Origin: a virus
Strand: one strand, 5' to 3'
Length of the DNA stretch: 34,570 nucleotides
IMG/VR virus record: IMGVR_UViG_3300031951_000649
Location: 1 to 34,570 of that record
A program made the translations under genes and the position numbers. The notes beneath the pieces were generated by a model, which ran no database searches, had not been told where the DNA came from, and saw only the letters and a list, made by a program, of their open reading frames with translations. Positions 1 to 34,570 of this stretch are shown here, in pieces. Numbering within the stretch: the first letter of the stretch is position 1; each line of letters opens with the position of its first letter.

Positions 1-1505
1 GTGCTTACTATGTTGGTGGTCCTTTAGGAAGTGCCGTAGCAAGTGCTGGTATTTCAGCAGCACAAGGTAATGACATTGAAGACATCGCTAGAGATGCTGC
101 TGTTTCGTATGTTGCAGGTCAAGTTGGGGGTGAAGTCGGCGGTGCTGTTGCGGGTGAAACAGGTTCACAGTTAGCGGGTAACTTAGCACAAGGCGGAACA
201 TCTGGTGCAACAAGTGCTGTGTTGTCTGGAAGAGACCCAGTAACAGGATTATTGTCTGGTGTTACCAATGCTGGTATTAGTGCCGGTGTCGGCTCAGTCG
301 TAGATGCAGGAGCAAACTTATTTAATCAAACAAATACAGGAAGTACAGGTATGGATGAACTATTTAATACTACCGGCGAAGACTTTAACATGGGCGGCAT
401 ATTTAGCGGCACAGGTGAAGACTTTAACATGGGTGGTAATCCTAACATTATCCCCGGCGAACTTGGGGACATCTTTCAAGACGCTCAAGGTAACATTATT
501 CTGTCTTCCGGCTCTGACATTCAAGCTGCACAGTCTCTTGGTTTAGATTCTACCGCATTAACTAACTATGCTAAACAGTTCGGGACTCAAGCTCTTAGAG
601 CGTTATTAGGCACTAGAGGCGGTACAGGCGGAACTGCTGGCGGTGCAGGCACACAAGGAGGTTTGCTTGGTGCTGGTGCTAACTATTTCTTGTCTGACGC
701 AGCTCGTAGAGCAATTCAATCTGCATCACAGCAGTCAGCTCAACAGCAGTTAGAAGCTACTCGCAGAGCAGAACAGTTTGCTACATTTAAACCTGTTGGC
801 GTAACTACCGCTTTTGGTCAGTCTAACTTTGGCTTTGACCCAACAACAGGACAGCTCGTATCAGCAGGATACACTGCTACTCCCGAAGTGGCTGCACAGC
901 GTCAGCGTCTCTTTACTCTCGGTGCTGAAGCACTGCCAACTACTGCAGACACCACTGCATTACAACAACAATATCTTGAGCAACAGCGTGGCTTATTAGC
1001 TCCAAGTCGTGAACAACAACTAGCTCAGTTGCGTAATCGTCAATATCAGCGTGGAACCACTGGTTTAGCTACTGGTGGAACTGTAGCTGGATACGCTCCC
1101 AATGCTGCTGGTTTAATGGCTACAAATCCTGAGATGGCTGCTTATTACAATGCACTTGCAAGAGAAGACGCTACTTTAGCAGCTAACGCTCCTACTTATG
1201 CTCAAGACTTGTTAAATAAGAGAATTGCTAGTGGAACTAATCTGTTTACTCAAGCTGGTGCATTAGAGACGATGGCACAACAGCCATTAACACTTGGAGC
1301 TGGTCTAGGCGCTCAAGCTGCTACAGCAGGGTCAAGAGCAGGACTATATGGATTAACAGGCGGACAAGGAGCTGCTCAGACTCAACTATATGGTAATGTT
1401 GCTGGTGCGTCAGGTCAACTAGGACAAGCTCAAGGACTGCTTACTGGTGTAAGTCCTTATTTACAGCAAGCTGGTAACTATGTACTTAATAATTGGTTAG
1501 CATAA
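1..1505 (+). CDS. Gly/Ala-rich internal virion protein candidate (5' end outside window)
   Basis: The frame is open from base 3 through the stop at 1505, so this is the last 500 residues of a longer gene; the GTG at 219 is an internal codon and not needed as a start. The protein is very rich in Gly, Ala, Gln and Thr. It has a Gly/Ala stretch at the left edge, a tandem motif GEDFNMGG seen twice (bases about 378-434), and a Gln/Ala/Arg-rich, probably helical part around bases 700-1020. Such composition is usual in podovirus internal virion or DNA-ejection proteins, which are packed in the capsid and enter the cell envelope with the DNA. The position just before two further large structural genes and the lysis cassette fits this. 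No enzymatic motif is visible. The role is inferred from composition and order; a tail-associated protein is the main alternative. Confidence 0.6.
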   Translation, partial: AYYVGGPLGSAVASAGISAAQGNDIEDIARDAAVSYVAGQVGGEVGGAVAGETGSQLAGNLAQGGTSGATSAVLSGRDPVTGLLSGVTNAGISAGVGSVVDAGANLFNQTNTGSTGMDELFNTTGEDFNMGGIFSGTGEDFNMGGNPNIIPGELGDIFQDAQGNIILSSGSDIQAAQSLGLDSTALTNYAKQFGTQALRALLGTRGGTGGTAGGAGTQGGLLGAGANYFLSDAARRAIQSASQQSAQQQLEATRRAEQFATFKPVGVTTAFGQSNFGFDPTTGQLVSAGYTATPEVAAQRQRLFTLGAEALPTTADTTALQQQYLEQQRGLLAPSREQQLAQLRNRQYQRGTTGLATGGTVAGYAPNAAGLMATNPEMAAYYNALAREDATLAANAPTYAQDLLNKRIASGTNLFTQAGALETMAQQPLTLGAGLGAQAATAGSRAGLYGLTGGQGAAQTQLYGNVAGASGQLGQAQGLLTGVSPYLQQAGNYVLNNWLA

Positions 1506-1514
1506 GGAATAATC

Positions 1515-2624
1515 ATGGCAGATATGTTCGATAAAGAAGAGTTAAGTATTGTTGGTGGTTTGTTTCCTAATACCTTAGCTATTGCTGAAGCAGAAAAGCT
1601 AGGACAGCAAGAAGCTGCTTATAAGCGGTTTAGCGGTGCTGCTGGCACACAGAATCCTTTTGGTGGTCTTGCTGGTCTATCAGGAATGTTTGGCACTGCT
1701 GCAGGGCAGGAGTTGCGTGGTTTAGCTGGCGCACAAAGCCCAACAATGCAGTTAGTGTCTTTGCGTGACCAAGCTGCTAAACAGTTTGATACTAGCACTC
1801 CTGAAGGATTAGTACAGATGGCTCAGTTCTTAAATCAGCAAGGCGATGCCGCTGGCGCAAGACAGGCTATTATGGTGGCACAAGGTCAACAACAACGCAT
1901 GGCGTCACTTACTAAAACAGGTGCAGAAACAATTCGTGCTTTGCGTGAAAAAGACCCTGAGATTATTAGGCTACAAAACACACGAGATGCTTTAGAACAA
2001 CAATTTGGTCCTACAGACCGTCGAGTAGTTGAACTTAATAAGATTATTGAAGGCAAGTCTAAAGCAGGGCAAACAACAATTACTATGCCAGACACTCGTG
2101 GTAAAGCATTTGAAGCTGCTGACCCAGAGGCGTTAAAAGAAGTTCGCAAAGAAGCAAGAGCAGCCTCTGGTCAATTGAGTTTAATTACCCAAGCTCGTGA
2201 AAACTTACCGACTGCCGTTGTTGGTCAAGGATTACCTACAATTATTCGTGGTTTAAATACTCAGTTAGCTCCTTTAGGTATCAATACGGAACAGGTTGCT
2301 AATACTCGTAACTTAGAACAAGCCCTCAAGAGTATTATTGCACAAGGTATTAAACAGTACGGTGCTAACCCGTCTACAGTTGACTTGCAATTTGCCGTGT
2401 CTGCCGCTGCCGATATTAAAGACCCGATTCAGGCAATTAGCGCTACTTTAAATTATTTAGAGAAAAGAGCTAAAGGAAGTATTAACAAAGCAGATGCTGC
2501 TGAACAATACTTATTGCAAAAAGGAAATCTTGCTGGATTTGAAAGGCAATGGACTGAGTCACAGACTGTTTCTAAGCCAAAAACCCGTACTTTGAAATCT
2601 GGTCTTGTTGTAACAGAGGAATAA
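1515..2624 (+). CDS. Putative internal virion / ejection protein (369 aa)
   Basis: ATG at 1515 follows an AAGGAA ribosome site and lies 9 bases after the preceding stop. The product is 369 aa, soluble-looking, and rich in Ala, Gln and Leu. The N-terminal third has Gly-rich patches (residues about 40-70). The middle is charged and likely helical (about 95-170), and the C-terminal half looks like an ordinary folded domain. No signal peptide, membrane span or catalytic motif is obvious. It lies between two Gly/Ala-rich large proteins in the same operon, the usual place for the set of ejection proteins in short-tailed phages. I do not recognise a named family, so the structural role is inferred from context. 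Confidence 0.55.
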   Translation: MADMFDKEELSIVGGLFPNTLAIAEAEKLGQQEAAYKRFSGAAGTQNPFGGLAGLSGMFGTAAGQELRGLAGAQSPTMQLVSLRDQAAKQFDTSTPEGLVQMAQFLNQQGDAAGARQAIMVAQGQQQRMASLTKTGAETIRALREKDPEIIRLQNTRDALEQQFGPTDRRVVELNKIIEGKSKAGQTTITMPDTRGKAFEAADPEALKEVRKEARAASGQLSLITQARENLPTAVVGQGLPTIIRGLNTQLAPLGINTEQVANTRNLEQALKSIIAQGIKQYGANPSTVDLQFAVSAAADIKDPIQAISATLNYLEKRAKGSINKADAAEQYLLQKGNLAGFERQWTESQTVSKPKTRTLKSGLVVTEE

Positions 2625-2625
2625 T

Positions 2626-4458
2626 ATGCCAACATACACCATTAATGGTCGTAAATTTACAAGTCAAGAACCTTTATCTGATTTAGATTTAGAAGAACTA
2701 GCAACATCGGCAGGTATAACTCCTCCTGCTGCTCCTCCATCAACAATGCAACAATTAGGTTCTGCTTTTGTTGAACAATTACCAGCTATTGGTGCAGTAG
2801 TGGCTCCGGTGGCAGCAACACTGGCAACAGGCGGTATTGGATTACCAGTCGCATTAGGAACTGCAGGTGCTGGTGCTGCTGCTGGTGAAACTTTAAAACA
2901 AATGATTCAGGGACAAGAACAGCCTAATATTCCTCGTATTGGTCAAGAAGCTGCTTTAGCAGTTGCCGGCGAAGGCTTTGGACAAGCATTAGTTCCTGCT
3001 ATCCGAGGTGCTGTAGGATTAACAAAAGGAGTATTAGGACTACCTCAACAGACTGCAAGACAGTTAGCGACATTGGAAGAACGCCAAGCTGCTCAACAGT
3101 TGTTACAACAGCAAGGTGCTACTTTATCTGCTGGACAAGTAGGCGGTCCTGCTTCTCAATTATTTGAAGGAATGACTCGTGCGGGTTTAGGTGAAGGAGC
3201 TTTTGCTGCTAACCAAAAAGCAATCGGAACTGCATTACAGAATGAAAAGAATGCTATTGTAAACAGTATTGGAGATGCTAACTTAGATGCTGTCGAAGCT
3301 GGGAAGTTACTAACAACAACTTTAGATGAAGCAGGTACTGTCTTTTCTAATAAGATTTCACCTTTTTATGAAAGAGTATTAGATAAAAAAGGTAAGTCGG
3401 TAATGGTCGATACTGCTCCAGTTGCTACAGCTGCAAACAAAGTTGTAACCGAAGCAAAAGCATTGAGCGAATCAGGTAAAACAGCGATGGCATTAGACCC
3501 TGAAGATTTAGCACAATTAAATCGGTTTACAGACACAGCCGCAACCATGACTTTTAAACAGGCTCATGATTTCCGTTCAGGCTTATTACGACAAGCTCGT
3601 ATTTTGGAAACCAAGTATGGACAAGGTACTCCTTTAGCTAAAACAATCAACGACGCAGTAGATACTATTAATAAACAAATGGATTCAGCAGCATTGGAAA
3701 TGAACCCACAACTGCAGAAAGAATATCGTGCTGTGTCGGCTGAATATAAACGAGCAATGGGTACTCTATATGATGAAACTTTAGTTAAACTATTGCAAAA
3801 GAATCCAGAAAAGATTGGCGATGCTATTGGTCAATCGGGAAATATGACCGAAGCATTGAAAGTAAAGAAAGCATTAAGATTTGCAAAAGAACAAGGAATT
3901 AAAGGAACGGATGAAATATTTGATAATTTCTTGTCTGGTTATCTGCAGTCAACATTTAAATCAACTGGAGATGAAATTGGCTCATTTGCACGATTAGGTG
4001 ATAAGTTAGCGTCTGACCCACGCTTTAACCGTACATTCTACACTGTATTGGCAGATAAGCCAGTTGTGAAGGAAAATATTAAGAACCTTATTAGTGCCGC
4101 TAAAATTGCTGAACGGGAGAATAAGCCCACAATATTAAGTGGTATCTTCGGTACTGGCGCTCAGGGGGCTATTGTAACTGGTGCTGGAGCTGCTGCACTG
4201 GGTACACCTGTTGATATTATTGCTCAGATTGCCGCTGCTCAAGCTGGCGGTGCGTCCATTTTAACTAATAAAGCCGTTACCAATACTCTTTTGCGTGCTG
4301 AAGAACTTGCACAGAAAGTAGGACAAACTAAAGCGTATGAATATTTGTCACAATCCAAAGTGATTCAGAGATTCTTAGGACAAGAAGCGGTGAGAACAAC
4401 ACCAATCTCCCAAGGACTACTTAACATACCAACAGCACCACGGCTGTTTACACAATAA
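2626..4458 (+). CDS. Putative internal virion protein with hydrophobic Ala/Gly segment (610 aa)
   Basis: ATG at 2626 starts one base after the upstream stop and follows an AGAGGA ribosome site. The first 30 residues (MPTYTINGRKF followed by an acidic LSDLDLEELA helix) look like N-termini I associate with ejection-type phage proteins. Residues about 48-90 form a long Ala/Gly/Val hydrophobic stretch that could insert into a membrane. Residues about 130-450 are helical and charged. A second hydrophobic Ala/Gly stretch lies near residues 505-545. This pattern suits a protein that leaves the virion and lines or enters the cell envelope during DNA entry. No lytic transglycosylase motif is seen, so any peptidoglycan activity must come from elsewhere. 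Ejection role is an inference from composition and position. Confidence 0.55.
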   Translation: MPTYTINGRKFTSQEPLSDLDLEELATSAGITPPAAPPSTMQQLGSAFVEQLPAIGAVVAPVAATLATGGIGLPVALGTAGAGAAAGETLKQMIQGQEQPNIPRIGQEAALAVAGEGFGQALVPAIRGAVGLTKGVLGLPQQTARQLATLEERQAAQQLLQQQGATLSAGQVGGPASQLFEGMTRAGLGEGAFAANQKAIGTALQNEKNAIVNSIGDANLDAVEAGKLLTTTLDEAGTVFSNKISPFYERVLDKKGKSVMVDTAPVATAANKVVTEAKALSESGKTAMALDPEDLAQLNRFTDTAATMTFKQAHDFRSGLLRQARILETKYGQGTPLAKTINDAVDTINKQMDSAALEMNPQLQKEYRAVSAEYKRAMGTLYDETLVKLLQKNPEKIGDAIGQSGNMTEALKVKKALRFAKEQGIKGTDEIFDNFLSGYLQSTFKSTGDEIGSFARLGDKLASDPRFNRTFYTVLADKPVVKENIKNLISAAKIAERENKPTILSGIFGTGAQGAIVTGAGAAALGTPVDIIAQIAAAQAGGASILTNKAVTNTLLRAEELAQKVGQTKAYEYLSQSKVIQRFLGQEAVRTTPISQGLLNIPTAPRLFTQ

Positions 4459-4474
4459 TTAAGAATATGATTCC

Positions 4475-4927
4475 ATGTCCGACCAATTTGGGTTTATCGA
4501 AGGAGCAAAGTCTGTAACCAGTAGCATGGATGCCAGCCGTGAGGCTAGTAAGTCCATTACTAAGAGTATTGTCGATGTACAGAAGGACGCTGCAGCAGTA
4601 GCACAGCAAAAGGACCTAGAGCGTAAGAGACAAATACGAGAATCTCAGGTCTTTAAAGAGCAGTACTTCAAGAGAGCAATGATGGAATGGCAACGCCAAG
4701 AAACCATCCGTATCGAAGAAGCTAAAGTCAAAGCTGATTTCATTAAGAAGCATGGAGCTAAACGCTGGAGTGAAATCGAATCCATTAAACAAAAGATAGA
4801 GAAACAAGATAATGAACTTACGAGAGAGTTTAAACACGATTTGGCAAAGGTTCGTAGAGCAATGTTCATGTGCTATGCAGTGGCTGCGGTCATTGCTTGG
4901 TATCTAACTTGGGGGTATAAACAATAA
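4475..4927 (+). CDS. Coiled-coil protein with C-terminal membrane anchor
   Basis: A 150-aa protein with an N-terminal Ser/Ala-rich region, a long highly charged helix (about residues 45-128, rich in Lys, Glu, Arg and Gln) and one C-terminal membrane segment (about 130-146) ending in GYKQ. It is therefore a tail-anchored coiled-coil protein. Its stop overlaps the holin start by one base, which couples it to the lysis genes. By context it could take part in lysis as a spanin-like or holin-regulating protein, but classical inner-membrane spanins carry the anchor at the N-terminus, so the topology is reversed. I do not recognise a named family. Confidence 0.7.
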   Translation: MSDQFGFIEGAKSVTSSMDASREASKSITKSIVDVQKDAAAVAQQKDLERKRQIRESQVFKEQYFKRAMMEWQRQETIRIEEAKVKADFIKKHGAKRWSEIESIKQKIEKQDNELTREFKHDLAKVRRAMFMCYAVAAVIAWYLTWGYKQ

Positions 4928-5340
4928 TGTTACCATTAATGGCACTATTCGATGTTGGGATGAAAGTCCTAGATAAATTCATTCCTGACCCTGAAGCTAA
5001 GGCTAAGGCTCAGAAAGAGTTGCTACAGATGCAACAAGAAGGTAAGTTAGCTGAGTTAAACGCTGACAATATCGAGGCTCAAGAACTCACAAAGCGTCAA
5101 GAAGCAGACATGGCTAGTGATAGCTGGTTGTCGAAGAACATACGACCTATGACGCTAGTCTTTATTCTTCTTGTCTATTCTACCTTTGCTACGATGTCCG
5201 CATGGGACATTGAAGTCAACAACAACTATGTTGAACTACTAGGTCAATGGGGAATGCTGATTATGTCCTTCTATTTTGGCGGACGCACGCTTGAGAAGAT
5301 AATGGATATGAAGAAAGGTAAAGATGAACCTAAGCAATAA
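4927..5340 (+). CDS. Holin, GTA 3TM-holin type
   Basis: The 137-aa product starts with a short amphipathic helix (residues 1-17), then a conserved DKFIPDPEAKAKAQKE segment (16-31), a charged linker, the motif DSWLSKNIRP (65-74), and two clear membrane segments (about 74-92 and 102-118), followed by a basic tail. This order matches the family of 3TM holins first described in gene-transfer-agent release (PF11351 type), which form the inner-membrane lesion that times lysis. The ATG overlaps the preceding stop by one base, and the endolysin begins inside its 3' end, a classic lysis cassette. Family recognition is from memory of the motif. Confidence 0.85.
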   Translation: MLPLMALFDVGMKVLDKFIPDPEAKAKAQKELLQMQQEGKLAELNADNIEAQELTKRQEADMASDSWLSKNIRPMTLVFILLVYSTFATMSAWDIEVNNNYVELLGQWGMLIMSFYFGGRTLEKIMDMKKGKDEPKQ

Positions 5341-5758
5341 CTTTACCCTAGAAGAATTAACCCACTCTGAAGTAGCAGAGCGTAAAAACCTAGATAATAC
5401 CCCTAACGCCAGTGAGGTTGCTAATCTAACTCGTTTAGCAGCCTTGCTAGAGCAAGTTAGAACCCTCCTAAACAAGCCAATAATGATTAATTCTGGCTTT
5501 AGGTCTAAACCAGTCAATGACTCTGTCGGTAGCAAGGACACTAGCCAGCATAGGCTAGGTTGTGCTGCTGATATAAGAGTCCCCGGAATGACCCCTAAAC
5601 AGGTCGTAGAGGCGTGTTTAGCTTCGGATATACCCTTTGACCAAATCATCGAAGAATTCGGCTCTTGGACGCATATAAGCGTTCCTAACGCTACTTCTGA
5701 CAAGCCTCGTAGACAAGCCTTGATTATTGATAAGGCTGGCACTAGGAATTTTGTGTAA
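5324..5758 (+). CDS. Endolysin, peptidase M15A (D-Ala-D-Ala carboxypeptidase-like)
   Basis: The 144-aa product carries the full peptidase M15 signature. It has SGFRS at 57-61, the SxHxxGxAxD zinc motif at 74-83 (ligands His76 and Asp83), and the third ligand His117 in WTHISV. Such single-domain M15A proteins (PF08291 type) cut peptide bonds in peptidoglycan and serve as endolysins in many phages of Gram-negative bacteria. There is no signal peptide, so it needs the holin to reach the wall. The start lies 17 bases inside the holin gene and follows a GAAAGG ribosome site. It is the last gene of the rightward late operon before the convergent terminator. Confidence 0.92.
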   Translation: MNLSNNFTLEELTHSEVAERKNLDNTPNASEVANLTRLAALLEQVRTLLNKPIMINSGFRSKPVNDSVGSKDTSQHRLGCAADIRVPGMTPKQVVEACLASDIPFDQIIEEFGSWTHISVPNATSDKPRRQALIIDKAGTRNFV

Positions 5759-5800
5759 CACAATGTCGTTAGTTGTTAACATTTATTGACACTTTGTAAC

Positions 5801-5825
5801 AAAAAAGAACCCCGCCGAAGCGGGG
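5801..5825 (-). terminator. Rho-independent terminator for the leftward operon
   Basis: Read on the minus strand this is a 6-bp GC stem (CCCCGC / GCGGGG) closed by a TTCG tetraloop and followed by TTCTTTTTT. That is a textbook intrinsic terminator about 20 bases after the ribonucleotide reductase stop. On the plus strand the hairpin is preceded by the A-run and followed by CTATAAAG, so it should not stop rightward transcription well. Confidence 0.93.
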
Positions 5826-5846
5826 CTATAAAGACACACTTAGGGG

Positions 5847-7754
5847 TTAAATCTCACAGCCTCCTGCAGTACAGCTCAAAGTCTGAGCGCCTTCAACATT
5901 ATCGTCATACTCTTTAAAGTTCTCCCAGTCTACGGCATTGGGAACTAAGGCTTTTAACTTGTTGTAAGTCTCTTCATCACACTCTTCATAAGGTGCTTGT
6001 TTGTAAGTGCCACCATCCATCGGTAGGAAAGACACTCCAGTCACTTCATCGAAGTGCTTGAACACCCACGCACCGACATCCATCCATTCGTCTTCACGCA
6101 CTGAAATGGTAACAGATGGCTTATGCTCACAGTAGTGTCGCTGGAACAGTAGCCACAGGCGTAAGTGCTGAATCGCTGTTAAATCCTCACGCAACAGACC
6201 ACCCTCGTCTACCTTAACTGGAAAGCTAAAGACAGTAGTAGAGTCTGGTTTCAAATAGCAAGGCTCACCGACAAAGCCAGAGGAGAGCATAAACTGTGTT
6301 AATGGGTCTTTGTTATCAGCCCGAACACGCCGTATGTAATACTTGCTATGCTGAGGATGAATCCCAGAAGCAGTACTGCAAAGCTGAGAAACGGTTCCTT
6401 CTGGTTTGATAGCAGTAACCGCCACAGACTGATTAATACCAATAGCTGCAGCAAATTCAATATTAGTAGTAATAGCCACATCTCTTAGTTTCTCCAATCG
6501 TGCAGGTAAGTCCTCATCATCAGGATTGTTCAGTAATTTATTGTCACAGATACCAGTCATGGAGACACCCAATAGCGCCTCTTCCTTGGTGTTCTTTTCC
6601 CAAATCTTACGCAGATAAGGAAACTCTGTTAGCGATGCTTGGAATGTGCCAAGAATCGTTGCCAAGCGAATCTTATTCTCCAAGGTAGATACAGTATCGT
6701 AGCTACGAACAATACAACTGGAAAGATTACAAAACTGATAAGGACGAAGAATAATTTCGCTACAGGGATTAGTACCAAAAGCATAGGTTTCGTCTCTGCG
6801 ACCATTTTTTGCTGCCTGTTTCTGAGATGCTTCACGATTGAATATTCCTCGCTCACCAGAGTGTGATTCATAAATACTTGTCCATTCACGCATAAACTGA
6901 CCGATACTAGGTGTTTCGGCATAGGTGGCAGAGTTATTGGCTAAGGCTCGTTGTCCTTGACCATCCCACCAGTTACCTGCTTTAGCGTGTGCCATCTTGT
7001 CGTCGGACAAATCAGACAAGGAAATCATTGCACTGCGTCTGACTCCACCCACAACAACAACTTCCCCGATTTTGCACAGAATATCGTGACACTCAATGGA
7101 CGACAAACGACGACCAACCGCCCCTCTAAACTTGGCAATAGTGAACTTAAAAAGTTCTTCCAAAGGTCCGGGTCCAGAAGCACGACCTCCGAATACTTTG
7201 AGTCTAGCTCCGGCAGGTCTAACTTTGGATAAGTCATACCTTGGAACTTCACCAGAATATAATAAAGCAATGAGCTGTCTAAGTGATTTAGCCCATCCTT
7301 CTTTAGAATCCGACACCACAATAGTAGTTTGACTAGCAAACAACTGCTCAGGGACTTCAGGTAGTTTAGAAACATATTGTTGCTCCACAGAGAAACCGAC
7401 ACCAGTGCCACAGAGAAGAATGTACATCGCTTCGTCAAAGGCTTTGGGGTCATCAATTGGTAAATATGAACAGTTAAAAGCGGCAACATTCTGACGCTCC
7501 AGTGCTGGTCCTGCTGTCATCACGGCTCTCATCGATGGAACCACTTCCAGATTAACAACAGCAGTTTCTAATTCTTTTCTTAACTCAGGTGGTAATGTGT
7601 AGTTTTGTTTAGTTTTGAGATGCTCTGTCATAAAATCAAAGTATCTTGCTACTGTTTCACTCCAGTGTTCTCTGCGACCTTTATCGTCAAGATAGCGGCT
7701 GTATCGTGATTTAGCGATGAAGGTATTGTAGGGACTCATTGTGTATTGTGTCAT
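5847..7754 (-). CDS. nrdJ: Adenosylcobalamin-dependent ribonucleoside-triphosphate reductase (class II, monomeric)
   Basis: The 635-aa enzyme would reduce ribonucleoside triphosphates to deoxy forms using coenzyme B12, supplying dNTPs for phage replication. All key residues of the Lactobacillus-type monomeric enzyme are visible. Cys95 (FNCSYLP) and Cys342 (FCNLSS) form the substrate-side pair. Cys331 and Glu333 in NPCSEI are the thiyl cysteine and proton acceptor. Cys628 and Cys633 (SCTAGGCEI) are the C-terminal shuttle pair. The spacing Cys331-Cys342 (11) and Cys628-Cys633 (5) equals that of the bacterial reference (408/419 and 731/736, from memory). It is about 100 residues shorter than that enzyme. 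The start at 7754 is chosen by an AGGAAG ribosome site 8-9 bases upstream. It is the last gene of the leftward operon. Confidence 0.96.
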   Translation of the reverse strand: MTQYTMSPYNTFIAKSRYSRYLDDKGRREHWSETVARYFDFMTEHLKTKQNYTLPPELRKELETAVVNLEVVPSMRAVMTAGPALERQNVAAFNCSYLPIDDPKAFDEAMYILLCGTGVGFSVEQQYVSKLPEVPEQLFASQTTIVVSDSKEGWAKSLRQLIALLYSGEVPRYDLSKVRPAGARLKVFGGRASGPGPLEELFKFTIAKFRGAVGRRLSSIECHDILCKIGEVVVVGGVRRSAMISLSDLSDDKMAHAKAGNWWDGQGQRALANNSATYAETPSIGQFMREWTSIYESHSGERGIFNREASQKQAAKNGRRDETYAFGTNPCSEIILRPYQFCNLSSCIVRSYDTVSTLENKIRLATILGTFQASLTEFPYLRKIWEKNTKEEALLGVSMTGICDNKLLNNPDDEDLPARLEKLRDVAITTNIEFAAAIGINQSVAVTAIKPEGTVSQLCSTASGIHPQHSKYYIRRVRADNKDPLTQFMLSSGFVGEPCYLKPDSTTVFSFPVKVDEGGLLREDLTAIQHLRLWLLFQRHYCEHKPSVTISVREDEWMDVGAWVFKHFDEVTGVSFLPMDGGTYKQAPYEECDEETYNKLKALVPNAVDWENFKEYDDNVEGAQTLSCTAGGCEI

Positions 7755-7756
7755 TC

Positions 7757-7912
7757 TTATTTAACTTCCTGTTCTAGTTTATCGGCATATTCTTCAATCT
7801 TATCAGAAAACATTTGGACGATTTCTTCACTGCTAATATCCAGCAATTCTAGCAATGTGATTTCGTCCAATTCTTTAAGACGCTCTTTAATTTCGTGAAG
7901 CAGTAATGGCAT
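7757..7912 (-). CDS. Small acidic helical protein (51 aa)
   Basis: A short ORF filling the gap between DUF3310 and the reductase; it begins MPLLLHEIKERLKELDEI and ends KLEQEVK. It is rich in Leu, Glu, Lys and Ile with heptad-like spacing, so probably all helical. The start lies inside the upstream DUF3310 gene (26-base overlap), and its stop is 2 bases before the reductase start, as expected for an operon gene. The sequence type resembles short conserved phage proteins with a 'LLELL..SSEEIV' core that I have seen near replication genes, but no function is known to me. Confidence 0.7.
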   Translation of the reverse strand: MPLLLHEIKERLKELDEITLLELLDISSEEIVQMFSDKIEEYADKLEQEVK

Positions 7913-8192
7913 CTTTCTCTTTCTGAATAAGGTACTCTAAGTAGTGTTTGGCTTTCTCTAGGTCTTCAACTCCATTCTTAAATTTATAGCGAAGGATGTA
8001 TTTTACCACATTTCCAGCCCAGTAGTCAAGACCCCATTCTTCAATGATTTCCCAAGGCTGGTGAGCTTTCTTGTAGTGGCTACCGCCAACCTGCCTAGCA
8101 AGAACATCGCCGGGGTCTTCCATACCTGCTTCATAGGATGTCAACACTTCGTAACCATAGTGTGCTGGCATTGCAATTGGACTATCAGGCAT
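7887..8192 (-). CDS. DUF3310 family protein
   Basis: The 101-aa product has a variable N-terminus (about 32 residues) and then the conserved DUF3310 block: QVGGSHYK (34-41), QPWEIIEEWGLDYWAGNVVK, and a C-terminal helix in DLEKAKHYLEYLI. Proteins of this family (PF11753) are common among phage nucleotide and replication genes; a nucleotide-metabolism role is often suspected but unproven. It overlaps the upstream exonuclease gene by 8 bases and contains the start of the 51-aa gene in its 3' end. Confidence 0.88.
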   Translation of the reverse strand: MPDSPIAMPAHYGYEVLTSYEAGMEDPGDVLARQVGGSHYKKAHQPWEIIEEWGLDYWAGNVVKYILRYKFKNGVEDLEKAKHYLEYLIQKEKDAITASRN

Positions 8193-8928
8193 AATATTTC
8201 ACCTCCGCTGATTTTTTAATAGACTTTGTTCCTTGCGACCAAGTTCCGCAATCTCGACACTGATAGCGTTGATACGCTCCTGTAGTAGATATAGCACTGC
8301 CTCTTTTTTGCAGATTCGTCGAAGCACAATTCGGGCAATGGTGTCCATCCAAGAAGAGATTGTGATTAGGATGAGACTTAATCCAAGGAAGAAGAGTGCC
8401 GTACAACGACTCAAGTAAAACGACATCTTGTATATTATACTTTTCCATACGCTTCCAAGCATCTTTATCTCCGTTCATGCACTTGACCCACAACTCGTGT
8501 CCTTCGTGTTCGTGTTTCTTTCCTAATCCTAAGCGTTGTGCTACATAGTCCAGCTTGTTACTAGGAAACCTAAAATTGCTACGAACAACACGCAGTAGGT
8601 CAATTTGTTTATAAGGCGATGGTGGATTAAAACTATGTAATAAGAATTCCTTGTTAAGTGTAGGAATATCAAACTTAGTACCATTATAATGAACCACAGC
8701 ATCTGCATCGTTAAGAAGGGCATGAATTCCTTTCAGCATTGTCTTTGGTCTTGATTGATGTACAGAATCAAACAGTACATCTTTCTGTCCTAGCCACTTA
8801 GCTGCGTAGCACAGGACATAAGAAGACTCCATCAACTGATTGATACTGACATTCTGTTGCCAAAGACCCCACACATGAGCTGTGTTAGGACTTGACTCAA
8901 TATCTAGTAGTAGTATTTTCAAGACCAT
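8185..8928 (-). CDS. RNase H-fold DEDDy exonuclease with C-terminal zinc ribbon
   Basis: The 247-aa product has the three exonuclease motifs of the DnaQ/RNase H-like superfamily. These are Exo I LLLDIES (Asp9, Glu11), Exo II VVHYNGTKFD (Asp87) and Exo III YNIQD (Tyr164, Asp168), so a DEDDy-type 3'-5' nuclease of the RNase_H_2 kind is likely. A second domain at the C-terminus has two Cys pairs (C198-x2-C201 and C224-x2-C227) forming a zinc ribbon that probably binds nucleic acid. The DNA polymerase of this phage already has its own exonuclease domain, so this enzyme may degrade host DNA, process ends or act on RNA; which one cannot be told. The gene overlaps both neighbours (10 and 8 bases). 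Confidence 0.85.
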   Translation of the reverse strand: MVLKILLLDIESSPNTAHVWGLWQQNVSINQLMESSYVLCYAAKWLGQKDVLFDSVHQSRPKTMLKGIHALLNDADAVVHYNGTKFDIPTLNKEFLLHSFNPPSPYKQIDLLRVVRSNFRFPSNKLDYVAQRLGLGKKHEHEGHELWVKCMNGDKDAWKRMEKYNIQDVVLLESLYGTLLPWIKSHPNHNLFLDGHHCPNCASTNLQKRGSAISTTGAYQRYQCRDCGTWSQGTKSIKKSAEVKYYA

Positions 8929-9236
8929 TCCTTGTCTTCATCATACTTCTCAAGGTCTAGTTCCTGTTGAGCATCAGGAATTTCAATACTATAATCTGCT
9001 GCTCGTGTTGAAAAGTATCCATGATTATTAACAAATCGCAATTTCTCTTTTACATCATAGCCATAAATACCACTTAGGAAGTCTGCAAAGTCAAGCATCA
9101 CTGCAGTCCATTCTGTGTCTGACGAATGCGATACTGTCATTTCAACTGATTTCTCTTTTGGATAACCGTATTGGGCGCCGTCATCATCATACTCAGACTC
9201 ATAGCTAAAACGATAAGTATTGGTTAAATCTTTCAT
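8919..9236 (-). CDS. Hypothetical acidic protein (105 aa)
   Basis: The product is rich in Asp, Glu and Tyr. Residues 1-40 (Arg/Tyr/Ser-rich, with an Asp cluster at 17-19) and the segment about 45-75 look folded, and the last 20 residues form an acidic tail. There is no Cys cluster, membrane span or catalytic motif. The start has an AGAAAGGAAA ribosome site, and the 3' end overlaps the exonuclease start by 10 bases, implying translational coupling. Given its place among nucleases it may accompany DNA metabolism, but I do not recognise it. Confidence 0.75.
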   Translation of the reverse strand: MKDLTNTYRFSYESEYDDDGAQYGYPKEKSVEMTVSHSSDTEWTAVMLDFADFLSGIYGYDVKEKLRFVNNHGYFSTRAADYSIEIPDAQQELDLEKYDEDKEWS

Positions 9237-9248
9237 TGTGTTTCCTTT

Positions 9249-9581
9249 CTATCTTGCCATCATGTTAAATAATACTTCTGCATCGATTACTGCTAAAGGT
9301 TTACTGCCATTCTGCTTAACAATCACAATCGGCTCATAATCACCGTGTGATTTTGCTTGTTCGTAATACTTATACACTGCCACCTTTGCTAACGACTTAC
9401 ATTCAATTGATGCTGGAATTTCATCTTTAGCAAACTGAGACATCACAATGTCTTCACCGTGACTCCCCATCGGACAACTGCGTAAATCTAGTTCGCTTAG
9501 TTGCGGATACCTTTTTAGTAACTCTTTTACTACCCACTTTTGTAGGTTTCGTCCCTTTGCTTTCGCTGACTGTGGCTTCAT
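9249..9581 (-). CDS. PD-(D/E)xK nuclease, resolvase-like
   Basis: A 110-aa protein with the layout of small PD-(D/E)xK nucleases. It has a basic N-terminal helix (KAKGRNLQKWVVKEL), then GEDIV (Asp44) and the IECK catalytic core (Glu59, Lys61), followed by a helix with YYEQAKSH and a strand PIVIVKQNG. Family members of this size are often annotated as Holliday-junction resolvases or single-strand nucleases in phage replication modules. The start at 9581 has a clear AGAAAGG ribosome site, and the conserved helix begins at residue 9, so a later start is unlikely. Its first 128 bases are also read in another frame by the upstream gene, an unusually long overlap. Confidence 0.78.
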   Translation of the reverse strand: MKPQSAKAKGRNLQKWVVKELLKRYPQLSELDLRSCPMGSHGEDIVMSQFAKDEIPASIECKSLAKVAVYKYYEQAKSHGDYEPIVIVKQNGSKPLAVIDAEVLFNMMAR

Positions 9582-9804
9582 TTAATACCTTTCTATCTTT
9601 AATCCATGCTTTGGGAATGTGCATCCTAGCGTTGGTTTCGGTGTCCGACCATGTAGACGCAATGCAGATTGCTTCATCGGTTTCATGGACTAGAAACCCA
9701 ACAGTAATGCACTGGTGAATCTCTGCTTTAACTTTCTCTTCCCATCCGGAGTCAGCAACAGCATCAATCCATGAGATTTGAATTATATCTGGGGTAACTG
9801 CCAC
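9454..9804 (-). CDS. Conserved hypothetical protein with overprinted basic tail
   Basis: It begins at a GTG (9804) behind AAAGGA and overlaps the exonuclease gene by 22 bases. Residues 1-70 look like a real folded domain: a WIDAVADSGWEE motif, a strand-rich middle, and STWSDTETNARMHIPKAWI. Short proteins of this kind are common among phage replication genes. The C-terminal 45 residues are low complexity and very basic (many Lys, Thr, Ser, Arg) and lie over the start of the PD-(D/E)xK gene. That tail may have arisen by overprinting; it could bind nucleic acid or be tolerated filler. Function unknown. Confidence 0.72.
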   Translation of the reverse strand: MAVTPDIIQISWIDAVADSGWEEKVKAEIHQCITVGFLVHETDEAICIASTWSDTETNARMHIPKAWIKDRKVLNEATVSESKGTKPTKVGSKRVTKKVSATKRTRFTQLSDGESR

Positions 9805-10463
9805 AGTTCATTTTCCTTTCGTTGTAACCACAATAATTGTCCATTTTCTAAGACACGCTTTTCATCGCCGTCATACGCTTCTAAAACGGCTTTAAACAGT
9901 TCTGTTTCATTGGTACAGTCCGCTAGTAGCTTCTTTGCTTTAACTGGTCCAATGCCTTTTAATCCAACGATATTATCAATCCTGTCGCCAGTTAATATCT
10001 GTGTATAAAAAGACACTAAGCCTTCAAACTCTGAGACATAATACTTTTCTTTTTTACGATAGTTGTAATGCCAGCCTCTAAACTGGTTTAAATCCTTATC
10101 AATATGAACCATGATGGTTTCGTCTTCAGGCACTGCATAAGCAGCAATGCCAACAGCATCATCCGCTTCGATTCCTTTGACGACTGTAAAGCCCCACGAT
10201 GTTACTAAATGACACCTAAGTGCTTGAAAATGCACAGGTTTCTCAGAAGTGCGTTGTCCTTTATAGGGCGCAGTAACAGCTAAGTCATCTCGAAAGTTAC
10301 CTTTACCGGTCAGGAATCCTTTATAGTCTTCACAATCTAAATCCATACACAACTCAACCATTGTCTGCTCAAGCCGTGAAACCGCAATAGGCTCCTCTAC
10401 ATCATTGCTAGAGAAGCCTACTGCGTAGATTAACGAATCAGCGTCAATCAGCGCTGTTATCAC
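9783..10463 (-). CDS. 5'-3' exonuclease / flap endonuclease
   Basis: The 226-aa product is a phage FEN-type nuclease that removes RNA primers and 5' flaps. Visible motifs are ALIDAD (Asp7, Asp9), YKGQR (67-71), the acidic pair GIEADDAVG (Glu99, Asp101, Asp102), HIDKD (Asp122, Asp124), TGDRIDN (Asp160, Asp163) and the helix-3turn-helix DNA-binding motif GLKGIGPVKAKKLL (167-180). This is the complete order of metal-binding acids for the T5/T4/T7 5'-nuclease family. The ATG overlaps the SSB stop in an ATGA junction, so the two are translated together, which fits a joint role at the fork. Confidence 0.94.
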   Translation of the reverse strand: MITALIDADSLIYAVGFSSNDVEEPIAVSRLEQTMVELCMDLDCEDYKGFLTGKGNFRDDLAVTAPYKGQRTSEKPVHFQALRCHLVTSWGFTVVKGIEADDAVGIAAYAVPEDETIMVHIDKDLNQFRGWHYNYRKKEKYYVSEFEGLVSFYTQILTGDRIDNIVGLKGIGPVKAKKLLADCTNETELFKAVLEAYDGDEKRVLENGQLLWLQRKENELWQLPQI

Positions 10464-10876
10464 AGGATGTCATCATCCATGTTTTCGTCAGCATCAACAC
10501 CATCGGCGCTGTACTTGACTAAATCAGTAATAACAATCTTTGCTAATGAAGCCGAGACACCATTCTTGTTCTTCCACTTCCACTCGTAAGGCTTGATAAG
10601 TGCAATTGCTTTAGAACCATTGCCAACAGTATCTTTTATTTCATTACCAGACTTATCGTACGGCTGAATAGCATAGTTTGACTTCACAGTCAAGAACCAG
10701 CCCTTCTCAGGTTTGTCCTCACGCTTGCGTGGTGCAAGACCGATAGCCTCTAGCGCCTTAACAGCGTTGTCTGATAGATTGGCTAAGTCGCATTGGAACT
10801 TACCACTCATTTCGTTAACACGGTCAAAGAAAGCCCATTGAACTTCTGCTTGAATTTTTACTGGTTTCATTTCCAT
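10460..10876 (-). CDS. Single-stranded DNA-binding protein, T7 gp2.5-like
   Basis: A 138-aa protein with an OB-fold-like alternation of strands, the core VGNGSKA followed by KPYEWKWKNKNG, and a strongly acidic C-terminal tail (DADENMDDDIL). The acidic tail is the hallmark of replication SSBs and, as in T7 gp2.5, would contact the polymerase and helicase. The start is set by AAGGAGAG 5-6 bases before the ATG. It lies between the exonuclease and the polymerase in the leftward operon. Assignment rests on tail, length, core and context; it is not of the E. coli SSB type. Confidence 0.85.
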   Translation of the reverse strand: MEMKPVKIQAEVQWAFFDRVNEMSGKFQCDLANLSDNAVKALEAIGLAPRKREDKPEKGWFLTVKSNYAIQPYDKSGNEIKDTVGNGSKAIALIKPYEWKWKNKNGVSASLAKIVITDLVKYSADGVDADENMDDDIL

Positions 10877-10964
10877 ATTACTCTCCTTATCTACTACGGT
10901 TTAGAAATACTGCTTGGTTATTATACAACAACTTACAACTAAATGATTCCACTATATGAAATAG

Positions 10965-11150
10965 TTACTGCAGTGTTTGAGTGCTGTAATCAATACTGGC
11001 TTCTAGTGTGCCGTCTTCAATATCAAGTAACGCATCCTTTAATAATTCGTAGGTCTCTTCAAGGTCAAAAGAGGATTCTAAACTGTAAGTACCATTCTTA
11101 TAAGCAGTAACAACAGTCATTCCTAATATATCTTCTTTATTTTTATCCAT
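10965..11150 (-). CDS. Small acidic hypothetical protein (61 aa)
   Basis: It starts at an ATG that overlaps the polymerase stop by one base and is followed by an 88-base gap before the SSB. The sequence is acidic with a predicted helix in DLEETYELLKDALLDIEDG (residues 30-48), and there are no Cys residues. The tight coupling to the polymerase suggests a role at replication or simply a passenger position. I do not recognise a family. Confidence 0.7.
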   Translation of the reverse strand: MDKNKEDILGMTVVTAYKNGTYSLESSFDLEETYELLKDALLDIEDGTLEASIDYSTQTLQ

Positions 11151-12799
11151 TAATGGGTCTCTTTCCAGTTATTACCTACACGATATTCGCCACTTAATGG
11201 ACAGCGCATATTTAATATCACACCAGCATCGGCAATCGACTGTACGCCTAGTTTGCCGACTTCGTCTGCACGCTTCTCTTCTACTTCAACCTGCCATTCA
11301 TCATGAACATTGGCTACGAACTTATAATCAATCTGTGACTGGCGCAAACGCTTATTGAATATCACCAGTGCCTGCTTCATTGCTATCGCACCTGCGCCTT
11401 GCAATAGCGTGTTGAGCGCTGAATGCTCCGAGCGAACGAGTAACTTGCGTCCGTCAAGACCCGGTAGCCACGCTTTCTGAGCATAGATACGAGAAACCTT
11501 TTCCCGCAATTGTTTAAGCCTCGGCGTGTTGCGTAGAAAACTAGTAATGAGTGCTTGTCCTTCTTTCGATGAACCTCCAACAATTGACCCAATCTTGGCA
11601 CTTCCCGCACCATAGAGGAATGCATAGATAAAAGTCTTAGCTTGGTTCCTTGTCTCAAGCCCTGCTGCTTTCTGGTTTGCTGTGTGAATGTCGCCTGATA
11701 CAACTTCAGTAGTATACGCATCGTCTTTCATATAATGAGCCAACATCCGCAATTCTAAACCGCTTGCATCAATGCCAACTAATTTATATCCTTTCTTAAC
11801 TGTCCAAAGTTCTCTGCAATCAGGACCATAGGGACTACCACTATTGGGAACCTGCGCCATGTTAGGGCTGTGGTGTGTCATGCGACCTGTGACTGCGCCG
11901 TTAGTAATGACCTGTCCATGCACACGACCATCAGTTTGAATAGCATCAATCCAACTTTCAACCTGTGCTATCCGCTTTTGTAACATCAAGTACTCAGCGA
12001 TGGCTTTCGCTTCTGGGATGTCGATGCCTTCGAGCGTGGTTTCGTCGACGATGATGTTACCTTTCGGGGTACGCTTTTTCGGCTTCCAGCCTTTTTCAAT
12101 GAGCCTTTCTGCGATTTGCTGGCGACTTCCGGGATTGAAGTCTTCCACGATGTCGGGAAGGGGTCTACCTGTTGTTTTGTGGGTGCGACCAGATGTGACT
12201 TTGGCAGGAAAGATGCTCTGCATTTCAACGCAAATAGCGTCCAACTTAGTTTTAAGAACAGATAGTAATTGTAGAGCTTTAGCTTCATCGAATCTGAATC
12301 CACTTCGCTCTTGCTCTGCGATGATGAACGCAACTTCGTGTTCGAGTTTGATACTTTCTTTTGAATAATCATTTGACATCTCCTTGGTTAAATGTTCATA
12401 CAACTTCTGTGTTACTAATGTATCTTGAATGCAATAGTCAAGCATCTCTTGGGTAAGACCGCCATTAAAAGATTCAAAACTACTCTTAAAGAATCCTATA
12501 CGCTTACCCCATTCAGACAGACTGTGACCGCCGTCTAATTGCGGATTATATAGGCGAGACATCACTAAGGTGTCAACAATCTTTTCTTCCGCAATCGTTA
12601 TTTTCCATAAGTTCTTTAGAACAGGCACATCAAAGAAAATTCCATTGTGAGCAATAATCTGCTCTGCTCTGTCTAAGAAATTCTGCAGCCCAACAAAGTT
12701 CTGCCAAATATGCACTTGGTTTGTATCAATGTCACGAGCAACGACACACCAAATCTTGTCGGGAAATAAATTGGTTTCAATATCAAGAACGATTCTCAT
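11150..12799 (-). CDS. DNA polymerase, family A, with 3'-5' exonuclease
   Basis: The 549-aa replicative polymerase has an N-terminal proofreading domain with DIET (Asp6, Glu8), HNGIFFD (Asp57) and DYCIQD (Asp126). The polymerase domain has motif A LVGIDASGLELR (Asp344), motif B RNQAKTFIYAFLYG (Arg384, Lys388, Tyr392) and motif C VHDE (His499, Asp500, Glu501). Tyr392 sits where T7 has Tyr526 and E. coli Pol I has Phe762; Tyr there has been linked in the literature to virulent phages. The protein is about 155 residues shorter than T7 gp5, so the thioredoxin-binding loop is probably absent. The start overlaps the preceding stop as ATGA (12796-12799). Confidence 0.97.
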   Translation of the reverse strand: MRIVLDIETNLFPDKIWCVVARDIDTNQVHIWQNFVGLQNFLDRAEQIIAHNGIFFDVPVLKNLWKITIAEEKIVDTLVMSRLYNPQLDGGHSLSEWGKRIGFFKSSFESFNGGLTQEMLDYCIQDTLVTQKLYEHLTKEMSNDYSKESIKLEHEVAFIIAEQERSGFRFDEAKALQLLSVLKTKLDAICVEMQSIFPAKVTSGRTHKTTGRPLPDIVEDFNPGSRQQIAERLIEKGWKPKKRTPKGNIIVDETTLEGIDIPEAKAIAEYLMLQKRIAQVESWIDAIQTDGRVHGQVITNGAVTGRMTHHSPNMAQVPNSGSPYGPDCRELWTVKKGYKLVGIDASGLELRMLAHYMKDDAYTTEVVSGDIHTANQKAAGLETRNQAKTFIYAFLYGAGSAKIGSIVGGSSKEGQALITSFLRNTPRLKQLREKVSRIYAQKAWLPGLDGRKLLVRSEHSALNTLLQGAGAIAMKQALVIFNKRLRQSQIDYKFVANVHDEWQVEVEEKRADEVGKLGVQSIADAGVILNMRCPLSGEYRVGNNWKETH

Positions 12800-13170
12800 T
12801 CGATTATTGTAACCAAATCTGCAAGATTAATCAAGTATAGTTTAGAAGTATTATCATCGCCACCACGCACTACTCTCGGCTTGTGTTTTTTAATATAGCG
12901 CTTTAGCACCGCCACAGGAAACACGAGTGTCATTATTAGTTCACCCTTTAATGCTAGATTATGAAACCAGAAGTCTGATTGTGTTACAGCAATGCCACTA
13001 GGATGTCCACGACTCTCAAATTCAATTACAATATTACCCGTTGAATTCCACTTATCTCGCTCAGTCTTAACTTCAATCTTACTGTTCTGAAATATATCAG
13101 CAATCTTTTGTTCAAAGATTTGTCCATATTCCAAATCAATATCGAAGCGATTATCGTTGTTCAGTTTCAT
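12796..13170 (-). CDS. Hypothetical protein, possible PD-(D/E)xK nuclease fold
   Basis: The 124-aa product has an N-terminal helix with FEQKIADIF, then a strand KIEVKTERD, the turn KWNSTGN, a strand IVIEFESRG and GIAVTQSDFW. The order helix, Glu, strand with ExK (residues 33-35), then a second acidic strand resembles compact PD-(D/E)xK nucleases, and similar proteins occur in phage replication modules. The evidence is a pattern only, and the catalytic acids are not certain. It is joined to both neighbours by ATGA overlaps (upstream 49-aa gene and downstream polymerase), so it is co-translated with the polymerase. Confidence 0.72.
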   Translation of the reverse strand: MKLNNDNRFDIDLEYGQIFEQKIADIFQNSKIEVKTERDKWNSTGNIVIEFESRGHPSGIAVTQSDFWFHNLALKGELIMTLVFPVAVLKRYIKKHKPRVVRGGDDNTSKLYLINLADLVTIIE

Positions 13171-13316
13171 TTAAGATTAATCCAGAGTCCTATTTGCGCT
13201 GCAGCATAACCTATCCAAATCAATGCGTTAGACATACTGCCTTTACTTAATTGCAAGACACCAACAACTAAATAGCCAATGCCAGTAGCTCCGACAATGT
13301 AGTGTTCAAGAGTCAT
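13167..13316 (-). CDS. Small two-span membrane protein (49 aa)
   Basis: Found by reading the gap between two genes. The 49-residue product starts MTLEHYIVGATGIG and has two hydrophobic segments (about residues 7-23 and 30-46) separated by a short polar turn LSKGSMSN. It is linked by ATGA overlaps at both ends (13313-13316 and 13167-13170), which strongly supports real translation. Small hairpin membrane proteins in phage early operons can modify host membrane processes or exclude other phages, but nothing here says which. Confidence 0.75.
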   Translation of the reverse strand: MTLEHYIVGATGIGYLVVGVLQLSKGSMSNALIWIGYAAAQIGLWINLK

Positions 13317-13522
13317 TTCTTTTTAACTACTTTCTTCTTAACAACAATCGGTTCTTCTTCAACTGGTCTAGGTGTCTCAAACATTATTGCTAATAGTTCT
13401 TGAATCTCTGGTTCTGTTGCCACCCAACGACTGCCGTCATTAAAGTGAATCTCTCTGTCAATGATGTAAGTAACATTCTCAGGATTGATAAGCCTGTTGC
13501 CAATTCTTAGTAGTTTACTCAT
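13313..13522 (-). CDS. Hypothetical protein with Lys-rich tail (69 aa)
   Basis: The first 50 residues (MSKLLRIGNRLINPENVTYI and onward) read like a small beta-rich domain with an NDGSRWV turn. The last 15 alternate Val and Lys in a VVKKK repeat preceded by an acidic PVEEEP linker. The tail could contact nucleic acid. It overlaps the upstream gene by 8 bases and the 49-aa membrane protein by an ATGA. No family recognised. Confidence 0.72.
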   Translation of the reverse strand: MSKLLRIGNRLINPENVTYIIDREIHFNDGSRWVATEPEIQELLAIMFETPRPVEEEPIVVKKKVVKKK

Positions 13523-13781
13523 CGCCCATTCTCTCTAGTTCGTGTTCAGCTAGTGCTGTAGCTGCTTTTAAACTCTTAATTAATTGTTTTACATCGTCAC
13601 GGTGGTCATGATGGATAGCACCGCCAACGAAATACATTTCTAAAGTTTGACGCACAACTTCTTTTAATGTGCTTTTAAATGTAACAGGGTCATCGCCATC
13701 ACCAATGTAGAATCCATACTCCATACTGCCATTCTCAGCAACCCAGATAAAACTGTCTATCTTAACTGTTTTTGTAGTCAT
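13515..13781 (-). CDS. Hypothetical protein (88 aa)
   Basis: The N-terminal half is beta-like (VKIDSFIWVAENGSMEYG) and the C-terminal half helical (LIKSLKAATALAEHELERMG). Residues 57-60 form a His/Asp cluster (HHDH) that could bind metal. It overlaps both neighbours (ATGA upstream at 13778-13781, 8 bases downstream) in the continuous leftward operon. I do not recognise it. Confidence 0.72.
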   Translation of the reverse strand: MTTKTVKIDSFIWVAENGSMEYGFYIGDGDDPVTFKSTLKEVVRQTLEMYFVGGAIHHDHRDDVKQLIKSLKAATALAEHELERMGDE

Positions 13782-14107
13782 CCTTGCTCCTTTTTTAAAT
13801 ACGAATCAATTGCATCATCAATCTCTTGACCTAACATCCACTGCCATTTAGTCATGTCGCCGTTGCACAGAATCACAGATGGTGCCGCAATCTCAGGGTC
13901 AACATCCCATGACGCACTGCGTAGCCAGAGATAGCGTTCAGCGTTCTTATACACTTCCTGATTGTCCTGAATCTTACTAAACACATTACGATTGAGTTCT
14001 TTAAGTCTTTCAATCTCGGTGCATAAATCAGTGATGATTTTACGAGTGACATGATACTCATCGGTTTGTGCATAGCGCTTTGCTTTGTCAATTAAATCGT
14101 CTTTCAT
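13778..14107 (-). CDS. Hypothetical protein, coiled-coil N-terminus (109 aa)
   Basis: Residues 1-60 are a charged helix (IERLKELNRNVF and around). After that comes AERYLWLRSASWD and a C-terminal helix LGQEIDDAIDSYL. The pattern 'AERYxWLR ... EIDDAID' recurs in many small phage and prophage proteins next to replication genes, with no known role. The start overlaps the primase-helicase stop in an ATGA junction, so both are probably translated together. Confidence 0.75.
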   Translation of the reverse strand: MKDDLIDKAKRYAQTDEYHVTRKIITDLCTEIERLKELNRNVFSKIQDNQEVYKNAERYLWLRSASWDVDPEIAAPSVILCNGDMTKWQWMLGQEIDDAIDSYLKKEQG

Positions 14108-15690
14108 AGTGTGTCCTTAATTTCTAACATTCGTCCGGTTTGTCCATTATACAGCAAAGCACCACAATTACCAGTGTAACCACTAAATCGATTCTTTAAC
14201 ACTCGTACCGATGTGGTATTACGCTCAATCGGGTCTTCTGCCTGTCCATTACGCTCTAATCCTATCACAATGTCCGATAACTGTGCAATAGCACCTGAGC
14301 CACGCAACTGTGCCAAAGATGTCACTGCGCCTTCTTCGTGTCCACGACCTTCGTTACGCTTTAGGTGTGAGACACAAATCAAACTGATACCAGTCTCTTG
14401 CACAATCATGCGTAGCTTAGTCATAATAGCGTCTAGAGCTTTGCGTTCATCACCAACATCACCGCCACTGACAATAATACTAATATGGTCAAGAAAGACA
14501 TAACCACAGCCAAGACCCTTAGCCATGTAGCGCACTCTGTTGACAATGTTTTCCAAAGAAGTGCTACCAAAATGGTCAAACAAATACAAGCGGTCAGTTC
14601 CCAAAGTTCTATCAAATGCATCTTTTAACTCCTCAGAAGTAACTTCAACATCAGGTAAATGAATTGGTTTATTTACCGCCAAAGACATAAGCGACCTAGC
14701 AGTCTTGCGGACTCCCTCTTCAAGAAACATAAGTCCAATGTTGTCGGTTGTCTTGTTAAGTATGTGCCATACAATCTCTCTAAGAAATTGTGATTTGCCA
14801 AGTCCACTTCCTGCTGTGACCATAACGAGTTCACCCTTGCGGATGCCGTATGTGAGCTTATTAAGTGCCTCGTACGGATAGTCACAATCAGCCTTTTCAA
14901 TAGGCGCTGATACCATGTCCCAGAGACTGTTGCCTTGCACAATTCCATCAGGGATATAAGACTCAGCACCCCACCAAGTATCAACAAATTCTTTACTAGC
15001 GTTATTCTCAAGATAATCACACGCATCTTTGTATCCTGTCTTGTGCTTCATTATTTTAACTTTGCCGCCGAACAACTCAGCGACTGCCTGTGCTGCTTTC
15101 TGTCCGGGTTCATCGGCATCAAACGCTAAGACAATGTTCTCAAACGAATCAATCCATTCATATTGTGCTTTGCAGTCCTTTAGAGCGCCACTAGCGCCAC
15201 TACGGATACTCACGCAAGGGTACTTGCTACCTTGCATCTGATAAGCAGCTAGAGCGTCTAATTCACCCTCACAGATAGTCAGATAGCGACCAGATTTTGG
15301 GAATAAATGCTGTCCAAATAGTGTGGCATCTTTGAAGTCACCAGCAACACTAAAGGATTTGTTTTCCACAATCCTAGTTTTGATAGCGACCATCTTGCTA
15401 TCGGCATCATAGTAAGGATAGTAGTGTTTGCCATTATCTTGCTTAACACCAAATGCTATGCAAGTAGCCGAAGTAATACCACGGTCAACGATACTAAGAG
15501 AAGTAGCAGAGTCATAAAAGTTTAGTTCCTTATTCATTGGTTTTTTATAGTCTTTCGTAATTTCACCATTCCTAGCCTTGTATGTGTGGCATACATGACA
15601 GTAAGTGTGTCCATCGCTGTGCATCGCATTACCATCGCTTGAACCGCACTCGTCGCAAGCCATGTGATACAAAAATTTACTCTCTTTCAA
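14104..15690 (-). CDS. Primase-helicase, T7 gp4-like (TTG start)
   Basis: The fused enzyme makes primers and unwinds DNA at the fork. With the start proposed here (528 aa) it has a Cys4 zinc-binding domain (C12, C15, C31, C34), a TOPRIM primase domain with CEGELD (Glu141) and FDADEPG (Asp191, Asp193), and a DnaB-type helicase domain with Walker A GSGLGKS (294-300), Walker B FLDH (Asp401) and QLRGSG (Arg463). I choose TTG at 15688-15690. It sits 9 bases after GGAGGAGGG, overlaps the upstream stop as TTGA, and places the zinc domain 11 residues from the N-terminus, as in T7 gp4. An in-frame ATG at 15825 would add 45 poorly folded residues and overlap the upstream gene by 139 bases. Confidence 0.95.
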   Translation of the reverse strand: MKESKFLYHMACDECGSSDGNAMHSDGHTYCHVCHTYKARNGEITKDYKKPMNKELNFYDSATSLSIVDRGITSATCIAFGVKQDNGKHYYPYYDADSKMVAIKTRIVENKSFSVAGDFKDATLFGQHLFPKSGRYLTICEGELDALAAYQMQGSKYPCVSIRSGASGALKDCKAQYEWIDSFENIVLAFDADEPGQKAAQAVAELFGGKVKIMKHKTGYKDACDYLENNASKEFVDTWWGAESYIPDGIVQGNSLWDMVSAPIEKADCDYPYEALNKLTYGIRKGELVMVTAGSGLGKSQFLREIVWHILNKTTDNIGLMFLEEGVRKTARSLMSLAVNKPIHLPDVEVTSEELKDAFDRTLGTDRLYLFDHFGSTSLENIVNRVRYMAKGLGCGYVFLDHISIIVSGGDVGDERKALDAIMTKLRMIVQETGISLICVSHLKRNEGRGHEEGAVTSLAQLRGSGAIAQLSDIVIGLERNGQAEDPIERNTTSVRVLKNRFSGYTGNCGALLYNGQTGRMLEIKDTL

Positions 15691-15857
15691 TGTCTTGAAC
15701 CCTCCTCCGTAATGAGTTGACAGCGTAGTGCCTGAACCTCTGCCAACGCCATAACCAATTCGGTTTGTGTTTTGATTAGTTCGTCCTGTAATGCTTTGAT
15801 TTGCTTCATCAAATCTTGTTCGCATAATTCTCTATCCTCGCTTGTCCAAGTTGTCAT
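15687..15857 (-). CDS. Small coiled-coil protein (56 aa)
   Basis: Starts MTTWTSEDRELCEQDL and continues as a single amphipathic helix with Leu/Ile/Ala at heptad positions, ending ITEEGSRH. GGAGAG lies 5 bases before the ATG at 15857; a longer reading from 15938 would begin without such a site. The stop overlaps the primase-helicase TTG start as TTGA, which supports both genes. Likely a helical oligomer; function unknown. Confidence 0.75.
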   Translation of the reverse strand: MTTWTSEDRELCEQDLMKQIKALQDELIKTQTELVMALAEVQALRCQLITEEGSRH

Positions 15858-16062
15858 CTTTTCTCTCCATTTCCATAGATTGTTCCAATTCACTAGGTTT
15901 AGTGGCGGACACTTCCATACCATCTTCAGTTCCTTCAAATAATTTTAACTCTTTTGCACAATGAATGCAAAGAAAAACATAACCATCAGGTATGATTCCT
16001 CTACGCAGTTCATCATTCTCTTTCTTCAGTTTTGTTATCTCTGCCAGCAACATTCGTGCCAT
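15832..16062 (-). CDS. Hypothetical protein with CxxC (76 aa)
   Basis: The N-terminal 20 residues form a charged helix (EITKLKKENDELRRG). A central segment PDGYVFLCIHCAKEL contains one Cys pair (C32, C35), which could be half of a zinc site in a dimer. The C-terminal 30 residues are acidic and polar. It overlaps the genes on both sides (50 and 26 bases), as is common in this operon. Not recognised. Confidence 0.65.
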   Translation of the reverse strand: MARMLLAEITKLKKENDELRRGIIPDGYVFLCIHCAKELKLFEGTEDGMEVSATKPSELEQSMEMERKDDNLDKRG

Positions 16063-16381
16063 CGATTAACTCCTTCCAATTAGTGTCTTCAGGTAATACG
16101 GTTATTATAATATCTTTTTCTTTAGATTTCTCAATTAAATTATTCAATACTGAGCTGCCATACAGATGTAAGCCATAACTGTTCTTGTTGCACCGATAGA
16201 TTGAACCAGAGTGTCCCTCAAAATCAAAGTATTTAGATTGGTCATCAACGCCTACGATACCGCTATTGATTTGCCATGAGTCAGAACCAGCCCATCCGCC
16301 ATACCAACACGCAAAGACTCGATGTAGCTTGGTCTTATCGCTCACAACCTCAACAACAACCCATCTATCAGGAATATTCAT
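16013..16381 (-). CDS. Conserved hypothetical protein (122 aa), 'MNIPDRWVVV' type
   Basis: Begins MNIPDRWVVVEVV and contains ACWYGGWAGSDSWQINSG and FEGHSGSIYRC, then a helical region and a terminal segment LPEDTNWKELID. I recognise this as a type of beta-rich protein that occurs in many phages and prophages with no assigned function. The aromatic, Gly-rich core is well conserved in that type. The last 15 residues (after ELIDGTN) lie in the overlap with the next gene and are probably unconstrained. The start overlaps the zinc-ribbon gene stop as ATGA. Confidence 0.82.
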   Translation of the reverse strand: MNIPDRWVVVEVVSDKTKLHRVFACWYGGWAGSDSWQINSGIVGVDDQSKYFDFEGHSGSIYRCNKNSYGLHLYGSSVLNNLIEKSKEKDIIITVLPEDTNWKELIDGTNVAGRDNKTEERE

Positions 16382-16620
16382 TTACGACCCCATTGATGAC
16401 CGCAATCCGGACACTTCCATGCCACAGTTCTGTCTAACTCCATATCATAAATTCCAATAGTTCTACCCCATTGTCCTCGTGTTCTATTGGCGCCATAAGC
16501 CTCAGCGCTCTTATCTGCTTCTGTTTCTGAGCCTGTTTTCTCAAAAAAGTATTGCCAGATAGAACCACCATCTAAATCAGCATTACAGTTTGGACAATAG
16601 CCGTGTTCATTTAACATCAA
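16378..16620 (-). CDS. Zinc-ribbon protein (80 aa)
   Basis: Two Cys pairs, CPNC at residues 9-12 and CPDC at 70-73, bracket the protein and would fold back into one zinc ribbon. Between them lies RTIGIYDMELDRTVAW, a segment typical of short phage zinc-ribbon proteins. Such proteins usually bind nucleic acid or another protein. It is joined to the following gene by an ATGA overlap and to the preceding one by 14 bases. Confidence 0.8.
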   Translation of the reverse strand: MMLNEHGYCPNCNADLDGGSIWQYFFEKTGSETEADKSAEAYGANRTRGQWGRTIGIYDMELDRTVAWKCPDCGHQWGRK

Positions 16621-16828
16621 TCACACCCTGCACCCGAACACGATGCGGGTAATCCTTTTCAATCCAAAAACACCGGTAAATCCCATCTTTAACGCTTAAC
16701 CAAGCCTCATAGCGTTGATGTTTGCCGGAGTAATCATCACAACCAGCGTGGTCAAAATCAACCTGATTAGCAACCCAGCCACACACAACACCGAGCGCAA
16801 ACACTCCCACAAAAATAATCTCTTTCAT
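16607..16828 (-). CDS. Small N-anchored membrane protein (73 aa)
   Basis: Residues 3-20 (IIFVGVFALGVVCGWV) form one membrane segment preceded by a Lys. About 50 polar residues follow that would lie outside the cytoplasm if the segment acts as an uncleaved signal anchor. There is no lipobox, since the residue before the Cys is Val. Two later Cys residues could form a disulfide in the periplasm. Function unknown; a role at the envelope is inferred. Confidence 0.72.
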   Translation of the reverse strand: MKEIIFVGVFALGVVCGWVANQVDFDHAGCDDYSGKHQRYEAWLSVKDGIYRCFWIEKDYPHRVRVQGVIDVK

Positions 16829-17112
16829 TTCTCTTGTGCCTTTCTTAGTATTGCTCTAGCAAATTCAATCCAGCCTTCATTAGAATCAATATGGTTTACA
16901 ACTGCATTACCTACTGCAATTATTTCCTCATCCGTTAGTTCACGCATCTGACATAAATACATACACGCTTCATCGCATTTAGGATGTGGCTTATCTTTTA
17001 CTGGATGGGTATAGAGTGGAATCAAGTCTGTAAAACCCATTTCTACAAAGTAATCTGCACTTCTTGATACATCTCCACCTTGGCTCATCCACGCTACTGG
17101 TTCATTGTTCAT
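16825..17112 (-). CDS. Hypothetical protein (95 aa), 'EPVAWM...IPLYTHP' type
   Basis: Residues 4-9 EPVAWM and 31-37 IPLYTHP mark a short phage protein type that often carries a C-terminal helix ELTDEEIIAVGNA and WIEFARAILRKAQ, all present here. A Cys-rich middle (three Cys in DEACMYLCQM and just before it) may bind metal. Proteins of this kind are frequent in phages of Proteobacteria but have no known function. It overlaps both neighbours by 4 bases (ATGA). Confidence 0.8.
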   Translation of the reverse strand: MNNEPVAWMSQGGDVSRSADYFVEMGFTDLIPLYTHPVKDKPHPKCDEACMYLCQMRELTDEEIIAVGNAVVNHIDSNEGWIEFARAILRKAQEK

Positions 17113-17273
17113 TCATCAATCTCCTCCGCTACTGCTCTACCAACTAATCGATTAACCTTATCAGCAATCGCTGTTGATAAATCGTCCATGACCTTATCAT
17201 AGCCATAATCCCCAATTAAATCAACCATATCCATCATTATGAAATGGTATCTTGCTTCTTCATTGTGGTGCAT
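17109..17273 (-). CDS. First gene of the replication operon, small acidic protein (54 aa)
   Basis: I choose the ATG at 17273 (MHHNEEARYHFIMM...) because GGGGG lies 4 bases upstream, and the longer reading from 17321 would run across the promoter's predicted start site. The product is helical and acidic at its C-terminus (AVAEEIDE) with a segment DYGYDKVMDDL. It is the first gene after the leftward promoter at 17304-17332. Not recognised. Confidence 0.68.
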   Translation of the reverse strand: MHHNEEARYHFIMMDMVDLIGDYGYDKVMDDLSTAIADKVNRLVGRAVAEEIDE

Positions 17274-17287
17274 AAAACCCCCGTTAG

Positions 17288-17332
17288 TTAAAAGACAATG
17301 CCAATTAAAAGACAAAACCACCTAAAAGTCAA
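17288..17332 (-). repeat. Three 11-bp direct repeats at 17-bp period in the leftward promoter
   Basis: On the plus strand TTAAAAGACAA occurs at 17288-17298 and 17305-17315, and the variant CTAAAAGTCAA at 17322-17332. Each starts exactly 17 bases after the last. The third copy contains the leftward -35, the second contains the -10, and the first lies just after the predicted transcription start. This is a plausible operator array; alternatively it may reflect repeated promoter elements. Confidence 0.7.
17304..17332 (-). promoter_or_regulatory. Leftward sigma70-like promoter of the replication operon
   Basis: On the minus strand TTGACT (17332-17327), a 17-base spacer and TTTAAT (17309-17304) give 5/6 matches in each hexamer. 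The start site would fall near 17298, 25 bases before the first gene at 17273. It lies at the head of about 24 overlapping leftward genes with no other clear promoter or long gap until the terminator at 5825. Confidence 0.65.
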
Positions 17333-17354
17333 TACATAAGACAAAATAAACTAC

Positions 17355-17383
17355 TTGACAACATTTAAAAAATTGAGTATAAT
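17355..17383 (+). promoter_or_regulatory. Perfect consensus sigma70 promoter, rightward (antisense)
   Basis: TTGACA at 17355-17360, a 17-base spacer and TATAAT at 17378-17383 match the consensus exactly. It points right, into the block of leftward genes that starts at 17507, so its transcript would be antisense to them or a short RNA in 17390-17506. No rightward terminator or ORF longer than 11 codons follows in the gap. Confidence 0.75.
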
Positions 17384-17392
17384 GCTTTTACA

Positions 17393-17465
17393 ACATAGAC
17401 TATCGTTGATTGGTTCTTTATGTTAATTGATAGTAATCTATATTCACAGTTATGACATAGACTAT
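17393..17465. repeat. 11-bp direct repeat ACATAGACTAT and inverted pair
   Basis: ACATAGACTAT occurs at 17393-17403 and 17455-17465. Between and around them, TATCGTT (17401-17407) and AACGATA (17475-17481) form a 7-bp inverted pair. The related sequences TAGTCTATGT and CATAGTC recur in the noncoding region at 21059-21068 and 21142-21148. The gap 17274-17506 holds no credible gene. Confidence 0.55.
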
Positions 17466-17506
17466 ATTAACTATAACGATACCTATATTACCCGCAAGCG
17501 AGTGCA

Positions 17507-17767
17507 TTATCGATTGTCCCAATCAATCCAATAATCATCTGGGTCCTCAGCATCTAAACCACCATCAATATACCCGTTATCATCAATCAACGATTCAGTC
17601 ATAGCCGTGTCTGCTTCATTCATTAGGTCTTGCCTAACTTGTATCGGGATATAAGCCTCAATCGTTTTAAGACAATCTGAGCATAGTTCCACATATTGCC
17701 TAGTGATGCCATGCTTTATGGTAGCCTCAAAGTCAGTTAATGACGCATTGCAACATTGGCATCTCAT
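17507..17767 (-). CDS. Zinc-finger protein with acidic tail (86 aa)
   Basis: Two Cys pairs, C3-x2-C6 and C29-x2-C32, form a compact zinc-binding module at the N-terminus. A helix follows, and then a strongly acidic tail rich in Asp and Tyr/Trp (DAEDPDDYWIDWD). The acidic tail is DNA-mimic-like in character, but this is only composition. AAGGAG lies 9 bases before the ATG at 17767. It is the last gene of the leftward small-gene block, and no terminator was seen after it. Confidence 0.75.
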   Translation of the reverse strand: MRCQCCNASLTDFEATIKHGITRQYVELCSDCLKTIEAYIPIQVRQDLMNEADTAMTESLIDDNGYIDGGLDAEDPDDYWIDWDNR

Positions 17768-17768
17768 G

Positions 17769-18026
17769 TTAAAAATCTCCTTCTGTGAATTCTTCGGCTA
17801 TCTCTTTCCAATATGCTTTGACCTTGTCAATAACATCTTGTGGCGCCGTGTTAGGTTCATAATCTTCTTCAATCTCTAATTGACCTAAAGCCTCATACCA
17901 ATTCGATTCTTCAGCCCAATAGTAAACACCACCAGACGATAAGGCAGACTCTAGCGCCTCAAGATAAGCCTCTTCGTTAAAATCATCATCTTCGGGTTCA
18001 TAATACCTATCATTGTTATATTTCAT
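17769..18026 (-). CDS. Very acidic small protein (85 aa)
   Basis: The start at 18026 (MKYNNDRYYEPEDDDFNEE) is preferred over 18044 because GGAGAGG lies 5 bases upstream. Glu and Asp make up roughly a third of the residues, with many Tyr/Trp. A helix EAYLEALESALS precedes YYWAEESNWYEALG, and the C-terminus is again acidic. Small highly acidic phage early proteins can mimic DNA and inhibit host DNA-binding proteins; here that is only a possibility. Stop is one base from the next gene. Confidence 0.75.
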   Translation of the reverse strand: MKYNNDRYYEPEDDDFNEEAYLEALESALSSGGVYYWAEESNWYEALGQLEIEEDYEPNTAPQDVIDKVKAYWKEIAEEFTEGDF

Positions 18027-18116
18027 AAAAGCCTCTCCATTCAATTAAAATTGATTAAGTAATACCAACACATCACCAACACTAAGAAAACCCCGTATAG
18101 CCTCATTTAAGAGGTT

Positions 18117-18218
18117 TTAGAGGTATTCCCAAGCATAACATAACATCACTCCTGTAAGATGATACATAACATAGGCTAAAATTAGGTAAAAACAAGCCCA
18201 CCAATATAGTGTTTTCAT
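18117..18218 (-). CDS. Tiny membrane protein (33 aa)
   Basis: Found in a gap. The product starts MKTLYWWACFYLILAYVMY and is almost entirely hydrophobic and aromatic, consistent with one membrane span. The ATG overlaps the preceding stop as ATGA (18215-18218), which supports translation. No family known. After it lies a 90-base gap that contains a weak CCTC/GAGG hairpin and the palindrome at 18041-18054. Confidence 0.55.
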   Translation of the reverse strand: MKTLYWWACFYLILAYVMYHLTGVMLCYAWEYL

Positions 18219-18376
18219 TGTTTATAAGCCTCTCTAGCATTGTGAATATTAATCCATAAATTAAATAATTCTGTATCGGATAAGCGCCAAAGGTGTTTCT
18301 GGTATTGCGGGTCAGTTTTACCCTCAAGATAACCTAGGTCTTTCCATATTTCATACTGCATTTCGCTTCTGGTCAT
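18215..18376 (-). CDS. Small hypothetical protein (53 aa)
   Basis: Found in a gap. Starts MTRSEMQYEIWKDLGYLEG and ends NIHNAREAYKQ; soluble, with Trp-rich helices (LWRLSDTELFNLWINI). An AAAGGAG ribosome site lies 8 bases upstream of the ATG, and both ends have ATGA overlaps with neighbouring small genes. Function unknown. Confidence 0.72.
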   Translation of the reverse strand: MTRSEMQYEIWKDLGYLEGKTDPQYQKHLWRLSDTELFNLWINIHNAREAYKQ

Positions 18377-18552
18377 ACTATCGACTCCTTTCTCAATCGT
18401 TTATAATACTTCTTTATCAGTTTGTTAGCCTCTTTAATCTCTGAATGCATTACCTCAATGCCGTCCCATCTATCATCATCTAAATAGGTTTCTATTGATT
18501 CTGTAAGCCTTGCCAATAGGTCAATAGTATAGGCTTGCTCTAATTTATCCAT
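18373..18552 (-). CDS. Small helical protein (59 aa)
   Basis: Found in a gap. Starts MDKLEQAYTIDLLARL and has an acidic middle (YLDDDRWDG) and a basic helical C-terminus (KLIKKYYKRLRKESIV). GAAAGGG lies 5 bases upstream of the ATG, and the stop overlaps the next start as ATGA. The charge split suggests a helical hairpin or an interaction module. Function unknown. Confidence 0.72.
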   Translation of the reverse strand: MDKLEQAYTIDLLARLTESIETYLDDDRWDGIEVMHSEIKEANKLIKKYYKRLRKESIV

Positions 18553-18554
18553 TA

Positions 18555-18830
18555 TTACCCTTTCATATAGTCTAAGCGCTGAAATGTTTCCATGTCTGTA
18601 TAGCCTGATTCATGGATTCGATAGAGTGTAGTTAAATATCGTTTAGGGTCTGATTCATCTAACCATATATTAATGTCAATAGTGTTATCCCATGCAGTCC
18701 AATAGTCCTCTAAGATAAAATCTATCTTTTCTGGTTTGTGAGTATCTTTTATGCCCTCGATTATTCCCTTAACATAGGCTTTAATCTCGTTTAGTTCGTT
18801 ATCGGATAAGTTCTCTATATTGTTAGACAT
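18555..18830 (-). CDS. Hypothetical protein (91 aa)
   Basis: Acidic N-terminal helices (NIENLSDNELNEIKAYVKG), a central WTAWDNTIDINIWLDE strand pair and a C-terminal LTTLYRIHESGYTDME segment. AGGAGATA stands before the ATG at 18830. Two-base spacing to the next gene shows it is part of a tight string of small leftward genes. No recognised family. Confidence 0.72.
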   Translation of the reverse strand: MSNNIENLSDNELNEIKAYVKGIIEGIKDTHKPEKIDFILEDYWTAWDNTIDINIWLDESDPKRYLTTLYRIHESGYTDMETFQRLDYMKG

Positions 18831-18832
18831 AA

Positions 18833-19051
18833 CTATATCTCCTCTTTAGCGGGTTCAAACTTCGGGCAATCATCATTAAAGTCTAAATCCCTCTCAATTA
18901 GCGCTAGTTTGCGCCGTTGTTCTGTTATGAACTCCCGCATATCATCGAACTCAAATAAACCCTCTATTGATGCGCTTAACTCGTTATTGTCTAACAAGTC
19001 GCATAAATCAAAATAGACTTCCTGAACTAGCGCTAGTGTGTTTCTACTCAT
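18833..19051 (-). CDS. Small acidic helical protein (72 aa)
   Basis: Starts MSRNTLALVQEVYFDL and is mostly helical and acidic (DLLDNNELSASIEGLFEF, then FITEQRRKLALIERDL), ending in CPKFEPAKEEI. GAAAGGG precedes the ATG. The neighbours are 2 bases away on both sides. Function unknown. Confidence 0.7.
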   Translation of the reverse strand: MSRNTLALVQEVYFDLCDLLDNNELSASIEGLFEFDDMREFITEQRRKLALIERDLDFNDDCPKFEPAKEEI

Positions 19052-19053
19052 GA

Positions 19054-19230
19054 TTACCCTTTCAATAAATGGTTTACTAATTCAATGGTGGATTTATATC
19101 CGATAATATTAATATGCGGATTAGTTAAACCCTCAATAAACTTCTTCGCTTCGTTTTCGCTAGTGAATGCCTTAATAATATCCTTATTAGTCCATGAGTT
19201 ATACCCATTAGCGATATATACCTTTTTCAT
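19054..19230 (-). CDS. Small basic protein (58 aa)
   Basis: The start at 19230 (MKKVYIANGYNSWTNKD) is preferred over 19266 because AAAGGGG lies 7 bases upstream and the longer form would overlap the 26-aa ORF. The fold looks alpha/beta: strand KKVYIAN, helix SENEAKKFIEGL, strand HINIIGY, helix TIELVNHLL. Function unknown. Confidence 0.7.
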   Translation of the reverse strand: MKKVYIANGYNSWTNKDIIKAFTSENEAKKFIEGLTNPHINIIGYKSTIELVNHLLKG

Positions 19231-19243
19231 AATCAAACCCCTT

Positions 19244-19324
19244 TCATAGGTAGAAAACAATAACATAAACAGCAGTTAAACAAGTATAAAGGCATACGCC
19301 TGTAAGCAGTAATGATTTAAGCAT
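19244..19324 (-). CDS. Possible tiny membrane protein (26 aa)
   Basis: A 26-codon ORF beginning MLKSLLLTGVCLYTCL that is hydrophobic throughout, consistent with a single membrane span. The ribosome site is weak (GGG 6 bases upstream). It fits neatly between two real genes, and its stop lies just before the AAAGGGG of the next gene. Support is compositional and positional only. Confidence 0.4.
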   Translation of the reverse strand: MLKSLLLTGVCLYTCLTAVYVIVFYL

Positions 19325-19334
19325 GATTAACCCA

Positions 19335-19658
19335 TTAGAATGATTGAAAGACAATAGTATTATCAGTTCGTCCGATAACGCTAGTATTTTCGGCTAGATA
19401 ATTGAAAACATGGTCTTCAATTTCATCGTCTTCAATTTCATCAGCATCGATATTATATTGACGGATTATTTCTTCAATGGTCAATTCTTCGTATTCGCAA
19501 CAAATAGCAATAACATCGAGTTCGATTTCTTCACCATTGTCAGATTCATATGACTCGAAATAATCAAATAGTTGCACTAATCCATCATAGGTGAAATTGT
19601 TCGGACGAATAGCCATAAATGCGTCCGTAAATTGCGATAAACTTATTGTTTGTTTCAT
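19335..19658 (-). CDS. Conserved hypothetical protein (107 aa), 'ELDVIAICCEY' type
   Basis: Contains NNFTYDGLVQLFDYFE (20-35), then GEEIELDVIAICCEYEE with a Cys pair, an acidic helix region DADEIEDDEIED, and a C-terminal strand segment TDNTIVFQSF. I recognise this arrangement as a short acidic protein found in many phages and plasmids, usually among early unknown genes; no function is established to my knowledge. CCGGAGG lies 7 bases before the ATG at 19658. Confidence 0.8.
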   Translation of the reverse strand: MKQTISLSQFTDAFMAIRPNNFTYDGLVQLFDYFESYESDNGEEIELDVIAICCEYEELTIEEIIRQYNIDADEIEDDEIEDHVFNYLAENTSVIGRTDNTIVFQSF

Positions 19659-19660
19659 AG

Positions 19661-19822
19661 TTAAGCCTCCGGATGATTGTTTTCAAAGCATGATTGTGCT
19701 AGGTCGATAAGCATTTTAGCCTCTGATTTGGTTAAGCCTCTATGCTCGGCGAATACTTCAATGGTTAGGTAATTGTTTACCCAGTCCGTATAGTCTTTAA
19801 ATAATTGCTCTCTTGTAACCAT
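19661..19822 (-). CDS. Small hypothetical protein (53 aa)
   Basis: Found in a gap. Starts MVTREQLFKDYTDWVNNYL and continues as helices (VFAEHRGLTKSEAKMLIDLA), ending in CFENNHPEA. AAGGGG lies 8 bases before the ATG, and its last codons contain the GGAGG of the next gene. Its small helix-turn-helix-like layout (GLTKSEA) is suggestive but too short to call. Function unknown. Confidence 0.72.
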   Translation of the reverse strand: MVTREQLFKDYTDWVNNYLTIEVFAEHRGLTKSEAKMLIDLAQSCFENNHPEA

Positions 19823-19836
19823 GATTAAACCCCTTA

Positions 19837-20133
19837 TTAGATTGCGACATTGTTTAGATAGGTAACACCCTTGCGTGTAGCTACATTAGCGCCCAAAGCC
19901 CTTAGGCGTGATTTGGTTGTAGGTGTTTGCCATTGTGCTAAGGTTTTGACATCAACATCTAACTCTTTAGAATCATACCAATAATCAGCGATATGATTAC
20001 CATGCAAATAAATCTCAGCACGCAAGCCAAAAGGATTCCCTCCACCATTCTCGATATGGACAAGCGTGTTATCCATTGTCCAATTGCGTTTGGACTCGAT
20101 AGCGTTAAGCATTTGAATTTCAATCTTTCTCAT
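19837..20133 (-). CDS. Conserved hypothetical protein (98 aa), 'TTKSRLRALG' type
   Basis: Starts MRKIEIQMLNAI, has a central strand-rich part (AEIYLHGNHIADYWYD) and a C-terminal helix with TPTTKSRLRALGANV followed by RKGVTYLN. I recognise this as a widespread small phage/prophage protein type with no assigned role; the TKSRLRALG segment resembles a DNA-contacting helix. CAGGAGA precedes the ATG. Confidence 0.8.
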   Translation of the reverse strand: MRKIEIQMLNAIESKRNWTMDNTLVHIENGGGNPFGLRAEIYLHGNHIADYWYDSKELDVDVKTLAQWQTPTTKSRLRALGANVATRKGVTYLNNVAI

Positions 20134-20182
20134 TTGTAAATCTCCTGTCTAAAGTTAAGATAAAGCCCTGTTAAGTTTACTA

Positions 20183-20380
20183 CTAAATATTTAATACTTT
20201 TGTAAAATCTGGCTTTTCGCCATTGTAATACGCAATACGGAAAGAATGAAATCCATGCTCACTTGCGACAGCGATAACCTTATCGATTTGCTCTTGCGTT
20301 TGGCAATTAGTAGACAATAAGGTTTCCATGTAATCCCTTGTTTCACCTTTTTCTAAGCCGTAAATTAATGTTTCTCTCAT
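20183..20380 (-). CDS. Conserved hypothetical protein (65 aa)
   Basis: Starts MRETLIYGLEKGETRDYME and ends FRIAYYNGEKPDFTKVLNI. The combination of a GLEKGET start, a helix IDKVIAVASEHGFHS and a PDFxKVLNI end is common to short early proteins of phages; function unknown. GAAAGG lies 7 bases upstream. Its leader contains a hairpin at 20418-20444. Confidence 0.78.
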   Translation of the reverse strand: MRETLIYGLEKGETRDYMETLLSTNCQTQEQIDKVIAVASEHGFHSFRIAYYNGEKPDFTKVLNI

Positions 20381-20417
20381 AATTAACCTTTCAAGTGTTT
20401 AAGTGTTTACAGTCTAT

Positions 20418-20444
20418 CCCTATCGCTAACGCTATGCAATAGGG
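20418..20444 (-). other. Hairpin in the leader of the 65-aa gene
   Basis: On the minus strand CCCTATTGC and GCGATAGGG form a 9-bp stem with one G-U pair and a 9-base loop. On the plus strand the same position would be a C-A mismatch, so the structure fits the leftward RNA better. No T-run follows, so it is not a typical terminator; RNA stability or translation control is possible. Confidence 0.5.
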
Positions 20445-20452
20445 ACAAACCC

Positions 20453-20671
20453 TTATCTATTATTAAATGCCTCTCTATTGGCTTTTCTGATACTCTCTTG
20501 AAAATCTTTAAGACTTATTAGCCTAAACTGTTTATCTTTCCAACCCTCTTTATAGTCTTGTAGAATCTCTAAGCCTTTAGCCTTTGTTTGTGAACCATTC
20601 ACAGTAAACCAACCAAATACGCCCATGTTATCGTTATTGGTAATCGTTTGAATTAGGTATTTTGCTTTCAT
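20453..20671 (-). CDS. First gene of the leftward small-gene block (72 aa)
   Basis: Starts MKAKYLIQTITNNDN, with a beta-rich first half (GVFGWFTVNGSQTKAKGL) and a basic C-terminus (FQESIRKANREAFNNR). AAGGAGAG lies 6-7 bases before the ATG at 20671. Being first behind the control region, it is expected to be expressed early. Not recognised; a small nucleic-acid-binding protein is possible from charge only. Confidence 0.72.
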   Translation of the reverse strand: MKAKYLIQTITNNDNMGVFGWFTVNGSQTKAKGLEILQDYKEGWKDKQFRLISLKDFQESIRKANREAFNNR

Positions 20672-20698
20672 GTGTTACTCTCCTTTTGAGATACTGTT

Positions 20699-20801
20699 TA
20701 TCAATACTGCCTATACAGTATAACGGCTTAGTGCTATAAAAAGATACTAGGATAAACCCTAAGTTTTGATTGATTGTTGCTATTGATTGACAGTATTGAT
20801 A
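20699..20801. repeat. Inverted 11-bp pair TATCAATACTG / CAGTATTGATA plus extra half-sites
   Basis: TATCAATACTG at 20699-20709 and its exact reverse complement at 20791-20801 flank a shorter inverted repeat (ATACTG 20704-20709, CAGTAT 20716-20721); another ATACTG lies at 20691-20696. Clustered half-sites just upstream of the leftward gene at 20671 look like operators for a dimeric DNA-binding protein. Confidence 0.55.
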
Positions 20802-20820
20802 GTCTAATCCTATTGGTCTA

Positions 20821-20860
20821 GGTTGCACTAGGTTGCACTAGGTTGCACTAGGTTGCACTA
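20821..20860. repeat. Four perfect tandem copies of GGTTGCACTA (iteron-like)
   Basis: The 10-base unit repeats exactly four times with no spacer. It is followed by TAAAGGTGCAAC, where GTTGCAC (20852-20858) and GTGCAAC (20866-20872) form a 7-bp inverted pair. A period close to one helical turn puts all copies on the same face of the DNA, as in replication iterons or cooperative operator arrays. Confidence 0.8.
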
Positions 20861-20939
20861 TAAAGGTGCAACTCAGCCCTATATACTTGCTCTATCAACA
20901 ACACAGGTCAATAGTTTTTACCTATGATATGCGTCAATG

Positions 20940-20962
20940 CGTATATTCGTATATGCGTATAT
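20940..20962. repeat. AT-rich CGTATAT repeats with 8-bp period
   Basis: CGTATAT occurs at 20940-20946, 20948-20954 and 20956-20962, followed by TCGATAT. The short AT-rich array lies 80 bases from the iteron-like repeats and could act as an unwinding element. Confidence 0.6.
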
Positions 20963-20978
20963 ATCGATATTGTTACAA

Positions 20979-21045
20979 GTAAGTAAGCACTCACTAACCT
21001 AGCACTATATTGGTGCAAGAATGATGTAAGTAAGTGCTAACTAAC
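20979..21045. repeat. Two 20-bp direct repeats 47 bp apart
   Basis: Copies at 20979-20998 and 21026-21045 share GTAAGTAAG at the left and ACTAAC at the right, with 17 of 20 bases identical. Both carry a CACT- or TGCT-like centre. A related palindrome lies downstream of the promoter at 25367. Confidence 0.6.
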
Positions 21046-21237
21046 ATAGGGGGAGGGGTAGTCTATGTTGTGTAATGTTGGCGGAGCCTCCACAGCATAC
21101 AAAAAAGTAAAATAAGACTATGTTAATTGATAAAAAAGGGACATAGTCAATAATGGTGTATGTTATTGATTACTAAAGAATAATAAAATAGGGACAGAGT
21201 CACAGTAAATACTTTACTGCGTCGTTGGAAATGCTCA

Positions 21238-21320
21238 CTCCGTAGGAGGTCGCTGTTGTCCCCAGCGGAGACCTATATTGTCTAGGCAGACCCGCTGAAT
21301 CTGCACAGTCGCAGACGACT
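21238..21320. other. Hairpin-rich segment, possible structured RNA
   Basis: Successive pairings are CTCC/GGAG (21238-21248), AGGTCGCTG with CAGC-bulge-GACCT (21247-21274), GCAGA/TCTGC (21286-21304) and AGTCG-CAGA-CGACT (21307-21320). CAGCGG (21263-21268) can alternatively pair with CCGCTG (21292-21297), so two exclusive folds are possible. Strand and transcription are unknown. Confidence 0.45.
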
Positions 21321-21367
21321 ATGCTACCGTCTATGTTGTTGTTTTATAAGAAGTGTAAAAATAATAC

Positions 21368-21396
21368 TTGACAAAATCGTAAAAGTATGCTAAAAT
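21368..21396 (+). promoter_or_regulatory. Strong extended -10 promoter of the structural operon
   Basis: TTGACA at 21368-21373, 17-base spacer, then TGC-TAAAAT (-10 at 21391-21396). The start site would be near 21403, leaving a leader of about 210 bases before the terminase small-subunit gene. Confidence 0.85.
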
Positions 21397-21457
21397 CGCC
21401 TTACAAGTTCAAGCAACACACTATAAAGAATCGTGTAAGCCCTGCAAGCAGTGAATT

Positions 21458-21466
21458 ATTATAGCA
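21458..21466 (-). promoter_or_regulatory. Possible leftward extended -10 (TGCTATAAT)
   Basis: The minus strand reads TGCTATAAT, a perfect extended -10, but no -35 is recognisable at 16-18 bases. If active it would fire leftward against the structural promoter and across the hairpin-rich segment toward the gene at 20671. Confidence 0.3.
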
Positions 21467-21467
21467 C

Positions 21468-21510
21468 GCTAAACCACCGCTAAACCACTTGGTAAAAAAC
21501 AATTACCAAG
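21468..21510 (+). promoter_or_regulatory. Leader repeats and hairpin upstream of terminase genes
   Basis: GCTAAACCAC is repeated at 21468-21477 and 21479-21488 (11-bp period). The second copy runs into a perfect 8-bp hairpin, CTTGGTAA (21488-21495) with TTACCAAG (21503-21510), 7-base loop. Both lie in the predicted 5' leader of the structural transcript. There is no T-run after it, so control of translation or protein binding is more likely than termination. Confidence 0.5.
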
Positions 21511-21614
21511 AAACCTCCTGATAGCGAAAGGCTTAGTCTAACGACAGCATACTATAGTAACTATAGGGCTTCTTAAAAAATTTCTGTCTTTCCCTTTAAG
21601 GATAAAAAGGCTTT

Positions 21615-22100
21615 ATGTTAGAAGTTGAAAAACAATTATCTACCGAAGATGCACAGTCTTCAGACGATGGTGGCACTGTCTTAAAGAAGAAGCGACCAAA
21701 GCTGGTTAGACGAGAAGTTGTCGATGGTAAACCTGTTCGTGGTCGTCCCTCTAAGAAGGCGATTGCCAAGAAAAAGAATCCCGGCATTGTGGGGAGACCG
21801 CCGGGCGACGCAGCACGAATAGCAGAGTTTAAAGCAAGGCTGTTGGCAACACACGGTGATAGTGTCATTGAGAAGATAATCACCACCGCCCTACAAGATG
21901 GACACCCTGCACAGGGAGCAATGCTAAAGTTCTGTGGAGAACGATTGTTGCCTCTGTCTAGTTTCGAGGGCAAGACTGGTGGAGGAACACCGCAGATTTC
22001 AATTAATATCAGCGGACTAACAAATACAACGATAGAAGCAGAAGAAGTCATTGATAACGATGTTACTGATGTAACCATTAAGGACATCGATGAATCTTGA
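21615..22100 (+). CDS. Terminase small subunit candidate with AT-hook-like motifs
   Basis: The 161-aa protein has an acidic N-terminus, a strongly basic Lys/Arg region (about 23-55) with two AT-hook-like motifs (RGRPSKK at 42-48 and GRPPGD at 60-65), a helical core (ARIAEFKARLLATHGDSVIE and AMLKFCGERLLPL) and an acidic C-terminal tail. It directly precedes, and overlaps by 11 bases, the large terminase gene, the standard place of the DNA-recognition subunit. AAAGG stands 4-5 bases before the ATG. The call rests on position and DNA-binding motifs. An unrelated DNA-binding protein is the alternative. Confidence 0.65.
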   Translation: MLEVEKQLSTEDAQSSDDGGTVLKKKRPKLVRREVVDGKPVRGRPSKKAIAKKKNPGIVGRPPGDAARIAEFKARLLATHGDSVIEKIITTALQDGHPAQGAMLKFCGERLLPLSSFEGKTGGGTPQISINISGLTNTTIEAEEVIDNDVTDVTIKDIDES

Positions 22101-23346
22101 TTTTAAACTACTGAAGTGGCAACAAACAGTATTTAAAGACCCTACCCGATTCAAAGTAATCGCTGCTGGTCGCCGTTGTGGTAAGAGTAGATTATCAGCA
22201 GTAACGCTGTTAATTGAAGGTTTGAATTGTCCAGAAGGTTCTAGTGTGATGTATGTGGCACCAACCCTAGGACAAGCCCGGACGATTATGTGGGACTTGT
22301 TGATGGACTTAGGAAAGCCTGTCATCAAATCCGCACACATCAACAATCTTGAGATAACATTAGTCAATGGTCGTAAAATCCTCATTCGAGGAGCCGACAA
22401 CCAAGACTCTTTGCGTGGTGTGTCTTTGTCGTACTTGGTAATGGACGAGGTCGCTTTTATCAAGTCAGAGATTTGGGAACGAGTACTTCGTGCTGCTTTG
22501 TCAGATAAAAAAGGTAGAGCCATGTTTATCTCTACTCCATCTGGACGAAACCATTTCTATGATTGGTTTCAATTGGGACAGAGTGGAGACGATGCAGATT
22601 GGAAATCTTGGCACTTTACCACCGCTGACAATGAAACGATTGACCCGAAAGAGATTGAGGCTGCAAAACGCACATTAAGTTCTTTTGCGTTCAATCAAGA
22701 GTACCTGTCTTCCTTCAATAATGCTGGCGCAGGATTATTTAAAGAAGAATGGATTAAGTTTGGCGATGAACCTGACATTGGTTCGTGGTACATTGCGGTA
22801 GACTTAGCTGGCTTTGAAGATGTCGCTAAAAGCGCTAACGCCACTAAGAAAAGACTAGACCAGTCCGCTATTGCAGTTGTCAAAGTAACCGATGATGGTA
22901 TTTGGTTTGTCGACAAGATTGAAGCTGGTCGCTGGGATATACAGACTACTGCACTTAATATTTTAAAGAATATTAGAGAGTATGAACCTCTAGCAGTTGG
23001 CATCGAGCGAGGGGCGCTAAAGAATGCAGTATTGCCTTACCTCAGTGATTTGATGCGAAAGAACAACTGTTACGCTCATATCTTAGATTTGACGCATGGC
23101 AATAAGAAAAAAGTAGATAGGATTGTTTGGGCTTTGCAAGGTCGATTTGAACATGGACGAGTTGTACTCAATGCTGAAGAAGACTTTGAAGAGTTTGTTG
23201 ACCAACTACTAATGTTTCCAACCGCACAGGTGCATGATGACTTACCTGATGCGTTAAGCTATATCGACCAACTCGCTGTCACGAGCTACAGTATTGACAA
23301 CGACGAAGACGATTGGCAAGCATTAGATGTGGTTAGTGGCTATTAA
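22090..23346 (+). CDS. terL: Terminase large subunit (packaging ATPase-nuclease)
   Basis: The 418-aa motor protein drives DNA into the prohead and cuts it. The ATPase domain has a terminase-type Walker A, AAGRRCGKS (25-33), Walker B YLVMDE (115-120, Asp119 and catalytic Glu120) and the coupling motif ISTPSG (147-152). The RNase H-fold nuclease domain shows IAVDLAG (Asp238), VGIERG (Glu306) and HDDLPDA (Asp384/Asp387). Length is typical for the shorter phage large terminases. It is followed 12 bases later by the portal gene. Confidence 0.96.
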   Translation: MNLDFKLLKWQQTVFKDPTRFKVIAAGRRCGKSRLSAVTLLIEGLNCPEGSSVMYVAPTLGQARTIMWDLLMDLGKPVIKSAHINNLEITLVNGRKILIRGADNQDSLRGVSLSYLVMDEVAFIKSEIWERVLRAALSDKKGRAMFISTPSGRNHFYDWFQLGQSGDDADWKSWHFTTADNETIDPKEIEAAKRTLSSFAFNQEYLSSFNNAGAGLFKEEWIKFGDEPDIGSWYIAVDLAGFEDVAKSANATKKRLDQSAIAVVKVTDDGIWFVDKIEAGRWDIQTTALNILKNIREYEPLAVGIERGALKNAVLPYLSDLMRKNNCYAHILDLTHGNKKKVDRIVWALQGRFEHGRVVLNAEEDFEEFVDQLLMFPTAQVHDDLPDALSYIDQLAVTSYSIDNDEDDWQALDVVSGY

Positions 23347-23358
23347 TAAAGGACTAAA

Positions 23359-25359
23359 ATGGCTGAAAATATGGACATGAACGAAAGCACTGTTTGGGAA
23401 GAACCTTCCGAATCAGATAAAGAATTAACTGCCTTTGTTATTCAACATTGCGACAGATGGAGAGATTCCAGAGACGAGAACTATTTAGAAGACTGGAAAG
23501 AGTACGAAAGAATTTTCCGTGGCGTATGGGCTGACGAAGACAAGACACGAGAGTCTGAGCGTAGTCGCTTAATCAGTCCAGCCACACAGCAAGCGGTAGA
23601 AACCCGCCATGCTGAAATCATGGAAGCTATCTTTGGTAACGGAGAGTTCTTCGACATCAAAGACGATGTTAGAGACTACAACAACAATCCGATGGATGTT
23701 GAAGCCATTAAGGTACAACTCAAAGAAGATTTAGAAAAACATAAGATTCGTAAGTCTATCGACCAAATCGAATTGATGGCTGAGATTTATGGTACTGGTA
23801 TTGGCGAGATTATCGTCAAGCAAGAGAAAGAGTTTGTCCCTGCTACGATGCCAATGCCGGGCATGGAACAAGCCGCCTATGGCGTACAAGAAAAAGAGTA
23901 CTTCTGCGTCAAGGTTAATCCTGTCAATCCTAAGAACTTCTTAATTGACCCCAACGCTACCTCGATTGACGATGCGATGGGCTGTGCCATTGAGAAGTTT
24001 GTGTCTATTCACAAAGTAGTAGAAGGAATGGAAAAGGGTATCTATCGTAAGGTAGACATCGGACCTGCTGGTAACGATGATGACCTCGAAGTTACTCAAG
24101 AAGTAGTTCAGTACCAAGATGACAAAGTCAAGCTCTTAACCTACTACGGATTAGTGCCTAGAGAGTATCTAGAGCAGTTAGAGAACGAAGATGAAGAAGT
24201 TATTGACCTCTTCCCTGAAGACAGCACCGCTGATAGCTATAGCGACCTTGTAGAAGCTATTGTCGTTATCGCTAACGATGGACTCTTACTCAAGGCTGAG
24301 AAGAATCCCTACATGATGCAAGACCGCCCTGTTTTGGCTTATCAGGACGATACTGTCCCTAATCGTTTCTGGGGTCGTGGTACTGTCGAGAAAGCCTATA
24401 ATATGCAAAAGGCTATCGATGCTCAACTACGCAGTCACCTAGACAGCTTAGCGCTGACAACCGCACCGATGATTGCAATGGACGCTACTCGCTTACCTCG
24501 TGGCTCACGCTTTGAAGTTAAGCCCGGTAAAGCAATCCTTACTAATGGTAATCCAGCAGAGATTCTATTCCCATTCAAGTTCGGTCAAACCAGTCCTGAG
24601 AACTTCGCTACCTCCAAAGAGTTTGAGCGTATGCTTCTAATGGCAACCGGAACGCTAGATAGCCAAGGCGTAGTATCACAGGCTTCCAGAGACGCTTCTG
24701 GCGCTGGTATGTCAATGGCAATGGCTGGCATTATCAAGAAGTATAAGCGGACTCTGACGAACTTCCAAGAAGACTTCATGGTTCCGCTAATTAAGAAAGC
24801 AGCCTTCCGTTATATGCAGTTTGACCCTGAGCGTTATCCTTCTGTAGACATGAAGTTCATGCCTAGCGCTACTTTGGGTATTATGGCTCGTGAGTACGAA
24901 CAACAGCAGCTTATTGGCTTGTTGCAGACCCTTGGACCAAACACTCCAGTACTACCAATCATCCTTAAAGGCATTATTGGTAACTCTAGCCTGTCTAATA
25001 GGGCTGAATTGGAGCAAGCATTGACCCAAATGAGTCAACCAGACCCACAACAGGCTCAAATGCAGCAGATGGCGCTACAGATGGATATGCAACAGAAGCA
25101 AGCCACTACCCAGTCACTACAGGCTAGGGCGCAAAGAGACTCTGCAGAGGCTGCTAAGACGGTTGTAGAGACTCAAATGATGCCAGAAGAGCTTCGTGCC
25201 AAGGTTATTAGTTCGTTATCTACTAACATTGATAGTAAAAACCAAGAATCTGAGTTCGCTAAACGAGCTAAGATAGCAGAATTGATGCTCAAAGAAGCCG
25301 ATATTAAGAATAAAGGCAAGATTGTTGAGCTTCAGATGCAAAAACAACAAAAGATGTAA
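23359..25359 (+). CDS. Portal protein (head-tail connector)
   Basis: The 666-aa protein follows the large terminase. It has an acidic helical N-terminus, a conserved start-of-core region (SRLISPATQQAVETRHAEIM), the segment AEIYGTGIGEI, a NPKNFLIDPNAT motif common in large portals, and PNRFWGRGTVEKAYNMQ, a stretch I associate with portal proteins of the large type. The C-terminal 120 residues are Gln/Ala/Lys-rich and helical, like the barrel helix of P22-type portals. A dodecamer of this protein would form the DNA channel. AAAGGA precedes the ATG. Confidence 0.9.
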   Translation: MAENMDMNESTVWEEPSESDKELTAFVIQHCDRWRDSRDENYLEDWKEYERIFRGVWADEDKTRESERSRLISPATQQAVETRHAEIMEAIFGNGEFFDIKDDVRDYNNNPMDVEAIKVQLKEDLEKHKIRKSIDQIELMAEIYGTGIGEIIVKQEKEFVPATMPMPGMEQAAYGVQEKEYFCVKVNPVNPKNFLIDPNATSIDDAMGCAIEKFVSIHKVVEGMEKGIYRKVDIGPAGNDDDLEVTQEVVQYQDDKVKLLTYYGLVPREYLEQLENEDEEVIDLFPEDSTADSYSDLVEAIVVIANDGLLLKAEKNPYMMQDRPVLAYQDDTVPNRFWGRGTVEKAYNMQKAIDAQLRSHLDSLALTTAPMIAMDATRLPRGSRFEVKPGKAILTNGNPAEILFPFKFGQTSPENFATSKEFERMLLMATGTLDSQGVVSQASRDASGAGMSMAMAGIIKKYKRTLTNFQEDFMVPLIKKAAFRYMQFDPERYPSVDMKFMPSATLGIMAREYEQQQLIGLLQTLGPNTPVLPIILKGIIGNSSLSNRAELEQALTQMSQPDPQQAQMQQMALQMDMQQKQATTQSLQARAQRDSAEAAKTVVETQMMPEELRAKVISSLSTNIDSKNQESEFAKRAKIAELMLKEADIKNKGKIVELQMQKQQKM

Positions 25360-25366
25360 AAATTAC

Positions 25367-25395
25367 TTGACTTTTTTATAAAGTTGTGGTACAAT
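25367..25395 (+). promoter_or_regulatory. Extended -10 promoter upstream of the capsid genes
   Basis: TTGACT at 25367-25372, 17-base spacer, TGG-TACAAT (-10 at 25390-25395). It starts 7 bases after the portal stop and would raise expression of scaffold and capsid relative to terminase and portal. Confidence 0.85.
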
Positions 25396-25405
25396 GCGGT
25401 TATAA

Positions 25406-25425
25406 ATGTAAGTGAGTACTTACAT
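25406..25425 (+). promoter_or_regulatory. Perfect palindrome just after the transcription start
   Basis: ATGTAAGT and ACTTACAT form an exact 8-bp inverted repeat around GAGT, placed at about +5 to +24 of the promoter at 25367-25395. It can be a protein operator or a 5' mRNA hairpin. The GTAAGT core resembles the direct repeats at 20979-21045. Confidence 0.6.
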
Positions 25426-25448
25426 ACATTCTCCAACAAGGACAAAGA

Positions 25449-25700
25449 ATGATAGATAAAAAACTACAAGAATACTATGAGAGTCGCTTTGCAATGATGG
25501 CGACTCAAGGTTGGTTAGATTTGATGGAAGATGCACAGAATATGTTCAATTCCTTAAATCAAGTGCTACCAATCCAAAACGAAACTGATTTACAACTAAA
25601 GCGTGGACAACTGGACATTCTCCAGTGGTTAATCAGCTTAAAAGATGTTTCAGAGCAATCCTACGAACAGCTCTTGTCGGGAGACACGGCGAATGAGTAG
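25449..25700 (+). CDS. Small helical protein between portal and scaffold (83 aa)
   Basis: Starts MIDKKLQEYYESRFAMMATQGW and is helical and acidic, with DLQLKRGQLDILQWLISLKD in the middle. AAGGACAAAG stands before the ATG. Short proteins of this layout often occur after the portal gene in podovirus genomes; a role in head assembly is possible but unknown. The 3' end overlaps the next gene by 8 bases. Confidence 0.78.
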   Translation: MIDKKLQEYYESRFAMMATQGWLDLMEDAQNMFNSLNQVLPIQNETDLQLKRGQLDILQWLISLKDVSEQSYEQLLSGDTANE

Positions 25701-25923
25701 GAAGTTATATGACTTTAAATGCTCAGAAGGACATATCACAGAGAGTTTTGTTACAGATGAAACAACAGTAATTCACTGTGAATGTGGTTTAGATGCTAAC
25801 CGAATTATTTCGCCTATACGAATTAGTTTAGATGGCACTGACCCTGTTTTCGTATCTGCCTACGATAGATGGGCGAAAAGGCACGAAGACAAACAGAAGC
25901 AAGAAGCAAAGCAAAACGCCTGA
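25693..25923 (+). CDS. FmdB-like zinc-ribbon protein (76 aa)
   Basis: I place the start at 25693 (MSRKLYDFKC...) with GGGAG 9 bases upstream, overlapping the preceding gene by 8 bases. An upstream in-frame ATG at 25645 would add 16 residues inside that gene. The pattern YDFKC-x3-H (Cys10, His14) and HCECG (Cys29, Cys31) matches the FmdB/Zn-ribbon type often found in phage head modules. Its last part is basic and Gln/Lys-rich. Function in virion assembly is unproven. Confidence 0.78.
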   Translation: MSRKLYDFKCSEGHITESFVTDETTVIHCECGLDANRIISPIRISLDGTDPVFVSAYDRWAKRHEDKQKQEAKQNA

Positions 25924-25952
25924 GATACCTTTATTGGGAAATAAAGCCTCAG
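25920..25952 (+). other. Hairpin between zinc-ribbon gene and scaffold gene
   Basis: CTGAG pairs with CTCAG, and inside it CTTTATT pairs with AATAAAG around a GGGA loop, with a small asymmetric internal loop. It overlaps the stop codon at 25921-25923. No T-run follows; an mRNA processing or stability element is likely. Confidence 0.5.
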
Positions 25953-25997
25953 ATTATTAATCCTAAAATCACTTGATTCGGTGACAGGAGACTTTAA

Positions 25998-26819
25998 ATG
26001 GCAGCAACATTTATTCAAGAAGAAGAACTGTTTGAAAGCAATGAGCAAGAAGTAGTACAAGATGTTACAACTCCAGAGGCATCATCAACCGATGCACAAC
26101 CTGAGGTTAAACAAGTAGAACCAGTAGATGAGTTACCTGAGAAGTATAGAGGTAAGTCAGCATCAGAAATTGCAAAGATGCACCAAGAGGCTGAAAAGCT
26201 AATAGGTCGTCAAGCAAACGAGGTTCACGAAGTACGAAGTCTTGCAGACCAGCTTTTAAAGCAACAACTCGAAGCTCGAACAAAAGAAACAGCGCCTATT
26301 GAAGAATCGCTTGAAGAAGACTTTTTTGTAGACCCTAAACAGGCTGTCAACAGACAAGTAGAAAAGCATCCTGCTGTAATTGAAGCTAGACAAGCAGCAT
26401 TAGAAATGAAGAAGATGAAGACGGCACAACAACTGTCGGCTAAACATCCTGATTTTACCACTATCGCACAAGATACTGGATTCCAAGATTGGGTTAAATC
26501 TTCTAAGATTCGACTGAACTTGTTTGCCAAAGCTGATGCAGAATTTGACTTTGATGCCGCTGATGAGTTGTTAAGTACTTACAAAGAACTTAAACAAATC
26601 AAACAGCAAACTCAAACGACTCAAACTGCAGCAGTAGAAAGCAAAGCTCAAGAACAAGCAATGAAGGCAGCTACAGTTGATGTTGGTGGCGCTGGCGAGA
26701 GTAGCCGAAAAGTATATCGTCGAGCAGACCTAATTAAATTGAAACTTACCGACCCTAGTCGTTATGAAGCACTGCAGGATGACATCTTAGCAGCATACGC
26801 CGAGGGGAGGGTTAAGTAA
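25998..26819 (+). CDS. Scaffolding protein
   Basis: The 273-aa protein directly precedes the major capsid gene. It is highly charged, without Cys, with an acidic N-terminus rich in Glu, Val and Thr, helical stretches (SASEIAKMHQEAEKLIGRQ; ADELLSTYKELKQIKQQ), a Gln/Thr linker (about 205-215), and a basic C-terminus (SSRKVYRRADLIKLKLTD) suited to bind coat protein. These are the usual marks of phage scaffolds, which guide prohead assembly and are then lost. ACAGGAGA lies upstream of the ATG. Confidence 0.85.
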   Translation: MAATFIQEEELFESNEQEVVQDVTTPEASSTDAQPEVKQVEPVDELPEKYRGKSASEIAKMHQEAEKLIGRQANEVHEVRSLADQLLKQQLEARTKETAPIEESLEEDFFVDPKQAVNRQVEKHPAVIEARQAALEMKKMKTAQQLSAKHPDFTTIAQDTGFQDWVKSSKIRLNLFAKADAEFDFDAADELLSTYKELKQIKQQTQTTQTAAVESKAQEQAMKAATVDVGGAGESSRKVYRRADLIKLKLTDPSRYEALQDDILAAYAEGRVK

Positions 26820-26853
26820 TTTTAGACTTAATAATTAACAAAGGAAATTAATC

Positions 26854-27810
26854 ATGGCAGCAGTAACATACCCCGGCGGTAGTACATCTATCGTTAACAA
26901 AACAGCAGCAGACAAGTTTATTCCAGAGATTTGGAGTGACGAAGTCATCGCTGCATACAAAGCAAACTTAGTTCTTGCAAACCTCGTCCGTAAGATGTCT
27001 TTCAAAGGCAAAAAAGGCGACACACTGCATATTCCTAAGCCAACTCGTGGCGTAGCAGCAGCTAAAGCAGCTAACACTGCAGTAACCATTCAAGCTAACA
27101 CTGAGAGCGAAGTACAAGTTCTCATCGACCAACACTTCGAGTACAGCCGTTTCATCGAAGACATCGTCGAGACTCAAGCATTGTCTTCTTTGCGTTCTTT
27201 CTACACAGAAGACGCTGGCTATGCTTTAGCTAAGAAGGTTGACGACACACTCGTAGCTTTAGGCAAGTCCTTCGGTGACGGTGACGCTTCTGACTGGGTT
27301 CATAGCAACGCATACTTTATTGATGCAAGCACAGGTTTGACCCTGTACGCATTAGACACCGTTACCACATCCGATGTATTTACCGATGCTGGTTTCCGTA
27401 AGCTCATCCAGTTGATGGACGACGCTGATGTTCCAATGGACGGTCGTAAGTTTGCTATTCCCCCATCACTCCGCAATGCAATCATGGGCGTTGACCGTTA
27501 CAACAGCTCTGACTTCGTTGATGGTCGTGGTGTTCAAAATGGTCAAATCGGCAAGCTATATGGTATCGATATTTATGTATCGAGCAACTTGCCTACGATT
27601 GAGACCGCAGCAGACAACTCTGTTGGCGACGCTATCAAAGCTGCTCTCTTGTTCCATACTGATACTATGGTCTTTGCCGAGCAACTTGGTGTTCGTTCAC
27701 AGACTCAGTACAAGCAAGAATACTTGTCGACTCTCTATACCGCTGATACCCTCTTCGGTACTAAAGTAGTTCGCCCAGAAGCTGGCTTTGTACTTGCTGT
27801 AAACGCCTAA
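26854..27810 (+). CDS. Major capsid protein
   Basis: The 318-aa protein lies immediately after the scaffold gene and before a strong terminator, the standard place for the coat. It has an N-terminal arm (residues 1-25), then FIPEIWSDEVIAAYKANLV and a strand-rich core with KGDTLHIPKP, a long helix region (LSSLRSFYTEDAGYALAKKV), KFAIPPSLRNAIM and YGIDIYVSSNLP near the C-terminus. The arrangement 'IPEIWS..V.A....LV ... GDTL.IP' is characteristic of HK97-fold coats of many aquatic and P22-like phages. The ribosome site is AAAGGAAA. Confidence 0.93.
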   Translation: MAAVTYPGGSTSIVNKTAADKFIPEIWSDEVIAAYKANLVLANLVRKMSFKGKKGDTLHIPKPTRGVAAAKAANTAVTIQANTESEVQVLIDQHFEYSRFIEDIVETQALSSLRSFYTEDAGYALAKKVDDTLVALGKSFGDGDASDWVHSNAYFIDASTGLTLYALDTVTTSDVFTDAGFRKLIQLMDDADVPMDGRKFAIPPSLRNAIMGVDRYNSSDFVDGRGVQNGQIGKLYGIDIYVSSNLPTIETAADNSVGDAIKAALLFHTDTMVFAEQLGVRSQTQYKQEYLSTLYTADTLFGTKVVRPEAGFVLAVNA

Positions 27811-27825
27811 TATAGGCAACTCAAG

Positions 27826-27854
27826 CTCCTTAGCTACGGCTAGGGAGTTTGTTT
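27826..27854 (+). terminator. Terminator after the capsid gene
   Basis: CTCCTTAGC and GCTAGGGAG form a 9-bp stem (one T-G pair) closed by a TACG tetraloop and followed by TTTGTTT. The interrupted T-run suggests partial read-through into the tail genes. Confidence 0.85.
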
Positions 27855-27898
27855 AAATGCATTCCATGAGTGTATTTAGACAAACATAGGAGATTACT

Positions 27899-29386
27899 TT
27901 GAGCCTATATCGGGGACCCGGTGGGTCAGGAGACGCTACAAACGATGCTTCTAGTCAAGCAGTTTTAGCCACTGCTGCAGCAAACGCAGCAGAAGTATCT
28001 AAGAATCAAGCACAAGCATCTGCGTCAGCAGCATCAACCTCTGCCACAAACGCATCTAATTCAGCAACTGCAGCAGCTAGTTCAGCATCCTCTGCAGCAG
28101 CGTCAGTATCTAGTATTGGTACTTCGGTTAGTGATGCCGCAACTTCAGCAAGTAACGCCAGTACCTCAGCAACCAATGCTGCCTCGTCTGCGTCATCGGC
28201 ATCAACTTCTGCGACTAATGCAAGCAACAGTGCTTCATCAGCATCCACTAGCGCTAGTAATGCAAGCACATCGGCAAGCAATGCTTCCACCAGTGCTACC
28301 AATGCTTCTAACAGTGCTACAACCGCATCAACTGCAGCAACGAATGCTGGTACAAGCGAAACCAATGCTGCAGCATCTGCATCAACAGCATCGACTGCAG
28401 CAACCAATGCAAGTAACAGTGCTTCATCAGCATCAACCTCTGCAAGCAATGCCAGTTCTTCTGCATCATCTGCCTCGTCATCAGCATCCACTGCGACGAC
28501 ACAGGCAAGTAATGCTAGTACTTCGGCAACAAATGCAAGCAATAGTGCTTCAGCAGCGTCTACATCGGCAACCAATGCTAGTAACAGTGCGTCTACAGCA
28601 TCTACAGCAGCAACCAATGCTTCAGCAGCTCAGGTAGCAGCAGAAACCGCTAGAGACCAAACATTAACTGCTTACGATAACTTTGATGACAGGTACTTAG
28701 GAGCTAAGACTTCTGACCCTACACTCGATAACGATGGTAATGCCTTATTAGCTGGTGCTTTGTATTTCAATAGCTCTTTAGGCTATATGAAGGTGTATAC
28801 CGGCTCTGTCTGGGTAGATGCCTATGCTGCTGGAACCAGTTTCTTAGCCAAAGCAAACAATTTAAGCGATTTACCTGACGCATCTGTTGCACGAACCAAT
28901 CTTGGTTTAGCAATTGGTACTAATGTTCAGGCTTACGATGCAGATTTAGCAACGATTGCTGGTCTAACTCCCACCAATAACTATGCTATTATTGGTAATG
29001 GAACAAGCTGGACTTCTTCAGCATTGCCAGCAACAGGTGTAACTTCTGTAACAGGCACAGCACCGATTGTTTCTAGTGGCGGCACTACTCCAGCAATCTC
29101 GATACCAGCAGCAACTTCGAGTGTTAATGGTTACTTAACCAGCACAGATTGGTCAACATTTAATGCTAAACAAGCTGCTTTAGTTAGTGGCACAAACATC
29201 AAGACTGTTGGTGGTGTTAGTCTCCTAGGTTCTGGCGATGTAGGTACTCTAACAGTAGCTTATGGCGGAACTGGGGCTACCACGCTAACAGGATACATTA
29301 AAGGCTCTGGAACCAGTGCTTTTACAGCTAGTTCGACAATTCCGGGGTCAGATATTGATGGAACAATAGATGGTGGAAGTTTTTAA
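27899..29386 (+). CDS. Tail fibre protein with long Ser/Ala/Asn/Thr repeat shaft (TTG start)
   Basis: The start is TTG at 27899, with AGGAG 6-7 bases upstream (SLYRGPGGSGDATNDAS). Residues about 35-258 are an imperfect repeat built nearly only of Ser, Ala, Asn and Thr in units like SATNASN and STSASNA, as in the shaft of lambda-type side tail fibres (PF03335-like). The C-terminal 230 residues hold fibre-type modules: GALYFNSSLGYMKVYTGSVW, NNLSDLPDASVARTNLGL and VAYGGTGATTLTGYIKG. It probably forms a trimeric fibre that reaches toward the receptor. A minus-strand ORF over the repeat is an artefact of the skewed codon pattern. Confidence 0.9.
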   Translation: MSLYRGPGGSGDATNDASSQAVLATAAANAAEVSKNQAQASASAASTSATNASNSATAAASSASSAAASVSSIGTSVSDAATSASNASTSATNAASSASSASTSATNASNSASSASTSASNASTSASNASTSATNASNSATTASTAATNAGTSETNAAASASTASTAATNASNSASSASTSASNASSSASSASSSASTATTQASNASTSATNASNSASAASTSATNASNSASTASTAATNASAAQVAAETARDQTLTAYDNFDDRYLGAKTSDPTLDNDGNALLAGALYFNSSLGYMKVYTGSVWVDAYAAGTSFLAKANNLSDLPDASVARTNLGLAIGTNVQAYDADLATIAGLTPTNNYAIIGNGTSWTSSALPATGVTSVTGTAPIVSSGGTTPAISIPAATSSVNGYLTSTDWSTFNAKQAALVSGTNIKTVGGVSLLGSGDVGTLTVAYGGTGATTLTGYIKGSGTSAFTASSTIPGSDIDGTIDGGSF

Positions 29387-29393
29387 AAAAGAC

Positions 29394-29422
29394 TTGACAA
29401 AACAGTCAATTTGTGTTATCAT
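29394..29422 (+). promoter_or_regulatory. Extended -10 promoter within the tail genes
   Basis: TTGACA at 29394-29399, 17-base spacer, TGT-TATCAT (-10 at 29417-29422), 8 bases after the fibre stop. The start site would fall near 29429, only about 7 bases before the ATG at 29436, so the mRNA would be nearly leaderless. Confidence 0.8.
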
Positions 29423-29435
29423 TAGGAAATAAACT

Positions 29436-29939
29436 ATGCCTACAATCTTAAAACTTAAAAACAGTGTAACAACGACTGCTACACCTACCACTTTGGTGCA
29501 GGGTGAAGCCGCTGTTAACATTACCGACAAGAAAGTCTGGGTCGGTAACGCTGCGTCTTCTCCAGTTCAAATCTTAGGTGCTGGCGCAACAGTATCAGGA
29601 ACAACTTTAACCATGACCGGAGATGGTACTTTCTCTGGCACTGGTCAATTAAAAGTACCTGCAGGAACCACTGCACAGCGTAGCGGTTCCCCTGCTGCGG
29701 GTATGATGCGGTATAACTCCACCACTGGAACCTTTGAAGGTTATACAACTGCATGGGGTTCTATCGGCGGTGGCGCTACAGGTGCCGGTGGCGATGCAGT
29801 ATTCCAAGAGAACTCGCCTACTGTGACAACCTCTTACACACTTACAACAGGAAAAAATGCTATGTCTGTAGGTCCAATTACGATTAACGGTGGTGTAACA
29901 GTAACAGTTCCTTCTGGTGCTAGATGGGTAATATTATGA
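29436..29939 (+). CDS. Tail-associated structural protein (167 aa)
   Basis: Beta-rich and Thr/Gly-rich, starting MPTILKLKNSVTTTATPTTL and ending in GPITINGGVTVTVPSGARW. The N-terminal EAAVNITDKKVWVGN and middle SPAAGMMRYNSTTGTFEGYT are fibre-type modules seen at tail ends of many aquatic phages. No enzymatic motif. It is likely a short fibre or fibre-tip subunit. The next gene's start overlaps its stop as ATGA. Confidence 0.78.
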   Translation: MPTILKLKNSVTTTATPTTLVQGEAAVNITDKKVWVGNAASSPVQILGAGATVSGTTLTMTGDGTFSGTGQLKVPAGTTAQRSGSPAAGMMRYNSTTGTFEGYTTAWGSIGGGATGAGGDAVFQENSPTVTTSYTLTTGKNAMSVGPITINGGVTVTVPSGARWVIL

Positions 29940-30475
29940 GCATCATACTTCAAGGAAGCACATCAGGTAGCGTTACATTACAAGAACCAGCCGTTGCTGG
30001 TACTACTGTATTAACCTTACCAGCCGTATCAGGAACAGTTCTTACAACTACATCACCTAAAGCTGGTAATGTGATTCAGGTGGTTAGTGTAGCTAATAAA
30101 ACAGGAACAAGCACAACTGGAAATACTTATATTGCATCCACTTTAGCGGCATCAATTACTCCAACATCATCTAGTAGCAAAATATTAGTTTTTGGTCATT
30201 TTTATGTAAGAACAAGTGCTGGTGCTGTAAGTGCTACTGCAACCTTATACAGAAATTCAACTGATTTAACTTCAGGCAGTCTTGGTTTAACTTATGCTTA
30301 TGCCGCTTCTTCTAACTTAGAAATTACAGCTCCATTTTCTTATTTAGATTCTCCATCAACTACATCCAGCACTACTTATACTATTTATTTTAAAAGAAGT
30401 GATGCCGCTGGAACTGCCGCCATAGGAAACTCAAATATGGATTCTGTTATTACATTAATGGAGATTGCGGCATGA
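29936..30475 (+). CDS. Tail fibre-like structural protein (179 aa)
   Basis: I choose ATG at 29936 (MSIILQGSTSGSVTLQEP), which overlaps the preceding stop as ATGA; an ATG at 29924 would add four residues. The first 45 residues (GSVTLQEPAVAGTTVLTLPA) are a module repeated across phage tail proteins. The rest is a Ser/Thr-rich beta domain ending DSVITLMEIAA, typical of receptor-binding or fibre-tip proteins. It is followed by another ATGA-coupled gene. Confidence 0.78.
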   Translation: MSIILQGSTSGSVTLQEPAVAGTTVLTLPAVSGTVLTTTSPKAGNVIQVVSVANKTGTSTTGNTYIASTLAASITPTSSSSKILVFGHFYVRTSAGAVSATATLYRNSTDLTSGSLGLTYAYAASSNLEITAPFSYLDSPSTTSSTTYTIYFKRSDAAGTAAIGNSNMDSVITLMEIAA

Positions 30476-30756
30476 TAAATCATCAAGCAATTATTAATTT
30501 ATATCCGCAGATTGCGGTCATTCGTGATGACATCGCTTACGATGCAGACGGCAACGAGGTCGCATACGATAAAGATGCAGTACAGGCTTATGTAGATGCT
30601 CATGCTTATATTGCTAAACGAGCCGCAGAATACCCACCTATCACCGATTTTGTTGATGCTTATTATTGGGCGCAAAAAGGTAAGACAGAATTGATGGATG
30701 CGTATGTGGCTAAATGTGATGCTATTAAGCAAAAATTTCCTAAAGGGGTAGCATAA
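30472..30756 (+). CDS. Small tail-associated protein (94 aa)
   Basis: Starts MINHQAIINLYPQIAVIRDD and contains AYDADGNEVAYD, then a helical part AKRAAEYPPITDFVDAYYW and KCDAIKQKFPKG. The end segment 'EYP.I.D..DA..W...' is shared by small proteins encoded next to phage fibre genes (XkdW-like or fibre-assembly type). Both junctions overlap (ATGA before, one base after). Role in fibre assembly is inferred. Confidence 0.72.
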   Translation: MINHQAIINLYPQIAVIRDDIAYDADGNEVAYDKDAVQAYVDAHAYIAKRAAEYPPITDFVDAYYWAQKGKTELMDAYVAKCDAIKQKFPKGVA

Positions 30757-31382
30757 TGTCCGTATTGATAAATGCCAGCACCAGCACAGGACTGGTTCAA
30801 AGTGCCGATACAAGCGGTGAGATTGAACTTCAATCCAACGGCACAACTGCACTAAAAGTAAACACCAACGAGGGTATTCAAATCCTAAACTGCTTGGGTG
30901 TGGGTAACGCTACCCCATCTACTAGCGGTGCTGGTATTACATTTCCAGCTACCCAATCAGCAAGCACAGACGCTAATACGCTAGATGATTATGAAGAAGG
31001 TACTTATGTCCCAACCCCTAATACAAATTTAACTCTTGTTAGTGGAGTTAGCACTTTTCAATATATAAAAATTGGAAAAAAAGTAACAATTTCTGGTTTG
31101 CTTCAAGTTTCATCTGTTTCAAGCACTAATGGAGTAAGTCTTTCTTTGCCATTTCAAGTATCTCAAGCTCCATCAAACGGAACTATTTCTACTTGTAGTT
31201 ATTGCATGACAAATAATGTCAATATTGGAGATGCTGGATTAGCAACTTATTCATTTTCGGTAGCAACCGAAGTACAGTTTTATAAAATAAACAATAATGC
31301 ATCTTGGGGTAGGCTTACCAATTCAGATTTAGCGGCAGGAGATGAAATTTATATAAATATGTCTTACATCGCTGTTGCGTAA
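30756..31382 (+). CDS. Tail fibre-like protein (208 aa)
   Basis: Starts MSVLINASTSTGLVQSADTS and has the tail module GEIELQSNGTTALKVN followed by SGAGITFPATQSASTDANTL and DDYEEGTYVP, a set I associate with structural fibre proteins of aquatic phages. The C-terminal 110 residues form a beta-rich domain (GKKVTISGLLQV ... GDEIYINMSYIAV) likely to be the binding tip. Coupled to the preceding gene by a one-base overlap. Confidence 0.8.
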   Translation: MSVLINASTSTGLVQSADTSGEIELQSNGTTALKVNTNEGIQILNCLGVGNATPSTSGAGITFPATQSASTDANTLDDYEEGTYVPTPNTNLTLVSGVSTFQYIKIGKKVTISGLLQVSSVSSTNGVSLSLPFQVSQAPSNGTISTCSYCMTNNVNIGDAGLATYSFSVATEVQFYKINNNASWGRLTNSDLAAGDEIYINMSYIAVA

Positions 31383-31397
31383 TAAAAGGATATTTAA

Positions 31398-31658
31398 ATG
31401 GCACTTACAGAACGAAACGAAATTGACAAAATTGAAATTGTTGGACTTAGCGTTATTCAAGTTCGTCAGGCTACCATTATTGAACGAGATGGCGAGTTTG
31501 TATCTCGCACCTTTCATCGCTGGGTATTAACTCCTGATATGGATATTAGCGACCAAGAGCAAAAGGTTAAAGACATTGCTAATGCGGCATGGACACCCGA
31601 AGTTTGCCAAGCATACGAAACATTTAAGGCTGAACAAGCCAATAAGTTAGGAGCGTAA
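31398..31658 (+). CDS. Small conserved tail-region protein (86 aa)
   Basis: Starts MALTERNEIDKIEIVG and contains a strand pair LSVIQVRQATIIERDGEFV and RTFHRWVLTPD, then a helix ending VCQAYETFKAEQA. Short proteins with 'R.A..I..DG......HR..L.P..D' occur between fibre genes in many phages, with no proven role. AAAGGA precedes the ATG. Confidence 0.75.
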   Translation: MALTERNEIDKIEIVGLSVIQVRQATIIERDGEFVSRTFHRWVLTPDMDISDQEQKVKDIANAAWTPEVCQAYETFKAEQANKLGA

Positions 31659-31659
31659 G

Positions 31660-32178
31660 ATGCCAATTACCTTAGACGGCACAGCACAACGCTTTAATGA
31701 AGCGTTTGAGTACCGCAATGGCGAACTGTATTGGAAGATTAATACCAATCCATCAAAGCATTTAATAGGTAAGCGTGCTGGTTGTATGTCTAGTATGTAT
31801 GGCGTAGTAAACCTAGATGGTCAGGCTTACTGTATCCATAAGGTAATTTTCTGTATGCATCATGGTTATATGCCTGAGGTGGTTGACCATATTAACGGAG
31901 TTAAAAAAGACCACAGAATTGAAAACTTGCGTGCCGCTAATCACCAATCAAATAATTGGAATAAGTTTGTGCAAAGCAACAATAAATTAAGAATAAAAAA
32001 CATTAGCTGGAACAAACAAAATAGAAAATATTGGGTGCAAATTACTCAAAGTAGAAAGAAGGTTTACAGTCAAATGTTTGATGATTTAGAACTTGCCGAA
32101 TTGGTCGCTGTAATGGCAAGAGAAAAATATCATGGCGAGTTTGCCAATCATGGATATAAGGAGCAATTATGGCGATAA
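31660..32178 (+). CDS. HNH endonuclease with AP2-like DNA-binding domain
   Basis: The 172-aa protein has the HNH_3 core VVDHINGVKKDHRIENLR (Asp76, His77, Asn80, His85) followed by NWNKF, and then an AP2-like domain (about 113-162: ISWNKQNRKYWVQI ... LAELVAVMAREKYHGEFA). Free-standing HNH/AP2 proteins in phages are usually homing endonucleases that spread themselves. The first eight residues (MPITLDGT) look like the start of the downstream tail gene (MAITLNGD) and not like other HNH N-termini. Its end overlaps that gene by 10 bases and supplies its AAGGAG site. Confidence 0.9.
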   Translation: MPITLDGTAQRFNEAFEYRNGELYWKINTNPSKHLIGKRAGCMSSMYGVVNLDGQAYCIHKVIFCMHHGYMPEVVDHINGVKKDHRIENLRAANHQSNNWNKFVQSNNKLRIKNISWNKQNRKYWVQITQSRKKVYSQMFDDLELAELVAVMAREKYHGEFANHGYKEQLWR

Positions 32179-33299
32179 CGCTAAATGGCGATACTGGAAT
32201 TACAACACCGACATATAACGGCAATACAACTGCTGAGTATTTAGTTCCTGTTACATCATTCAAAAATAAATTAATAAATGGACAGTTTCAGATTGACCAA
32301 AGAAACGCTGGTGCAAGCGTTAGTGTAAGTGGCGGTGCATACACATTAGACAGATGGAACTATGACCCAAGCGCATCGCTTAGTTGGTACACATTTCAAC
32401 AAAATGGTGGTTCAGTTACTCCTCCCGCTGGATTTTCTAATTATTTAGGAATTACAAGTACAGGAGCAAATACACCAACATCTGGTCAATTTAGTGTTGT
32501 TGCTCAATATATTGAAGGTTTTAATACGGCAGATTTGGCTTTTGGTACTGCTAATGCCGTAGCTGTTACATTATCGTTTTGGATTCGCTCTAGTTTGACT
32601 GGAACTTTTGGTGGAGCTTTGCAAAATTCAGCAGTAAATCGTTCTTATCCATTTACATATACTATTTCTTCAGCTAATACTTGGGAAAAAAAGTCAATTA
32701 CTATTGCTGGTGATACATCGGGAACATGGATTGGAGCAACTAATGGTGTTGGTTTAAGACTTGTATTTAATTTAGGAACTGGCTCTACATATCAAGGAAC
32801 TGCTGGTGCTTGGGCTGGTGCTGATTATCGCTCGGCTACAGGAGCGACAAATATTTCTGCCACGAATGGTGCTACATGGTATGTGACGGGTGTGCAATTA
32901 GAAAAAGGCTCTACAGCTACTAGCTTTGATTACAGAAGTATTGGAACTGAATTAGCTTTGTGTCAGAGGTATTATCAAAAATCATACGCACAGGCAACTG
33001 TACCTGGTACATCAATTGGAATAAATGAAACAATACAATTTTCTTTTGGTACGGCTGGAAGTGGAATTATTGGTACATTTGTTAATTTTCCAACAACAAT
33101 GAGAGCAGACCCAACGCTTACTGTATATGACATTGCTGGAAATTCAGCTAGAGTAACCATACTTGATACTGGTGCGACAAGCACAAATAACATCACTTTA
33201 AATACTTCAAACGGAACACAAACAAGAATGATGGTTAGAATATTTGGCACTTCTGCCGCTGGTATGTGTTTTATGTATCAAGTTTCTGCGGAGTTATAA
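32169..33299 (+). CDS. Receptor-binding tail fibre protein with jelly-roll-like domain (376 aa)
   Basis: A short N-terminal module (MAITLNGDTGITTPTYNG) is followed by FKNKLINGQFQIDQRN and TLDRWNY, the start of a beta-sandwich domain (about 35-255) resembling carbohydrate-binding modules. That domain closes with YVTGVQLEKGSTATSFDYRS and LALCQRYYQKS. The C-terminal 100 residues are another beta-rich domain. This order is common in phage tail proteins thought to bind cell-surface sugars. AAGGAG lies inside the HNH gene, 6 bases before the ATG. Confidence 0.85.
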   Translation: MAITLNGDTGITTPTYNGNTTAEYLVPVTSFKNKLINGQFQIDQRNAGASVSVSGGAYTLDRWNYDPSASLSWYTFQQNGGSVTPPAGFSNYLGITSTGANTPTSGQFSVVAQYIEGFNTADLAFGTANAVAVTLSFWIRSSLTGTFGGALQNSAVNRSYPFTYTISSANTWEKKSITIAGDTSGTWIGATNGVGLRLVFNLGTGSTYQGTAGAWAGADYRSATGATNISATNGATWYVTGVQLEKGSTATSFDYRSIGTELALCQRYYQKSYAQATVPGTSIGINETIQFSFGTAGSGIIGTFVNFPTTMRADPTLTVYDIAGNSARVTILDTGATSTNNITLNTSNGTQTRMMVRIFGTSAAGMCFMYQVSAEL

Positions 33300-33482
33300 A
33301 TGTATAAATTAACTAACTATGAAAATGTAATTCGTTTATCTGACAACGCATACATCCCATTTGACCCAGCCAACACCGATTACCAAGCCTTTAAAAAAGA
33401 AGTTTTAGCTGGTGCAGAACTGCAAGATGCCGATGGTAATGTGATGACGGATTCTGCGGAGTATGTAAGGACATTGCCGTGA
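33300..33482 (+). CDS. Small tail-region protein (60 aa)
   Basis: Starts MYKLTNYENVIRLSDNAYIP and has the core FDPANTDYQAFKKEVLAG. Short proteins with the 'I.L.D.A.IP.DPAN.DY..' pattern are encoded after fibre genes in many phages and have no proven role. It begins directly after the fibre stop and ends in a GTGA overlap with the next gene. Confidence 0.78.
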   Translation: MYKLTNYENVIRLSDNAYIPFDPANTDYQAFKKEVLAGAELQDADGNVMTDSAEYVRTLP

Positions 33483-33631
33483 CAGAAGCAGAATTAAAAC
33501 TCCTCAGTCACGAAGAAGTCTGTAAAGTTCGATACGAACAGATACACGCTAGACTAAAGAGACTAGAACAGATTCTCCTCGGTACTGCTGGATTCATTAT
33601 TGTAACACTACTAACATTAGTGCTTAAATGA
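33479..33631 (+). CDS. Small XhlA-like membrane protein (50 aa, GTG start)
   Basis: Found in the gap. GTG at 33479 overlaps the preceding stop, and the stop overlaps the next ATG. The product starts TEAELKLLSHEEVCKVRYE, has a basic helix ARLKRLEQIL and one C-terminal membrane span (about 33-49). This layout resembles XhlA-type small proteins linked to phage holins. The lysis genes lie elsewhere, so a role as second holin, antiholin or tail-associated membrane protein is open. Confidence 0.75.
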   Translation: MTEAELKLLSHEEVCKVRYEQIHARLKRLEQILLGTAGFIIVTLLTLVLK

Positions 33632-33975
33632 GACCAATATCGGTTGGTAAAAACTTAGTAGCTAACACCAAGACTACTTTGTACACAGTTCCCATTCAGA
33701 ATATCGGTAAGTGGAATCTGTTGTATGCGGTTAATAATTCTACTTCAGCAAAAACATTCAGTGCATGGTGGTATGACTACAGCACCAATACTGAGATTGC
33801 TATTGTGCAGGATTATCCATTAACTGCTAAATCGTTCTTAAAGATTGATGGCGGAGCATACACTTTGCTAGAAGAAAGAGATGAGATTCGAGTACAGTCT
33901 GAAACTGGCTCAACCGCATCTGTTGTTGTTACGATTGAGCAAGAATATACATCTGTTAAACAACACGGAGGTTAA
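33628..33975 (+). CDS. Small virion-associated beta protein (115 aa)
   Basis: Starts [20 protein letters not shown] and is strand-rich ([20 protein letters not shown], then [30 protein letters not shown]). Similar short proteins follow fibre genes in aquatic phages. ATGA overlap with the preceding gene. Function unknown; structural role likely from context. Confidence 0.75.
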
Positions 33976-33977
33976 TA

Positions 33978-34118
33978 ATGCCACTCGCTAAAGGTAAATC
34001 ACAGAAGACAATCAGTAAGAATATCTCTAAACTGGTTAAAGAAGGTCGTCCTCAGAAGCAAGCTGTTGCAATTTCATTATCAGTAGCTAAAGTATCTAAA
34101 CCTAAGAAAAGGAAATAA
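33978..34118 (+). CDS. Short basic protein, DUF6496-like (46 aa)
   Basis: Starts [19 protein letters not shown] and contains [17 protein letters not shown], a motif of short phage proteins of the DUF6496 kind. About a quarter of the residues are Lys or Arg. It begins 2 bases after the preceding stop and ends one base before the next ATG. Its charge fits nucleic-acid binding or packaging with DNA; role unknown. Confidence 0.78.
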
Positions 34119-34119
34119 T

Positions 34120-34266
34120 ATGCCAATGGTAAAAGACAAGAAGTTCCCTTACACCGCTAAAGGTAAGAAGGAAGCTAAGACATACGCTAAGAAGACTGGT
34201 GCTAAAGTAAGCACTGCCCCAAAGGCTAAACCCATGAAGAAGATGGGAGCTATGCGTGGCTACTAA
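34120..34266 (+). CDS. Short Lys/Ala-rich protein (48 aa)
   Basis: Starts MPMVKDKKFPYTAKGKKEA and continues with KTYAKKTGAKV and a Met/Lys-rich end (KPMKKMGAMRGY). Strongly basic, probably disordered until bound. The phrase 'KFPYTAKGKKEAK' recurs in short phage proteins next to tail genes. The next gene starts inside its 3' end. Function unknown. Confidence 0.75.
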   Translation: MPMVKDKKFPYTAKGKKEAKTYAKKTGAKVSTAPKAKPMKKMGAMRGY

Positions 34267-34411
34267 GCCGGGTCTCTATGCCAATATCGCCGCCAAGCGT
34301 CGTCGTATCAAGGCTGGCTCAGGCGAGAAGATGCGTAAAGTAGGCAGCAAAGGCGCACCTTCGGCGCAGGACTTTAAAGACGCTGCTAAAACAGCTAAGA
34401 AGAAGAAATAA
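34256..34411 (+). CDS. Short basic protein, 'ATKPGLYANI' type (51 aa, GTG start)
   Basis: GTG at 34256 lies 11 bases inside the previous gene. The product reads ATKPGLYANIAAKRRRI, then GSGEKMRKVGSKGAPS and a Lys run. I recognise this as a short protein type common in aquatic phages, without known function. The stop overlaps the next ATG by one base. Confidence 0.78.
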   Translation: MATKPGLYANIAAKRRRIKAGSGEKMRKVGSKGAPSAQDFKDAAKTAKKKK

Positions 34412-34570
34412 TGCCTAAGAAGGAATACCAGAATCCTGAAGGGGGTTTAAACGCCAAAGGAAGGGCTTATTTCAAGCGAACTGAAGGAGCTAACCTCAAA
34501 CCTCCAGTTTCGGCTAAAGCGGCTGCAAAGTCCCCTAAAGCAGCTAAAAGGCGTAAGTCTTTTTGTGCAA
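34411..34570 (+). CDS. Short basic protein, DUF6321-like (3' end outside window)
   Basis: Starts MPKKEYQNPEGGLNAKGRAY and goes on FKRTEGANLKPPVS, AAAKSPKAAKRRKSF before the window ends at residue 53. The LNAKGRAYFKR...GANLKPPV...SPKAAKRRKSFCA string fits DUF6321-type phage proteins. It is truncated on the right. Confidence 0.8.
   Translation, partial: MPKKEYQNPEGGLNAKGRAYFKRTEGANLKPPVSAKAAAKSPKAAKRRKSFCA

Follow-up and report, generated by a model that had tools for sequence, protein, structure and literature searches.

Phage takeover of host regulation is known to proceed mostly via proteins, or via sites for one regulator. Loci of the datA type titrate DnaA. Synthetic decoys for transcription factors have also been described (PMC7826281). 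Among phages, intergenic regions dense in CtrA boxes are found in Brevundimonas phage vB_BsubS-Delta and others, where regulation, referred to as 'lytic deferment', has been shown experimentally, and DnaA, GcrA and SciP sites have no positional asymmetry in alphaproteobacterial phages (PMC9437464). Of the known systems, these regions come closest to the locus described here, which resembles them in that it is a large intergenic region between divergent modules near the terminase end, is dense in sites of host master-regulator type, and recurs in several phage lineages. It differs from them in that CtrA stands alone there, whereas here a single slot is shared by boxes for several unrelated regulators, which replace one another.

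The window, i.e., the whole stretch of DNA analyzed, is an incomplete virus record of 34,570 bases. Its ends map about 3.2–3.4 kb apart inside longer relatives, and this stretch is missing between base 34570 and base 1; on this comparison, the map is circular and about 37.8 kb long, and the record is a cut, incomplete copy of it. Genes for RNR, a polymerase exonuclease subunit, an exonuclease, a Gp2.5-type SSB, PolA and a primase-helicase lie on the minus strand of the left half, and those for TerL (22090–23346), portal and capsid on the plus strand of the right half. A noncoding gap (20672–21614) separates the leftward replication genes from the rightward TerS/TerL genes, and the preliminary description was right in placing its repeat array in the sole large noncoding gap between divergent operons. 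The first rightward gene (21615–22100, plus strand) is probably the small terminase (TerS), as suggested by its position upstream of TerL, and has no family match. Among the scanned window proteins, none was recognized as an integrase, RNA polymerase or DNA-binding regulator, and no replication initiator was found there either, as had been claimed before. The phage collection held no near DNA relative of the window, portal matches there being <30% identical, and a search for TerL relatives among prophages in cellular genome contigs, undertaken for host assignment, found none. The tail-fiber gene contains a long repeat of 42-bp period (TGCATCATCAGCATCGAC..., 28189–28620).

The gap is flanked by two promoters. 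The probable −10 element of the leftward promoter PL (TATACT, minus strand, 20717–20722) has no good −35 and lies within the motif AGTATAACGG, which is found in many relatives, and the rightward promoter PR is of the sigma-70 type (TTGACA-17-TAAAAT, 21368–21396, plus strand). PR is separated from the probable TerS gene by a leader of ~215 nt (21397–21614) with the invariant pieces TGATAGCGAA and ACTATAGTA..TATAGGGCTT, which in relatives has hairpins with conserved GGGAC stems and is possibly a new regulatory RNA. A consensus fold was attempted on an alignment that proved too divergent, and a structured RNA was set aside as a candidate, Rfam giving no match above threshold. Between the hub and PR sits a near-invariant noncoding block (21227–21306, ATGCTCACTCCG...GCAGACCCGC, comprising ATGCTCACTCCGTAGGAGGTC..GTCCCCAGCGGAGACCTATATTGTC..GCAGACCCGC) that has no Rfam match and, next to the terminase genes as it is, may serve in packaging (pac/cos) or be a structured element.

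The hub itself is the left part of the gap, about 20725–21050. The reported array consists of four exact, unspaced copies of GGTTGCACTA at 20821–20860 on the plus strand, which TRF reports as 20818–20860 with period 10, 100% match and score 86, and it is followed by GTGCAAC (20866–20872), the inverse of GTTGCAC; the four 10-bp repeats and the 7-bp inverted copy thus stand exactly as first described. A whole-window search found no further exact copy of the unit, and the two-copy 20-mer of the array occurs in 7 stretches among all IMG/VR viral contigs, the majority of which are relatives and one of which (L090) appears unrelated. Copy 4 and the inverted copy together form the palindrome TTGCACTATAAAGGTGCAA (20853–20871, NtrC box 1), and a second palindrome, AGCACTATATTGGTGCAA, lies at 21001–21018 (NtrC box 2). 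Also present are an imperfect AGGGT-N2-ACCCT palindrome (AGGATAAACCCT, 20753–20764) and two half sites, ATAG-N7-CTAT (20801–20815) and ATAGTTTTTACCTAT (20911–20925), which are called OxyR-like on the basis of the OxyR consensus (PMC5720770). The anchor A1, of the GGTGCAWCAnnGCC..ATACAC type (20865–20895), is kept in nearly all clade hubs whichever boxes surround it, and the anchor A2, a G-run on the plus strand (21045–21058), closes the hub on the right clade-wide and in most of the distant relatives printed. Further right, a conserved AT-rich block, ACAAAAAAGTAAAATA...AATAATAAAATAG (21090–21200), includes the most AT-rich stretch (21101–21200) and would be a candidate unwinding element if the region were an origin.

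Both window palindromes fit the 17-bp NtrC consensus, with N7 between TGCAC and GTGCA, for which TGCACCAnnnTGGTGCA (PMC8743547) and TGCACC(A/T)4TGGTGCA (PMC4987338) have been published. The control region of E. coli K-12 glnA contains GCACTATATTGGTGCAA, which is identical to window 21002–21018, and the preceding base is also equal, so that box 2 matches the glnA NtrC enhancer site at 18/18 bases; this was read directly from the control region sequence, box 2 being too short for Blast against E. coli genomes. By this likeness, and if E. coli consensus motifs apply in the host, TGCAC-N7-GTGCA is an NtrC box. Loose NtrC matches within the window alone are no commoner than chance, and just the two near-perfect matches stand out. 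The glnA enhancer resembles the hub in having several boxes in a row, but the hub lacks a nearby sigma-54 promoter and its relatives mix in sites of other regulators. Sigma-54 promoters are not enriched in the hubs, including near the NtrC boxes.

Conservation was assessed with TerL as query, which yielded 80 relatives, the 15 closest with the region having 94–99% TerL identity. At the array, GTTGCAC is present four times in the window versus 0–2 exact copies in each of these 15, and the extra copies appear in the alignment as indels (gap fraction 0.47). Nearly all close relatives retain TTGCAC-TAWAWAG-GTGCA, made up of the last copy plus the inverted one, the conserved element of the array being the palindrome TGCAC-N7-GTGCA, and box 2 is retained in most of them. 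An iteron array, in which the number and spacing of the repeats should be conserved, is not supported by these relatives. The AT-rich repeat named there (TGCGTATAT, 20931–20975) is real (at 20940–20971), but it is absent from most close relatives and so appears dispensable.

The array proper may represent reiterated NtrC half sites, PutA-like operators or neutral slippage. The repeats reiterate the left NtrC half site, and they also resemble the operators of PutA, a ribbon-helix-helix (RHH) protein, in the E. coli put region, which has six GTTGCA motifs, with GGTTGCACAA, GGTTGCACTC and GGTTGCACCT, and in one case a 10-bp spacing between two of them; GGTTGCAC units, GTTGCA motifs and the 10-bp spacing are all found in the window array. 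RHH proteins bind short tandem sites. The put region differs from the window, where four perfect tandem copies are joined to an NtrC-type palindrome. It is quite unlikely that the direct repeats are PutA operators instead of NtrC half sites: the operator-like array form is not kept across relatives, the TTGGTGC units that replace the array units in relatives suit NtrC and not PutA, and distant groups lack any 10-bp GTTGCA pair. That the extra copies arose by neutral replication slippage and have no function, whatever the two palindromes do, is conceivable, though the odds are against it; the copy number of 0 to 4 across relatives and the indels speak in its favor, but the units maintain the 10-bp period and the L086 lineage, at 77% primase identity, likewise has exactly four tandem copies.

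The slot was then compared across 54 distinct hubs, each spanning 520 bases up to the conserved G-run on its right, and the 333 kb that remain of these loci served as control; motifs were scored on E. coli consensus motifs, which may not be those of the host. For Fur, LexA and DnaA, the generally known consensus sequences were used. Among relatives that are less close, this slot contains TGTGGATAA arrays (DnaA type), TGAGAATCATTATCA (Fur type), CTGT-N8-ACAG (LexA type) and ATAG-N7-CTAT. The NtrC-type dyad GCAC-N7-GTGC occurs 40 times in 20 of the 54 hubs and twice in the 333 kb outside them, and the 40 occurrences at N7 compare with 0 at N0–N6 and N8–N10. The same strictness of spacing is seen for the LexA type, with 16 occurrences in the hubs and 0 at N6, N7 and N9–N11. 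ATAG-N7-CTAT is found 50 times in hubs versus 2 in the control, and the full OxyR site (ATAG-N7-CTAT-N7-ATAG-N7-CTAT) occurs in L138 only, at 15/16, and the Fur 7-1-7 motif is found 11 times in hubs versus 3 outside, control motifs giving 0. Perfect AGGGT-N2-ACCCT is present in 20/54 hubs and nowhere in the remainder of the genomes; GTTAG-N6-CTAAC, TGTTG-N8-CAACA, GTAAG-N2-CTTAC and ATAAC-N5-GTTAT are further hub palindromes of strict spacing, and known regulators were matched for about half of the palindrome classes. Since the hubs are homologous, the test was repeated on a non-redundant set sharing <40% of length, and in these 24 hubs each of 12 motifs was more frequent than in all of 1000 dinucleotide shuffles. 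Binomial values, in which homologous copies count as independent, are given no weight here. As with CtrA boxes, the sites are concentrated in one intergenic region relative to the rest of the genome. No clear enrichment in the hubs was seen for consensus sites of CRP, FNR, ArgR, PurR, PhoB, MetJ, SoxS or NsrR, and the helical phasing of CTA/TAG steps across hubs is weak. The GTAAGTGAGTGCTTACTT module, one of the palindrome classes without a matched regulator, was considered as a common cellular operator and rejected, as 257 Gb of cellular genomes gave 8 chance-like matches. Two individual hubs show tandem repeats of other kinds: at L216:4560-4760, short GTGTTACCGC-type repeats stand directly before five NtrC boxes, and at L036:4500-4700, about 1.0–1.2 kb upstream of TerL, TGTGTTGTGTC is repeated ~6x in the same slot with an 11-bp period.

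A scan with the 16-base NtrC core led to distant family members, and their TerL led to two further groups (TerL about 50–58% identical). Upstream of TerL, these groups contain 20 and 10 NtrC N7 dyads, with 0 and 0 downstream, and 44 (7 loci) and 59 (15 loci) DnaA boxes, with 0 and 1 downstream; the NtrC counts of the seed loci are not independent, as the groups were reached via the NtrC core, whereas the DnaA, Fur and LexA counts are. The distant hubs have up to nine perfect DnaA boxes, alternating with NtrC, Fur and LexA boxes beside the G-run, which is adjacent in most of the distant hubs printed, and the AT-rich block is present in many. The order varies between loci: DnaA x3, NtrC, DnaA x2, NtrC and DnaA x2 in L416; DnaA, NtrC, Fur and DnaA in L454; NtrC, LexA and DnaA x4 in L393; and five NtrC boxes in L363. 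In L204 and L209, which are kin by primase and polymerase, DnaA, NtrC, Fur and NtrC boxes fall within about 100 bases. Tandem TGTGGATAACnTGTGGATAAC (DnaA boxes of 11-bp period; L243–L321) is found in >120 viral stretches, most of them without detected kinship to this family, and it is possible that DnaA arrays are widespread in phages. No specific excess of N7 NtrC or LexA boxes was found around these other arrays, and a generality of the mixed hub outside this phage family was accordingly rejected.

From the anatomy of the hub, and from the strict spacing, enrichment and swapping of its boxes, we infer that host proteins bind there. The array is best read as belonging to a modular hub on which high-quality sites for host transcription factors are displayed, with decoy or titration as the favored function, a reading to which we assign a probability of about 0.5. 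The window hub would then combine two NtrC boxes with OxyR-like half sites, the 10-bp repeats adding reiterated half sites or PutA-like operators, while the slot in relatives would offer boxes for NtrC, DnaA, LexA and Fur in combinations that vary from hub to hub. As the phage DNA multiplies, the hub would act as a sponge for host regulators and would blunt host replication control (DnaA) as well as nutrient and stress responses (NtrC, Fur, LexA); tandem copies may arise via slippage of one helical turn and thereby add binding capacity. Like datA-type loci and synthetic decoys, the hub has high-affinity boxes in a cluster, by which a host protein could be sequestered, but it is phage-borne and addresses several regulators, and titration, which depends on copy number and affinity, is a proposal here. 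A decoy is favored over promoter control because unrelated repressors, activators and DnaA interchange while the flanking promoters persist, because the boxes do not overlap the core promoters PL or PR, and because sigma-54 promoters are not enriched near the NtrC boxes. A pure decoy does not account for the conservation of the AT-rich block and of the anchors A1 and A2.

Other functions of the same region have to be weighed against titration. The closest alternative is that the hub senses the state of the host, bound NtrC, LexA, Fur or DnaA tuning the leftward and rightward phage promoters in the way CtrA does. It lies between PL and PR, in a phage for which neither an RNA polymerase nor a DNA-binding regulator of its own was recognized, and regulation of promoters by host CtrA is published for alphaproteobacterial phages (PMC9437464). 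The boxes are, however, tens to hundreds of bases away from the core promoters, NtrC lacks a sigma-54 promoter on which to act, and regulators of opposite modes replace each other, which makes such sensing unlikely. It is likewise unlikely that the hub is a replication origin with exchangeable accessory sites, in which DnaA, NtrC and others would wrap or bend DNA beside the AT-rich block, helped by transcription from PR. The divergent gene layout fits an origin, and so do distant relatives, whose slot has up to nine DnaA boxes followed by the G-run and, in many, the AT-rich block; but no DnaA box with <=1 mismatch exists in the window, beside its AT-rich element or elsewhere, or in 48/54 hubs. 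We know of no case in which LexA or Fur serves as an origin protein in phages. The cumulative GC skew, which had been proposed as a check, does have its minimum at about 21 kb, but this coincides with the switch in gene direction, so that the skew proves nothing about an origin and was discarded as evidence.

Finally, it is highly improbable that the repeats are a classical iteron array to which an initiator of the phage binds: tandem direct repeats of helical period in a noncoding gap are what iteron origins of plasmids and phages also have, yet in the window no initiator or RHH gene was recognized among the scanned proteins, the 10-bp unit has no spacer, neither the copy number and spacing nor most of the array is conserved, and the slot in relatives holds other host boxes. 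The iteron reading was rejected on these grounds. A protein-binding array, as originally supposed, is supported by its sequence, although its likely binder is a host regulator, namely NtrC or, for the direct repeats, possibly PutA, and not a phage initiator; as judged from its DNA, the region is probably a capture site for host proteins and not an iteron array of the classical kind.

With slightly less confidence than in the decoy itself, this family of uncultured phages may be said to keep one dedicated, fast-evolving hub whose modules, high-affinity sites for DnaA, NtrC, LexA, Fur and other master regulators of the host, come, go and replace each other; it might work as a DNA sponge with multiple targets, or correspond in phages to the auxiliary elements for host transcription factors in eukaryotic viral origins. 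In the open-access literature, no phage hub was found to be described that combines exchangeable sites for several host regulators, which is weak as evidence of absence; the single-regulator form is known from CtrA, and the multi-regulator, module-swapping form looks new. If the interpretation is true, the DNA of a phage can by itself intervene in the regulatory network of its host, and the boxes of the hub would be a sequence signature of the host pathways that matter in infection, which would help in predicting the hosts of uncultured phages.
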